Shown here: piece by piece, positions 1 to 50,737 of the stretch
How positions within the stretch are numbered: position 1 is the first letter of the stretch
How the letters are laid out: each line of letters starts with the position of its first letter
Source of the DNA: Erysipelotrichaceae bacterium
GTDB taxonomy: Bacteria > Bacillota_I > Bacilli_A > RF39 > UBA660
Assembly: GCA_022772985.1 (NCBI GenBank)
Contig: JALEZJ010000103.1
Coordinates: 1-50,737 of the forward strand
Reading direction: 5' to 3'
Length of the DNA: 50,737 nucleotides
Made by a program: the position numbers and the translations under genes
The notes under the pieces: model-generated
Database searches by the model: none
The model's input: only the letters and a program-made list of their open reading frames with translations
Told to the model about the DNA's origin: nothing

Positions 1-732
1 TTTGATGGTACCCCGCTCTATTTCAATATTGGTAAGACAAGAATTATATTGGAATGTTCCTCCCATCTTGATAATTTTATCTCTCATATTCTTGACAACT
101 GTTCTTAATACATCTGTTCCTATGTGAGGATTATGAATATACATGATTTCAGGATCTGCTCCGCAAGTGATAAAAATTTCGAATACTTTTTTCATACGAT
201 AATCCTTATCTTTTACTAAGGTATTTAGCTTTCCATCTGAAAAAGTGCCTGCTCCGCCTTCTCCAAATTGAACATTAGAGTTTATATTTAATTTTCCAGT
301 ATTCCAAAAATTTTCTACGGTTTCTACTCTTTTTTCAACAGGTTCTCCTCTTTCTATAATTAAGGGGTGATAACCTAATTCTGCTAAGAGATAGGCACAA
401 AATAGTCCAGCTGGACCACTTCCAATAATAATGGGTCTAGTAAATAAATTTTTGTCTCCTATATTTGGTAAAATGTATTCTTCTTTTGGTGATAGAAAGA
501 TATCCTTATCTTTTGCCTTGTGTTTTAAAATAGATTGTTCATTATTCAGTTTGACATCTACTTCATAAATATAATAAAGATTAGGTTTTTGTCTAGCATC
601 TAAGGATTTTTTGGTAATTTTTACATCTTGAATATTCTGCTCTTTGGTATTTAACTTGGTAGCAATTTTATGTTTTAATTCTATTTCTGAATCTTTTTCA
701 ACTGGAATTTTAATCTGTCTTACTCTAATCAT
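1..732 (-). CDS. FAD-dependent dehydrogenase (COG2509-like), 3' end outside the window
   Basis: The first 244 residues are visible; the gene runs off the left edge. The protein starts MIRVRQIKIP, has an N-terminal region of about 95 residues, then a Rossmann FAD-binding motif GSGPAG at residues 104-109, followed by IIERG (end of the second strand) and a QFGEGGAGTFSDGKL segment. This arrangement, a small N-terminal domain followed by a FAD domain with the GEGGAGTFSDGKL stretch, is typical of the uncharacterised FAD-dependent dehydrogenases of COG2509. The substrate is unknown. The start ATG overlaps the end of the upstream flavoprotein gene by 8 nt and has a strong AAAGGAG site inside that gene, so the two are translationally coupled. 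Confidence 0.85.
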   Translation of the reverse strand, partial: MIRVRQIKIPVEKDSEIELKHKIATKLNTKEQNIQDVKITKKSLDARQKPNLYYIYEVDVKLNNEQSILKHKAKDKDIFLSPKEEYILPNIGDKNLFTRPIIIGSGPAGLFCAYLLAELGYHPLIIERGEPVEKRVETVENFWNTGKLNINSNVQFGEGGAGTFSDGKLNTLVKDKDYRMKKVFEIFITCGADPEIMYIHNPHIGTDVLRTVVKNMRDKIIKMGGTFQYNSCLTNIEIERGTIK

Positions 733-1963
733 GTTCTTCTCCTTTTTGGCTAGTTCCTGCTAAATAACCTGTTATCCAAGCAAAACTTAAATTATAACCA
801 CCACAATCTCCGTCGACATCTAGAAGTTCTCCAGTTAAATAAAGACCTTTTTCTTTAGTAGATTCCATGCTATATGGATTGATTTCTGATAAGGGGATAC
901 CTCCGGTACAAGTTTGGGCTTGTTCAAAGGAATTGGTCCCTGTAATATCAAGCATAAATTTTGTTAGATTCGTTCCTAATAAGTATTTTTCTTGCATAGA
1001 AAGATGATTCCAAGTAATATCTCTTTTTATTTTGGATAGTTTTAAAATTAAATTAATTAATTTATAATTCAAAATACCATCTAATAAGTTAGAGATAGTT
1101 CTTCCTACAACTATTTTGTTTCTTTTATTCATCCAAGTAATAAATTCTTCTTCCTTAGTAATTGAAAATGGATGTAAGAAATTAATTTGGATTTGTTCTT
1201 TTTTATGCTCTGATAATCCACGGGATACTCTACCACTTAAACAGAAGATGCAGATACCACTTACTCCATAGTCAGTTAATTGAATTTCTCCTATTTGAGA
1301 GTCGATTAAATGGTTGTTTTCTATTAAGGAAACTTTGACATCACTGCGGATTCCATGCCATTCTTTTAGGTAGGTTGCGTTTGCTTTTAATTGGACTAAG
1401 GCTGGAAGTGGTTCTATTATGGTATGCCCTAGATTTTTAGCGAATTTATATCCTATTCCATCGCTTCCAGTTTTAGGGCATGCCTTAGATCCTGTTGATA
1501 AAATTACTTTGTTTCCTATAAACTCCCCTTTAGTTGTAGTTATTTTAAAGTTATCTTTTTCTTTTTCGATATTTAAAACTTCTGTTTCTGTAATTATTTC
1601 TACTCCTTGTAGTTCTGCTTCTTTGATTAGGGCAGTTTGAATACTCGTTGCTTGGTTAGAATATGGATAATAGTATCCATCTTTTATTTTAGGGATGATT
1701 CCTAATTTATTAAAAAATGATAATATTTCTTCTTGATTCTTTTTGGTTATCATTTTTTCTAGGAGCTCAGGATTTTTCGTGTGATAGTGAGTTAAGAATT
1801 GATCAACATTCCAATAATTACATTTTCCATTTCCAGTAATTAAGATTTTTTTACCTGGATTTGCATTTTTTTCAATTAAGGTTACTTTTCTTCCAGATTT
1901 TGCTGCATAAATGGATGCTACTAATCCAGATGCTCCTCCTCCTATTACAATAATATCTTTCAT
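725..1963 (-). CDS. HI0933/YhiN (BaiN-like) family flavoprotein
   Basis: This 412-residue protein is a predicted cytosolic FAD oxidoreductase. It begins MKDIIVIGGGASGL, a dinucleotide-binding motif (GGGASG, residues 8-13), and carries the family-typical TGNGKCN segment near residue 43, TGG-type motifs in the middle, and a C-terminal GGYNLSFAWITGYLAG segment that closes the FAD site. Length and motifs fit the HI0933-like family, some members of which (BaiN) act in bile acid metabolism; the substrate here cannot be told from sequence. The site AGAGGTG precedes the ATG. It is the first gene of a two-flavoprotein operon, with an extended -10 promoter just upstream. Confidence 0.9.
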   Translation of the reverse strand: MKDIIVIGGGASGLVASIYAAKSGRKVTLIEKNANPGKKILITGNGKCNYWNVDQFLTHYHTKNPELLEKMITKKNQEEILSFFNKLGIIPKIKDGYYYPYSNQATSIQTALIKEAELQGVEIITETEVLNIEKEKDNFKITTTKGEFIGNKVILSTGSKACPKTGSDGIGYKFAKNLGHTIIEPLPALVQLKANATYLKEWHGIRSDVKVSLIENNHLIDSQIGEIQLTDYGVSGICIFCLSGRVSRGLSEHKKEQIQINFLHPFSITKEEEFITWMNKRNKIVVGRTISNLLDGILNYKLINLILKLSKIKRDITWNHLSMQEKYLLGTNLTKFMLDITGTNSFEQAQTCTGGIPLSEINPYSMESTKEKGLYLTGELLDVDGDCGGYNLSFAWITGYLAGTSQKGEEHD

Positions 1964-1987
1964 ATATACACCTCTTCATACTCATTT

Positions 1988-1996
1988 ATTATATCA
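1988..1996 (-). promoter_or_regulatory. Extended -10 promoter of the flavoprotein operon
   Basis: The minus strand reads TGATATAAT (TGn-TATAAT) about 25 nt before the ATG at 1963. No good -35 is seen. The same TGATATAAT string also precedes the genes starting at 19253 and 21390. Confidence 0.5.
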
Positions 1997-2095
1997 TTTT
2001 TTCTATTAAATATCTTCTTTTTATTATTTTAAAATACTTATTCAGTGATAACCTTGTATTATTCTTATACTCTGTATGAGATATTATATCTAATA

Positions 2096-2133
2096 TAAAT
2101 AAGAAAAAATATGCTTACTTTAATTGGCATATT
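2096..2133 (-). terminator. Terminator after a gene remnant
   Basis: On the minus strand AATATGC pairs with GCATATT across a 12-nt loop and is followed by TTTTTCTTATTT. It stands directly after the stop of the remnant at 2135. Confidence 0.5.
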
Positions 2134-2134
2134 C

Positions 2135-2379
2135 TTATTTTTTTCTTGATAATACTTCTTTAATAGATTTTGTTAAGGTATTACTATAATATTTATCCAC
2201 CCTTCTTTTTGATTATTTGGATGAATTGTATTTTCAAATTTTATATCAATATCATTATGTGTTCTATAGTCATTACTTAGTAATTGTGAGTAAAAAATAC
2301 ATTGTTTATTTGTAATAACTGTAACACTTCTTACTCTCCTTTTTTTATTACAATATTGAAAGTATTCATAAGGATTTAA
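2135..2379 (-). pseudogene. Remnant of a protein gene with a frameshift and no start
   Basis: There is no intact gene from 1964 to 2691, but this part reads as old coding sequence. On the minus strand a frame from 2379 to 2176 is open for 68 codons and gives a protein-like string beginning LNPYEYFQYCNKKRR and going on to VTVITNKQ and FENTIHPNNQKE. It stops at 2173-2175; a second frame takes over in the same region with VDKYYSNTLTKSIKEVLSRKK and stops at 2135. The simplest reading is one frameshift near 2185-2215 in the C-terminal part of a lost gene. In-frame stops lie upstream of 2379. A terminator hairpin follows at once. I do not recognise the family. Confidence 0.5.
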
Positions 2380-2399
2380 TTATAGACTTCTTTTATCTA

Positions 2400-2655
2400 T
2401 TTCTTAGACATTTTTTAATCCTTTTGAAATTATTTTTTGATTTTAGTATATTATATTTTCTATTACTTACTGATTTATTCTTTTATTATTTTACTAGAAA
2501 TAGACACTTTATTTTATATTCTTTCCTGTTTCAGTATTTTTGATATCAAAAAAACTTACCTTCTCTTTTCAATTTAGAGCAGAGTTTTAGAAATTTATAC
2601 CTATGTGAAATTAAAATATAGTGATATTCTAGTGATTACTAATAAGGATATTCTC
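2400..2655. other. Gene-free AT-rich stretch
   Basis: Very AT-rich sequence between the remnant and the terminator of the small gene pair. I see no open frame, RNA gene or repeat that I can support. It may be further decayed sequence of the same lost locus. Confidence 0.4.
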
Positions 2656-2688
2656 AAAATTTAAAAATCCACTACTGTGTGGAATTTT
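2656..2688 (-). terminator. Terminator of the small gene pair
   Basis: On the minus strand AAAATTCCAC pairs with GTGGATTTTT (one mismatch) over a 6-nt loop, followed by a T-rich run. It lies immediately downstream of the stop at 2692. Confidence 0.65.
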
Positions 2689-2691
2689 CTT

Positions 2692-2997
2692 TTATATGCA
2701 TTGTTTTAAAATATTTTCAATCGTTTTACTATTATAGATAATATTATCATCTATACTATACATTTTAAATTCATTTTTTAATAAGTCAAATACTAAAAAA
2801 TTATTATCCAAACAATCTATCAGAGGAATGATATCCTCTTTCATAATACCTAATTCTTCCTTATAATTAATAATTTCGCTTTCACTTAGTAATCTTTGTT
2901 CTCCATAAAATGTAGGTTCTATATCTATTTTTTTTAATAATTGTAACAATTCTTTATTATTGATGGTTTTGTATTTATTTAATAATAACTTGCTCAT
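2692..2997 (-). CDS. Small protein resembling the C-terminal part of SUKH (SMI1/KNR4) proteins
   Basis: This 101-residue acidic protein has no signal peptide or membrane segment. Residues about 55-85 (IIPLIDCLDNNFLVFDLL, then KMYSIDD) resemble the core of small SMI1/KNR4-like proteins, where an IP-x-x-D-C/G-x-x-N-F-x-x-(Y/F)-D pattern is common; many SUKH proteins are immunity proteins against secreted toxins. That link rests on pattern memory and is weak. The start is supported by a GGGAGAAG site. It follows the 68-residue gene by 15 nt and is probably co-transcribed with it. No toxin gene is visible nearby. Confidence 0.55.
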   Translation of the reverse strand: MSKLLLNKYKTINNKELLQLLKKIDIEPTFYGEQRLLSESEIINYKEELGIMKEDIIPLIDCLDNNFLVFDLLKNEFKMYSIDDNIIYNSKTIENILKQCI

Positions 2998-3012
2998 AAC
3001 TTCTCCCTATCT

Positions 3013-3219
3013 TTATCTTAGTTTTCCCTTGGTTTTATCAGTAATTGGACCTTCTCTAACTTCTGTAATTGATACATAAGTATAATTTGGCTTTTCTAAC
3101 TTCTTTTTATCGCTTTCTTTAATGGGATCGGCTTTCATATATTTATATTGGGTATTTTTGTTAAGTGATGATTTTTCAGTATTTTTTATTTCATTTACTT
3201 CATTTATTCTAAATTTCAT
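3013..3219 (-). CDS. Small hydrophilic protein of unknown function
   Basis: This encodes 68 residues, lysine- and asparagine-rich, with no cysteine, signal peptide or membrane segment; probably disordered. An AAAGGATGAG site stands 4-5 nt before the ATG, and a TTGAAA-N17-TACTTT promoter lies about 40 nt upstream, so it looks like a real gene that leads a two-gene unit with the SUKH-like protein. The tail ends ITDKTKGKLR. I do not recognise a family. It could be a small antitoxin-like partner, but nothing in the sequence shows that. Confidence 0.5.
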   Translation of the reverse strand: MKFRINEVNEIKNTEKSSLNKNTQYKYMKADPIKESDKKKLEKPNYTYVSITEVREGPITDKTKGKLR

Positions 3220-3255
3220 TTTCTCATCCTTTCTCTTTTCAATTTCTTTTATTTA

Positions 3256-3284
3256 AAAGTAACATAAAATTATGTTTATTTCAA
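3256..3284 (-). promoter_or_regulatory. Promoter of the 68-residue gene, with a dyad in the spacer
   Basis: The -35 is TTGAAA (3284-3279), the spacer is 17 nt, and the -10 is TACTTT (3261-3256). The spacer contains an inverted repeat, AACATA-N4-TATGTT (3261-3276), which could be an operator. Confidence 0.45.
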
Positions 3285-3380
3285 TTTTTTATCAGTCATT
3301 TTACACTGCTTTTTGATTTCAGTTAACTATATTACTAGAAATTTTTTAAATAAGAACTATTATTAAGAAGCAATTGCCCC

Positions 3381-3407
3381 AAAAGAAAAGAGTAACCTAA
3401 GTTACTC
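3381..3407 (-). terminator. rpoC terminator, containing the rpoC stop codon
   Basis: A perfect 7-bp stem GAGTAAC/GTTACTC with a 4-nt loop is followed by TTTTCTTTT on the minus strand. The rpoC stop codon (3404-3402) lies inside the ascending arm. Confidence 0.85.
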
Positions 3408-6400
3408 CATAAATTCTTCTTCTAGAACTTCTGATGGTTCTTCATCATAAAATTCTTTTTCTAGACTATAGCCAATATCCATATATTCTTTGGCGCCTGT
3501 TCCAGCAGGGATTAATTTTCCAATGATAACATTTTCTTTTAATCCATGTAATTTATCGGTTGCTCCTTTGACAGCAGCCTCTGTTAGTATTCTTGTTGTT
3601 TCTTGGAAGGATGCAGATGATAGGAAGGAATCTGTTTGTAATGCAGCTTTGGTAATACCAAGTAGAATTGGTTGTCCTATTGCTGGTTTCTTTCCTTGAA
3701 TGATGACATCTCTATTTCCATTTGTAAAGTCAGAGATAGATACTACTGTACTTGGTACAAAATTGGTATCTCCAGCGTCTTGGACTCTAATTAGAGAGAT
3801 CATTCTCTTAGCAATTAATTCTACGTGTTTATCATTAATATCAACACCTTGTGATCTATATACTTTTTGTACTTCTTTTAAGATGTATTGTTGGACTGTA
3901 TTTGGATCAGTTACTGCTAATAATTCTTTTGGAGAGACACTACCTTCTGTTAATTGGTCTCCTGCATTAATTTTATCTCCTTTTTCTACTTTAAGTTTTG
4001 CACCATACATTGTTAAGTGTTCTCTAACTTCTTTGTCATTCTTGACGTAGATCTTAAATCTACCATTGGCATCTTCAATTTTTTGAACGGTTCCATCGAT
4101 TTCAGAGATGGTTGCTTTTCCTTTTGGAATACGTGCTTCAAATAACTCTTCAACACGTGGAAGACCTTGAGTAATATCGGTTCCAGCTACTCCACCAGTG
4201 TGGAATGTTCTCATGGTTAACTGGGTTCCTGGTTCTCCAATTGATTGAGCTCCCATAATACCTACGGCTTCTCCAATTTCTACTAGATTTCCGGTTGCTA
4301 AGTTTCTACCATAACATTTTTGACAAACACCATGTGCAGTACGACATGTTAAGACGGTTCTGATTTCCACTGCCGTAATTCCGGCTTTGATAATCTTATC
4401 TGCAATATTTTCGGTAATATAAGTATCTTTTTCACAAATTACTTCTTTTGTTTCTGGATTTATTACTTTTTTGTTAGTAAATCTTCCTAAAATTCTATCA
4501 TAAAGTGGTTCAATAATGCCATCTTTATCGTCTGTAAATGCTGTTACTAGAGATCCTTGAGTAGTTTTACAATCACTTTCTCTTACAATCATATCTTGGG
4601 CTACATCTACTAAACGTCTAGTCATATATCCAGAGTCAGCTGTTTTTAAAGCTGTATCGGCACTACCTTTACGAGCACCGTGAGTAGATAAGAAGAATTC
4701 TGATACTGATAATCCATCATTGAATGATGATAGGATTGGAATTTCTACTGGGTCTCCGTTTGGTTTTGCCATGATACCACGCATACCAGCTAATTGAACA
4801 AAGTTAGAAATAGATCCACGAGCTTTAGAGTTCATCATGATGAAGATTGGATTATCTTCATATTCTTTGGATGCGGCATATTCACTTAATTCTGTTTCGA
4901 TATCTTTTTTGGCTTTGTTCCATACTTCTATTACAAGATCAAGTCTTTCTTTTTCAGTAATTAAACCTCTTTGGAATTGTTTGTTAATTTTCTTAACTTC
5001 TTTGTTACTTGCTTCTACTATTTTTTCTTTGTTTTTACTAGTTACAATATCAGAGTAGGCAATTGTAATTCCAGAGTAAGTGGAATATTTGAATCCTTGG
5101 TCTTTTAATTTGTCAAGGAAAATAGAAGTTTCGGTTGTTCTATAACGTTTGAACATTTGGGCGATAATTTTTTCAAGAGCACCTTTATTGAATGGTTTTG
5201 CTCTTTTCATATTTTTAATTTCTTCTTTAATATCTTTTCCATAATCAATAAAATATTTTGCTGGTGTTACCCCTTCAATATTTTCTGATGATGGTTCATT
5301 TAGATATGGGAAGGAATCTGGTAAGATTTCATTAAAGATAATTTTACCTGGTGTTGTTACTAAATATTTATTTTTATAAGTATCTAAGAATACTTTGTGT
5401 TTAAATGAGTTGACTGGAATAGCAATTCTAGTATGAAGGGTAATCTCTCTTCTTTGATATGCCATAAGAGCTTCATTGGTATTTTTGAAGATTCTTCCCT
5501 CTCCTTCTAATCCATCTTTTTCCATTGTAATATAATAGTTTCCTAAAATCATATCCTGTGATGGAGTTACGATAGGGGATCCATCTTTTGGACTTAAGAT
5601 GTTATTAGCACCTAACATTAAAATTCTTTCTTCGGCTTTGGCTTCTTCTGATAGAGGTACGTGAACAGCCATTTGGTCTCCATCGAAGTCAGCATTAAAT
5701 CCTGTTGTTACTAATGGATGCAAACGAATTGCTTTTCCTGAGATTAGTTTTGGTTCAAAGGCTTGAATACCAAGTCTGTGCAATGTTGGTGCACGGTTTA
5801 GCATTACTGGGTGCTCTTTGATTACTTCTTCTACAACATCCCATACTTTTTCATCTTTATTTTCAATCATTTTTTTAGCTGCTTTGATATTGTTAGCTAA
5901 TTCTTTTGCTACTAAGCCATTGATAACATGTGGTTTGAATAGTTCTAGAGCCATATCTTTTGGAATTCCACATTGATACATTTTTAAGTCTGGTCCTACT
6001 ACGATAACAGAACGACCTGAGTAATCAACACGTTTTCCAAGTAAGTTTTGACGGAAACGTCCTTGCTTTCCTTTTAGCATGCTAGATAATGATTTTAAAG
6101 CACGATTTCCTGCTCCTGTTACACTTCTACCACGACGTCCATTATCGAATAGGGCATCTACGGCTTCTTGTAACATACGTTTTTCATTTTGAATGATAAT
6201 AGATGGAGCTCCTAATTCAATTAGTTTCTTTAAACGATTGTTACGATTGATGACACGTCTATATAAATCATTTAAGTCAGATGTTGCAAAACGTCCACCA
6301 TCTAGTTGAATCATTGGGCGAAGTTCTGGTGGGATGACTGGTAAAGCTTCTAAAATCATCCATTCTGGTTTATTTCCTGAGGTTGCAAATGCATTTAGAA

Positions 6401-7034
6401 CGTCTAATCTTTTTACTAATCTGATTCTTCTTTGTCCTGTTGCATTTTCTAACTCTTTTTGTAATTCTTCTAGTTCTTTATTTACATCTACTTCACTTAA
6501 TAATTGTTTAATAGCAGCAGCACCCATACCTACTTTAAAGGTATTTCCGTATTTTTCATAATAAACACGATATTCTTTATCAGATAGGGTTTGTTTTTTT
6601 ACTAATGTAGTTGCTCCTGGATCTAGAACAACGTAAGATACAAAATAAATTACTTCTTCTAGATCTCTAGGAGACATATCTAGGCACAATCCAATATAAG
6701 ATGGTATTCCTTTTACGTACCAGATATGACTAACAGGAGTTGCAAGTTCAATATGCCCCATTCTTTCACGTCTAACTTTAGATTTTGTTACTTCTACACC
6801 ACAGCGATCGCAGACGATACCTTTATATCTTAGTCTTTTATATTTTCCACAGTTACATTCATAATCTCTGGTTGGTCCAAAGATTTTTTCACAAAATAAT
6901 CCGTCTCTTTCAGGTTTTAAAGTTCTGTAATTGATGGTTTCTGGTTTTTTAACTTCTCCATAAGACCAATCACGAATTGTTTCAGGAGAAGCAATTCCAA
7001 TTTTTAAAGCTTTAAAATTATTTGCTTCTACCAT
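3402..7034 (-). CDS. rpoC: DNA-directed RNA polymerase subunit beta'
   Basis: This 1210-residue protein is the beta' subunit of RNA polymerase. The N-terminal zinc-binding module shows Cys60, Cys62, Cys75 and Cys78 (CNCG, CDRCG), and the catalytic magnesium loop NADFDGDQM is at residues 447-455. The second zinc site contains [15 protein letters not shown], followed by [25 protein letters not shown] (bridge helix and trigger loop region). Length is normal for Firmicutes. The ATG overlaps the rpoB stop as TAATG, with GGAGGTGAG just before it, so the two subunits are translationally coupled. A terminator follows at once; the usual downstream rpsL-rpsG-fusA genes are absent. Confidence 0.99.
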
Positions 7035-10000
7035 TAGAACTCACCTCCTATTTCTTCGTCATCAAAATCTTCATCGATTTCTTCTAATTCTTCATACTCT
7101 TCTTCTGAAGTTTCATCATTTTCTAACTCTTCTTCTTCGATATCCTCATATTCATCTTCTAATTCATCTACATCATCCATAGCAGCTTTTATATTTGATG
7201 GAGTTTTATCATCAGATACTTCTTCTATTAATGGGGTATCATCCTCTTCTTCATCTTCTGTCATTTCTAATTCTTTAAATCCGACAACTTCATCATGATT
7301 ATTAATAACAGAAATATCTAAACCTAATGCTTGGAATTCTTTAATTAATACGCGGAAAGCTTCTGGAATTCCTGGACTTGGTAGTGGATTTCCTTTTACG
7401 ATAGATTCATATACTTTTACACGACCTACTACATCATCTGACTTATAAGTTAAGATTTCTTGTAGAACATGTGATGCTCCATATGCTTCTAGTGCCCAAA
7501 TTTCCATTTCTCCAAATCTTTGACCACCAAATTGAGCTTTTCCACCTAATGGTTGTTGTGTTACTAATGAGTATGGTCCAGTTGATCTTGCATGCAATTT
7601 ATCATCTACCATGTGATGTAATTTTACGAAATACATCACACCTACACTGATTCTGTGATCAAATGGTTCTCCAGTTCTTCCATCATATAGAACGGTTTTT
7701 CCATCTTCATCCATGCCAGCTTCTCTCATCATTGCTTTGACATCTTCGGTTGAAGCTCCGTCTAATACTGGAGTTGCTACATGAACACCTAGTTTTTTAC
7801 AAGCCATTCCCATATGTAATTCAAGTACTTGTCCAATATTCATACGAGATGGAACACCTTGTGGATTTAACATAATATCAATTGGTGTACCATCTGGTAA
7901 ATAAGGCATATCTTCTTCTGGTAAGATTAGGGAAATAACACCTTTGTTGCCATGACGTCCTGACATTTTATCACCAATTTGAATCTTACGTTTTTGAATG
8001 ATATAAACTCTTACTACTTTACTTACTCCACTAGGTAAATCTTCATTGTCTTCTTTCGTGTATACTTTTACATCATGAACAATTCCTTCTCCACCATGTG
8101 GTACTGTTAGAGAAGAATTACGGACTTCTCTTGTTTTTTCTCCAAAGATGGCATGTAATAATTTTTCTTCGCTTGTTAAGTCTGCCATTCCTTTTGGTGT
8201 TACTTTACCTACTAGAATGTCACCTTCTTTGACTTCAGTTCCAATTCTAATAATACCATTTTCGTCTAGGTTTTTACGAGCATCTTCACTAACGTTTGGA
8301 ATATCTCTCGTGATTTCTTCTGGTCCTAATTTGGTATCGCGACATTGGGTTTCATAATCTTCAATGTGTAGTGATGTATATACATCTTCTTTGACTAATC
8401 TTTCATTCATGATTACAGCGTCTTCGAAGTTATAACCATTAAATGTCATGAAGGCAATTGTCATGTTTTTACCTAAAGCTAGTTCTCCTTTATCTGTACT
8501 TGGTCCATCGGCAATAATTTGTCCACGTCTTACTTTATCTCCCGCTCTAACGATTGGTCTGTGGTTTGCTGTTTCGCCTTGGTTTGATCTTTCAAAAGTA
8601 GCAAGTTCATAAGTATCAGTTCCTTTGGCATTTTTTACAACAATTTTCTTTGCATCCACATAATCTACTATACCTTCTGCATGTGATACTACTACAGCTC
8701 CACTATCTCTTGCTGCTACATATTCTACACCAGTTCCAACATATGGTGCTTCTGTTGTTAATAGTGGTAATGCTTGACGTTGCATGTTTGCTCCCATTAG
8801 GGCACGAGTTGCATCATCGTGTTCTAGGAATGGGATTAAGCTTGTTGTAACTGATACTACTTGTTGTGGTGATACGTCAATATAATCTACTTGTTCTGCT
8901 GGAATGATAACATTTTCACCATTAAATCTACCAGCAACAGTTGCGTCAGTAATTTCCATATCATCATTTACGTTTACTGTTGCTTGTGAAATATAGTAAT
9001 CTTGTTCTTCATTCGCCGTTAAATATTCTACTTTATCTGTTAATTTTTTATTTTCTACTTTACGATATGGAGTTTGAATAAATCCATATTCATCAATTTT
9101 GGCATAGCTTGCTAGAGAAGTAATTAGTCCAATATTTTGTCCTTCTGGAGACTCGATTGGACAAATTCTTCCGTAGTGAGAAGCATTTACATCACGTACT
9201 TCCATTCCAGCTCTATCACGAGATAATCCGCCTGGTCCTAAGGCAGATAATCTTCTTTTGTGAGTAAGTTCTGCAATTGGGTTTACTTGATCCATAAATT
9301 GTGATAGTTGGCTTGAACCAAAAAATTCTTTGATTACAGCAGTTACTGGTCTAATGTTAATTAAAGTTTTAGGGGTAACTGTTTCAATGTCTTGAGTAGT
9401 CATTCTTTCTCTTACTACTCTTTCCATTCTAGATAGTCCAATTTTTAATTGATTTTGTAATAATTCTCCTACTTGTCTTACACGTCTATTTCCTAAATGA
9501 TCAATTTCATCATCATGTCCAATTCCATCAAGTAAATTTAAATAGTAAGAAATTGATGCATAAACATCGGAAATAGTTAGTGTTCTTATATCTAGAGTTT
9601 GATCATTTCCAATCAATTTAACTTTTTTTGTTGGATCTTTTGGTGAATAAACATATAATACTTGAACTGTTTTGTGATTATCTAATTCTTCATTTACTTT
9701 TACATCTTCATAGCCATAACCATTATCTAATAGTTCTTGTAATTTTGTATATACTTCTTTCGTTATTTTGGTACCATCTGTAAATATTGTTTCTCCATCT
9801 ACTACAATATCCTGAGCTAAGACATTATTTAAAAGCCTATCTGTAATATTTAATCTCTTATTAAATTTATAACGACCAACACGTGCTAAATCATAACGAA
9901 AGTTATCAAAGAATCTCGTAATCAATTGATTTTTTGATGAGTCTAACGTGGTTGGTTCTCCTGGTCTTAATTTCTCGTAAATTTCGATTAAGGCTTCATC

Positions 10001-10687
10001 GGTATTCTTAGTTGAATCTTTTTCAATTGTATTTTTTAAGTAAACGTTGTTATCAAATACTTCTAAAATATCTTCATCAGTAGAAAGTCCAAATGCTCTT
10101 AATAGAGTCGTAACAGGTACTTTTCTAGTTCTATCAATTCTAACATAGATAACATCTTTTGCATCTGTTTCATATTCTAGCCAAGTTCCACGTGTTGGTA
10201 TTACTTTGGCTGCAAATACCGGTTTTCCATTTTTGTCTAATTCTTTTGAGTAATATACACTTGGTGATCTTACTAATTGAGATACAATTACTCTTTCTGC
10301 TCCATTAATAATGAAGGTACCACTTTCTGTCATTAGTGGCATATCTCCTAAAAAGATTTCTTGTTCTTTTACTTCTCCTGTTTCATTGTTAAATAATCTT
10401 GTTTGTACTTTTAAAGGAGATGCATAGGTAATCTGTCTATCTTTACATTCCTTTAAGGAATATCTTGGTGTATCAAATTCGTATTCTCCGAATTCTAGTG
10501 ATAGACTACCTGAAAAACTTTCAATTGGGAATAAGTCTTCAAAAACTTCTTTGATCCCTGTTTTTACGAACCATTGATATGATTCTTTTTGAATTTGTAA
10601 TAAATTATCAAGTTCTAATGAATTTTTGATCATAGAAAAATTTCTTCTTTTTCTATAATCGCCACTTTGCTTTAATTTATAAGCCAT
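7034..10687 (-). CDS. rpoB: DNA-directed RNA polymerase subunit beta
   Basis: This 1217-residue protein is the beta subunit. The rifampicin-pocket segment reads [27 protein letters not shown], with the wild-type Asp, His and Ser at the positions where resistance mutations usually arise. The C-terminal clamp region [24 protein letters not shown] is present. After the conserved end there is a tail of about 75 residues made mostly of Glu and Asp, longer than in most bacteria but seen in some Bacilli and Mollicutes. It has its own TTGACA promoter and a GGGGTGA ribosome site, and is followed by rpoC with a 1-nt overlap. Confidence 0.99.
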
Positions 10688-10755
10688 TAAATTTCACCCC
10701 TATGCCTAGTTTTTTCGCTATTCCACGTCAAAAAGAGACGCGTTTCCAATATATA

Positions 10756-10784
10756 ATGTTAGCATCTCTTCTTTGAATTGTCAA
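10756..10784 (-). promoter_or_regulatory. rpoB-rpoC promoter
   Basis: TTGACA (10784-10779), 17-nt spacer, TAACAT (10761-10756). The leader of about 65 nt includes a short CGTC/GACG hairpin. This shows that rpoBC is transcribed separately from rplJL. Confidence 0.8.
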
Positions 10785-10785
10785 T

Positions 10786-10816
10786 GAAAAAAGCTAATAA
10801 AAATTAACTTTTTCCC
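10786..10816 (-). terminator. Probable terminator of the inserted gene pair
   Basis: On the minus strand AAAAAGTTAAT and ATTAGCTTTTTT form a hairpin with one mismatch and a TTTT loop, ending in a T-run that runs directly into the rpoB -35 element. Confidence 0.5.
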
Positions 10817-10852
10817 ACAATTTTGTTGATAATTATTTTTCTCATTTATGAA

Positions 10853-11128
10853 TTAAATTTCTGTATCTTCTAAATCCTCTTTTAAAAGATTTAAAAATAA
10901 CTTTGATAATTCTTTTAGTCTATTTTCGTCCGTTTCTTCTTGGATCATTATTTTTTCTTCTTTTTTGATTGCTTCTACAATTTTAACATTTTCCATATCT
11001 GGATTTTCTTCTTTATCAATAGGTGCGATTAAATAATATTTTTTTCCGGAGTATTCTAACATTTTTAGAATTGTATATTCACTTTCATCTCCAAGTGTAA
11101 TAATATCATATAATTCTATTTCTTTCAT
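10853..11128 (-). CDS. DUF1292-family small protein
   Basis: This 91-residue acidic protein begins MKEIELYDIITLGDESEYTILKMLEYSGKKYYLIAPIDK. The pattern of a strand-rich opening about 'energy' strands, then EY-x-GKKY-x-L-(I/L), then an acidic linker and a C-terminal helix, matches the DUF1292 family of small Firmicutes proteins (YrzB-like), whose role is unknown. Its ATG overlaps the stop of the upstream membrane protein gene as ATGA, so the two are coupled. Together they lie between rplL and rpoB, a place where Bacilli normally carry at most a methyltransferase gene. Confidence 0.7.
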   Translation of the reverse strand: MKEIELYDIITLGDESEYTILKMLEYSGKKYYLIAPIDKEENPDMENVKIVEAIKKEEKIMIQEETDENRLKELSKLFLNLLKEDLEDTEI

Positions 11129-13206
11129 CTTTGCATTCCTTTCACATTTTGATTTGCAATATCATTGACATTGTACCATCCTTCTGCATAGGCGTTTATT
11201 TCAGCATTTATTAGTGGAGAACTTCCATCATAATCTTGAAGATACTTTTCTTGATTGGCAGTTAGAATACTTACCACTTCGCCACCATTTTTAATTAATT
11301 CATCTATTTTTTGGTTGGCTAATTCATCACTGGCATAGATTTGGTTCATTCCGTTTTCATTTAAAATTGCTACTCCTAAAATAACTCTTTTATCTGTATT
11401 CTTATAATATGCAGAATAAGAATTTTCACCTAAATAAGCATCATATTCATTATTATATATTCTAGTTCCTTCATTTAACTTAATATTTCCGCCAATTTTT
11501 ATAAAAGATTCTTCTTTATTTTCAATATTTTCATCTTCTAGTATCGTTAAATTTTCTGGACTTGATTCTTTTTCGTCATTACTTTGATTAGATTGCTGTG
11601 ATGTCGTATCTTGCTTTTCCGTTTCATTTGTTGTCTTTTCTTGACTAGATGTTTTATCTACATTTTCCGCTTTAGTAACTATATCATCCCCAGCTTTTAT
11701 TTGATAAGGATTTTCTAAATCATTTAAACTTTTTTCAATTTCTTTTTCTAAATCGGTGTTTTTAACATCATTTTCTGAAACACTTTCTGTTGTTGCTTTT
11801 GCTGACTTTGACTCTTTTCTATTGTTTATTAATTCGCTAGCTCCAACACTTGTTAATCCTAATATTAACGTAGCTGCAATAACTCCTATTCTGACTTTTA
11901 TTTCTTTATCCATATTTTTTAATGATTTTCTTATCTTCGTTACGATGCCAGAAATTGGTTTTTTGGTATTATTTTTTTGAAGAATTGGTTGGTTTTCATC
12001 TGAAATAAGTTCTTTTACTGGTACAGATTTATTTTTTATATCATCATTATTTCCAATTGATATGTATTCTTCTTTTGACCATGGTGCTTTGTTAATATCT
12101 TCTGCTTTTGCTTCTTCATATATATCATTCATAAATAAGCCATTTATATTTTGATATGAGCTAGGTTCATTAAAATTATCTTGAGCTATTTTTTTCTGTT
12201 GGATTGGAGCTACATAATCAGGAGAATTAATCGTTGGGGTAGCTTTTTCCATTATCTGGTTCCAACTATTGGCTGCTTTTTCAAAATTTGGTGTATATGG
12301 TGGAATATCGCTCAAAGATTCTTTGCTGGAAATAGATTTTTCTATTTCTTCATAATAATCATCTTTTGGTTCTTCTATTCCAGCTTGATTTCTAATATTC
12401 TGCCACAATTTTTGAGAATTTCTAAAATTTACGGATTTAGATGATAAATTTTGATTTTCATCTCTTTCTTCAAAAAGAGGTAGTGGATATGGTTGATTTG
12501 ATTTATTTAATAAATCATCTGGTTCATTGGTCTTTTTAGAATCATTTTGTTCTATAGAAAACTCTGTTTCGATTGGTTTTGGTATTTCTTGTTTTTTCGA
12601 ATAAAATTGATCAAAATGATCTTCATTTTCACTTATTACTGCTGATTCGGGAGATGGTTGTTTTGTTTCATTTAATTTTTTTCTTTCGTCTTCTGATAAG
12701 TAATCCATCATTAATCTATTAATTAATTGTTTTTCTAAATCGGTATCGGTTGATGAATTCATCTCGTGCATTGAAACTTCACTCTTACTATCTTTTAGTA
12801 AATCATCCATAATCGGTTCTAATGGGGGATCTTCCGCTAGATCTTCTTGTTTCTTTTGTTCAGAAATGTTTTCCTTATTTAATAATGTTTGAGCCATAAT
12901 TTGAGCAACGATATCTTCTTCATCCGTTACTGAACTATTTGATAATGACTGTGCATTTTTCATTGTACTTAGATTTTCATTTTCTACTACTGAATTATCT
13001 TTTGATTCTTTTATAACTTCTGTACGGAAATTTGCCATATTACTGATACTATTAGAAATAGCCTTTTGCATGATTTTTAATTCCTGTAATGCTTTTTCGT
13101 CATCTTCTTCTCTTGGGGTTTTGGAATTTTGATATTTTGATACATTTTCATCTATCTTTCTTTTTATTTTTTCTAATTCTTGGTATATTTCCCTTACATC
13201 TTTCAT
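11125..13206 (-). CDS. Single-pass membrane protein with a long disordered cytoplasmic region, unknown function
   Basis: From the ATG at 13206 (GAGAGGTGA site, MKDVREIYQ) it has 693 residues; an in-frame start 10 codons upstream has no ribosome site. Residues 1-60 look like a short coiled coil (EIYQELEKIKRKID). About 370 residues of Asp/Glu/Ser/Asn-rich disordered sequence follow, then a basic stretch (KIRKSLKNMDKEIKVR) and one membrane segment at about 438-458 (IGVIAATLILGLTSVGA). The basic flank puts the N-terminus inside the cell. A Ser/Thr/Glu-rich linker leads to an outer domain of about 110 residues starting near KIGGNIKLNEGTRIY. No known family recognised. It has its own promoter and lies between rplL and rpoB. 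Confidence 0.8.
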   Translation of the reverse strand: MKDVREIYQELEKIKRKIDENVSKYQNSKTPREEDDEKALQELKIMQKAISNSISNMANFRTEVIKESKDNSVVENENLSTMKNAQSLSNSSVTDEEDIVAQIMAQTLLNKENISEQKKQEDLAEDPPLEPIMDDLLKDSKSEVSMHEMNSSTDTDLEKQLINRLMMDYLSEDERKKLNETKQPSPESAVISENEDHFDQFYSKKQEIPKPIETEFSIEQNDSKKTNEPDDLLNKSNQPYPLPLFEERDENQNLSSKSVNFRNSQKLWQNIRNQAGIEEPKDDYYEEIEKSISSKESLSDIPPYTPNFEKAANSWNQIMEKATPTINSPDYVAPIQQKKIAQDNFNEPSSYQNINGLFMNDIYEEAKAEDINKAPWSKEEYISIGNNDDIKNKSVPVKELISDENQPILQKNNTKKPISGIVTKIRKSLKNMDKEIKVRIGVIAATLILGLTSVGASELINNRKESKSAKATTESVSENDVKNTDLEKEIEKSLNDLENPYQIKAGDDIVTKAENVDKTSSQEKTTNETEKQDTTSQQSNQSNDEKESSPENLTILEDENIENKEESFIKIGGNIKLNEGTRIYNNEYDAYLGENSYSAYYKNTDKRVILGVAILNENGMNQIYASDELANQKIDELIKNGGEVVSILTANQEKYLQDYDGSSPLINAEINAYAEGWYNVNDIANQNVKGMQR

Positions 13207-13226
13207 AGTATTCACCTCTCGGTAAT

Positions 13227-13255
13227 ATATTAACATATTATTTATGGTTATTCAA
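13227..13255 (-). promoter_or_regulatory. Promoter of the inserted membrane-protein gene
   Basis: TTGAAT (13255-13250), 17-nt spacer, TAATAT (13232-13227), about 20 nt before the ATG at 13206. Confidence 0.6.
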
Positions 13256-13274
13256 CACCTTTGTTTTTTGTTGA

Positions 13275-13311
13275 CAAAAAAAGAAAAGAAAATGTCATTT
13301 CCAGACATTTT
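13275..13311 (-). terminator. rplJL terminator
   Basis: A perfect 8-bp stem AAAATGTC/GACATTTT with a 7-nt loop is followed on the minus strand by CTTTTCTTTTTTT. It ends the ribosomal unit before the inserted genes. Confidence 0.85.
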
Positions 13312-13333
13312 GCTTTTCTCTTTTCTACTTTTA

Positions 13334-13702
13334 TTATTGAAGTTCTACAGTAGCGCCAGCTTCTTCTAATTGTGCTTTTAAAGCTTCTGCTTCTTCTTTT
13401 GCAATTCCTTCTTTGATTGCTCCACCATTATCAGCGATTTCTTTTGCTTCTTTTAATCCTAATCCAGTTACTTCTTTAATAATTTTAATAACTGGTAATT
13501 TGTTAGCACCTGCTGCAGTTAAAACAACATTAACTTTAGAAGGTCCTTCTTCTACAGCTGCTGCAGCTGGTGCTGCTGCTACTGCTACTGCACTTGGATC
13601 TACTCCAAATTCCTCCTTCATTGCATCTACTAATTCTTTTACTTCAAGAATTGTCATTTCTTTTAAAGCACTGATAAATTCGTCTCTTGTTAATTTTGCC
13701 AT
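13334..13702 (-). CDS. rplL: 50S ribosomal protein L7/L12
   Basis: This 122-residue protein forms the mobile stalk of the 50S subunit that recruits translation factors. The N-terminal dimerisation helices ([30 protein letters not shown]) are followed by an Ala-rich hinge (about residues 38-52) and the C-terminal domain with [33 protein letters not shown]-type sequence. Length is normal. It follows rplJ by 28 nt with a GGAGG site, and a strong terminator closes the unit. Confidence 0.98.
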   Translation of the reverse strand: [122 protein letters not shown]

Positions 13703-13730
13703 TATATTTTCCTCCTTAATTTTTATTTTT

Positions 13731-14225
13731 TTAGTTTTCTTCTTTATCTTTTGTGTATAAATCTAAGCAGATTGATAAATCTCTAATTGTTGCTATCATT
13801 CCACCTGCTAACATTGTTAACAATCCTTCTCTAGATGGAATAGCTGCGTATGATTTTAATTCCTCTAGTGTTACAACACGACCTTCTACTACTCCTGCTT
13901 TTAATTCTAAAGCTTCATGATTTTTAGCAAACTCACTAATAATCTTTACAGGAGCTAGTTCATCGCTAGAGAATGAAATTGCAGTTGGTCCTTCTAAATA
14001 GCTATCTAATTCTAATCCAGAATCTTTGATAGCTCTTTTTGCTAAAGTATTTTTATATACTTTGTAATCAGAACCTGATTCTCTTAAACTTCTTCTTAAT
14101 TCTGTTACTTCAGATACCTTTAAGCCACGTGGGTCAAATAATACCACTGATGAAGCATTAGAAAATTTTTCTTTAATTTCATCAATTACTGCTTGTTTTT
14201 GTTCTAATATTTTTGCATTTGCCAC
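13731..14225 (-). CDS. rplJ: 50S ribosomal protein L10
   Basis: This 164-residue protein anchors L7/L12 dimers to the ribosome at the stalk base. The N-terminal part (VIDEIKEKFSNASSVVLFDPRGLKVSEVTELRRSLRE) and the GPTAI motif in the middle are typical of L10, and the C-terminal helix binds L7/L12. The start codon is GTG (14225-14223), followed by GCA AAT, with an AAAGGAG site 10 nt upstream. The gene lies behind an L10 leader with an attenuator and its own consensus promoter. Confidence 0.98.
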   Translation of the reverse strand: MANAKILEQKQAVIDEIKEKFSNASSVVLFDPRGLKVSEVTELRRSLRESGSDYKVYKNTLAKRAIKDSGLELDSYLEGPTAISFSSDELAPVKIISEFAKNHEALELKAGVVEGRVVTLEELKSYAAIPSREGLLTMLAGGMIATIRDLSICLDLYTKDKEEN

Positions 14226-14235
14226 CTATAACAAC

Positions 14236-14373
14236 TCCTTTCTTTCATTCATGCCATAATAAAACCCTCGTTTTAGTTACGAGGGATAAAAAGGTTAGTG
14301 CTTTTTTATTCCTCGGTAAGATTTTCAAACGTCATTCACGTCCTTACTGTCTTTGGCATAAATTCTGCATTCG
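14236..14373 (-). ncRNA. Ribosomal protein L10 leader with attenuator
   Basis: The minus-strand leader starts near 14373 and carries the TGCCAAAGACAGTAAGGACG segment, then CTTACCGAGG, both characteristic of the Firmicutes L10 leader to which the L10-L12 complex binds. It ends in a terminator-like hairpin CCCTCGT/ACGAGGG (14265-14285) followed by TTTTATTAT, ahead of the rplJ ribosome site. In the known model, L10 binding upstream favours the terminator and lowers rplJL expression. Confidence 0.85.
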
Positions 14374-14379
14374 GGTTTT

Positions 14380-14408
14380 ATTATATAACAACTATGATTA
14401 TTTGTCAA
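14380..14408 (-). promoter_or_regulatory. rplJL promoter, inside the end of rplA
   Basis: A perfect consensus: TTGACA (14408-14403), 17-nt spacer, TATAAT (14385-14380). The -35 lies in the last codons of rplA (TTT GAC AAA TAA). Confidence 0.85.
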
Positions 14409-15093
14409 ATGAATTTAAATCAATTTTAATTCCAGGACCCATTGTAGAAGAAATAGAAATATTTTTTACATAGTTTCCTTTAGCAGTTGTTGGTTTTGCT
14501 TTTAAGATTACTTCAATAAAAGCTTTTAAATTAGCTACTAATTTTTCATCTTCAAAGCTTGCTTTTCCAAAAATTCCATGAACATTTCCAAAACTATCCG
14601 TACGGTAATTTACTTTACCTTTTTTAGTCTCTTCAATTGCACGTACCACATCTGTTGTAACAGTTCCTGTTTTAGGGTTTGGCATTAAACCTTTTGGTCC
14701 TAATAATTTACCAATTTTACCTAACATAGGCATCATTTCTGGTGTTGCGATAATTACATCATAATCAAACCAATTTTCGTGTTCAATTTTGGCAATCATG
14801 TCAACATCTCCAACATAGTCAGCTCCAGCGTTTTTAGCTGCTGTTGCTTGTTCTCCTTTCGCTAAAACAAGAATTGTTTTGCTTTTTCCTGTTCCATATG
14901 GTAATACTACTGCTCCACGTAACTGTTGATCGGCTTTTTTTACATCTAAGTTTAAATTCATAGCAACTTCTAAAGTAGCATCAAATTTTGCATTAGATGT
15001 TTTCTTTGCTAGAGCAATTGCATCTTCTATAGAATAAGCTTTATTTTTATCTATTTGTTCTAAATTAGCAATATGTCTTTTGCTTTTTTTCAT
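14398..15093 (-). CDS. rplA: 50S ribosomal protein L1
   Basis: This 231-residue protein forms the L1 stalk near the ribosomal exit site. It has the L1 signatures LPYGTGKSK in the N-terminal part, [32 protein letters not shown] in the middle, and a C-terminal half that returns to domain I ([13 protein letters not shown], then [26 protein letters not shown]). A GGAGGT site precedes the ATG. Between rplK and rplA there are about 100 nt able to form alternative hairpins. L1 is a known autoregulator of L11-L1 mRNA in bacteria, and this spacer is the likely site. Confidence 0.98.
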
Positions 15094-15104
15094 TTTTTTA
15101 CCTC

Positions 15105-15165
15105 CTTTGTGGTCTATAGCGGACTTGTAATCCTTCCACGGATAGGTGATTACACCTATTAGGAA
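15105..15165 (-). promoter_or_regulatory. Structured rplK-rplA spacer, probable L1 control site
   Basis: The minus-strand RNA has a perfect hairpin ATAGGTG-TAAT-CACCTAT (15159-15142). The TGTAATC inside it is also fully complementary to GATTACA (15132-15126), so two exclusive folds are possible. A conserved-looking CCGTGGAAGG and a distal CCACAAAGGAGG (GTGG/CCAC pairing) put the rplA ribosome site at the end of the structure. The function is inferred from position and the known L1 autoregulation. Confidence 0.45.
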
Positions 15166-15195
15166 TTATTCGATTTTTGATTCTATTATTTTCAA

Positions 15196-15615
15196 TTAGT
15201 CTTTAATTTCGATTCCCATGTTACGGGCTGTACCTTCTATAATTTTCATTGCATCTTCAATATCATAAGCATTTAAATCGGGCATTTTAGTTTCAGCAAT
15301 TTCTCTTAATTGTTCACGAGTAATTGTTGCAACTGTTTCTCCTTTGGTAGCACCTTTCCCAATCTTAGCAATTTTTTTTAATAAGAATGCTGCTGGTGGA
15401 GTTTTTAATGCAAGATCAAATGTTCTATCTTCATAAATTGTGATCTCAACTGGTAAAATATCTCCCATTTTATCTCTTGTTGCATCATTGAATTTGGTAC
15501 AAAATTCTTGTAAGTTAATTCCTGCAGGTCCTAATACTGTTCCAACTGGTGGAGCAGGTGTAGCACGTCCAGCAGGGATTTGTAATTTAATTTTCTTCGT
15601 AATTTCTTTTGCCAC
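15196..15615 (-). CDS. rplK: 50S ribosomal protein L11
   Basis: This protein of 139 residues binds the GTPase-associated centre of 23S rRNA. The N-terminal domain reads [34 protein letters not shown], with the proline-rich segment that is the thiostrepton-linked region, and the C-terminal RNA-binding domain ends [13 protein letters not shown] place the start at the GTG at 15615 (GTG GCA AAA), because AGGAGGTG lies 6 nt before it; an in-frame GTG three codons earlier overlaps that ribosome site. It is the first gene of a rplK-rplA unit. Confidence 0.97.
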
Positions 15616-15758
15616 GAAAAACACCTCCTATTAATTATTAATATTATTTTTTCGCGAGTGGTTCAAACGGGTTAGAAAAGTTCAGTTTGGCGTCCGCTTT
15701 ACTTCCTTTCCTTCTTTCTCCTTCCACTTATTAAACCTAATATCTGGTTGCGGTTATA
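15616..15758 (-). promoter_or_regulatory. Long GC-rich leader of rplK
   Basis: The leader of about 140 nt contains a patch of relatively high GC (AAAGCGGACGCC, AACCCGTTTGAACCACTCGCG) in AT-rich surroundings. AGTGG near its start can pair with CCACT near its end. It is probably a ribosomal-protein binding or attenuation leader; I could not assign it to a known family. Confidence 0.35.
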
Positions 15759-15787
15759 ATCATAGCATAAAAAATCTCGCTTTTCAA
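15759..15787 (-). promoter_or_regulatory. rplK-rplA promoter
   Basis: TTGAAA (15787-15782), 17-nt spacer, TATGAT (15764-15759). Confidence 0.8.
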
Positions 15788-15819
15788 CTGTTTTTTGTTT
15801 TTATTTTATATTAATTTTA

Positions 15820-16356
15820 TCATTCAATACTTGCAATATCGGTGAAATCGACTTCTACTTTGGTCACTTGTCCAAATAAATCCACATTAACATTTAGTTT
15901 TTGAGTCTTCATATCGGCACTTTCAATAGTTCCTTCCATATCTTTGAATGGTCCATCTAAAATCTTTACTCTTTTACCAGGTTCTAGTTCCTTCGTTACA
16001 TCAATCCTACTTAATCCCATTGAACCTAAAATGTTATCTACTTCATGGGGTAATAATGGAATTGGTTTTGCTCCTTTTCCAGAAGATCCAATAAATCCTG
16101 TTACTCCTTGCGTATTTCTCACAATATACCATGCTTCATCTGACATTACCATTTCAACTAGTACATATCCTGGAAACATCTTTTTAACTTTTTCTTTTTT
16201 TACTCCATTTTTTACTTCAATAATTTTTTGTTCTGGTACTACAACACGATAAATATTATTATGTAATTCCATAGAATTAATCATCATTTCTAACTTTTCT
16301 TTTACTTTATATTCATATCCTGTAACTGTATTTACTACATACCATTCTTTTTTCAT
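15820..16356 (-). CDS. nusG: Transcription termination/antitermination protein NusG
   Basis: This 178-residue protein binds RNA polymerase and modulates pausing. The NGN domain begins KEWYVVNTVTGYEYKVKEKLE and contains KKMFPGYVLVEMVM and the WYIVRNTQGVTGFIGSSGK segment; the KOW domain near residue 130 reads GKRVKILDGPFKDMEGTIES. Length is normal and there is no insertion. The ATG overlaps the secE stop as TAATG. It ends in TGA, which helps show the standard code is in use. Confidence 0.98.
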   Translation of the reverse strand: MKKEWYVVNTVTGYEYKVKEKLEMMINSMELHNNIYRVVVPEQKIIEVKNGVKKEKVKKMFPGYVLVEMVMSDEAWYIVRNTQGVTGFIGSSGKGAKPIPLLPHEVDNILGSMGLSRIDVTKELEPGKRVKILDGPFKDMEGTIESADMKTQKLNVNVDLFGQVTKVEVDFTDIASIE

Positions 16357-16544
16357 TATGCAACACTCCTTAATAAAGATACTAACATATCAATCGCATA
16401 GAAATATACTCCTAAACATATCATAAATGTTACTGTTGTAATAGAGTATTTGACTAATTCTTTGCCACTTGTCCATCTAATACGTCCGATTTCTTTTTTT
16501 ACGCCTTTAAAATATTTGGTTATTCCATTTAATATTTTTTTCAT
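16356..16544 (-). CDS. secE: Preprotein translocase subunit SecE
   Basis: This 62-residue single-span membrane protein is the small subunit of the SecYEG channel. An amphipathic cytoplasmic segment (KYFKGVKKEIGRIRWTSGKELVKYS, with the conserved E-x-x-R-x-x-W core) precedes one membrane segment at about residues 35-55. The length fits the short Gram-positive form. It is the first gene of the secE-nusG unit, with no rpmG before it, and has an AGGAGG site. Confidence 0.95.
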   Translation of the reverse strand: MKKILNGITKYFKGVKKEIGRIRWTSGKELVKYSITTVTFMICLGVYFYAIDMLVSLLRSVA

Positions 16545-16599
16545 ATATCCTCCTATTACAAATATTTGATTAAAATAAAAACACCTTCGTGTTGCTTTA

Positions 16600-16628
16600 A
16601 ATATAGCACTTCAGGAGCTTTATGTCAA
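16600..16628 (-). promoter_or_regulatory. secE-nusG promoter
   Basis: TTGACA (16628-16623), 17-nt spacer, TATATT (16605-16600). A 5-bp hairpin AACAC-GAAG-GTGTT followed by TTTATTTT comes right after the start of transcription and might be a weak attenuator. Confidence 0.8.
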
Positions 16629-16879
16629 TCATTTCTTGTAGTTTTTATCTTTTTTGAAGAAAAAATACTTCTATATATTTTTCTTCTTTTTTTATCTTTT
16701 CGATGGTAAAAAATGCTGAGTTTATTTAATTTCTATGTATTGCAATCTTTTTTATTAAATATAAGCATATTTTAATATTTTTTGGTAATAATATTATCAT
16801 ATTTGGTGATATTTTATTCATTATATTTTTGTTCTATAATTATTGTTTATAATTAGAATGAATGGATGGGTGATAATTC
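16629..16879. other. Divergent spacer between secE and the XRE gene
   Basis: The 335-nt gap between the two divergent genes holds the secE promoter on its left. On the plus strand TATAAT boxes at 16835-16840 and 16848-16853 are candidate -10 elements for the XRE gene; no convincing -35 is seen. Otherwise it is AT-rich with no open frame. Confidence 0.35.
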
Positions 16880-17212
16880 ATGGACTTTGGCAGTAAAATA
16901 CAGATGCTTAGAAAAAATCACAATTTATCTCAAGAAAAGTTGGCTTCTATTTTAAAAATTAATCGTAATTATTTATCTAGGATAGAAACTGGTAAGTCCG
17001 AGCCTTCTTTATCTGTAATTCGTGATATTGCTCAGTATTTTCATATTGATATTGCTACGTTAATGGATATTCAGATGAATGGAAGTAATGCAGAAGAAAA
17101 AATTCAAAAAATTGTGGAAGGTTGTCAATATTTAATGGATGATGATTTGGATTTTCTTATTCGTGTGATATCTGTTATGAGGGAAGAATATGTAAAGAGG
17201 GATTTTGATTAA
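16880..17212 (+). CDS. XRE-family DNA-binding regulator
   Basis: This 110-residue protein has a helix-turn-helix of the lambda Cro/Xre type in residues 5-60 (KIQMLRKNHNLSQEKLASIL, recognition helix near NRNYLSRIETGKSEPS) and a helical C-terminal part (EEKIQKIVEGCQYLMDDDLDFLIRVISVMREEY) that probably dimerises. It resembles small SinR-like repressors. A GGGTGAT site precedes the ATG. It opens the only plus-strand block of the window and may control itself or a neighbour; the palindrome ATTCAATTGAAT at 17286-17297 downstream is a possible but unproven site. Confidence 0.9.
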   Translation: MDFGSKIQMLRKNHNLSQEKLASILKINRNYLSRIETGKSEPSLSVIRDIAQYFHIDIATLMDIQMNGSNAEEKIQKIVEGCQYLMDDDLDFLIRVISVMREEYVKRDFD

Positions 17213-17437
17213 CTTCTTTTTTTATGCTATAAAAGTTCTTGTATGTTTTATCTTTTAAATATTTTTATATCAGATATTTGTATTTATTCAATTGAATCAT
17301 ACAATTTTATCTAATTCAATTTATCTAGTTAAAAATATTATTTTTCAACAACTTTGTGGATAATTTATTAGTTTTTTTATATCAATGGTCTTTCTACAAT
17401 TCAGTACTTTTTGTCAATAAAGATTAGATTGCTTTTT

Positions 17438-17467
17438 TTGATATTCAATATTATAATTGTGTTATAT
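17438..17467 (+). promoter_or_regulatory. Possible promoter of the methyltransferase gene
   Basis: TTGATA (17438-17443), 18-nt spacer, TTATAT (17462-17467), about 20 nt before the ATG. The -10 is imperfect. Confidence 0.4.
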
Positions 17468-17486
17468 TTAGAAACGGAGGTAGTTT

Positions 17487-18347
17487 ATGCGTATTAGTCA
17501 GGATTGGGAAGATTATCAATGTCTTGCTAGTGGAGATGGAGAAAAGATTGAAAAATGGGGAAATATTATTTTAAGAAGACCTGATCCTCAAATTATTTGG
17601 AAAAAATCAAATAGTCAAATTTGGAATGAATGGGATGGCTTTTATCATCGTAGTAATAAGGGTGGTGGTAGTTGGGAATTTAAAAAAAAGATTCCTGATG
17701 AATGGAAGGTTCATTATAAAGAATTGACATTTCAGGTAAGTCCTACTAATTTTAAGCATACTGGTATTTTTCCAGAGCAAGCTGTGAATTGGGATTATGT
17801 GATGAAGAGAATTCGTAATGATAATCGAGTTGAATTTAGAGTATTGAATTTATTTGCTTATACAGGTTGTGCTACGATGGCGGCTTCCATGGCAGGTGCT
17901 AGTGAAGTTGTTCATGTAGATGCTTCTCGTGGTATGATTGAATGGGCAAAGAAAAATAGAGATTTATGTGGACTTACGAATCATAAAATTCGTTTTATTG
18001 TGGATGATGTTATTAAATTTTTGGAACGAGAAAAAAGACGAGGTCGAACTTATCATGGGATTATTATGGATCCTCCTAGTTATGGGAGAGGCCCTAATGG
18101 AGAGGTATGGAAGTTAGAGGATAATTTACAAGAATTACTTTTTAAGGCTAGAGATGTATTAGATAAGGATTATTCTTTCTTATTAATTAATTCTTATACT
18201 ACTGGTGTATCTCCTACTTCTTTAAATAATATATTGAAATTGACATTTTCTAATAATCAAGTAGAAACAGGAGAAATAGGACTTCCAATTTTAGAAAATA
18301 ATTTGGTACTTCCTTGTGGTATTTATGGCAGAGTTACCAAAGATTAA
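17487..18347 (+). CDS. Class I SAM-dependent rRNA methyltransferase (RlmI-like)
   Basis: This 286-residue protein has the SAM-binding motif NLFAYTGCATMAASMAGA (about residues 130-147), the acidic VDASRGMIEWAKKN loop and the catalytic-type motif IIMDPPSYGRG (about 192-202). These are typical of the RlmI/COG1092 family of 23S rRNA methyltransferases. The N-terminal region of about 125 residues does not look like the PUA domain found in RlmI, so this is a compact relative; the exact rRNA position is not predictable. A CGGAGGTAG site precedes the start. The end overlaps the RluA-like gene, so the two RNA-modifying enzymes form one unit. Confidence 0.85.
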   Translation: MRISQDWEDYQCLASGDGEKIEKWGNIILRRPDPQIIWKKSNSQIWNEWDGFYHRSNKGGGSWEFKKKIPDEWKVHYKELTFQVSPTNFKHTGIFPEQAVNWDYVMKRIRNDNRVEFRVLNLFAYTGCATMAASMAGASEVVHVDASRGMIEWAKKNRDLCGLTNHKIRFIVDDVIKFLEREKRRGRTYHGIIMDPPSYGRGPNGEVWKLEDNLQELLFKARDVLDKDYSFLLINSYTTGVSPTSLNNILKLTFSNNQVETGEIGLPILENNLVLPCGIYGRVTKD

Positions 18348-18993
18348 TATATTATACGAAGATAATCATTTACTGGTAGTAGAGAAACCTGTTTATATGC
18401 CAGTATGTGAGGATGAATCCCATGATTTAGATTTATTGAGTGTGCTAAAAAATTATTTGAAAGAGAAATATCAAAAGCCAGGAAATGTTTATTTGGGGCT
18501 TGTTCACAGACTTGATCGTCCCGTTGGTGGGGTGATGGTATTTGCTCGTACTAGTAAGGCTGCTAGTAGGTTGAGTAAAGAGATCGTGAATCATGAATTA
18601 GAGAAAGTATATTTGGCAGTGGTAGAGGGAGAGGTACTAGAGTCGGGAGAAATGTTTGATTATTTAGTTAAGGATCAAAAGAAGAATCAGTCTTACGTTA
18701 CGGATAAACAGCATGGAAAAGAAGCAAGATTACATTATAAAAGATTAGGTTATAGAAATGGCTTTAGTTTAGTGGAAATACATTTAGAAACCGGAAGAAG
18801 TCATCAGATTCGAGTACAATTTTCATCACGTGGATTTCCATTAGTTGGAGATGCAAAGTACAATCCACATCATGATGGGAAAACTAGTATTGCTTTATTT
18901 GCTAAAAAGTTATCTTTTTATCATCCTGTTACCAAAGAAAAGTTAAGTTTTAAGTTAGATGTGCCAAAAAGATACCCTTTTAATTTGTTTTAG
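18325..18993 (+). CDS. RluA-family pseudouridine synthase
   Basis: From the ATG at 18325 it has 222 residues. The catalytic motif is GLVHRLDRPVGGVMVFA near residue 60, where the Asp of HRLD is the nucleophile in this family, and the later LETGRSHQIRVQF and PLVGDAKY segments are also standard. There is no S4 domain, so this is the short form. Which RNA is modified is not clear. The start lies within the preceding methyltransferase gene (23-nt overlap) and has no obvious ribosome site, so it is probably coupled; an in-frame GTG at 18316 is a less likely start. Confidence 0.9.
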   Translation: MAELPKINILYEDNHLLVVEKPVYMPVCEDESHDLDLLSVLKNYLKEKYQKPGNVYLGLVHRLDRPVGGVMVFARTSKAASRLSKEIVNHELEKVYLAVVEGEVLESGEMFDYLVKDQKKNQSYVTDKQHGKEARLHYKRLGYRNGFSLVEIHLETGRSHQIRVQFSSRGFPLVGDAKYNPHHDGKTSIALFAKKLSFYHPVTKEKLSFKLDVPKRYPFNLF

Positions 18994-19006
18994 GGGATCT
19001 TTTTTT
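18968..19006 (+). terminator. Terminator of the methyltransferase-RluA unit
   Basis: AAAGAT-A-CCC pairs with GGG-G-ATCTTT (one A/G mismatch) and ends in TTTTTTT. The RluA stop codon lies at the loop/descending-arm junction. Confidence 0.65.
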
Positions 19007-19209
19007 ATTAATTAGCGTTAATTGGTAATTTTCTTTTATATGGGTTTCCTAAATAAGAGACTAAACAATTGACTAGTTATTATGAAAAATATACTTATAT
19101 TGATAATGATTTACCTATTTTCATTTTTCTGATAATTGATAATCAAAAATTTAAAATGTTGTTTTTCTTGTATAATTTAACATTATTCTAGCTTTTTTTT
19201 ATTTTCTCA

Positions 19210-19218
19210 TGATATAAT
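19210..19218 (+). promoter_or_regulatory. Extended -10 promoter of the unknown 214-residue gene
   Basis: TGATATAAT, no clear -35, about 35 nt before the ATG at 19253. Confidence 0.5.
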
Positions 19219-19252
19219 ATCTTATACCAACAAAAGGAAGGGGATAGAATTT

Positions 19253-19897
19253 ATGGCACTTACAACTACATTAAATGATTTAGAATGGCAAAGGGTTCAA
19301 CAGATTATACAAAATGTCTTATTTAAAAGAAAATTTCGTTTTAATGAAAAAACAATTAGGAAGGTAATTGGGGAACATCTGAAGCAATTTGGAATGGATA
19401 GTACTATTATGGAATGTTCTTATTTTCAAATTTTATTTTTAAATACTTTGGATCAATTTGTTGAAGAAGGAATTTTATATTATATGGATGGAATTTATAT
19501 TCCTTCATCTTATATGGTATTGCATGAATATGATACTAAATGGGCAGATTTATTATATTTATATGATGATAATTCTCAATCTCCTGTTTATATTAATATT
19601 CATACTTTAAAGGATACAAAGATTCGAAAAAAAAGAGATATTCTTCTAACTGGTGGTTATATGGATCAAGATAATAGTAAGTTATTACCGCCTAATCTTT
19701 CTTTACAGGAAATTGCTTATTTATATCATTCTTTTTTAAAGGAAGGAGCTAATAAGGAAGAAGCAATTTTACATGTTTTAAATTACTATCATATCAAAGT
19801 TTTGATACCAAAAGATGAAATTGGTCGTGCTGTTATTATTCAAAATAAAAAGGATGTTCAAAAGAAAATATTAAGAAAAGATCATCTTCTTAATTAG
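19253..19897 (+). CDS. Unknown soluble protein
   Basis: This 214-residue protein has no signal peptide, membrane segment or motif I recognise. It is rich in Tyr, Leu and Ile. Residues 20-60 (KFRFNEKTIRKVIGEHLKQFG) look helical and basic, followed by a strand-rich middle (GIYIPSSYMVLHEYD, SPVYINIHTL) and a helical C-terminus. A GGAAGGGG site supports the ATG. It stands alone between an RNA-modification unit and a bidirectional terminator. Confidence 0.75.
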   Translation: MALTTTLNDLEWQRVQQIIQNVLFKRKFRFNEKTIRKVIGEHLKQFGMDSTIMECSYFQILFLNTLDQFVEEGILYYMDGIYIPSSYMVLHEYDTKWADLLYLYDDNSQSPVYINIHTLKDTKIRKKRDILLTGGYMDQDNSKLLPPNLSLQEIAYLYHSFLKEGANKEEAILHVLNYYHIKVLIPKDEIGRAVIIQNKKDVQKKILRKDHLLN

Positions 19898-19924
19898 TAT
19901 CAATTTATTCATTTTGATAAATTT

Positions 19925-19998
19925 GAAAAAAGACAATTATATTAGAGATTATTCTTAAAGTTTGAGAATAAATCATTCATTTATAATTGTCTTTTTTC
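19925..19998. terminator. Bidirectional terminator between convergent genes
   Basis: A perfect 17-bp stem, GAAAAAAGACAATTATA and its complement, encloses a 40-nt loop that can itself form a TTATTCT/AGAATAA hairpin. Both strands end in a T6 run, so it can serve the plus gene ending at 19897 and the minus gene ending at 20002. Confidence 0.85.
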
Positions 19999-20001
19999 AG
20001 T

Positions 20002-21390
20002 TTATTCCAAATTATTTTTATTTGTTTTCTTTTGTTTCGTTAGAATATAAGCTTTCTTAGTTTCGTTATCAGGTTTTACTAATGAAATATTTGAATACTC
20101 TCCAGCAAAAATTCTAAATAAACCGCTACCAATTTCATTATCAACAAGGGCTTGTAAACTTCGAGCACCACTTTGCTCGGCAATGGATAATTCGGTTATA
20201 TATTCAATAAACTCATCGTTAAACTCAAAATTAACTCCTAATATTTCAAAGAATTTTTTGTAAGTATTGAGTGGACTAAAATTTGATTCTTTTAATATTT
20301 TTTTGATATCTTCTTTCGTTAAGGGATTCATTGCAATCTTTTTTGAGAATCGTCCTATTAATTCTCTCATAATTCCATATTTTATAAAATCACTTGTTGT
20401 AAGGTGTTTATAATCATCTCCATTAGTAATCCCAGTAAAAGCTCCTACTCCTACAATGGTTAATTTTGATGTATCAAATTTTTGATTGTTAAAATAGAAT
20501 TCTGTTCCATCTAGTAACTTTAACAATGATCTTTGAACTCCTAATCTAGAAACATGAGATTGATTGTCTCCAGGTTTTTCTGCTAGTTTATCAAATTCAT
20601 CTATCACTAAAATTCCTTTTTTTGCAAGTTCAATATCTCCATTTGCTGCAAAACATAAATCTTCTAGCATATTTGTTATCTTTCTTCCTTCATAACCGGT
20701 TTCAGAAAGTGATGTAGCATCCTCTATCACGATTGGTATATTATAAAGTTTTGATATTCTTTTTAATATTTCAGTTTTTCCTGTACCGGTAGAACCATAA
20801 ATTAAAATATTTTCTTTTAACTTTGCTATTAAGTCCATATCTAAATTTGAATTAACAACTTTTTGATTTTTAAATAATGCTGTTAGGATTTGCATGATTT
20901 GTTCATCTTGCGATATAATTGTTTTTTTTATTGATATATACATAGATGATATATCTGTTGTTTTTTCAAATTCATCTTCAACATAATCTGAATCACCTTT
21001 TTTACTTTCTTTTTGTAAGTAAGATATTATGTCTTTATTCAATAACTTTGTCAATCCACTACCTTTATCGCTTCTTAAATAATATTTTGCAGTATTTGCT
21101 ATTTTCTTTTTTTTAATTTCTATAAAATCTACTCTATTTTCATTGTCTTTTATTACCCTATCTATATTATCACTTAAAAATACATATTCCCCTTCGTTTG
21201 CATTTTCATTCATGATACTTGCATATATTCCAGCATTACTTCCACTTAAAACATTACATATATTGTTATTGTTAGCATTTGTAAAACTAATTCCTGAAAC
21301 ATAGTCCATAAATTCAAAAATTTCATATTTTTTATTTTGATAAGTGATGTATTTTTTTTTGAATAAATATCCCATTCTTAAACTTGCCAT
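20002..21390 (-). CDS. ClpX-like AAA+ ATPase without zinc domain or ClpP loop
   Basis: This 462-residue protein has an AAA+ core that follows ClpX closely: Walker A GSTGTGKT (199-206), the DATSLSETGYEGRK segment (224-236), Walker B LVIDEFDK (261-268), LGVQRSLLKLLDGT, the Arg-finger region IGRFSK (345-350) and sensor 2 SGARSLQ (408-413). The N-terminal 150 residues are not the ClpX zinc domain (no Cys cluster) and match nothing I know. The stretch before DFIKYGIMRELIGR is short and lacks the IGF tripeptide used by ClpX to dock ClpP, so it probably remodels proteins without ClpP. A GGAGG site and TGATATAAT precede it. Confidence 0.85.
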   Translation of the reverse strand: MASLRMGYLFKKKYITYQNKKYEIFEFMDYVSGISFTNANNNNICNVLSGSNAGIYASIMNENANEGEYVFLSDNIDRVIKDNENRVDFIEIKKKKIANTAKYYLRSDKGSGLTKLLNKDIISYLQKESKKGDSDYVEDEFEKTTDISSMYISIKKTIISQDEQIMQILTALFKNQKVVNSNLDMDLIAKLKENILIYGSTGTGKTEILKRISKLYNIPIVIEDATSLSETGYEGRKITNMLEDLCFAANGDIELAKKGILVIDEFDKLAEKPGDNQSHVSRLGVQRSLLKLLDGTEFYFNNQKFDTSKLTIVGVGAFTGITNGDDYKHLTTSDFIKYGIMRELIGRFSKKIAMNPLTKEDIKKILKESNFSPLNTYKKFFEILGVNFEFNDEFIEYITELSIAEQSGARSLQALVDNEIGSGLFRIFAGEYSNISLVKPDNETKKAYILTKQKKTNKNNLE

Positions 21391-21414
21391 AAAATTCCTC
21401 CAATATTGGAAGTT

Positions 21415-21423
21415 ATTATATCA
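21415..21423 (-). promoter_or_regulatory. Extended -10 promoter of the ClpX-like gene
   Basis: TGATATAAT, 24 nt before the ATG at 21390. No clear -35. Confidence 0.5.
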
Positions 21424-21483
21424 TAATTTTACTTTTTAACCTAGTAAAAATTTAGATTGAGTTCATTATAATTTTAAGTAAAT

Positions 21484-21538
21484 AAAATACTTATCTAGTT
21501 TGATTCTTTTTATAAAGATATTTCTAGATAAGTATTTT
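21484..21538 (-). repeat. Terminator-like hairpin repeat, copy 1
   Basis: A perfect 15-bp stem AAAATACTTATCTAG/CTAGATAAGTATTTT with a 25-nt loop containing a second TCTTT/AAAGA stem. It follows the OB-fold gene ending at 21596 and is nearly identical, loop included, to 25333-25387. It probably acts as the terminator of this unit. Confidence 0.75.
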
Positions 21539-21595
21539 TTATATAGTATATTGTTTGATGAAAAAGTTTAGAAAAGAAACAAAAAGGAATATTTT

Positions 21596-21802
21596 TTATT
21601 TGGGATAAGTTCTTTTTTTTACAAATCTGGCAATATTAGTTTCATTTACTTTTTCAGGAATAAATTCTACTTCATCTTGGGCTTGAAGGGGAGACTCTTT
21701 TTCAATGATGTTGGTATTTAAAAGTAAGTATTCTTGATTTTTTGATTCAATTTTTCCTCCATAACCGTTAAATTCGGTAATTTGACCTATTTGTGGCTTC
21801 AT
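21596..21802 (-). CDS. Small cold-shock-like (OB-fold) protein
   Basis: This 68-residue protein reads IGQITEFNGYGGKIESKNQEYLLLNTNI, then LQAQDEVEFIPEK and ARFVKK. The layout (G-x-I-x-x-F-x-x-Y-G-x-I, an acidic loop, a G/D-x-V-x-F strand, and a final A-x-x-V-K) is that of a cold-shock domain, but the aromatic RNA-binding surface is weak (FNGYGGKI in place of the usual KGFGFI). It may still bind single-stranded nucleic acid or be a diverged OB fold. An AGGAGGAG site precedes the ATG, which lies 35 nt inside the end of the 1157-residue gene. Confidence 0.65.
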   Translation of the reverse strand: MKPQIGQITEFNGYGGKIESKNQEYLLLNTNIIEKESPLQAQDEVEFIPEKVNETNIARFVKKRTYPK

Positions 21803-24800
21803 ATCGTTGATACTCCTCCTTTTTTTTATTTAATATTTCTTTAGCAGTATTTAATTCCTGCATTATTCTATCATCATCTCTTGGGATATAAGCTTCCTGA
21901 ATTTGTAAGTTTGTATCCAGATATGCTATCCAATCTTCTCCGCTTAATAAGTATATTATGTTTTCTGTTTGTTCTGGTGGAATTAGTTCACACTCTTGAT
22001 ATATAGCTGGATTATTTTTTGTAATCATTTGATTTAAGAGATGGAATTTATTTAATTGAGTGGATATTTCTTCTTTCGTTTGGTATTCTCTTATATTATC
22101 TCTTAATACTCTATATTTTGGTAGATTTGTTTTATCTGTATTAATCTTTACATAATCCCTATCTTGTGAAGTTGTTGCTAATACAATTCCACTTCCTCGT
22201 AAATCAAAATGAAATGTTGGTAAATTTTCTTGGATATTTTCTTTTATTTCTATTGTTTTACTGGTTTTATCTTCTTTCATAGCATAATGATCAGTGATAA
22301 AAACGTTTTCAATTGGCAAGGGACTCTCTTTACTTTTTTCAATTAACATTTGAGCTACTTGTTTGATTGCGTCAATTACTTCTTCATCTGAATAAAGATC
22401 TTTTTCGACACTATATCTTAATTCATTTAGAAAGATAGAGTTTCCATTTCTAAATCCAGATACTCTACTAATGAATTTTCCTGTTTGAGAGTCCGTTAAG
22501 CGGATATGGAAAGCATTTTCATTTTCTTGACAGAAATTATATAAACTCTCTCCTACTCCCATAATTCTCATACATGATTTCGTTCTTTCTCCGTAAGTGA
22601 TATTTATTGGGTTAGTAAAATTTCCTAGATTAATATTTAATTTTTTACCATTTACTAAAATATCTTCATTTATGGGAGGAGTTGTTATTTCTTTTCTTTG
22701 ATACAATCTAACTAGATTTTCCACTGCTCGATCTAATCTGGAGTTTGAGTCTCCTATAACGGTTGCTGCATTGGGATTGGGATTTAATTTTATTACTTTG
22801 GCATTTTCTTTTCCTAATAGTACTTCATAGCGATTTGAACTACTAGATAAGACATTGGCATAGTTGATGATTTCTGGTAAATTTATTTCTTCCTTCTTGG
22901 CCTTTTTTTCTTCCATATATTTATAGATTTCATTGAATTTGGTTATCATTGCTGCTATATCATAACTTTCTAAAGATAAATTTGATTTTTCTAGTGATTC
23001 TTTAAAAGTACCCTGCCATTCTGGAAATTTATATTTTTGTAATAGAGATTTTAATGCTTGATATGCTTCTTCCTTGTAAAAAACAGTATCTTGTAATTCT
23101 TTTGGATTAATTTCTTGAAGGATAGAAAATATGGGAAAGTCATCATGGGGAACATGATAAATTTTTTTGACGTCGTAATTGCTATATTTTATTTGTGTTT
23201 TAATGTTTGGAGATATTTTTTCATCTTTTATCATGTATCTTAAAATTTCTTTTAACTTTGTTATATTTTGTTTTGTTTCTTTGGTATTGAACTCTTGTCC
23301 CTTTGATTTTAAAAATAATAGACATTCTTTTATTTTTTCTATATTTTCTTCGTTGGGATTAGATATAGAGTTTAAATTTTCTAAATGATAATATTCTATT
23401 GTGTTATATAAATCATCTATTGAAATAATCTCATTAGAATATGTTAATGAGCTTACTAAATCGGCAATTAAAATATTTAATAAGCTATTTTCATCATAAG
23501 TGTAATCTAATTTTAATTCTTTTTCATAATGATTGTTTTTTCTATATTCTTCTCTTTTCTTTCTTAAATATTGTCTATTTATTTCATAGATAATTGTTAA
23601 ATTTTTATCTACATCTTCTTTATTTTTTATTTTAGTATAAATATCTATTAAGAATTTTTGTGGATTTTGATTGAATTGATCTAACTCATTTTCTGGTATT
23701 ATTTTTAGTTTTTTTATCGTGTTTATATCTATTGCATTTGCTAAAATGGTTAAATCTTCTAATGGAACTGGCAAATTTGGCTCTATTAGGGAATTTTTTA
23801 TTCTAGTTAGACGATTAATGTCTATTTCATGTTCCTTTTTAAAACGGGCTTGTAATATTGAATCATAAATATTTTGGGCATTGGTTATATTTAATTTATC
23901 ATAGGAAAATAGACTCATATATTTGTTGAAGTCTTCTTCTTCTAAATTAATTGCTGTTTTTAGATTATCATTTTCTAAATAATATAAATATTTTGGTCCA
24001 AATCTATTTACGAATTGATCAAGATGTTCTAAGTTCAAGTGATACTCTTTTGCAAGAGGTATCTTCACTGTTTGATAGAATTCTTCATTGTACATATTTA
24101 ATAAATTTTCATGATGATTTATATATTCCATGATTATTAGTAGATTTTCTAAGTTATTTTCTGTTAATAATCCTAATAGTTCTTTATCTTCTTTTATTGT
24201 TTTTAAAATTAGAGCATCTTTGGATAGATTTGTTAATTTAAAGGGAAGTCCTTCTTTTAATTTCTTTTTAAATAAATCTAAGTTGTCTTCATATACTTCT
24301 TTATCACAATTATTTATATATTTAAGTTGGTTAGTTTCTAATAATACTTTTAAGAATTCAGAGTTTGTTATGAGAGGTCCAATACGTTCAAATTGATATC
24401 CTTCTTTTACTTTTTGAATAATTTTTTCCATATATGGTTCTAATTCTTTATTTGAAAAAATATCCACGAAATCTAGTTGATTCATATCTATCAGTAAGTT
24501 CATTAATTCTTGATCATCTTTAAAAGAATGCGTTTTATAATTATGTGTTATAGTTAATTTTTTTCCATTTCTAATGTGTTCTTTTATGATTGGTACTAAT
24601 TCTTGTATTTCTTGTTCATCTTCTATAAAATCTAAATTTTCTAAATAACCGGCTCCTATTAATGGTCTTATTAATTTATTTTTATATTCTTCTTTGGCGG
24701 AACCCCATAAGTTTATACCATAGCCTTCTTTTATGAGTTGTAAGGCTTTTTCTAGGTACTCTTCTTTATATTCAATAAAGTTTAGTATAGAAAGATTTTT

Positions 24801-25241
24801 GTTTTCCAAACAATAATTGATAAATTTTTCGTTTTCTTTAAATTCTTTTGGTAAATTTTTTATTTGATAATTGGGATCTTTTATTTTTTCCATAAAAATG
24901 GAGGTTAAATCTTCTAATTCTTCGTTTGAAATATTAAAATTTGCCATTTCTGTACTATCTATGAAAATTCCCACATTAATGTAGTTTTGAAGTATTTTTA
25001 ATACAATTTTTTTGTTTTCAGCTATTTTATTGTATCCAAATGCAGAAGCTAGAATTCCTAATATATTATCTACTTCTTCTTCCGTTTCTAGAAGGGGTAT
25101 TTCCATATAAGTTTCTAATAGTTTATCTTTTAAATCACTATTTTTTATGATGGGGTAATCTCGTAATTCTCCTATTTTATCAAATTCTTTTTTTTCGATT
25201 ATTTCTTTTAATTCATTGTATCTTTCTAAATTATAATCCAT
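21768..25241 (-). CDS. Large protein of unknown function with a conserved-looking C-terminal domain
   Basis: This 1157-residue cytosolic protein has no membrane segment. Residues 1-800 are a long run of helix-rich, repeat-like sequence (units near NYKTHSFKDDQELMNLLIDMNQLDFVDIF are spaced as in an alpha solenoid). From about residue 884 a compact domain begins with GERTKSCMRIMGVGESLYNFC, then FHIRLTDSQTGKFISRVSGFRNGN and IFLNELRYS; the order 'Gly-Glu ... Cys-Met-Arg, then gk-f-I-s-R, then i-f-L-n-E' recalls the C-terminal domain of PcfJ-like proteins, but that is a distant pattern match. A GAGGTAGAG site supports the start. It is coupled to the OB-fold gene and bounded by the two hairpin repeats. 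Confidence 0.75.
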   Translation of the reverse strand: MDYNLERYNELKEIIEKKEFDKIGELRDYPIIKNSDLKDKLLETYMEIPLLETEEEVDNILGILASAFGYNKIAENKKIVLKILQNYINVGIFIDSTEMANFNISNEELEDLTSIFMEKIKDPNYQIKNLPKEFKENEKFINYCLENKNLSILNFIEYKEEYLEKALQLIKEGYGINLWGSAKEEYKNKLIRPLIGAGYLENLDFIEDEQEIQELVPIIKEHIRNGKKLTITHNYKTHSFKDDQELMNLLIDMNQLDFVDIFSNKELEPYMEKIIQKVKEGYQFERIGPLITNSEFLKVLLETNQLKYINNCDKEVYEDNLDLFKKKLKEGLPFKLTNLSKDALILKTIKEDKELLGLLTENNLENLLIIMEYINHHENLLNMYNEEFYQTVKIPLAKEYHLNLEHLDQFVNRFGPKYLYYLENDNLKTAINLEEEDFNKYMSLFSYDKLNITNAQNIYDSILQARFKKEHEIDINRLTRIKNSLIEPNLPVPLEDLTILANAIDINTIKKLKIIPENELDQFNQNPQKFLIDIYTKIKNKEDVDKNLTIIYEINRQYLRKKREEYRKNNHYEKELKLDYTYDENSLLNILIADLVSSLTYSNEIISIDDLYNTIEYYHLENLNSISNPNEENIEKIKECLLFLKSKGQEFNTKETKQNITKLKEILRYMIKDEKISPNIKTQIKYSNYDVKKIYHVPHDDFPIFSILQEINPKELQDTVFYKEEAYQALKSLLQKYKFPEWQGTFKESLEKSNLSLESYDIAAMITKFNEIYKYMEEKKAKKEEINLPEIINYANVLSSSSNRYEVLLGKENAKVIKLNPNPNAATVIGDSNSRLDRAVENLVRLYQRKEITTPPINEDILVNGKKLNINLGNFTNPINITYGERTKSCMRIMGVGESLYNFCQENENAFHIRLTDSQTGKFISRVSGFRNGNSIFLNELRYSVEKDLYSDEEVIDAIKQVAQMLIEKSKESPLPIENVFITDHYAMKEDKTSKTIEIKENIQENLPTFHFDLRGSGIVLATTSQDRDYVKINTDKTNLPKYRVLRDNIREYQTKEEISTQLNKFHLLNQMITKNNPAIYQECELIPPEQTENIIYLLSGEDWIAYLDTNLQIQEAYIPRDDDRIMQELNTAKEILNKKKEEYQRYEATNRSNYRI

Positions 25242-25332
25242 TGTTCTCTACCTCTAATTTAAGATTAACATAAATATTTTGATAAATAAATAATTTTTTT
25301 AGCTGTTGACAATTCTTTAATGATATTTAAGT

Positions 25333-25387
25333 AAAATACTTACCTAGTTTGATTCTTTCTATCAAGATATTTCTAGATAAGTATTTT
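25333..25387 (-). repeat. Terminator-like hairpin repeat, copy 2 (after dnaE)
   Basis: Same element as 21484-21538, with a 15-bp stem where one position is C/A on the plus strand but U-G in minus-strand RNA. That wobble suggests the functional RNA is the minus-strand one, the dnaE transcript, which ends 10 nt upstream. Confidence 0.75.
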
Positions 25388-25396
25388 TAATATCTT

Positions 25397-28336
25397 TTAG
25401 TTTTGATTCTTTTTTTCTAATATTTTTAGATTATTTACGATAATTTGATATTGATCAAATCTTTTTTCGACACGTCCATAAATTTTAATGATATCTTTTT
25501 TATCAATATTATTATGTTCTTTATATATTTTAGGAAACAGTGTTAGAGATATTTGTCCATATTCGTCGGATGCTGTCACAAAAGCCATGATGTCGTTTTT
25601 CTTTGTTGTTACTTCTTTTATTTGATCAATGGATAAAACTAGAGTGATGGTTTTATCAAAATTTTCTTCTATCGATCTGGTGTCTAGATCATAAGCAGTT
25701 TTGTAAATATTAGTAGGATGATTGCTTAAATAGAAGCCAAAGATAGTTAGTTGGTTTTCAATTTTTTCTTCTTTGGTATAATCATCATAAGGTACTAGGG
25801 TTGGGATAGATAGTTCAATTAGTCCTGCATCTTTTGTCAGATCAGCATAATTAATAATATTGTCAAGGTTGTTGATTAATGTTAATTCATTTGTACCAAA
25901 AGAATTAAAACATCCTGCTTTAATTAAAGAGATTAAGACTTTTTTGTTGATGCCAATGGAATAGGTTCTTATGACAAAGTCAATAAAGTCTTTGTAGGGA
26001 GAATTTTCTCTTTTTTTGATAATTTCTCTAGAGATTAGTGTGCCAACATTGTTAATGATAGATAATGGGCAACGAATTGAATCCTCTTGCACCTCATATT
26101 TATCTGTGCTAACGTTTATATCTGGGGGTAATATTTTGATATTATTTTGTCTTATTTCAGCAAGATAAATTTTGGTTTTTGTATCGTTTCCTATGACATT
26201 ATTTAAAATGGCGGTTTCAAAGTATTTAAAAAAGTATGTTTTTAAGAAAGCCATTTTGTAGGCAACAGTAGCGTAACCTACGGAGTGGGATTTATTAAAT
26301 CCATAGTTGGCAAATTTTAGGATTAAATCATAGATTTTTTCGGCTGTTTTAGCTGTATATCCGTTTTGAATGCTTTTTTCTATGAACTTTGGTTTTTCTT
26401 TTAATAAAATTTCTTCTTTCTTTTTTGAGATTGCTCTTCTTAAGATATCGGCCTCTCCTAGAGAGTATCCGGCTAGGGTTCTAGCAATTTCTAGGATTTG
26501 TTCTTGATAAATGATAATACCATAGGTTGATTTTAAGATAGGTTCTAGGGATTTATCTGGGTATTCGACTAATTCTTGTCCATTTTTTCTTCTAATATAA
26601 TTATCAATAAAGTCCATTGCTCCTGGACGATATAGAGCTAAGGCAGCAATGAGGTCGTCAAAAGAGGATACTTGTAATTTTTCTAGAAATCTTCTCATAC
26701 CGGCAGACTCGAATTGGAAGATCCCATCGGTTTTTACTTTTCTAAATATTTCTAGTGTTTTTTTATCATCTAATGGAATATTTGAAAAAGTGATATTTAA
26801 GTTTTCATTTTTCTTAATATTAGTAATTACTTCTTGAATTAAGGTTAAGTTAGAAATCCCTAAGAAGTCCATTTTTAATAAACCTAATGGTTCTAGATAA
26901 TTCATGGAATAAGCTGTGGTATAAATTCCTCGATTGTTTTTATAAAGAGGAATGGTTTCGTCAATGTCACGGTGGCTCATGACGATTCCTGATGCATGTA
27001 TTCCAATGTTTCGAGGTAAGCCTTCTAAATGTATGGAAATGTCAAATAGGCGCTGATACTTGGGATTTTCGTCAATTAGACGTTTTAATTTGATATTATT
27101 TTTAATCGTTTCGGATAGAGTTTCTTTCGAGGATAATAGCTTCGTTAGATAATCTGTGTCTGATGGACTTATTTCTAAGATTCTTGCAACATCTCTTACG
27201 ACTTGTTTTGCGGCTAGGGTATCAAAAGTAATAATTCCTGCTACTTTTTTTTCTCCGTATTTTTCTATTACATAATTGATGACGTCTTGTCTTCTTTCAC
27301 TATCGAAATCAACATCAATATCAGGCATGGTAATTCGTTCTGGATTTAAGAATCTTTCGAATAGTAAATCATATTTGATTGGATCAATATCAATAATTCC
27401 TAGGGTATAACTAACTAAGCTACCTGCTGCAGATCCTCTTCCTGGTCCTACTAAAATATTATTTTGTTTGGCATATTTTACATAGTCCCAAACAATTAAA
27501 AAATAGTTACAGAAATCCATTTGTTTTATAATAGATAATTCTTTTTCTAGTCTTTTTATATATACTTCTGGAACGTTGTCTTTTAATCTTCTTTTTAAGC
27601 CTTTATTACATAGATATTTTAAGTAGGTATAGGCATCTATTTTTTCATCATAGACTGGTAAAAGACCTTTTTCGTATGATAATTCAACATTACAGAGATC
27701 AGAAATTAACTTGGTTGTATTGATATCTATTTCGGTAGTTAAATCCATTAATTCTTCTTTTGCTAAGAGATGTTTTCCTTGATGGGTATTTAATTCGTAT
27801 TCTCCTAAAACTTTTAATTCTTTTATCATGTAAAGATAATCTAAGTATTTATAGTCTTCTTTATATAAATAAGAAACATCATTTATTAATACTTTGTCTT
27901 CTTTTATTTTTTCTCTTTGTTCTTTGTTGCGATAACCTATATAATGGTTGGGATAGATTTGATAGATAGTATTATCAAAATCATCATATGGCATAATTAA
28001 AAGAATTCCTTCTTTATAGAAATTTAATTCTTCTTTGGTTAAGGAGTGTTCTGATACTAGAGTTGATAATTTGATTAGATTTTTATAACCTTGCTGATTC
28101 ATTGCATAGAGAAGTATTTTTTTGTTCTCTATGTTAAGTTCTATTCCAATAATTGGTTTGATATGGTTATTTTTACATTCTTGATAAAATTCTGGTACAC
28201 CAAACATATTATTTACATCAGTTATCGCTAGTGAGGTATAGCCTAAAGATACGGCACGAGCAACTAATTTTTTGATTTCGTTTAGGCTTTGTAATAGAGA
28301 ATAGCTTGTTTTTACTTGTAAGGCTGTATAGTTCAT
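25397..28336 (-). CDS. dnaE: DNA polymerase III subunit alpha (DnaE)
   Basis: From the ATG at 28336 (AGAGGTG site) it has 979 residues. The N-terminal PHP domain reads LQVKTSYSLLQSLNEIKKLV, where the usual His-x-His metal site is Gln-x-Lys, so PHP proofreading-type activity is unlikely. The polymerase core has GPGRGSAAGSLVSY and the catalytic PDIDVDFDSERR, and the C-terminal OB fold is near IIKIYGRVEKRFDQYQIIV. The length fits the short Gram-positive DnaE that extends primers beside PolC. It lies 45 nt after a tandem P-loop gene and ends in a repeat-type terminator. Confidence 0.96.
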   Translation of the reverse strand: MNYTALQVKTSYSLLQSLNEIKKLVARAVSLGYTSLAITDVNNMFGVPEFYQECKNNHIKPIIGIELNIENKKILLYAMNQQGYKNLIKLSTLVSEHSLTKEELNFYKEGILLIMPYDDFDNTIYQIYPNHYIGYRNKEQREKIKEDKVLINDVSYLYKEDYKYLDYLYMIKELKVLGEYELNTHQGKHLLAKEELMDLTTEIDINTTKLISDLCNVELSYEKGLLPVYDEKIDAYTYLKYLCNKGLKRRLKDNVPEVYIKRLEKELSIIKQMDFCNYFLIVWDYVKYAKQNNILVGPGRGSAAGSLVSYTLGIIDIDPIKYDLLFERFLNPERITMPDIDVDFDSERRQDVINYVIEKYGEKKVAGIITFDTLAAKQVVRDVARILEISPSDTDYLTKLLSSKETLSETIKNNIKLKRLIDENPKYQRLFDISIHLEGLPRNIGIHASGIVMSHRDIDETIPLYKNNRGIYTTAYSMNYLEPLGLLKMDFLGISNLTLIQEVITNIKKNENLNITFSNIPLDDKKTLEIFRKVKTDGIFQFESAGMRRFLEKLQVSSFDDLIAALALYRPGAMDFIDNYIRRKNGQELVEYPDKSLEPILKSTYGIIIYQEQILEIARTLAGYSLGEADILRRAISKKKEEILLKEKPKFIEKSIQNGYTAKTAEKIYDLILKFANYGFNKSHSVGYATVAYKMAFLKTYFFKYFETAILNNVIGNDTKTKIYLAEIRQNNIKILPPDINVSTDKYEVQEDSIRCPLSIINNVGTLISREIIKKRENSPYKDFIDFVIRTYSIGINKKVLISLIKAGCFNSFGTNELTLINNLDNIINYADLTKDAGLIELSIPTLVPYDDYTKEEKIENQLTIFGFYLSNHPTNIYKTAYDLDTRSIEENFDKTITLVLSIDQIKEVTTKKNDIMAFVTASDEYGQISLTLFPKIYKEHNNIDKKDIIKIYGRVEKRFDQYQIIVNNLKILEKKNQN

Positions 28337-28380
28337 ATGATTCACCTCTATTTGTTAAAAATGCTTATTTTTTGTCATTC

Positions 28381-29454
28381 CTATTTATTTCCTAGGGTTT
28401 CCATTAATTTTATTGTATCATCTATTACAGAATCAAATTTACGATCTCCTTTTACAATTACGTTACATTTAGAAACGACAATATCTAGGCCACTACTAAT
28501 TTTAATATTATCTTTTGTATTTATTTCTTTTAAAGCAATCTCTTGATTTAATTTTTCTCTTTCCATTAGTCTTTTGATTCTAATATCTTTAGGTACTTTT
28601 ATATAAATTGAGAATACTTCATTATTTTCTTTTATAAAATCTAGTATTTCATCTGATACTAAGCCATCTAGGATGAAGAATTTGTTGTTTTTTCTAAATT
28701 TTTCTATTACTATAGGTAGTTTTTCTTTTACTAGTTGGTCATAGCTTTCTATTCCATTTTTTGAAACATATTCTCGTGATTTTTTAAATCCGGCTTCATT
28801 TATAATTTTAGTAACTTCTTTTCCATATTGAAAGACAGGAATATTTAATGTTTGACTAATATATTGGCATAGGGATGATTTTCCACTTCCGCTGTAACCT
28901 ACGATACAAACGATTAAATTTTTGGTAATTTCATTACAAAATAAGTTTTTAGCATGGGTAAGGTCTTTTTTGTTGGTAATTTCATATTTACAATGGGGAA
29001 AAATTTCTTCTATTCCACAATATTTTTTCATATTATCTCGTTTGTTTAGTCCCTCGATTAATTCTTCTTTATTAGTAATTCCCGCTCTAATAGCTAGACG
29101 GTTTAAGCGATCTTGATATTTGGAGTGAAATGAAATAAGTTGCATTTGGGGAAATATTTTTATTAGTTTATTATAAATATCTATATCAAATATATCATCA
29201 ATTATTAAGTTTTCATTACGGGGTAATTGTTTTTCAATATAATCTAGAACTGCTTTTTTACTGTCTTTTCGATATTGTTTTAATCCTACTTTGGTGTAAT
29301 ATTCTGTTACTCCATTATATCCTCTTTTAAAAGCTTCATTTTTATATATTTGGGGTAAATCAATAAATGTATAATCTTTTGTATCTATCATTTCTTTTAT
29401 AATTGTAGATTTTCCATTGCAGGCATATCCTACTAATCCAAAAATTCTTTTCAA
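28381..29454 (-). CDS. Tandem P-loop kinase-like protein with two homologous halves
   Basis: This 357-residue protein carries two NMP-kinase-like P-loops: GYACNGKS at 9-16 and GYSGSGKS at 186-193. Each half continues with a basic, Tyr-rich helix (first half IYKNEAFKRGYNG, second half VTKIINEAGFKKS), a hydrophobic strand with Asp (LIIDDIF; FFILDGL) and an Arg-rich lid-like helix (DRLNRLAIRAGI; RIKRLMEREKL), so the gene is an internal duplication. The fold resembles dephospho-CoA or adenylate kinases, but the substrate is unknown. The start is TTG with AGGAGGTG 7 nt before it. It lies directly upstream of dnaE. Confidence 0.8.
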   Translation of the reverse strand: MKRIFGLVGYACNGKSTIIKEMIDTKDYTFIDLPQIYKNEAFKRGYNGVTEYYTKVGLKQYRKDSKKAVLDYIEKQLPRNENLIIDDIFDIDIYNKLIKIFPQMQLISFHSKYQDRLNRLAIRAGITNKEELIEGLNKRDNMKKYCGIEEIFPHCKYEITNKKDLTHAKNLFCNEITKNLIVCIVGYSGSGKSSLCQYISQTLNIPVFQYGKEVTKIINEAGFKKSREYVSKNGIESYDQLVKEKLPIVIEKFRKNNKFFILDGLVSDEILDFIKENNEVFSIYIKVPKDIRIKRLMEREKLNQEIALKEINTKDNIKISSGLDIVVSKCNVIVKGDRKFDSVIDDTIKLMETLGNK

Positions 29455-29625
29455 AAGAACACCTCCTAATTTTATAAGAATCCTATATTATTTTATTTTA
29501 TAGTTTATCTTTTAGAATTTTATCCTAAAAATTTATGACTCTTTATTTTTATTCTTTTTTAGTATTTTTCATGAATGAAAAAAAGACTATACTTGTTCTA
29601 TCAAAATGTTTTCCTAGATGGTAAG

Positions 29626-29904
29626 TTATAATCTCCACATTAGAAATGCAATTGCAATAGCACCTAGTACGATAATTAGGGCTAAGGTAAAGATTGGAGC
29701 GAAACCTTCACTTTTTACACCAATATCTGATGTAAAAGTTCCTTTTCCTTTGGCACCTTTTTTCATATATTTGTTATTTGTATCTGGTCTTTGTAATTTA
29801 TAGTTTGGTTTTAGATTGACCTTTTCATTACTATCTGATGTTATAATTAGTTCTGATTTATTTCCTTTCTCATCTACAAAATCTTGGGTAACACTATTTT
29901 TCAT
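29626..29904 (-). CDS. Small tail-anchored membrane protein, unknown function
   Basis: This 92-residue protein has a hydrophilic N-terminal part of about 65 residues and one C-terminal membrane segment (FAPIFTLALIIVLGAIAIAFLMW) ending three residues from the C-terminus. It looks like a C-tail-anchored protein. Its ATG overlaps the end of dnaI by 11 nt, so it belongs to the dnaB-dnaI transcription unit, but I know no family and cannot tie it to replication. Confidence 0.7.
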   Translation of the reverse strand: MKNSVTQDFVDEKGNKSELIITSDSNEKVNLKPNYKLQRPDTNNKYMKKGAKGKGTFTSDIGVKSEGFAPIFTLALIIVLGAIAIAFLMWRL

Positions 29905-30838
29905 TCTTTTTTCCTCCTACTCTTTTATTTTCACTTATTAAAGTCATTTCAATGGTTAGTTGGTTTATTCTTTCAATGATCCGTTTAGCTTTTACTTTTT
30001 CAATTCCTTTGGTAGAAATACTAAAATGTTCTTCTAGATCTTTGATGGTTAGGTTTGATGTAAAGAATGTTGTTAGGCCTTCTTGCATTCGATATTGAAG
30101 TATGGTTCCTAGAACTTCATCTCTACTCCACTCTGTCATTGTTTCTGCTCCAATATCATCTATTAATAATACTTCTGCTTTTTTTATTCTTTTAAATTTT
30201 TCATTATAGGTTTCTGGATCACTAAAGGATTCTTTTAAGCTTCTTAAAAATTCTGGATAATAAATGATGGCTATTTTATGATCTTTTTTGGCTAATTCAT
30301 TTAAGGCTGCAGAGATTAAGTAAGTTTTTCCACATCCAAAATTTCCTGTTAAATATAATCCTTTCATTCCAATTCCTGGTCTATAGTCATCTAAAAACTT
30401 TTTTAGCCATTTGATAATTTGGAAGCGATCAGGATCATCTAAGTCAATATTTTTCATACTTGCTTCTTTGATTTCTTTTGGTACTTCAAATAGATAAATA
30501 TTGCTTTTATATTTGTTTCGTTCATCTAATTCTTTTTTATATTTACAAGGGACATAATCAAAGACTAGATTGCCGTTTAATACTTCTGGATAAAATACAT
30601 ATCCTTTATAAGATGTTTTACATTCTAAAATATTTTTACATTTTTTACATTGTGCTAATTCTTTGGCAGATTCTTCTAGTGATGTTGTATATTTCATGAG
30701 ATAAGTTTTTGGAAGATTTAAAGATGTTACTAATTTTTTAAAGGTAGCATTTTTTTCTAATACAAGGTTATAGTCAGTCTCTAGTTTGGATGGATTATAG
30801 GCATAGTTTTCTTTTATGATATTACTGATACTTTTCAT
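29894..30838 (-). CDS. dnaI: Primosomal protein DnaI (helicase loader)
   Basis: This 314-residue AAA+ protein loads the replicative helicase with DnaB. The N-terminal region has a Cys cluster (CKKC, then C and C near NILECKTSYKGY and VPCKY) typical of the DnaI zinc site. The AAA+ core has Walker A GNFGCGKT and Walker B EVLLIDDIGAE, then WSRDEVLGTILQYRM and FFTSNLT (sensor 1). It follows the DnaB gene by 10 nt, the normal order in Bacilli. Confidence 0.93.
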   Translation of the reverse strand: MKSISNIIKENYAYNPSKLETDYNLVLEKNATFKKLVTSLNLPKTYLMKYTTSLEESAKELAQCKKCKNILECKTSYKGYVFYPEVLNGNLVFDYVPCKYKKELDERNKYKSNIYLFEVPKEIKEASMKNIDLDDPDRFQIIKWLKKFLDDYRPGIGMKGLYLTGNFGCGKTYLISAALNELAKKDHKIAIIYYPEFLRSLKESFSDPETYNEKFKRIKKAEVLLIDDIGAETMTEWSRDEVLGTILQYRMQEGLTTFFTSNLTIKDLEEHFSISTKGIEKVKAKRIIERINQLTIEMTLISENKRVGGKKNEK

Positions 30839-30848
30839 CTTTTCCTCC

Positions 30849-32150
30849 TTATCGATATTCTTTTAGTAAGTCTTGCATCGCTTCTTGTTCTTCTTGAGAT
30901 GCTTGTTGTTTTTCTATTTTTTTATCGAACCAATCTGGGATTTTTTCTTCTTTTACTATCTTTTGTTTCGTTGTAGGAGTGCTGTTATTTTTTCGATATT
31001 TTTTATGTTCTTTTTCAGCTACTCGCATGGCTTCATCTACTGTTTCAATATTTAATCTCATCCATTGTCCTGCGATGGTTTCAGCTAAGTTTCTAGTTAA
31101 TTTGTTATTATTGGTTTTTAAGATATAATCAATTAAAACATTTACAACTCCTGGTTTTAGTCCATAGCTGATGATTAGGTCTTCTGCTAATTTTAAATCT
31201 CTAGTTGTTGGTTCTGAACCATTGTTTTTGCTTTTTAATAATTCATATGGACTGATAGTTTCAAAAGTATAGATCATTTTAGCTCTTTTGGAAGTATCTC
31301 CTACTGGTTCTTTTAGATATTCTGGTTGATTATTATAAACAACACTAGGAAGAAGTCCATGATTATCAAATTGATAAAAATTACGGCAAGTTTTTCTTAA
31401 TTCTTCTTTATTAATGGTACCTCGTTCTGTTATACAAATAGGAATAATATCTTGCATTTTAATTACATCTAGTTGGTAGAGAAAAGATAGTTGTAAAATT
31501 AGTTCTTTGATTTCTTTTGTAAAAATTTTATTTTTATCTAGACTACTCGGAAGGGAATCTGCTAAGAAAGCAAAATCAAAATTAGTATCAATATTTAATT
31601 TTTGAATATTTTTCTTTCTAATATCTTCATTCAATACTTCATAGGAAGTTAATGGGACTGAGGTAAATACTTCTGAAAAAGAGACTGTAATATCTTGATA
31701 ACTAGAGGTATTAATTCTAGGAGTTTTGAAATAATTTTTTAATTTATCATATTCTTTTTTTCCTAAGTTATTATATAAAACAACATTTAGAATAGGATGA
31801 TTAAAGAAATCACTTGCTTTGATTGGAGAATACAACTGATAAATATAGTTATTGATATTTTCTTCTTTAAAGAAGGTCTTTAAAAGGCCAATTGCTTCTA
31901 ATTTTTGTCTTGCTTCTAGGATTTCGGTTAACGATATTTGCATGTTTGTTACTAGATGGTGATGGGTATATTCTGTACTCATTAATTCCATTTTATCTAA
32001 GTCTGACCATAAAGAAAAATATAGCATAATGGAAAGAGGTCCGATGATTGGTTGGTATAACATGGTTAATATGTTTCTGTCTTCTGCTGTAATAATACTT
32101 TTATTTACAACAATATAAGTGTCCGCTGGGGAGATATTTAATTCTTTCAT
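30849..32150 (-). CDS. dnaB: Replication initiation protein DnaB (Bacillus type)
   Basis: This 433-residue protein is the Bacillus-type DnaB, a helicase co-loader and membrane-attachment protein, not the E. coli helicase of that name. The N-terminal region (AEDRNILTMLYQPIIGPLSIMLYFSLWSDLD) and the later DnaD-like helical domain (LKLAEDLIISYGLKPGVVNVLIDYILKTNNNKL) match the family. It precedes dnaI. A promoter TTTACT-N17-TAAAAT is 24-52 nt upstream, after the terminator of the membrane-protein pair. Confidence 0.9.
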   Translation of the reverse strand: MKELNISPADTYIVVNKSIITAEDRNILTMLYQPIIGPLSIMLYFSLWSDLDKMELMSTEYTHHHLVTNMQISLTEILEARQKLEAIGLLKTFFKEENINNYIYQLYSPIKASDFFNHPILNVVLYNNLGKKEYDKLKNYFKTPRINTSSYQDITVSFSEVFTSVPLTSYEVLNEDIRKKNIQKLNIDTNFDFAFLADSLPSSLDKNKIFTKEIKELILQLSFLYQLDVIKMQDIIPICITERGTINKEELRKTCRNFYQFDNHGLLPSVVYNNQPEYLKEPVGDTSKRAKMIYTFETISPYELLKSKNNGSEPTTRDLKLAEDLIISYGLKPGVVNVLIDYILKTNNNKLTRNLAETIAGQWMRLNIETVDEAMRVAEKEHKKYRKNNSTPTTKQKIVKEEKIPDWFDKKIEKQQASQEEQEAMQDLLKEYR

Positions 32151-32173
32151 ACAACCACTGTCCTCTTAAATAC

Positions 32174-32202
32174 ATTTTATAATAAATAAGGGGAAAAGTA
32201 AA
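32174..32202 (-). promoter_or_regulatory. dnaB-dnaI promoter
   Basis: TTTACT (32202-32197), 17-nt spacer, TAAAAT (32179-32174). Confidence 0.5.
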
Positions 32203-32228
32203 GGGAAATTGATGGGTTTTAAAATAGT

Positions 32229-32252
32229 AAAAAAAGGAACGTTTTAGGTTCC
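32229..32252 (-). terminator. Terminator of the membrane-protein pair
   Basis: GGAAC/GTTCC stem with a 7-nt loop, then seven T residues on the minus strand. Confidence 0.75.
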
Positions 32253-32299
32253 TAGAGTCGTTTAAAATACTTATTTTTTTCTTTTCTTTTTAGAGATAA

Positions 32300-33970
32300 T
32301 TATTTTTTAGATATCGTGTTTTCTTTTATTTTTCTTTTTACTTTGTTTAGTTCTTGGTTGTTTGAGGCTGGTAAATATTTTAATTCTTCTAATAGATTGT
32401 TTTGAAGAATTTCATGATTATTTTCTATTAAAGAAAGTGTTTGATTTAGTTCATATAATTCTTTTTCTAATTCTATTTGTTCTTCTTTTTGTTTTTGAAG
32501 TGATTCTATTGCTGTTTTTATACATCTAAGACGAATTTGGAATCTGTTGTTTAATAAAAATATTTCTAGACTTAATGCTCCCACCTCACTTATTGCTAAT
32601 AGGATTCCATATAATAAGTTATTTTGTTTTTGATAAATATTATCTAAATCATAATGAATTTCTGTAATTATGTATTGTGGTTCTTGATATACGTCTTCTA
32701 TATGTATATAGTCAGATTTTTCTTCTGTTACAGAGGGAGTATAGTCTTCTAAATTGATAGAAGCATAATCTCTTATATCTTCATAATTTAGAGAACTAAG
32801 ATCATAAGTTAATACTTCTTGATAGTAATCGTGAGATAATAATCCGTTTTCTTCTGTTTCTTTATCGTACCAAGGATTATATTGTTTTAGTATTCTACTA
32901 TCTGTTAATGTTAATATCCTTTTTAACCATATTTCCTTTTGTTCTTTCTTTACTTCGTCTTTATTTATATCATAAGTTGTTTTATGTTCGGAAACATAAT
33001 TTATAGTAGATACTTTTTTTGAAATAGCGTTTGCACCTATCATAGTTGTAATTACTAGAGCTAGTTGACCTATTATTAATGTTATATGTCTTATTAGATG
33101 ATTTTGGATTCTTTTTTTATTTATGCTTACTTCTTCTAGTTCTTTTTCTAAATTATTTTTTCTTATCTTTTTGTCTTTTATTTCCTTTTGTTGTTGTTCT
33201 AGATCTTGAACTTGGATTACTAATTTTTTTTCTAAAGTAGATAAATCTTTTTTATGATTATGAAATTTTAATAAATTTAATAATTCATCATCTAAAAAAT
33301 TATTATCGAGTCCTTTTGTTTTTAATTCATTATAACGTATTTTTATTTTTTCATTTTCATTTTTGGATAAATCTAGTGATTGGATTTCTTCTAATAAGTA
33401 TTTTTCTACATTAATTGTATTTAGATCACTTTTTTTGACTTCCTCTAATAATATACTTTTTCTTTTATAAATTAATTCTAGTTTTATTACTTGATATGTT
33501 AACTTATAAATCTGGTTTGCTAAGTATTCTTTTGATTTATCAATATTTTTTATAGAAAATAACAAACTTATCATTAATTCAATTGTAATAGTTAAGTTTT
33601 CTTCTGTTACGTCTTTTATTCTATTTTTTATTGTTTTCATATTATTATCTATTTCATGATAAAAGCCATCTTTTTTGATAGCATTATTATATTCTTCTTG
33701 GATTAGATTTTTTACTTTATCAAGTTTTGTAATCGCATTTCTATAGCACCATTCTATTCTTCCATCTTTTAATAAGTTATTGGTTAATTCTTCAGCACTT
33801 AAATTTTGATAAGATTCATCAATAGACTGCATCAGTTCTTGTTCTATTTTTGTTAGAATTAATTCTATTTTAGAGGTATCATTTCCTAGTTCTTGAATTA
33901 GTTTTAAATATTTTTTTATTTCTAATTTCTCTTTTAAATAGATTAATTTTTGTTCTTCTGTGATAGTCAT
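32300..33970 (-). CDS. Coiled-coil protein with two membrane segments, paralog B
   Basis: From the ATG at 33970 (AGGATG site) it has 556 residues; in-frame ATGs up to 33991 overlap the upstream gene. The N-terminal 290 residues are helical and coiled-coil rich, then come a membrane segment at about 294-315 (LIIGQLALVITTMIGA), an outer region of about 140 residues with YNPWYD and YQEVLTYDLSSLNYEDIRDY, a second membrane segment at about 452-474 (ILLAISEVGALSLEIFLL) and a C-terminal coiled coil. The outer motif and the order of parts match the upstream paralog. Family and function unknown. Lys-rich flanks suggest that both ends are cytoplasmic. Confidence 0.8.
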   Translation of the reverse strand: MTITEEQKLIYLKEKLEIKKYLKLIQELGNDTSKIELILTKIEQELMQSIDESYQNLSAEELTNNLLKDGRIEWCYRNAITKLDKVKNLIQEEYNNAIKKDGFYHEIDNNMKTIKNRIKDVTEENLTITIELMISLLFSIKNIDKSKEYLANQIYKLTYQVIKLELIYKRKSILLEEVKKSDLNTINVEKYLLEEIQSLDLSKNENEKIKIRYNELKTKGLDNNFLDDELLNLLKFHNHKKDLSTLEKKLVIQVQDLEQQQKEIKDKKIRKNNLEKELEEVSINKKRIQNHLIRHITLIIGQLALVITTMIGANAISKKVSTINYVSEHKTTYDINKDEVKKEQKEIWLKRILTLTDSRILKQYNPWYDKETEENGLLSHDYYQEVLTYDLSSLNYEDIRDYASINLEDYTPSVTEEKSDYIHIEDVYQEPQYIITEIHYDLDNIYQKQNNLLYGILLAISEVGALSLEIFLLNNRFQIRLRCIKTAIESLQKQKEEQIELEKELYELNQTLSLIENNHEILQNNLLEELKYLPASNNQELNKVKRKIKENTISKK

Positions 33971-33980
33971 TATCATCATC

Positions 33981-35615
33981 CTATTCTTCATCTTCGTCGT
34001 TTTCTTGATTATTTTTTAATTTTTTCATTCGTTTTTTTATTGAATTATTTTCTTTTATTGCTACTGGAAGTTCGTTATATTCTTTTAGAATATTTTCTTT
34101 TAATTCTTGATATTGGATTAATAAATCTTCTAAATTTTTACTTTGTTCTAATAATTGTTGTTTTGCTTGTTTCAGTTCTTGTTTTGTTTGTTTTGTTTCT
34201 TTTTTTAAAGATGAAAAACTTTTTTTTATGACAGTAATTAATATTAATAAATCTAATATACTTAAAATAATCGCTTCTATTGTGAGACTTATGAGTAATT
34301 TTTTTTGACTTGGTTCTTCATGAGTATTTTCTAAATCTTGGACGACTTTTTTTATTTCATAAATATTTCCTATATATAAGTCTTCTTCTGCTACTTGTTC
34401 TTTTTCGTCTATCTCACTTGATATCGTAATTTCTTGATCTAATAATTCTTTGTTTAGATAATCCATGATATTGTCATACTCTATATTAGTAGCATCATAG
34501 GTATAAATTTCTCTTGTATATGTATCTCTGAAATAGCCTGGTTCTATCCATGGTAAATATTCTGTAATGATAGTTTTATTTGGTGTTTCTCCTAAATAGG
34601 AAGTTTCTTTTTCTATTTTTCCTGTTTGGGAATTATATGTTTCAGTGGTCGTTTGATAAGTTTTATCTACTGCAAGTGATTCTGTTAATTTATACAATCC
34701 TAGTGCTGATGCTGATACAGAAATGAAATTTCCTAATAAGAATAGACTTTTCTTTAATTTCTTTCTTTTGTAATATTTTCTTTGATCTAATAGTTCTTGC
34801 ATTTTTTTGGAAATATTTTCATTTTCTTTTTGAACACTTTTAATTTTAGTATCCTTTATTTCTACAATTGTACATTTATCTAAAAATGTTTCTTTTTTCT
34901 TATCAAATAGTTCTTCATTATTAATAAGAGATAATAACTTTAAAAATTCCGTTTCTAAAAATAGTGAATTATCAAGGCCTTTCTTTTTAATTTCTAAATA
35001 TTTTTGATGAAGTTCTTTATATATATTTGAATTTAGATCAATTGATTTTAGATCTTTTTCTATGTAACTACAGATATATGAACTACTAATGGAATTTTCT
35101 TTCATATAAGTTAATAATTCTTCTTTGGTGCTATAAAGGGATTCTAGTTTTAAAATTTGATAGGCTACATAATAGACTTTTTCTACTATATTTTCTTCTA
35201 GTTCATAATCTACTTGACTTGTTTCATTTATCTGTTTTATTAGTGTTTTAGCTTCTTTTATATAATTTGTTATGTTTTCTTCTGTTGCTTCTGTTAATTT
35301 TTCTTCTAGGGCTATACTTGCATAATATATCTTATAATATAAGTTATATTCTTGCTTTAAAAATTGGATTTCTCTGTTTAGTTTTTTTATGGCTTTTTCG
35401 TGAGTTTGAATCAATGTATCACTTAAAAAGGTATTTGTTTCTAAATTTTCAAATAAGTTATAATTATTCTTATTGGCTAAATCTACTATTTTTTCAATAG
35501 CTTCTACTTCTTTTTCTATTTTACTAGTATTAAAATCTATTTCTTTTATTTTTTTTATTAATGATTTGATTTCTTTTAGTTTAGATTGATATTCTATTGA
35601 TTTATCTTGATTCAT
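33981..35615 (-). CDS. Coiled-coil protein with two membrane segments, paralog A
   Basis: This 544-residue protein has a helical N-terminal half (residues 1-285), a membrane segment at about 290-309 (LFLLGNFISVSASALGLY), an outer region of about 130 residues with LPWIEPGYFRDTYTREIYTYDATNIEYDNIMDY, a second membrane segment at about 441-463 (TIEAIILSILDLLILITVI) and a Lys-rich C-terminal coiled coil. It is a paralog of the next gene, from the shared NPW/LPW, TYD and DY positions and the shared KKGLDNS/TKGLDNN turn. I recognise no family. An AAAGGAG site and a perfect consensus promoter precede it; it overlaps the next gene slightly. Confidence 0.8.
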   Translation of the reverse strand: MNQDKSIEYQSKLKEIKSLIKKIKEIDFNTSKIEKEVEAIEKIVDLANKNNYNLFENLETNTFLSDTLIQTHEKAIKKLNREIQFLKQEYNLYYKIYYASIALEEKLTEATEENITNYIKEAKTLIKQINETSQVDYELEENIVEKVYYVAYQILKLESLYSTKEELLTYMKENSISSSYICSYIEKDLKSIDLNSNIYKELHQKYLEIKKKGLDNSLFLETEFLKLLSLINNEELFDKKKETFLDKCTIVEIKDTKIKSVQKENENISKKMQELLDQRKYYKRKKLKKSLFLLGNFISVSASALGLYKLTESLAVDKTYQTTTETYNSQTGKIEKETSYLGETPNKTIITEYLPWIEPGYFRDTYTREIYTYDATNIEYDNIMDYLNKELLDQEITISSEIDEKEQVAEEDLYIGNIYEIKKVVQDLENTHEEPSQKKLLISLTIEAIILSILDLLILITVIKKSFSSLKKETKQTKQELKQAKQQLLEQSKNLEDLLIQYQELKENILKEYNELPVAIKENNSIKKRMKKLKNNQENDEDEE

Positions 35616-35831
35616 TGTAATTCTCCTTTAGTTATTTATTATAAACTGAATGACTTTTTTCTTATTTTTATTTTTTATATTCTTTTTTCAATATTTACTT
35701 TTTTTCTTTTGTAATTTTGATATTAATTCAGCTAATATTATCAAATTTCTTAATATTACTGGTTAAAAAGATTTTTTATTTTCTTTCAGTCTTTCTTACA
35801 ATATACTATAATTTTTTATAAATTTTTTTGT
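35616..35831 (-). promoter_or_regulatory. Long A-rich leader of the membrane-protein pair
   Basis: The region from the transcription start near 35832 to the ATG at 35615 is an untranslated stretch of about 215 nt, A-rich on the coding strand with no clear hairpin or riboswitch motif. I see no open frame in it. Confidence 0.35.
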
Positions 35832-35838
35832 GATTTTT

Positions 35839-35867
35839 ATTATAGTAACCATTTCTTTTTTTGTCAA
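35839..35867 (-). promoter_or_regulatory. Consensus promoter of the membrane-protein pair
   Basis: A perfect TTGACA (35867-35862), 17-nt spacer, TATAAT (35844-35839). One of the strongest-looking promoters in the window. Confidence 0.8.
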
Positions 35868-35933
35868 TGGAATTGGAGTTTCTTTTATTTTCATTATGAT
35901 ACAAAAAAAGGAAAATTTTATTTTTCAGTATTT

Positions 35934-35975
35934 TAATAAAAAAAATAAGATAGTTATTAGATTCTATCTTATTTT
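35934..35975 (-). terminator. aspS terminator, containing the aspS stop codon
   Basis: A perfect 12-bp stem AAAATAAGATAG/CTATCTTATTTT with a 10-nt loop ends in T8 on the minus strand. The aspS stop TAG (35966-35964) is in the ascending arm. Confidence 0.9.
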
Positions 35976-37709
35976 AATATGTAATTCTCTTAATTGTTGT
36001 TCTGTTAATTCAGAAGGGGATCCCATTAAATTATCAATACCACTGGCACTTGTTGGAAATGCTTGAACTTCTCTTAAGTTATCTACATCGTTTAATAGCA
36101 TTACCATTCGATCAATTCCAGGTGCCATTCCTCCATGAGGGGGAGCTCCATATTGGAAGGCATTATATAATGATTTGAATCTTTCTTTTACAACTTCTTT
36201 ATTGTATCCTACTTTTTCGAAGGCTAACTCTAAGCATTCTAAATCGTAATTTCTTAAAGCACCACTAGACATTTCATAGCCATTGCAGACGAAGTCATAT
36301 TGATAGGCTAAGATGTTATCTAAAATTTCTGTTTCAATAGCTTGTTTTCCACCTTTTGGCATGCTAAATGGGTTATGACAGAAATCATATTTTTTCTCTT
36401 CTTCATTATATTCAAACATTGGAAAATCATTAATAATACAAAATTCAAATTTATTTTTATCAATTAGATTACATTTGTTTCCTAAATAAGTTCTTATTTG
36501 TCCTGCGTATTTGGTAGCTAGTTTTTCTTTTTTATTAGCAATAAAGAATAAGACACTATTTGTTTTCAAGTTTGTTTCTTTAATTAGGTTTTCTCTTTCT
36601 TCTTTTGTCGAGAATTTGTCAATTGGTCCTTTTAGGGATCCATCTTCTATTAATGTTACATATCCAATTCCTGGCATTCCAATACTTGTTGCATAATCAA
36701 CTATTTCATTAAACCAACTATTTGAATTTGTTCCTATATCATCTACTTTAATGGCTCTAATAGTTGCTTTTTGAAATGGTTTAAATGTGGTTTCTTCAAA
36801 AAGTTTTGTAATATCCATAATTTCTAATGGATTTCTTAAATCAGGTTTATCTGTTCCATATTTTAGCATTGCTTCTTTATAGCAAATTCTTTTGAATGGT
36901 TTAGGAGATACTTCTTTCTCTGAAAAATGTGTAAAGATGTCATAGAAGATTTCTTCTCCTACTCTATAGATGTCTTCTTCTTCTACGAAAGCCATTTCAA
37001 AATCTAATTGATAGAATTCCATAGTTCTATCTGCTCTTGAATCTTCATCTCTAAAACATGGAGCAATTTGATAGTATTTATCTACTCCACCTACCATTAA
37101 AAGTTCTTTATAAATTTGTGGGGCTTGAGGTAGGGCATAAAATTTACCTGGATATTTTCTAGATGGAATTACAAAATCTCTAGCACCTTCTGGGGATGAA
37201 GCCGTAATGATTGGAGTTTGGACTTCTAAGAATCCTAAACTATCCATTTTGTTTCTAATAAATTTTAACAGTTCTGCTCTTTTTTGAATATTATTTCTAA
37301 CACGCTTATTTCTTAAATCTAGGTAACGATACTTTAGTCTAAGTTCTTCTGATACTAAATTAGATGTTTTAATTTCAAATGGTAAGACATTTACAGATTT
37401 ACTTAATACTTCTATTTTATTTACTAATAGTTCTATAGTTCCTGTTTTTAAGTTTGGATTATAATCTTCTTTGTCTCTTTTTCTGACAGTTCCGGTTACT
37501 GTTACAGTGGACTCTTTAGTAAGTCCTTGAAACATTCCGTCATCATTACTTACTAATTGGATGGTTCCTGTTTCATCTCTTAAATCTAAGAAAATAATTC
37601 CACCGTGATCACGGATATTTTCTATCCAACCTGATAAAGTTAAATTTTTATCTATATCTTTTTCTGTAATAGTACCACAGTAACTATTTCTATATTTGTT
37701 TGTTTGCAT
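35964..37709 (-). CDS. aspS: Aspartate--tRNA ligase, probably non-discriminating
   Basis: This 581-residue bacterial-type AspRS attaches Asp to tRNA-Asp and, if non-discriminating, also to tRNA-Asn. The N-terminal OB fold has RDHGG with His35; Pseudomonas-type non-discriminating AspRS has His here, where E. coli, which discriminates, has Leu. The class II motifs are present: PEGARDFVIPSR (motif 1 region), QIAPCFRDEDSRADRTMEFYQLDFEM (motif 2) and GAPPHGGMAPGIDRMVMLL (motif 3), with the GAD insert in the middle. It closes the aspS-gatCAB operon (16 nt after gatB), followed by a strong terminator. Confidence 0.96.
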   Translation of the reverse strand: MQTNKYRNSYCGTITEKDIDKNLTLSGWIENIRDHGGIIFLDLRDETGTIQLVSNDDGMFQGLTKESTVTVTGTVRKRDKEDYNPNLKTGTIELLVNKIEVLSKSVNVLPFEIKTSNLVSEELRLKYRYLDLRNKRVRNNIQKRAELLKFIRNKMDSLGFLEVQTPIITASSPEGARDFVIPSRKYPGKFYALPQAPQIYKELLMVGGVDKYYQIAPCFRDEDSRADRTMEFYQLDFEMAFVEEEDIYRVGEEIFYDIFTHFSEKEVSPKPFKRICYKEAMLKYGTDKPDLRNPLEIMDITKLFEETTFKPFQKATIRAIKVDDIGTNSNSWFNEIVDYATSIGMPGIGYVTLIEDGSLKGPIDKFSTKEERENLIKETNLKTNSVLFFIANKKEKLATKYAGQIRTYLGNKCNLIDKNKFEFCIINDFPMFEYNEEEKKYDFCHNPFSMPKGGKQAIETEILDNILAYQYDFVCNGYEMSSGALRNYDLECLELAFEKVGYNKEVVKERFKSLYNAFQYGAPPHGGMAPGIDRMVMLLNDVDNLREVQAFPTSASGIDNLMGSPSELTEQQLRELHIKIR

Positions 37710-37725
37710 GTGGATTCCTCCTTTT

Positions 37726-39183
37726 TTAGTTTTTTTCTAATTCTTGTTTTAATATTTTAGCAGTAAGTGCTGGATTTGCTTTTCCTCTTGTTTTTTTCAT
37801 GACTTGTCCAACAAAATAATCAAATAGTTTTGGGTTTTTCTTGTATGCTTCTAATTGAGGCTGATTTTCAGAGATTACTTCATCAATAATACTAGTTAGT
37901 TCTTTTTCGTCTGTAATTTGCGTAATTCCTAGTTCACTTACTAGTTTGACTGGGTCTTTTTCTTCTTCAAGGGCTTTCGTTAATACTTCTTTAGCTTGTT
38001 TGATTGAAATTTTATTTCCTTCTACTAAATCAATTAGTCCTTTTAACATTTTAGGAGTTAAGAATAACTCTTTGATACTAAGTTCCATTTTATTGATATG
38101 TCCTAAGATGATGCTGTTTAACCAATTTGCGACACTTTGTGGATTAGCTCCTAGAGAAATAGTTTCTTCAAAGTAGTCGGCTAATGGTTTTTCTTTTACT
38201 AATATTTTGGCATCTCTTGGAGTGATGTTATAGTCGTTTATATATTTTTCTTTTCTTTCACTAGCTAGTGGTGGAATAGATGATTTTATTTCTTCTAGCC
38301 AACTTTTATCTAATTTAAATTTTGGAATGTTTGGTTCTACAAAATATTTATAATCAATGGCATCTACTTTACTTCTCATATAAATGGTTGTTCCTGATTC
38401 TTCATCAAAGCGTCTTGTTTGTTGTTCCATTTTCTCATAGGTTCCATCTTCTTTTGCTTCTATTTGGCGATTTATTTCATAATTAATGGCATCTCTGACT
38501 CCACCAAAAGAGTTTACATTTTTAATTTCTACTTTTGTTCCCCAGTTTTTAGGGTCAGCTGCATCTAAGCCTTCTTCCATAATAGAAACATTGACATCAC
38601 ATCTAATTTGGCCTTTTTTAGAATCCGCTTCTGAAATACCGGCATATTGATAGATAGAACGCATAGTTTCTAGAAAAGCTACTGCTTCATCGGCACTATG
38701 AAAGTCTGGCTCTGTTACTAATTCTAGTAGTGGTACGCCTGCGCGATTATAGTTGATGGTAGTAGTATCTTCATGATGCGTAGAAGAAGCTGCATCTTCT
38801 TCTAGGTGAATATTGTTTACTCTAACTGTTTTTATTTCATCATTGCATTCATAAGATAGTTTTCCATAAATTCCAACTGGAGTAGGTTTTGTTTCTTGAG
38901 TAATTTGAAAGCCTTTTGGTAAGTCTGGATAATAGTAATTTTTTCTTTCAAAATAGATATATTCTGGTTGCTTGCAATTTAAGATAAGACTTGCCATTAA
39001 AGCTTTTCTTACAGCTTCCTTATTTACTACTGGAAGAGTTCCTGGAAAAGCCATGTCTACTGGTCTTATATTACTATTTGGAATGTCGTTATATGAATTT
39101 TCAGCTGTTGAAAAAACTTTTGTTTTTGTTTCACTTATTTCACAGTGCATTTCTAGGCCAATTAATGCTTTATATTTAGTCAT
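37726..39183 (-). CDS. gatB: Asp/Glu-tRNA amidotransferase subunit B
   Basis: This 485-residue subunit binds the misacylated tRNA and activates the carboxyl group. The N-terminal catalytic cradle starts YKALIGLEMHCEIS, followed by NSNIRPVDMAFPGTLPVVN and KNYYYPDLPKGFQITQ. The C-terminal helical tail ends VMKKTRGKANPALTAKILKQEL, the YqeY-like region. It overlaps gatA by 8 nt and is preceded by a GGGGTGGAA site. Length is normal. Confidence 0.97.
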   Translation of the reverse strand: MTKYKALIGLEMHCEISETKTKVFSTAENSYNDIPNSNIRPVDMAFPGTLPVVNKEAVRKALMASLILNCKQPEYIYFERKNYYYPDLPKGFQITQETKPTPVGIYGKLSYECNDEIKTVRVNNIHLEEDAASSTHHEDTTTINYNRAGVPLLELVTEPDFHSADEAVAFLETMRSIYQYAGISEADSKKGQIRCDVNVSIMEEGLDAADPKNWGTKVEIKNVNSFGGVRDAINYEINRQIEAKEDGTYEKMEQQTRRFDEESGTTIYMRSKVDAIDYKYFVEPNIPKFKLDKSWLEEIKSSIPPLASERKEKYINDYNITPRDAKILVKEKPLADYFEETISLGANPQSVANWLNSIILGHINKMELSIKELFLTPKMLKGLIDLVEGNKISIKQAKEVLTKALEEEKDPVKLVSELGITQITDEKELTSIIDEVISENQPQLEAYKKNPKLFDYFVGQVMKKTRGKANPALTAKILKQELEKN

Positions 39184-40642
39184 GGTTCCACCCCTTTGCT
39201 ATTTGATTTTTATAATTCATACTCTTTTCTATTGCATAAGCAATATTTAATACATTTTCATCATCATAACATTTGCCAGTGATATTTAGAGCAACTGGTA
39301 AGTTCTTGATGAAGCCATCTGGGATGGTGATAGATGGAAAACCACCGAAGTTTCCAATTTGTAAATGTTCTTCTAGAGCTTGTGTATCTTTATCTAAGAT
39401 ATCTTTAGATTCGTCTAAGTGTTTAGCTGGACCACTTCCAACTGGTAAAATTACGGCATCGTATTTTTCAAATAATTGATTCCATGTATCTACTAGTAAT
39501 CTTCTAACACGTTGGGCGTTATGGAAGTAGCGATCTTTATTTTGGGCTTGTAATACATAAGAACCTATTACAAATCTTCTTTTGATTAAAGGTGAGAAAT
39601 TTTTAGTACGATAATCTTTCATCATTTCAATATAATTATCTCCTTCTCCACGAGGGCCAAAGATAAATCCTGTTAAGTTAGACATATTAGATGTAGCTTC
39701 AGCACAAGAGATAACTACATATACAGATGCTAGAGCGTCTAATAAAGTTTTGTCCACTGATACTTCTTCTATTTCTATTCCTAATTTTTTTACTTGTTCT
39801 AATACTTGATGGAAATTTTCTAAATGTTGTTTTAGGGTATCCGTTGCTTCTTTGTACATAGAAATATCACATAATTCTTTGATGTAACATAATTTTTTTC
39901 CTTTTACTTCTCCGGTTAGTGAGTCTGCTAGATGAATATCTTTTGAATCCCAGGAAGTCATATCATTTTTGTCACGGCCTTTCATATTGTCTACGACAAT
40001 GGCAGCATCTTCAACTGAACGAGTAAGTACTCCACAATGATCTAGGCTTGATGCAAACGGAAATAGGCCATAACGAGAAATCATACCATAAGTTGGTTTA
40101 TATCCAACGACTCCACAATAAGCAGCTGGTTTTCTAATAGAGTCTCCTGTATCTGATCCTGTTGCATAAGGATATGCTCCAGCAGCTACAGCAGCAGCAG
40201 ATCCGGCAGATGATCCTGCACACATTCTAGTTTTATCCCATGGATTTCTAACAATTCCTGTGTGGCCGGTGGTTCCTGTTCCACCCATACCAAATTCATC
40301 CATTACGGTTTTGTTTACTGGGATCGCTCCTATTTTGGTTAAGTTCTCAATAGCAGTTGCTGTAAAGAATGGAATATAATCTTTTAAAGTATTTGATGAA
40401 CCTGTACTAAGAATTCCTTTGGTACTATAATTATCTTTTATTCCATAAGGAATACCTGATAATAGATTATCTGTTATTTCTGTTGGTTTAGCATCTTCTA
40501 ATATTGTTACAAAAGCATTACATTTTTCTTGAATTTCATGAGATTTTTGTAAGGATTCTTGAATTAATTCTTTACTAGTTACTTCTCCTTTGATTAAGGC
40601 TTCATGAATTTCTGTAATTGATTTATTCATATATTTTTTCAT
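39176..40642 (-). CDS. gatA: Asp/Glu-tRNA amidotransferase subunit A
   Basis: This 488-residue amidase subunit releases ammonia from glutamine and channels it to GatB. The amidase signature GSSAGSAAAVAAGAYPYATGSDTGDSIRKPA contains the Ser-cis-Ser-Lys triad residues, with the Lys in the upstream GIPYGIKDNY segment. Length is normal. The ATG overlaps the gatC stop as TAATG; an in-frame ATG four codons later is possible. Confidence 0.97.
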   Translation of the reverse strand: MKKYMNKSITEIHEALIKGEVTSKELIQESLQKSHEIQEKCNAFVTILEDAKPTEITDNLLSGIPYGIKDNYSTKGILSTGSSNTLKDYIPFFTATAIENLTKIGAIPVNKTVMDEFGMGGTGTTGHTGIVRNPWDKTRMCAGSSAGSAAAVAAGAYPYATGSDTGDSIRKPAAYCGVVGYKPTYGMISRYGLFPFASSLDHCGVLTRSVEDAAIVVDNMKGRDKNDMTSWDSKDIHLADSLTGEVKGKKLCYIKELCDISMYKEATDTLKQHLENFHQVLEQVKKLGIEIEEVSVDKTLLDALASVYVVISCAEATSNMSNLTGFIFGPRGEGDNYIEMMKDYRTKNFSPLIKRRFVIGSYVLQAQNKDRYFHNAQRVRRLLVDTWNQLFEKYDAVILPVGSGPAKHLDESKDILDKDTQALEEHLQIGNFGGFPSITIPDGFIKNLPVALNITGKCYDDENVLNIAYAIEKSMNYKNQIAKGWNHD

Positions 40643-40947
40643 TATCCCACCACCGTTGGTACTTCTACTTCACGCATTGTATGTTCATCACAGTTTTGTA
40701 ATAATTCTTCAATTGGTATTGATTCTTCTTCTACATCTTCTCTTAGATCATAGATAAAGTTATCTAGGCAATGAGTCATTGGTTCTACTTTTTCAATATC
40801 TTTGATGTTATTTATTTTATTAATATTTTCATCTATAATAGAGAATTCTTCTAATACCATATTGGTTTCTTCTTCTGTTAGTCCGATTAAGAGTTTATCG
40901 GCATAATCTGTTACCATTTCTTTGGTAAAATTCATGTGTTCTTTCAT
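40642..40947 (-). CDS. gatC: Asp/Glu-tRNA amidotransferase subunit C
   Basis: This 101-residue belt-like subunit stabilises GatA-GatB. The helical N-terminus (VTDYADKLLIGLTEEETNMVLEEFSII) leads to EPMTHCLDNFIYDLREDVEEES, where the usual (P)(L/M)-x-H...LREDEV pattern is visible. It is the first gene after the T-box and has an AAAGGAGG site. Length is normal. Confidence 0.92.
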   Translation of the reverse strand: MKEHMNFTKEMVTDYADKLLIGLTEEETNMVLEEFSIIDENINKINNIKDIEKVEPMTHCLDNFIYDLREDVEEESIPIEELLQNCDEHTMREVEVPTVVG

Positions 40948-40956
40948 TCTTCCTCC

Positions 40957-41020
40957 TTTTAAAATACTGATAAATATTTTTCTTGTGTTAAAGTTTTTGT
41001 AAATAATTATCAGTTTTTTA
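40957..41020. repeat. Inverted repeat between the T-box and gatC
   Basis: ACTGATAAATATTT and AAATAATTATCAGT form an imperfect long hairpin (one mismatch) in the 5' region of gatC. On the plus strand it is followed by TTTTTT. Confidence 0.4.
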
Positions 41021-41023
41021 CAA

Positions 41024-41305
41024 CGAAAAACAGTAGTCTAATCCCTCACTCTTACAAGTTATAGGGACGAACTACTGTTAAAGTCCGCGGTACCACCCTT
41101 ATTATCATATGATTTATGATCTCTTTTACTGATTCTATCAAATCAGTTCAGTTTATAACGGTCTGTTTCCGGCTTAAGATACTATTTTTCCCAAAAGCAA
41201 CTCCAAAGTGTTCTTCATAATACATTTTATGTTAGCTCTCACCTATTCTAACTCTCTTTTATAAAAGTGGTATTATTACTTTTCTTTTTCTTCGTTGATA
41301 TGGAT
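41024..41305 (-). ncRNA. T-box riboswitch of gatCAB-aspS, probably reading tRNA-Asn
   Basis: The minus-strand leader has the T-box sequence AAGGGTGGTACCGCGG (41100-41085) and a terminator with an ACAGTAGT/ACTACTGT stem (41078-41030) followed by TTTTTC. Stem I has the AG-bulge type element GGTGAGAGCTAAC near 41240. The specifier most likely is AAC (41212-41210) in GAAGAACACTTT; Glu (GAA) or Thr (ACA) readings are less likely. Uncharged tRNA-Asn would then allow read-through into gatCAB-aspS. Asn specifiers upstream of such operons fit tRNA-dependent Asn formation. Confidence 0.88.
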
Positions 41306-41308
41306 AAA

Positions 41309-41337
41309 ATTATAGTATAGAATATTTTAATTGTCAA
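41309..41337 (-). promoter_or_regulatory. Consensus promoter of the T-box operon
   Basis: TTGACA (41337-41332), 17-nt spacer, TATAAT (41314-41309), all matching consensus. Confidence 0.9.
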
Positions 41338-41363
41338 TAAGTATTAATCATCAAAATATTTTT

Positions 41364-41660
41364 TTAATTACATGACTTAATATCTTTTATCGTTGTTTTA
41401 GTGTCTACATATTCTATATCACTAAATGAATAATCATTTAAATAATTAAATTTACTACTTCCTATTTCATCTTTAGAAATGTCATCTCCTTTCATATACA
41501 AATCTATTATTCTTTTATCATTATCTATATAAGTATTTTTACTATCTTGTAAATGTTTTGTTTTAATAAATTTTATTATAAAAATATTATTACTTATTAA
41601 ACTAAATTTATATGAATAAAATGATAAGATAAGTATTTTACTCTTGTAATTATTATAGGA
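41364..41660 (-). pseudogene. C-terminal remnant of a lost gene
   Basis: Between the T-box operon promoter and the MntP-like gene there is no intact gene, but one minus-strand frame is open for about 99 codons and stops at 41364-41366. It has no usable start near its left end except an internal ATG that would give only 43 residues. The translation is clearly protein-like, for example KTKHLQDSKNTYIDNDKRII and GSSKFNYLNDYSFSDIEYVD, rich in Asp, Lys and Tyr. In such AT-rich DNA an open frame of this length would be rare by chance. I read it as the 3' end of a decayed gene; the family is unknown. Confidence 0.5.
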
Positions 41661-41666
41661 ATTAAA

Positions 41667-42206
41667 TTAGGGTTTAAGGATATAATAAAGGGCTAGTATT
41701 ATCATCATGATACCCCCGCTAATTGTTGCATAGGTTCCAAATTTATCACTTAGTTTATTTCCTAAATGAAGTCCTAAGTAAGTAAATGATGCACTTATTA
41801 TCATAAACATACTAGCTACTGCAAAATAATTGTTGCTAATTGCGGATAATCCGATTCCTGTTGTTAAGCTATCAATACTAACAGAAAGGCCAAATAATAA
41901 GAATCCTAGGAAACTAACTAATATTTTAACTTCTTCTTCTTTTTTACTAGAAATGATTAAATTTATCCCTATGATAGCAAAGATGATTCCTACTAATAAA
42001 TTTATATTTAAGATAAAATACTGATAAATCATATTGCCAAAGGATAGACCTATTAGGGGCATTATAAAATGGAATGTTCCTACAATGATAGATAGGGTTA
42101 TTTTTTGTTTTTTTGTTAAGCCGTAGGTTCCATAAATTAGGGCTAAAGAAAAGGCATCCATAGATAGGCTAATGCCAATTAAAAGGCATGTAAAAAAAAT
42201 ATTCAT
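41667..42206 (-). CDS. MntP-like membrane transporter
   Basis: This protein of about 179 residues has six hydrophobic segments. The pairs GISLSMDAFSLALIYG and LSVSIDSLTTGIGL have the S-(M/I)-D motifs at matching places in two halves, the hallmark of the MntP (DUF204) family of manganese exporters; a closely related family is the sporulation protein YtaF, so the substrate is uncertain. I place the start at 42206, because the AGGTG site is 9 nt from this ATG; an upstream ATG at 42212 is only 3 nt away from it. It lies next to spoIIR. Confidence 0.75.
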   Translation of the reverse strand: MNIFFTCLLIGISLSMDAFSLALIYGTYGLTKKQKITLSIIVGTFHFIMPLIGLSFGNMIYQYFILNINLLVGIIFAIIGINLIISSKKEEEVKILVSFLGFLLFGLSVSIDSLTTGIGLSAISNNYFAVASMFMIISASFTYLGLHLGNKLSDKFGTYATISGGIMMIILALYYILKP

Positions 42207-42251
42207 AATCATATTCACCTATTAAATATTATTATGAATATAAAATGTTAT

Positions 42252-42788
42252 TCAAAATATCTTTTCTAACATTTTTGTTACAAAAAATTGATATTCTACA
42301 TCACTTGTATCATTATCATTAGCTTCTAATAAGCATAATGGTGGAAATAAGACACACCACCAGTTGTCTCCTTCACCTTCTCCAATTGTTACTACTAATG
42401 ATTGATAGGCACCGGCTTCATAATGGACTCCTTTATAGTCTTTTTCTGGAAAGTAGTTGTCTCCAAAATGGATTAGGAACTCTTGATTATAGTTATTATT
42501 TTGAAATAATACTTCAATTTCTTGATTTAGTTGTTCTAGTTCGTTATTAATAATAGTTCTTGCTTCTTCTATACTTTCTACATCGATTAATTTTGGAGAG
42601 ATAGTTTTTTCTATGTATTCTTTTACTTTCATTTTCATACTTTGATCTTGGATGGTATTGGAGTTGGCGATGACTCTTACTCTAATGGCGGCTTCTGGAA
42701 TTATAATTTCATCTGTTTCGGCATTGACGTTAATATAGACTAAAAGTGCTACAACTACGGTTATTACGATTAATATGATTTTTTTCAT
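42252..42788 (-). CDS. spoIIR: Stage II sporulation protein R (SpoIIR)
   Basis: This 178-residue protein has an N-terminal signal/anchor segment (IILIVITVVVALLVYINV), then IRVRVIANSNTIQDQSMKMKVKEYI and the C-terminal GEGEGDNWWCVLFPPLCLLE, both diagnostic of SpoIIR, which is secreted by the forespore and triggers processing of pro-sigma E in the mother cell of endospore formers. An AAAGGGTG site precedes the ATG; it ends in TGA. A sporulation signal gene is unexpected if the organism is otherwise a reduced Mollicutes relative, and suggests the lineage sporulates or did so recently. Confidence 0.88.
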   Translation of the reverse strand: MKKIILIVITVVVALLVYINVNAETDEIIIPEAAIRVRVIANSNTIQDQSMKMKVKEYIEKTISPKLIDVESIEEARTIINNELEQLNQEIEVLFQNNNYNQEFLIHFGDNYFPEKDYKGVHYEAGAYQSLVVTIGEGEGDNWWCVLFPPLCLLEANDNDTSDVEYQFFVTKMLEKIF

Positions 42789-42831
42789 GGTATCACCCTT
42801 TCAATTTCATAATGGGTGAATTCTTACGTTT

Positions 42832-43587
42832 TTATACCAATTTTTTTCTTTTTTGTTGATGATAGACTATTTTTGTTAGTAAATTGGTTGGAATCATTTT
42901 TACTATAGCTTTTAAAAGTCTAATTTTAAAGCCAGGGATAATATAAAATTTGTTCTTTTTTAATTTTTTGATTGTGTATTTTGCTACTTGATCGCTATTA
43001 ATAGATTTTAGGCAAAATTCTACTCCTGCTCTTTTATTGAAATTGGTAGATACTGGTCCTGGGCATAAAATACTTAATTTTACATGAGATTTCTGTTTTC
43101 TTAGTTCTTCTTTTACTCCGGTTGTTAAACTTACTACATAATTTTTGCTGGCATAATAGGTACTCATTAGTGGTCCAGACATGAATCCTGCAATGGAAGC
43201 TACATTTAGAATTTTTCCTTGATCTTTTTTGATCATGTCTTGTAAATATAATTTCATTAAGGTATGAAGTGCTTTTATATTTAAATCAATCATTTGTAAT
43301 TCTTCTTCTAAGGACGTGGTGGAAAAATTTCCAAATAGACCAAATCCGGCATTATTGATTAAAATATCAATATGGGGAAATTTTTCATGTAGCTTTATAC
43401 AATTTTCTTGGTTTGTTAAATCTGTTGGATAAATTTCTACCTTCCCTTTAGGGGATAGTTCTTTTTTTAGTTCGGTTAATTTTTCTTTGTTTCTTGCTAC
43501 TAATATTAAATCGTAGTTTAATTTAGAAAATTCCATTGCTAGGCTTTTTCCAATTCCTGAACTGGCTCCGGTAATTAATACTTTCAT
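42832..43587 (-). CDS. Short-chain dehydrogenase/reductase
   Basis: This 251-residue protein has the classical SDR motifs: TGASSGIG (residues 6-13) for NAD(P) binding, NNAG near residue 80, and the catalytic Ser with YYASK (Tyr-x-x-x-Lys) near 150. The Arg after the second strand (VARNKEK) favours NADP. The C-terminal tail is Lys-rich. The substrate is unknown. It is followed by spoIIR, 43 nt away; an AAAGGA site precedes it. Confidence 0.9.
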   Translation of the reverse strand: MKVLITGASSGIGKSLAMEFSKLNYDLILVARNKEKLTELKKELSPKGKVEIYPTDLTNQENCIKLHEKFPHIDILINNAGFGLFGNFSTTSLEEELQMIDLNIKALHTLMKLYLQDMIKKDQGKILNVASIAGFMSGPLMSTYYASKNYVVSLTTGVKEELRKQKSHVKLSILCPGPVSTNFNKRAGVEFCLKSINSDQVAKYTIKKLKKNKFYIIPGFKIRLLKAIVKMIPTNLLTKIVYHQQKRKKLV

Positions 43588-43601
43588 GATAATTATCCTT
43601 T

Positions 43602-44243
43602 CTAGTAAGTATTATATTTTCTTGATTGTTCAATCGTCTTGATTAAGATTTGTTTCGTTTTTGGTTCAATATATTTTTTTTCTTGTTCCCATTCAATATT
43701 ATAATAAATAAATTCGCTATTTAATTTGCATTCGTAGTCAAAAGGATCAATATGAATCATTCCTGAATAATAATAGTCAATACAATTTGGATGAAATAAG
43801 ATTAAAGTATTTACTCCAAAAGTAGAAAATAGATTCATCTGTTCTATTTTTATATCTTTTGATAATGAAAATAAATTAATATAGATACCGTCGTAATCGT
43901 TGCTTAATTTTTCAAAACTAAATTTATCTCTTTCTTTCTGGTAATTTTGTAATAGATATTTGTATTGTTCTTTGGTGGATAAATAAAATATCTTAGCATT
44001 TTGTTTTAGAGTTATGATGGAACATGGTTGATGAAAAGGATTTTTACTTTTATTTTTATAAAATAGTATATAAGGGTGTTCTAGGATATAATCTACCCAA
44101 CAGTTATAAGTAGGTAAGTTTACATCAAATTCTGTCATCCATAATCCACCACTTGGTTTTATACTACTATTTAATATAGAATCTTGAATTGGAATAAAAG
44201 ATTTTTTTAATATTTCGCTTGTTCCTACGGTTAAATATGTCAT
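43602..44243 (-). CDS. Unknown soluble protein with a KPSGGLW motif
   Basis: This 213-residue cytosolic protein has no signal peptide or membrane segment. Near residue 33 it reads SSIKPSGGLWMTEFD and later WVDYIL; a KP-x-GGLW segment followed by a Trp-containing helix appears in several uncharacterised bacterial and phage proteins, but I cannot name a function. The rest is Tyr- and Phe-rich with mixed helix and strand. An AAGGAG site supports the start. It stands 14 nt upstream of the SDR gene and may be co-transcribed with it. Confidence 0.7.
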   Translation of the reverse strand: MTYLTVGTSEILKKSFIPIQDSILNSSIKPSGGLWMTEFDVNLPTYNCWVDYILEHPYILFYKNKSKNPFHQPCSIITLKQNAKIFYLSTKEQYKYLLQNYQKERDKFSFEKLSNDYDGIYINLFSLSKDIKIEQMNLFSTFGVNTLILFHPNCIDYYYSGMIHIDPFDYECKLNSEFIYYNIEWEQEKKYIEPKTKQILIKTIEQSRKYNTY

Positions 44244-44332
44244 AATTTTCTCCTTGTGTGTTTTTTTATTTTTCTTTCTTGATATTTTTTAGAAGGAGAT
44301 ATTATTAATTAGTATTTTTTTGTATTATAAAA

Positions 44333-46708
44333 TTAATAATTTCTTACTTCGTAATCTTTATCTAATTTTTTTAATAGAAAGTCAATTCCTTTGTTTAATT
44401 TATCGAATATCCAAATGCTACAAATAGCAAATACGATATATAAAAGAACGGTATTGAAAGTTATTTGAGATAGATCAAAGAAATCATTTTGGAACATGAC
44501 AATATAGGTAAATAATAATACTAAAAATCCATATAAGGTTCCTCTAAACCAATTAAATGGTCTGCATAGTCGGTATAGATAAATGAATCCTGTGGTACCG
44601 GTCATGATAACAATTAGGGTTGAGGTTAAGTTTGGATCTATTGCGAACTGTTCTCTAAATAAGACGATCATTACCACATTAAATACTACTGTTAAAGCTG
44701 CTGGAACACTTTTTCCAACTACTTTTAGCATGAATTTTCCTTTTACTAAATTATGATTTGGTTCTAGGGCTAAGATAAAAGAGGGAATACTGATGGTACA
44801 GGTGGTAATTAGGCTAAGATGAATTGGTAAATAAAAGTATTCACTTTCCATAAAAATACAGATGATTACTAAGATACAGGTAAAGATAGTTTTGATTAAT
44901 AATAAGGAAGCTGATCTTTCTACATTATTGATGGTTCTTCTTCCTTCTGCGACTACTTCTGGCATAGATGCAAAATTAGAGTCAAGTAATACTAATTGAC
45001 TGACATTTTTGGCGGCGTCACTTCCACTTGCCATAGCAATACTACAGTCTGCTTTTTTTAAGGCTAGAACATCATTGACACCATCTCCTGTCATTGCAAC
45101 TGTATGTCCTTTTCGTTGTAAGCTTTCAATAATTAACTTTTTTTGGCTAGGGGTTACTCGACCAAAGACATCATATTTTTCTAACATTTCATCAATATTA
45201 TCTTCTGTTAATAGGGTGGCGTCCATTCCTTTTACGTCCTCTAAACCTGCACGTTTGGCAATATTACAAACGGTTTTAAAGTTGTCTCCACTGATAATTT
45301 TTACTTTGACACCTTGTTCTTTAAAATACTTCAAAGTATTTGGAGCTTCTTTACGGATTTTATCTTGTATTAATAAAAATCCTAATACTTTTAGATTCGT
45401 TGGTGTCTCAGTTAAAGCCTCTTTACTATAGGCGATTACTAGGATGCGATAATCACTATACTTCTCTACTTTTTCTTGATATTTATTAAAATCATTTTTT
45501 AATACAAATTCTGGTGCTCCTATGTAATAGCTACCTCTTTTATCAAAAGCTACTGCTGAAAATTTACGACTAGAGGAGAACTCTATTTTATTTTCAACAG
45601 ACCAAATTCCTTTATTTGGATAATATGTTTGCAATGCTTCCATAGTTGCATTGGTATTATCAAAGGCATAGCTTATATTGGATAGGACTTCATCTAGTCT
45701 TGTTGCATCAATTCCTTCTTCAGGAATTACTTGTGTTAATTCCATCGTTCCTTCAGTGATGGTCCCGGTTTTATCTAAGCAAATGACATCTACTCTGGCT
45801 AGGGTTTCAATACAGTATAATTGTTGGACTAGAACATGATATTTAGATAATCTTACTACGCTAACAGCCATAACGGAACTTGTTAGTAATAATAATCCTT
45901 CTGGTATCATTCCAATTAAGGCTCCTACGGTATTAAAAACGGATGCTGTAACATCATGATCTGTTACACTCCATTGATTTATAAATAATAAAATTCCAAC
46001 AGGAACAATGATTACAGATAGGACTTTTAATATTTTTTCAAATGAATTCATAATGACAGAATTCACTTTTTTTTCATATTTGGCTTCACTACTGATTTTG
46101 GAAATATAATTATCTTTTCCTATATTTTCTACTTTGGCATAGCAACTGCCACTTACGATAAAACTTCCGGATAAAATGGTATCTCCTACTTTTTTAGGAA
46201 TTGGATCTACTTCACCAGTTAAAAATGATTCATTTACCTCAACACTTCCTTCTAAGATGATGGAATCTGTTACTACTTGGTTTCCCATTTGAAAATGAAG
46301 AACATCATCTAAGACAATCTCTTCTATTCCTAATTTTTCTTCTTTTCCATTTCTAATACAAGCAACTTTTGCTTCGGCTAGAACTGATAATTTATCAATT
46401 GTTTTTTTGGAAATAATCTCTTGAATAATGCTAATTATACTATTACAAATAATTACTCCCATAAAGGTACAATTTTTTAAGGATTCAAAAAATTCTCCTC
46501 CATAAATACCTGCTATAATGATTGCACCGCCTAATATTAGGTTAATAAAATTAAAATAAGTAAAAAAATTACTTTTAATAATTTCTTTTATACTTTTTGT
46601 CGGGGGTTGATCATTATAATTTACTAAGTTATTTTGAATTCTTTCATTTACTTGACTACTATTTAATCCTTCTTTATAATTTGGTTGATATCTTTTTATA
46701 TCATTCAT
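44333..46708 (-). CDS. P-type cation-transporting ATPase (CtpE-like)
   Basis: From the ATG at 46708 it has about 791 residues (AGGTG is 6 nt upstream; an in-frame GTG that overlaps it is less likely). The actuator domain has LTGEVDPI near residue 165, TM4 has PEGLLLL near 270, the phosphorylation motif DKTGTIT is near 312, and the hinge TGDGVNDVLALKKADCSIAM is near 535. The N-terminal sequence (NYKEGLNSSQVNERI, then PPTKSIKEIIKSNFFTYFN) is that of the CtpE/HAD-IC subfamily, for which Ca2+ uptake has been reported in mycobacteria; the ion here is unproven. About ten membrane segments in total. Confidence 0.9.
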   Translation of the reverse strand: MNDIKRYQPNYKEGLNSSQVNERIQNNLVNYNDQPPTKSIKEIIKSNFFTYFNFINLILGGAIIIAGIYGGEFFESLKNCTFMGVIICNSIISIIQEIISKKTIDKLSVLAEAKVACIRNGKEEKLGIEEIVLDDVLHFQMGNQVVTDSIILEGSVEVNESFLTGEVDPIPKKVGDTILSGSFIVSGSCYAKVENIGKDNYISKISSEAKYEKKVNSVIMNSFEKILKVLSVIIVPVGILLFINQWSVTDHDVTASVFNTVGALIGMIPEGLLLLTSSVMAVSVVRLSKYHVLVQQLYCIETLARVDVICLDKTGTITEGTMELTQVIPEEGIDATRLDEVLSNISYAFDNTNATMEALQTYYPNKGIWSVENKIEFSSSRKFSAVAFDKRGSYYIGAPEFVLKNDFNKYQEKVEKYSDYRILVIAYSKEALTETPTNLKVLGFLLIQDKIRKEAPNTLKYFKEQGVKVKIISGDNFKTVCNIAKRAGLEDVKGMDATLLTEDNIDEMLEKYDVFGRVTPSQKKLIIESLQRKGHTVAMTGDGVNDVLALKKADCSIAMASGSDAAKNVSQLVLLDSNFASMPEVVAEGRRTINNVERSASLLLIKTIFTCILVIICIFMESEYFYLPIHLSLITTCTISIPSFILALEPNHNLVKGKFMLKVVGKSVPAALTVVFNVVMIVLFREQFAIDPNLTSTLIVIMTGTTGFIYLYRLCRPFNWFRGTLYGFLVLLFTYIVMFQNDFFDLSQITFNTVLLYIVFAICSIWIFDKLNKGIDFLLKKLDKDYEVRNY

Positions 46709-46875
46709 CATTATCACCTGCTAACTAGCTTTATTTTATCATATTTTGTTTTATATTTACAGTGAATTTTTAGGATTTTGAAATATTCCATATTCTTCTT
46801 AAAAAAAAGCATTGAATCAGTATTTTTCAAAAGAAAAAAGCACTAAAATTTTGTTTCTTATCTACTATAAATATT

Positions 46876-47850
46876 TTAATTGTTAAATAGAATCTTTCTT
46901 TTTATATGTTCTTTCTTGATAATAGGATACATTGTGACAATATTTTTTGTGTTGGGAAAAGTAATTACTTTGACATTATTTGTCTTACAATTGTTAACTT
47001 CTCCTATTATTTCTTCACAATCGATTAAATATTTATCACAAAGGCTAAAATTATAGGGTTCTAAATCTTGAATTTTTTGAACTATTAATTGGTATAGATT
47101 AGATATATCGACTGTTTGAAAAAATCTAGTATGCTCCTTTTTTTGATTATTTGCTTCTAAATGTAACTGAATGTGTTCAATAGCTCTAGTTTCATCATAC
47201 TGGATTAATTGTTTCAAAAAGTAACTGGTTTGAATTTTCTCTTGATCATTTTCAGTTAAAATATTTAATTTGTATTTCAAATATAAATTAAGTTGGTTAA
47301 TATCACTTGCTTTAAATTTTTTTAATTCAGTAAATTCTAATAATTGTTGAAATAAAAGATACGCTTTTTTAAAATTTTCAAGCTTTATTTCAATAAATAT
47401 TCTTTGAAGCAAGGATTGGAATTGATACAAATTTTCAGGCTCTATATCTTTTTTTATAGAAATTTTTTCAAAATATTTTTTAGAGGTTTCTAAATTACCA
47501 AGATATTTTTCTATAAGCCCTAATTCTATTAGAGCGTTGTCATTATATTTACTACCAATTAAAGTTTTAAAATAATATTGGGCTAATGTAATATTACCAT
47601 TTATTTTTTCTAACTGTCCTAGAATAAACATAGCGTCTTTTCGTTTTTTAGTATCGAGTAAATCTTCTAATAGTGTTTTTCCTTCTTCTCTTGTTTTTTC
47701 TTGTCTTACTAATAAATGACCAAGTTCTATTTGTATATTTACACTAGTGGGATACTTTTTTAATAAATTTCTTAAGATAATTTCTCCTTGTTCTAATTGC
47801 CCATTTTTTATGAGCTTTTCAGCTTCATTAAGTTCTTCATAAAAAATCAT
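46876..47850 (-). CDS. TPR-repeat protein
   Basis: This 324-residue protein has at least four tetratricopeptide-like helix pairs in residues 1-150 (ELNEAEKLIKNGQLEQGEIILRNLLKKYP, then AMFILGQLEKINGNITLAQYYFKTL and ALIELGLIEKYLGNLETSKKYFEKI), with the usual Gly/Ala and Tyr/Phe positions. The second half is more irregular. No membrane segment. TPR proteins serve as protein-binding scaffolds; the partner is unknown. It lies 26 nt after prmC and is probably in the same unit as prfA-prmC. Confidence 0.8.
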   Translation of the reverse strand: MIFYEELNEAEKLIKNGQLEQGEIILRNLLKKYPTSVNIQIELGHLLVRQEKTREEGKTLLEDLLDTKKRKDAMFILGQLEKINGNITLAQYYFKTLIGSKYNDNALIELGLIEKYLGNLETSKKYFEKISIKKDIEPENLYQFQSLLQRIFIEIKLENFKKAYLLFQQLLEFTELKKFKASDINQLNLYLKYKLNILTENDQEKIQTSYFLKQLIQYDETRAIEHIQLHLEANNQKKEHTRFFQTVDISNLYQLIVQKIQDLEPYNFSLCDKYLIDCEEIIGEVNNCKTNNVKVITFPNTKNIVTMYPIIKKEHIKRKILFNN

Positions 47851-47876
47851 ATTCCTCTCACACCTTTTCTTGGACT

Positions 47877-48611
47877 TTAATCTTTTTTCATAATAAAAAC
47901 AAATCTATTCCTATTTGAATAATCTTTTTCTATTTTTACTTCTATATTTTTTAAATATTGATAGGCTAAGTTTTTAACATCCTCTCCTTGTTTTTCTCCT
48001 ATTTCAAATGCTATTAAAAATTTATTTTCTAAGTAAAAATTTGCTTGATTTAATATTTTTTTGTAAAAGTATAGGCCATTTTCTTCTGCGTATAGAGCTA
48101 GATGAGGTTCATTATCTTTTACTACCTCTTCTATTTCTTCATCGTACCTAATATAAGGAGGATTACTAATGATGATATCAAATTTGCCTGTTACTTTAGA
48201 AAAAACATCACTTTGATATAGTGTTACTTCTACTTGATTATTATTTAGATTTTTTTTTGCTACTTTTAGGGCTTGATTGGAAATATCAATTCCTGTTATT
48301 TGGCTGTTTAATTCTTTTTTTAAAGTAATTGCAATACAGCCACTACCGGTACCAATATCTAATATTTTTAAATTAGATATTTTATCTTTTGGAAATAATT
48401 TTTGAATATACATGATGGTTTTTTCTACTAATAGTTCTGTTTCAAATCTAGGTATTAAAACATTTTTATTTACTTCGATGATATTTCCATAAAAATCGAC
48501 GTTTCCCACAATATACTGTGGAGAAATCCCTTTTTTTAGAAGTTTTATTCCTTCTTCTTGTTTTTCGGTTGGTAAATATTTTTTTAAATATTCTACATCT
48601 TTTTTTCTCAT
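47877..48611 (-). CDS. prmC: Peptide chain release factor N5-glutamine methyltransferase
   Basis: From the ATG at 48611 (GAGTGG site) it has 244 residues. It methylates the Gln of the GGQ motif of PrfA, encoded just upstream. The SAM motif is ILDIGTGSGCIAITL, followed by the diagnostic NPPY (residues SNPPYIRYDEEIEEVV), which holds the target glutamine. The N-terminal substrate-binding region (GISPQYIVGNVDFYG, then VLIPRFETELLV) is present, with the usual RFETE form of the RPETE motif. Length is slightly short. Confidence 0.93.
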   Translation of the reverse strand: MRKKDVEYLKKYLPTEKQEEGIKLLKKGISPQYIVGNVDFYGNIIEVNKNVLIPRFETELLVEKTIMYIQKLFPKDKISNLKILDIGTGSGCIAITLKKELNSQITGIDISNQALKVAKKNLNNNQVEVTLYQSDVFSKVTGKFDIIISNPPYIRYDEEIEEVVKDNEPHLALYAEENGLYFYKKILNQANFYLENKFLIAFEIGEKQGEDVKNLAYQYLKNIEVKIEKDYSNRNRFVFIMKKD

Positions 48612-48663
48612 AAATACCACTCTATTTCTAAATTATTAGGAAAAGATATTACATAAGGCTATT

Positions 48664-49734
48664 TTATGCAATATCTTTGTCATTTCCTTCTAATTTTCTT
48701 TTTTGATCTTCATTCATTAAGGCTTCTATTACGACTCCTAAATCTCCATCCATGATTCTATCTAGATTTATAGAAGTAAAACCAATTCGATGATCAGTAA
48801 GTCTATTTTGTGGATAGTTGTAAGTTCTTATTTTTTCACTTCTATCTCCTGTTCCAATTTTACTTCGGCGTTCTTTTCCTTCTGCTTCTTCTTTTTCTCT
48901 TAGTTTTAAATCATATAATCTAGTTTTTAAAATTTTAATAGCCATTTCTTTATTTTTGATTTGACTTCTTTCTACTTGAGAATATACAATAATTCCAGTT
49001 GGAATGTGGGTTAGACGAACGGCACTATCAGTGGTATTGACTCCTTGTCCTCCACACCCACTGCTTCTTGTAATATCAACACGTACTTCATTCATATCTA
49101 GTTCAAAGTCTAATTCTTCTGCTTCTGGCATTACTAGTACAGTTGCTGTTGAAGTGTGAACTCTACCTTGACTTTCTGTTGCAGGAACTCTCTGTACTCG
49201 GTGAGCACCACTTTCATATTTTAGTTTAGAATAGACATTTTCTCCTTTTACCATAAACTCAATATTGGTAAATCCACCAGCTGATCCTTCAATGCTGTTA
49301 GTTACATCTATTTTCCAACCTTCACGACTTGCATATTTCATATACATATCAAATAAATCTCCTGCAAAGATATTTGCTTCGTCTCCACCTGCTGCTCCTT
49401 TAATTTCTACTACAACATTTTTTTCATCATTTGGATCATGTGGTAATAGTAAAATCTCTAGTTGACTTTCTAATTTGCTCTTTTCTTCTTCTAGGGATAC
49501 TAGTTCTTCTTTGGCAAAAGCTCCTAGTTCACTATCTTTTGTAAGTTCTTTATCTTCTTCTATATTTTTTAATACTTGTTTATATTTATTATATAGTTCT
49601 ACTGTTTCTGATAGTCTCGTTTGTTCTTTCGATAATTCTGTCATTTTTTTTATATCTTGAATTATATCAGGACTAGATAATTGTTCTGTTATCTCTTGAT
49701 ATCTTTTTACGATGGCTTCTAATCTGTCTATCAT
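48664..49734 (-). CDS. prfA: Peptide chain release factor 1
   Basis: This 356-residue factor ends translation at UAA and UAG. The GGQ motif (SSGCGGQGVNTTDSAVRLTHIPTG) in the middle domain triggers peptide release, and the codon-reading PxT-type loop appears in RVPATESQGR (PAT). The N-terminal helical domain is rich in Glu and Lys. It heads a prfA-prmC unit with the TPR gene after it. The site GGAGCG precedes the ATG, with a TTGCCT-N17-TAGAAT promoter upstream. Confidence 0.98.
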   Translation of the reverse strand: MIDRLEAIVKRYQEITEQLSSPDIIQDIKKMTELSKEQTRLSETVELYNKYKQVLKNIEEDKELTKDSELGAFAKEELVSLEEEKSKLESQLEILLLPHDPNDEKNVVVEIKGAAGGDEANIFAGDLFDMYMKYASREGWKIDVTNSIEGSAGGFTNIEFMVKGENVYSKLKYESGAHRVQRVPATESQGRVHTSTATVLVMPEAEELDFELDMNEVRVDITRSSGCGGQGVNTTDSAVRLTHIPTGIIVYSQVERSQIKNKEMAIKILKTRLYDLKLREKEEAEGKERRSKIGTGDRSEKIRTYNYPQNRLTDHRIGFTSINLDRIMDGDLGVVIEALMNEDQKRKLEGNDKDIA

Positions 49735-49759
49735 ATCAATCGCTCCTTTTCTTTTTATT

Positions 49760-49788
49760 ATTCTATCATATTATAAAGAAGAAGGCAA
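49760..49788 (-). promoter_or_regulatory. prfA-prmC promoter
   Basis: TTGCCT (49788-49783), 17-nt spacer, TAGAAT (49765-49760). The -35 abuts the T-run of the terminator of the next gene upstream, so the two signals share bases. Confidence 0.6.
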
Positions 49789-49827
49789 AAAATATTTAGA
49801 ATATTTTTTAGGTATTCTAAATATTTT
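49789..49827 (-). terminator. Terminator of the last gene, containing its stop codon
   Basis: A perfect 15-bp stem AAAATATTTAGAATA/TATTCTAAATATTTT with a 9-nt loop. The stop of the gene at 49826 (TAA) overlaps the foot of the stem. Confidence 0.8.
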
Positions 49828-50518
49828 ATTTTCGTTTTCTTGCTTTTATAAAAATGCTGTTATCTCCAAGGATGGTAGTGTTATTTATACTTAACTCTTT
49901 CATATCTTTTGAAAAATAACAACTTCCAACTCCAATTATTTTAGAAAAATCATATTTTGTCACGACATCATAAGAAATAATTCCTTCTGTTAAAGCTAAT
50001 CTAAACATTTTTAAGTCATGTCTTTTCCAGGCGTTTAAAGATTTTTGGCCTTTTTCTTTGTATGATTCTAAAGCTTGTTCTACCATGGTAGACGAACATT
50101 TGGGCCAAAGATTTTCAAATGGCATACAATGAATAATTCCTTTGCCAATAAATTGTTGTGCTATCTCATTATAATTTGTTGCATCTAGTTCTCCTAATAA
50201 ACTAGTAAATAAAAGAATACTATTTAAATAAGTACATTGGATTTTTTCTTTTATGTATTCACAGTCATCTCCAGTACTAGAAGTAATATATTGATTCATT
50301 AAAGTATTTCCTTCTCTTATATAGCCTGTTTTTAATATGGATTTAAAACTAGCTAATCCTTCTTGAGTTGATATTTGGTAGTTATTTATGTCTTCTCTAT
50401 TTATTAGTTCGTCCCTTAATTCTTTTAATTCATCTCTTCTTTTTACTTTTAATTTTCCTACTAATAAAGTATTTTCTGTATCTTGTGTTATAATCATATC
50501 GCGTTTTTGTTGTTCCAT
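49826..50518 (-). CDS. Unknown soluble protein
   Basis: From the ATG at 50518 it has 230 residues; an in-frame ATG at 50578 cannot be used because it overlaps the -35 of the promoter, and a GGGGGAA site supports the later start. No signal peptide or membrane segment. Residues around 20-50 (GKLKVKRRDELKELRDELIN) look like a basic coiled coil, and the middle has several Cys and Trp (CMPFENLWPKCSSTMVEQALESY). The C-terminal part (IGVGSCYFSKDMKELSINNTTILGDNSIF) is strand-rich. No family recognised. It stands alone with its own promoter and terminator. Confidence 0.75.
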   Translation of the reverse strand: MEQQKRDMIITQDTENTLLVGKLKVKRRDELKELRDELINREDINNYQISTQEGLASFKSILKTGYIREGNTLMNQYITSSTGDDCEYIKEKIQCTYLNSILLFTSLLGELDATNYNEIAQQFIGKGIIHCMPFENLWPKCSSTMVEQALESYKEKGQKSLNAWKRHDLKMFRLALTEGIISYDVVTKYDFSKIIGVGSCYFSKDMKELSINNTTILGDNSIFIKARKRK

Positions 50519-50549
50519 CACACTATTTCCCCCAATCAAAACGTTGTTT

Positions 50550-50578
50550 ATTTTAGCATATCTTTTTATTTCTGTCAA
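50550..50578 (-). promoter_or_regulatory. Promoter of the last gene
   Basis: TTGACA (50578-50573), 17-nt spacer, TAAAAT (50555-50550). It fixes the gene start downstream at 50518. Confidence 0.75.
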
Positions 50579-50737
50579 CTGTTAGTTATTTTTTGCCAGG
50601 ATAAATTCATAAACGTGGAAATAATAGATATTACTTATATAGTGTATTTATTATTTTTTCTATTTCATACTCAAAATCCATACTAATATTGAATCGAATT
50701 GAATTCATGCTTAACTTAGTTTGATTTTTGAATATTT

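What the first reader, a model, noticed from the sequence alone, without database searches (positions are those of the whole stretch)
32300..35867. Paired coiled-coil membrane paralogs under a perfect promoter
Two tandem proteins share a coiled coil / membrane / outer 130-140 residues / membrane / coiled coil layout, with common outer motifs (PW, then TYD and DY). They have a TTGACA-N17-TATAAT promoter and an A-rich 215-nt leader, suggesting an abundant hetero-complex at the membrane. No known family comes to mind, so this is my main candidate for an undescribed system.
Basis: partly seen in the sequence, partly recalled or inferred. Interest (0 to 1): 0.6.

Follow-up and report, generated by a model that had tools for sequence, protein, structure and literature searches.

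The report
Orphan membrane-protein pair from gut Bacilli
Two neighbouring genes encode distantly related membrane proteins of a previously unnamed family, found so far in only one lineage of uncultured gut bacteria, that carry a compact outer domain of unrecognised fold and an inner helical domain; short relatives elsewhere sit beside an amide-bond-forming enzyme, which hints at a role in the cell envelope, but the function is unproven.

Summary
Two overlapping genes (32300-33991 and 33981-35615, minus strand) encode paralogs, 27% identical over nearly full length (E 6.6e-27). They lie between a perfect TTGACA-17-TATAAT promoter (0.03 expected in the window), a 217-nt, 58% A leader and a terminator-like hairpin. 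AlphaFold (pLDDT 87) corrects the layout: a helical cytoplasmic domain of about 230 residues, a long helix into the membrane, a compact six-stranded outer domain (alone: pLDDT 94, pTM 0.82), then a second long helix.

No Pfam, NCBIfam, PADLOC or PDB-sequence family matches, and Foldseek finds nothing against PDB or BFVD. The family is real, under purifying selection, and seen only in one GTDB family: about 8% of 386 genomes, singly or in tandem arrays of 2-8. Short forms, lacking the cytoplasmic domain, lie directly upstream of an Amidoligase_2 gene in about ten genomes.

The obligate hetero-complex is not supported: the two genes fall in different clades, each found alone elsewhere. Best guess (0.4): a membrane-spanning envelope sensor/tether whose outer domain binds an envelope ligand and controls or positions a cytoplasmic helical module (a separate amidoligase in short forms). 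This is a new family; its function remains inference.

The parts
35839..35867 (-). sigma-70-type promoter TTGACA-N17-TATAAT, 12/12
   Evidence: 3 in the window, 0.03 expected
35616..35832 (-). 5' leader of about 217 nt, 58% A; no Rfam match
   Evidence: transcription start inferred from the -10 box
35623..35628 (-). Shine-Dalgarno AAGGAG of the first gene
33981..35615 (-). first gene, 544-aa long-form family member (P0002)
34674..34754 (-). P0002 first membrane helix, residues 288-314, preceded by KYYKRKKLKK (positive-inside, so N-terminus in)
34311..34670 (-). P0002 outer beta domain, residues 316-435, six strands
   Evidence: alone pLDDT 93.7, pTM 0.82
34227..34301 (-). P0002 second membrane helix, residues 439-463, followed by a Lys-rich coiled-coil helix (C-terminus in)
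32300..33991 (-). second gene, 563-aa paralog (P0001); probable start at 33970 (M8); possible translational coupling to the first gene
32624..33016 (-). P0001 outer domain, about residues 326-456, between membrane helices 305-323 and 462-480
32235..32253 (-). terminator-like hairpin with T run after the second gene
   Evidence: 2 such sites in the region, 0.7 expected in shuffles

Best explanation
A bicistronic operon for two long-form members of an undescribed membrane-protein family. Each protein crosses the membrane twice, with both ends inside. The outer beta domain (about 120 residues, six strands) binds or reads something in the cell envelope. The two membrane helices continue into the cytoplasm as long helices and carry or position a compact cytoplasmic helical domain. 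It would thus act as an envelope sensor or tether that links an outside condition to a cytoplasmic output. In short forms of the family the cytoplasmic domain is missing, and the output would be supplied by a separate enzyme, an amidoligase encoded directly downstream. Shown: genes, paralogy, operon signals, topology by model, family membership, purifying selection, tandem expansion, amidoligase linkage of the short forms. Inferred: ligand binding, signal or tether role, oligomerisation, envelope function.
For: Two-membrane-helix, both-ends-in topology and a confident outer domain. Outer and cytoplasmic domains are both kept under purifying selection (for example dN about 0.2 vs dS 1-2 between G013 and its relative), while membrane helices drift to 14-38% identity in most pairs. 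A near-invariant YxxxYxxIKxExxxxxS motif in the cytoplasmic domain (E158 97%). Short forms share the outer domain (profile match prob 98.8, E 8.7e-17) and lie immediately upstream of Amidoligase_2 genes in about ten genomes. One long-form clade (4 genomes) is encoded divergently from a conserved lipoprotein gene. Near-consensus promoters are enriched.
Against: No catalytic or known signalling domain, no fold match and no constant neighbour for the long forms. The window's genome has no detectable amidoligase. The G001 relative has lost most of the outer domain, so that domain is not always needed. Patchy distribution and tandem arrays also fit defence or immunity roles.
Confidence: 0.4

Rival explanations
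1. A defence or conflict protein: a membrane protein that protects against phage or rival toxins (such as an immunity protein), gained, lost and duplicated locally.
For: Patchy presence (about 8% of genomes); strong divergence; tandem arrays up to 8 copies filling a contig; three short-form or divergent loci next to a tyrosine integrase and one next to a serine recombinase; the slot between dnaB and aspS holds different genes in other species of the genus.
Against: No PADLOC match; no defence or toxin genes beside the long forms, most of which lie among housekeeping genes; no match in phages, plasmids or viral contigs; purifying selection on the outer domain, not diversification.
Confidence: 0.25
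2. An obligate hetero-oligomeric structural complex of the two paralogs, made in large amounts.
For: Same operon with overlapping genes, perfect promoter, matching architecture.
Against: Each clade is found singly in other genomes and most family genomes carry one copy; this pair was not found elsewhere. A hetero-dimer prediction could not be run.
Confidence: 0.2
3. A cell-division or cell-shape scaffold using coiled coils, resembling ZapG or EzrA in action.
For: Weak ZapG-like hit (E 0.0026) on the C-terminal helix.
Against: Score 18.2 against a cut-off of 33.5 and confined to the coiled coil; patchy distribution is unlike a division protein; the outer beta domain is not explained.
Confidence: 0.1

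Closest known systems
Short-form/amidoligase gene pairs found here (Amidoligase_2, PF12224)
   Same: Share the two-membrane-helix topology and a homologous outer domain with the window proteins.
   Different: Short forms lack the cytoplasmic helical domain and pair with an enzyme; the window genes have no amidoligase beside them and none was detected in the genome.
ZapG-like (PF06295)
   Same: Membrane-anchored coiled-coil helix; weak match to the C-terminal helix.
   Different: Far below cut-off; no outer domain or N-terminal helical domain.
Bacterial transmembrane receptors with an extracytoplasmic sensor domain between two membrane helices (from general knowledge)
   Same: An outer sensor-sized domain between two membrane helices joined to long cytoplasmic helices.
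   Different: No methyl-accepting, kinase, cyclase or other output domain was matched; the large cytoplasmic domain comes before the first membrane helix.

Membership tests
ZapG-like (PF06295) | Match over the curated Pfam cut-off | tested here: not met
   18.2 bits vs 33.5, coiled coil only
Any Pfam or NCBIfam family | Match over a curated cut-off | tested here: not met
   Window proteins; further family members, Pfam only:
Known anti-phage defence proteins (PADLOC) | Match to a PADLOC model | tested here: not met
   None at E 0.01
Known structural fold of the outer domain | Significant Foldseek match in PDB or BFVD | tested here: not met
   Best E 0.083 (PDB) and 0.024 (BFVD), TM-scores below 0.3 among those listed; the AlphaFold DB was not available
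Amidoligase-linked membrane pair | Homologous outer domain | tested here: met
   Profile-profile E 8.7e-17
Amidoligase-linked membrane pair | Amidoligase gene directly downstream | tested here: not met
   Window neighbours are dnaB and aspS; no PF12224 match in the genome, which is 88.7% complete
New long-form family defined here | Full-length profile match (helical N-domain, membrane helix, outer domain, membrane helix, coiled coil) | tested here: met
   E 2.5e-125 and 1.3e-114 (both proteins are in the profile, so this is by construction); independent evidence is the mutual BLAST match
Envelope sensor or tether | Outer domain binds an envelope ligand and changes a cytoplasmic output | not testable with these tools
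   Needs experiments

The most novel reading that the evidence does not exclude
A lineage-specific transmembrane system in which one kind of outer beta domain is coupled either to a built-in cytoplasmic helical module (long forms, as here) or to a separate amidoligase (short forms), so that an outside envelope cue controls amide-bond modification or its equivalent inside; tandem arrays would diversify the cues.
Probability: 0.15. Interest if true: 0.75.

Novelty: categorically new. Interest (0 to 1): 0.45.

Why it matters
The family gives a concrete, testable foothold in the biology of a large, uncultured, small-genome gut lineage. It has an outer domain of unrecognised fold, is locally amplified up to eight copies, and some members are tied to an amide-bond-forming enzyme. 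If the sensor/tether reading is right, it would be a new way of coupling the envelope to the cytoplasm. The label 'categorically new' applies to the protein family as tested by sequence and fold libraries here, not to a proven mechanism; lineage-restricted orphan membrane families are in themselves common.

Tried and rejected
Fold searches of the whole model and of the outer domain against PDB, and of the outer domain against BFVD: nothing significant. Profile against PDB sequences: only coiled-coil level hits, E >= 0.009. Rfam on the leader and genes: none. Mobile or viral origin: no relatives in phages (P0002), plasmids (P0001) or viral contigs. A class-wide search with the long-form profile gave only coiled-coil noise outside the family (best E 5.8e-6); with the short-form profile only noise (best E 1.6e-4; its reading frame lies at hrcA). 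Antigenic-variation reading: rejected because the outer domain is as conserved as the cytoplasmic one in most pairs. Literature search for such a family: nothing found.

Full report
What is there. On the minus strand two ORFs overlap by 11 nt: 33981-35615 (544 aa, first) and 32300-33991 (563 aa, second; alignment with a relative suggests its real start is M8 at 33970). Upstream lies a perfect TTGACA-17-TATAAT promoter (35867-35839); the window holds 3 such sites against 0.03 expected by shuffling. The leader is about 217 nt and 58% A, ending in AAGGAG. A terminator-like hairpin follows the second gene. No Rfam family matches. Flanking genes are dnaB/dnaI/dnaE on one side and aspS/gatBAC on the other (identified by eye from the translations).

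Paralogy and architecture. A search of the window's own genome with the 544-aa protein finds only its neighbour (E 6.6e-27, 27% identity, residues 4-536). An AlphaFold model built on 34 family members (pLDDT 87, pTM 0.51) shows a multi-helix cytoplasmic domain (about 1-234), a long helix 234-314 entering the membrane, a beta domain 316-435, and a long helix 437-515. The outer domain alone models at pLDDT 93.7, pTM 0.82. Basic stretches just before the first and just after the second membrane helix put both ends inside (positive-inside rule, read from the sequence). The pTM of the whole is modest, so the relative placement of domains is uncertain.

The family. Nothing in Pfam or NCBIfam or PADLOC passes a cut-off; nothing of interest in PDB sequences, PDB structures or viral models. 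Within the window's GTDB family (f1, uncultured gut Bacilli; the named relatives are from rabbit and roe-deer guts) a first profile found 21 of 386 genomes and a 34-member profile found 39 of 386 at E 1e-4. About 31 of these are convincing by eye; the rest are coiled-coil level. Outside f1 only coiled-coil-level hits appear. Members are often single, but tandem arrays are frequent: 2 (window, G068, G117, G074, G106, G164), 3 (G306), 4 (G219, G377, apparently G087) and at least 8 filling a 13.7-kb contig in G233. In a maximum-likelihood tree most tandem copies are close relatives of each other. The window's two are not: the 563-aa protein groups with the only long-form member found in another species of the genus (G001, 100/98) and the 544-aa protein with G108, G254 and G200 (99/96). 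An AU test of forcing the window pair together gives p 0.053, so sisterhood is disfavoured but not excluded. Both clades occur as singletons elsewhere; G001's single gene stands under its own 12/12 promoter.

Selection and conserved residues. Between close relatives the cytoplasmic and outer domains have dN well below dS, while the membrane helices drift. Conserved points are YxxxYxxIKxExxxxxS in the cytoplasmic domain and Y, Y, Y, P-W, R, Y-D and Y in the outer domain. This argues for two functional domains and against a merely variable surface antigen.

Neighbourhoods. Long forms sit among unrelated housekeeping genes that are constant only within clades. One clade (G068, G112, G247, G298) is divergent from a conserved lipoprotein gene. 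Short forms of about 270 aa, which share the outer domain (prob 98.8, E 8.7e-17) but lack the cytoplasmic domain, lie directly upstream of an Amidoligase_2 gene (PF12224) in G006, G198, G275, G310, G349, G200, G273 and G148, and, in more diverged form, G235 and G109. Amidoligase_2 occurs in 84 of 367 family genomes, mostly without a short form in the 30 loci read, so the link runs from short form to amidoligase and not the reverse. No amidoligase was detected in the window's genome. A published study of prophages cites Iyer et al. for a phage amidoligase predicted to modify cell-wall receptors (PMC11318856).

Interpretation. The best-supported reading is an envelope-facing membrane protein in which an outer domain is mechanically joined to a cytoplasmic module. 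Whether it senses, tethers or protects is not shown. The amidoligase link belongs to the short forms, so its extension to the window pair is by homology of the outer domain only. Strong expression is suggested by the promoter and by a modest family-wide enrichment of near-consensus promoters (10/30 vs 33/221 at >=11/12, p 0.017), which does not correct for relatedness. The obligate hetero-complex is possible but not required by the comparative evidence.

Limits. The window's genome is 88.7% complete with 6.4% contamination; G001 is 58% complete, so a missing partner there is weak evidence. Detection of so divergent a family is incomplete, and patchiness is partly a detection limit.

Noticed in passing
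L134, L136, L137, L139, L140, L161, L164, L173, L177, L167: Short forms of the family directly upstream of an Amidoligase_2 gene in about ten genomes: an undescribed two-gene arrangement that could be studied on its own.
   Followed up: partly
L086 1-13656 (G233:C36): A contig made almost wholly of at least eight tandem family members, two of them short or possibly broken (4058-5260, followed by a gap of about 1 kb).
   Followed up: partly
L083, L087, L141, L142: A conserved lipoprotein (lipobox, HVH motif) encoded divergently next to one clade of long forms; no Pfam match for the one tested.
   Followed up: partly
L098-L102 vs window 32150-35964: The slot between dnaB and aspS is variable within the genus: a glycerophosphodiesterase-like gene, an RNB-like 720-730 aa gene, an MgtC-like gene or nothing (names by eye).
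   Followed up: partly
L143, L144: Four-copy arrays next to a 233-aa sigma factor and anaerobic ribonucleotide reductase genes in two genomes.
   Followed up: no
window 11125-13236: 703-aa protein with an apparent central membrane helix and no Pfam match, between rpoB and the rplL/rplJ genes.
   Followed up: no
L010 8057-9388: G001 relative has lost nearly all of the outer domain but keeps both membrane helices, under a perfect promoter.
   Followed up: partly
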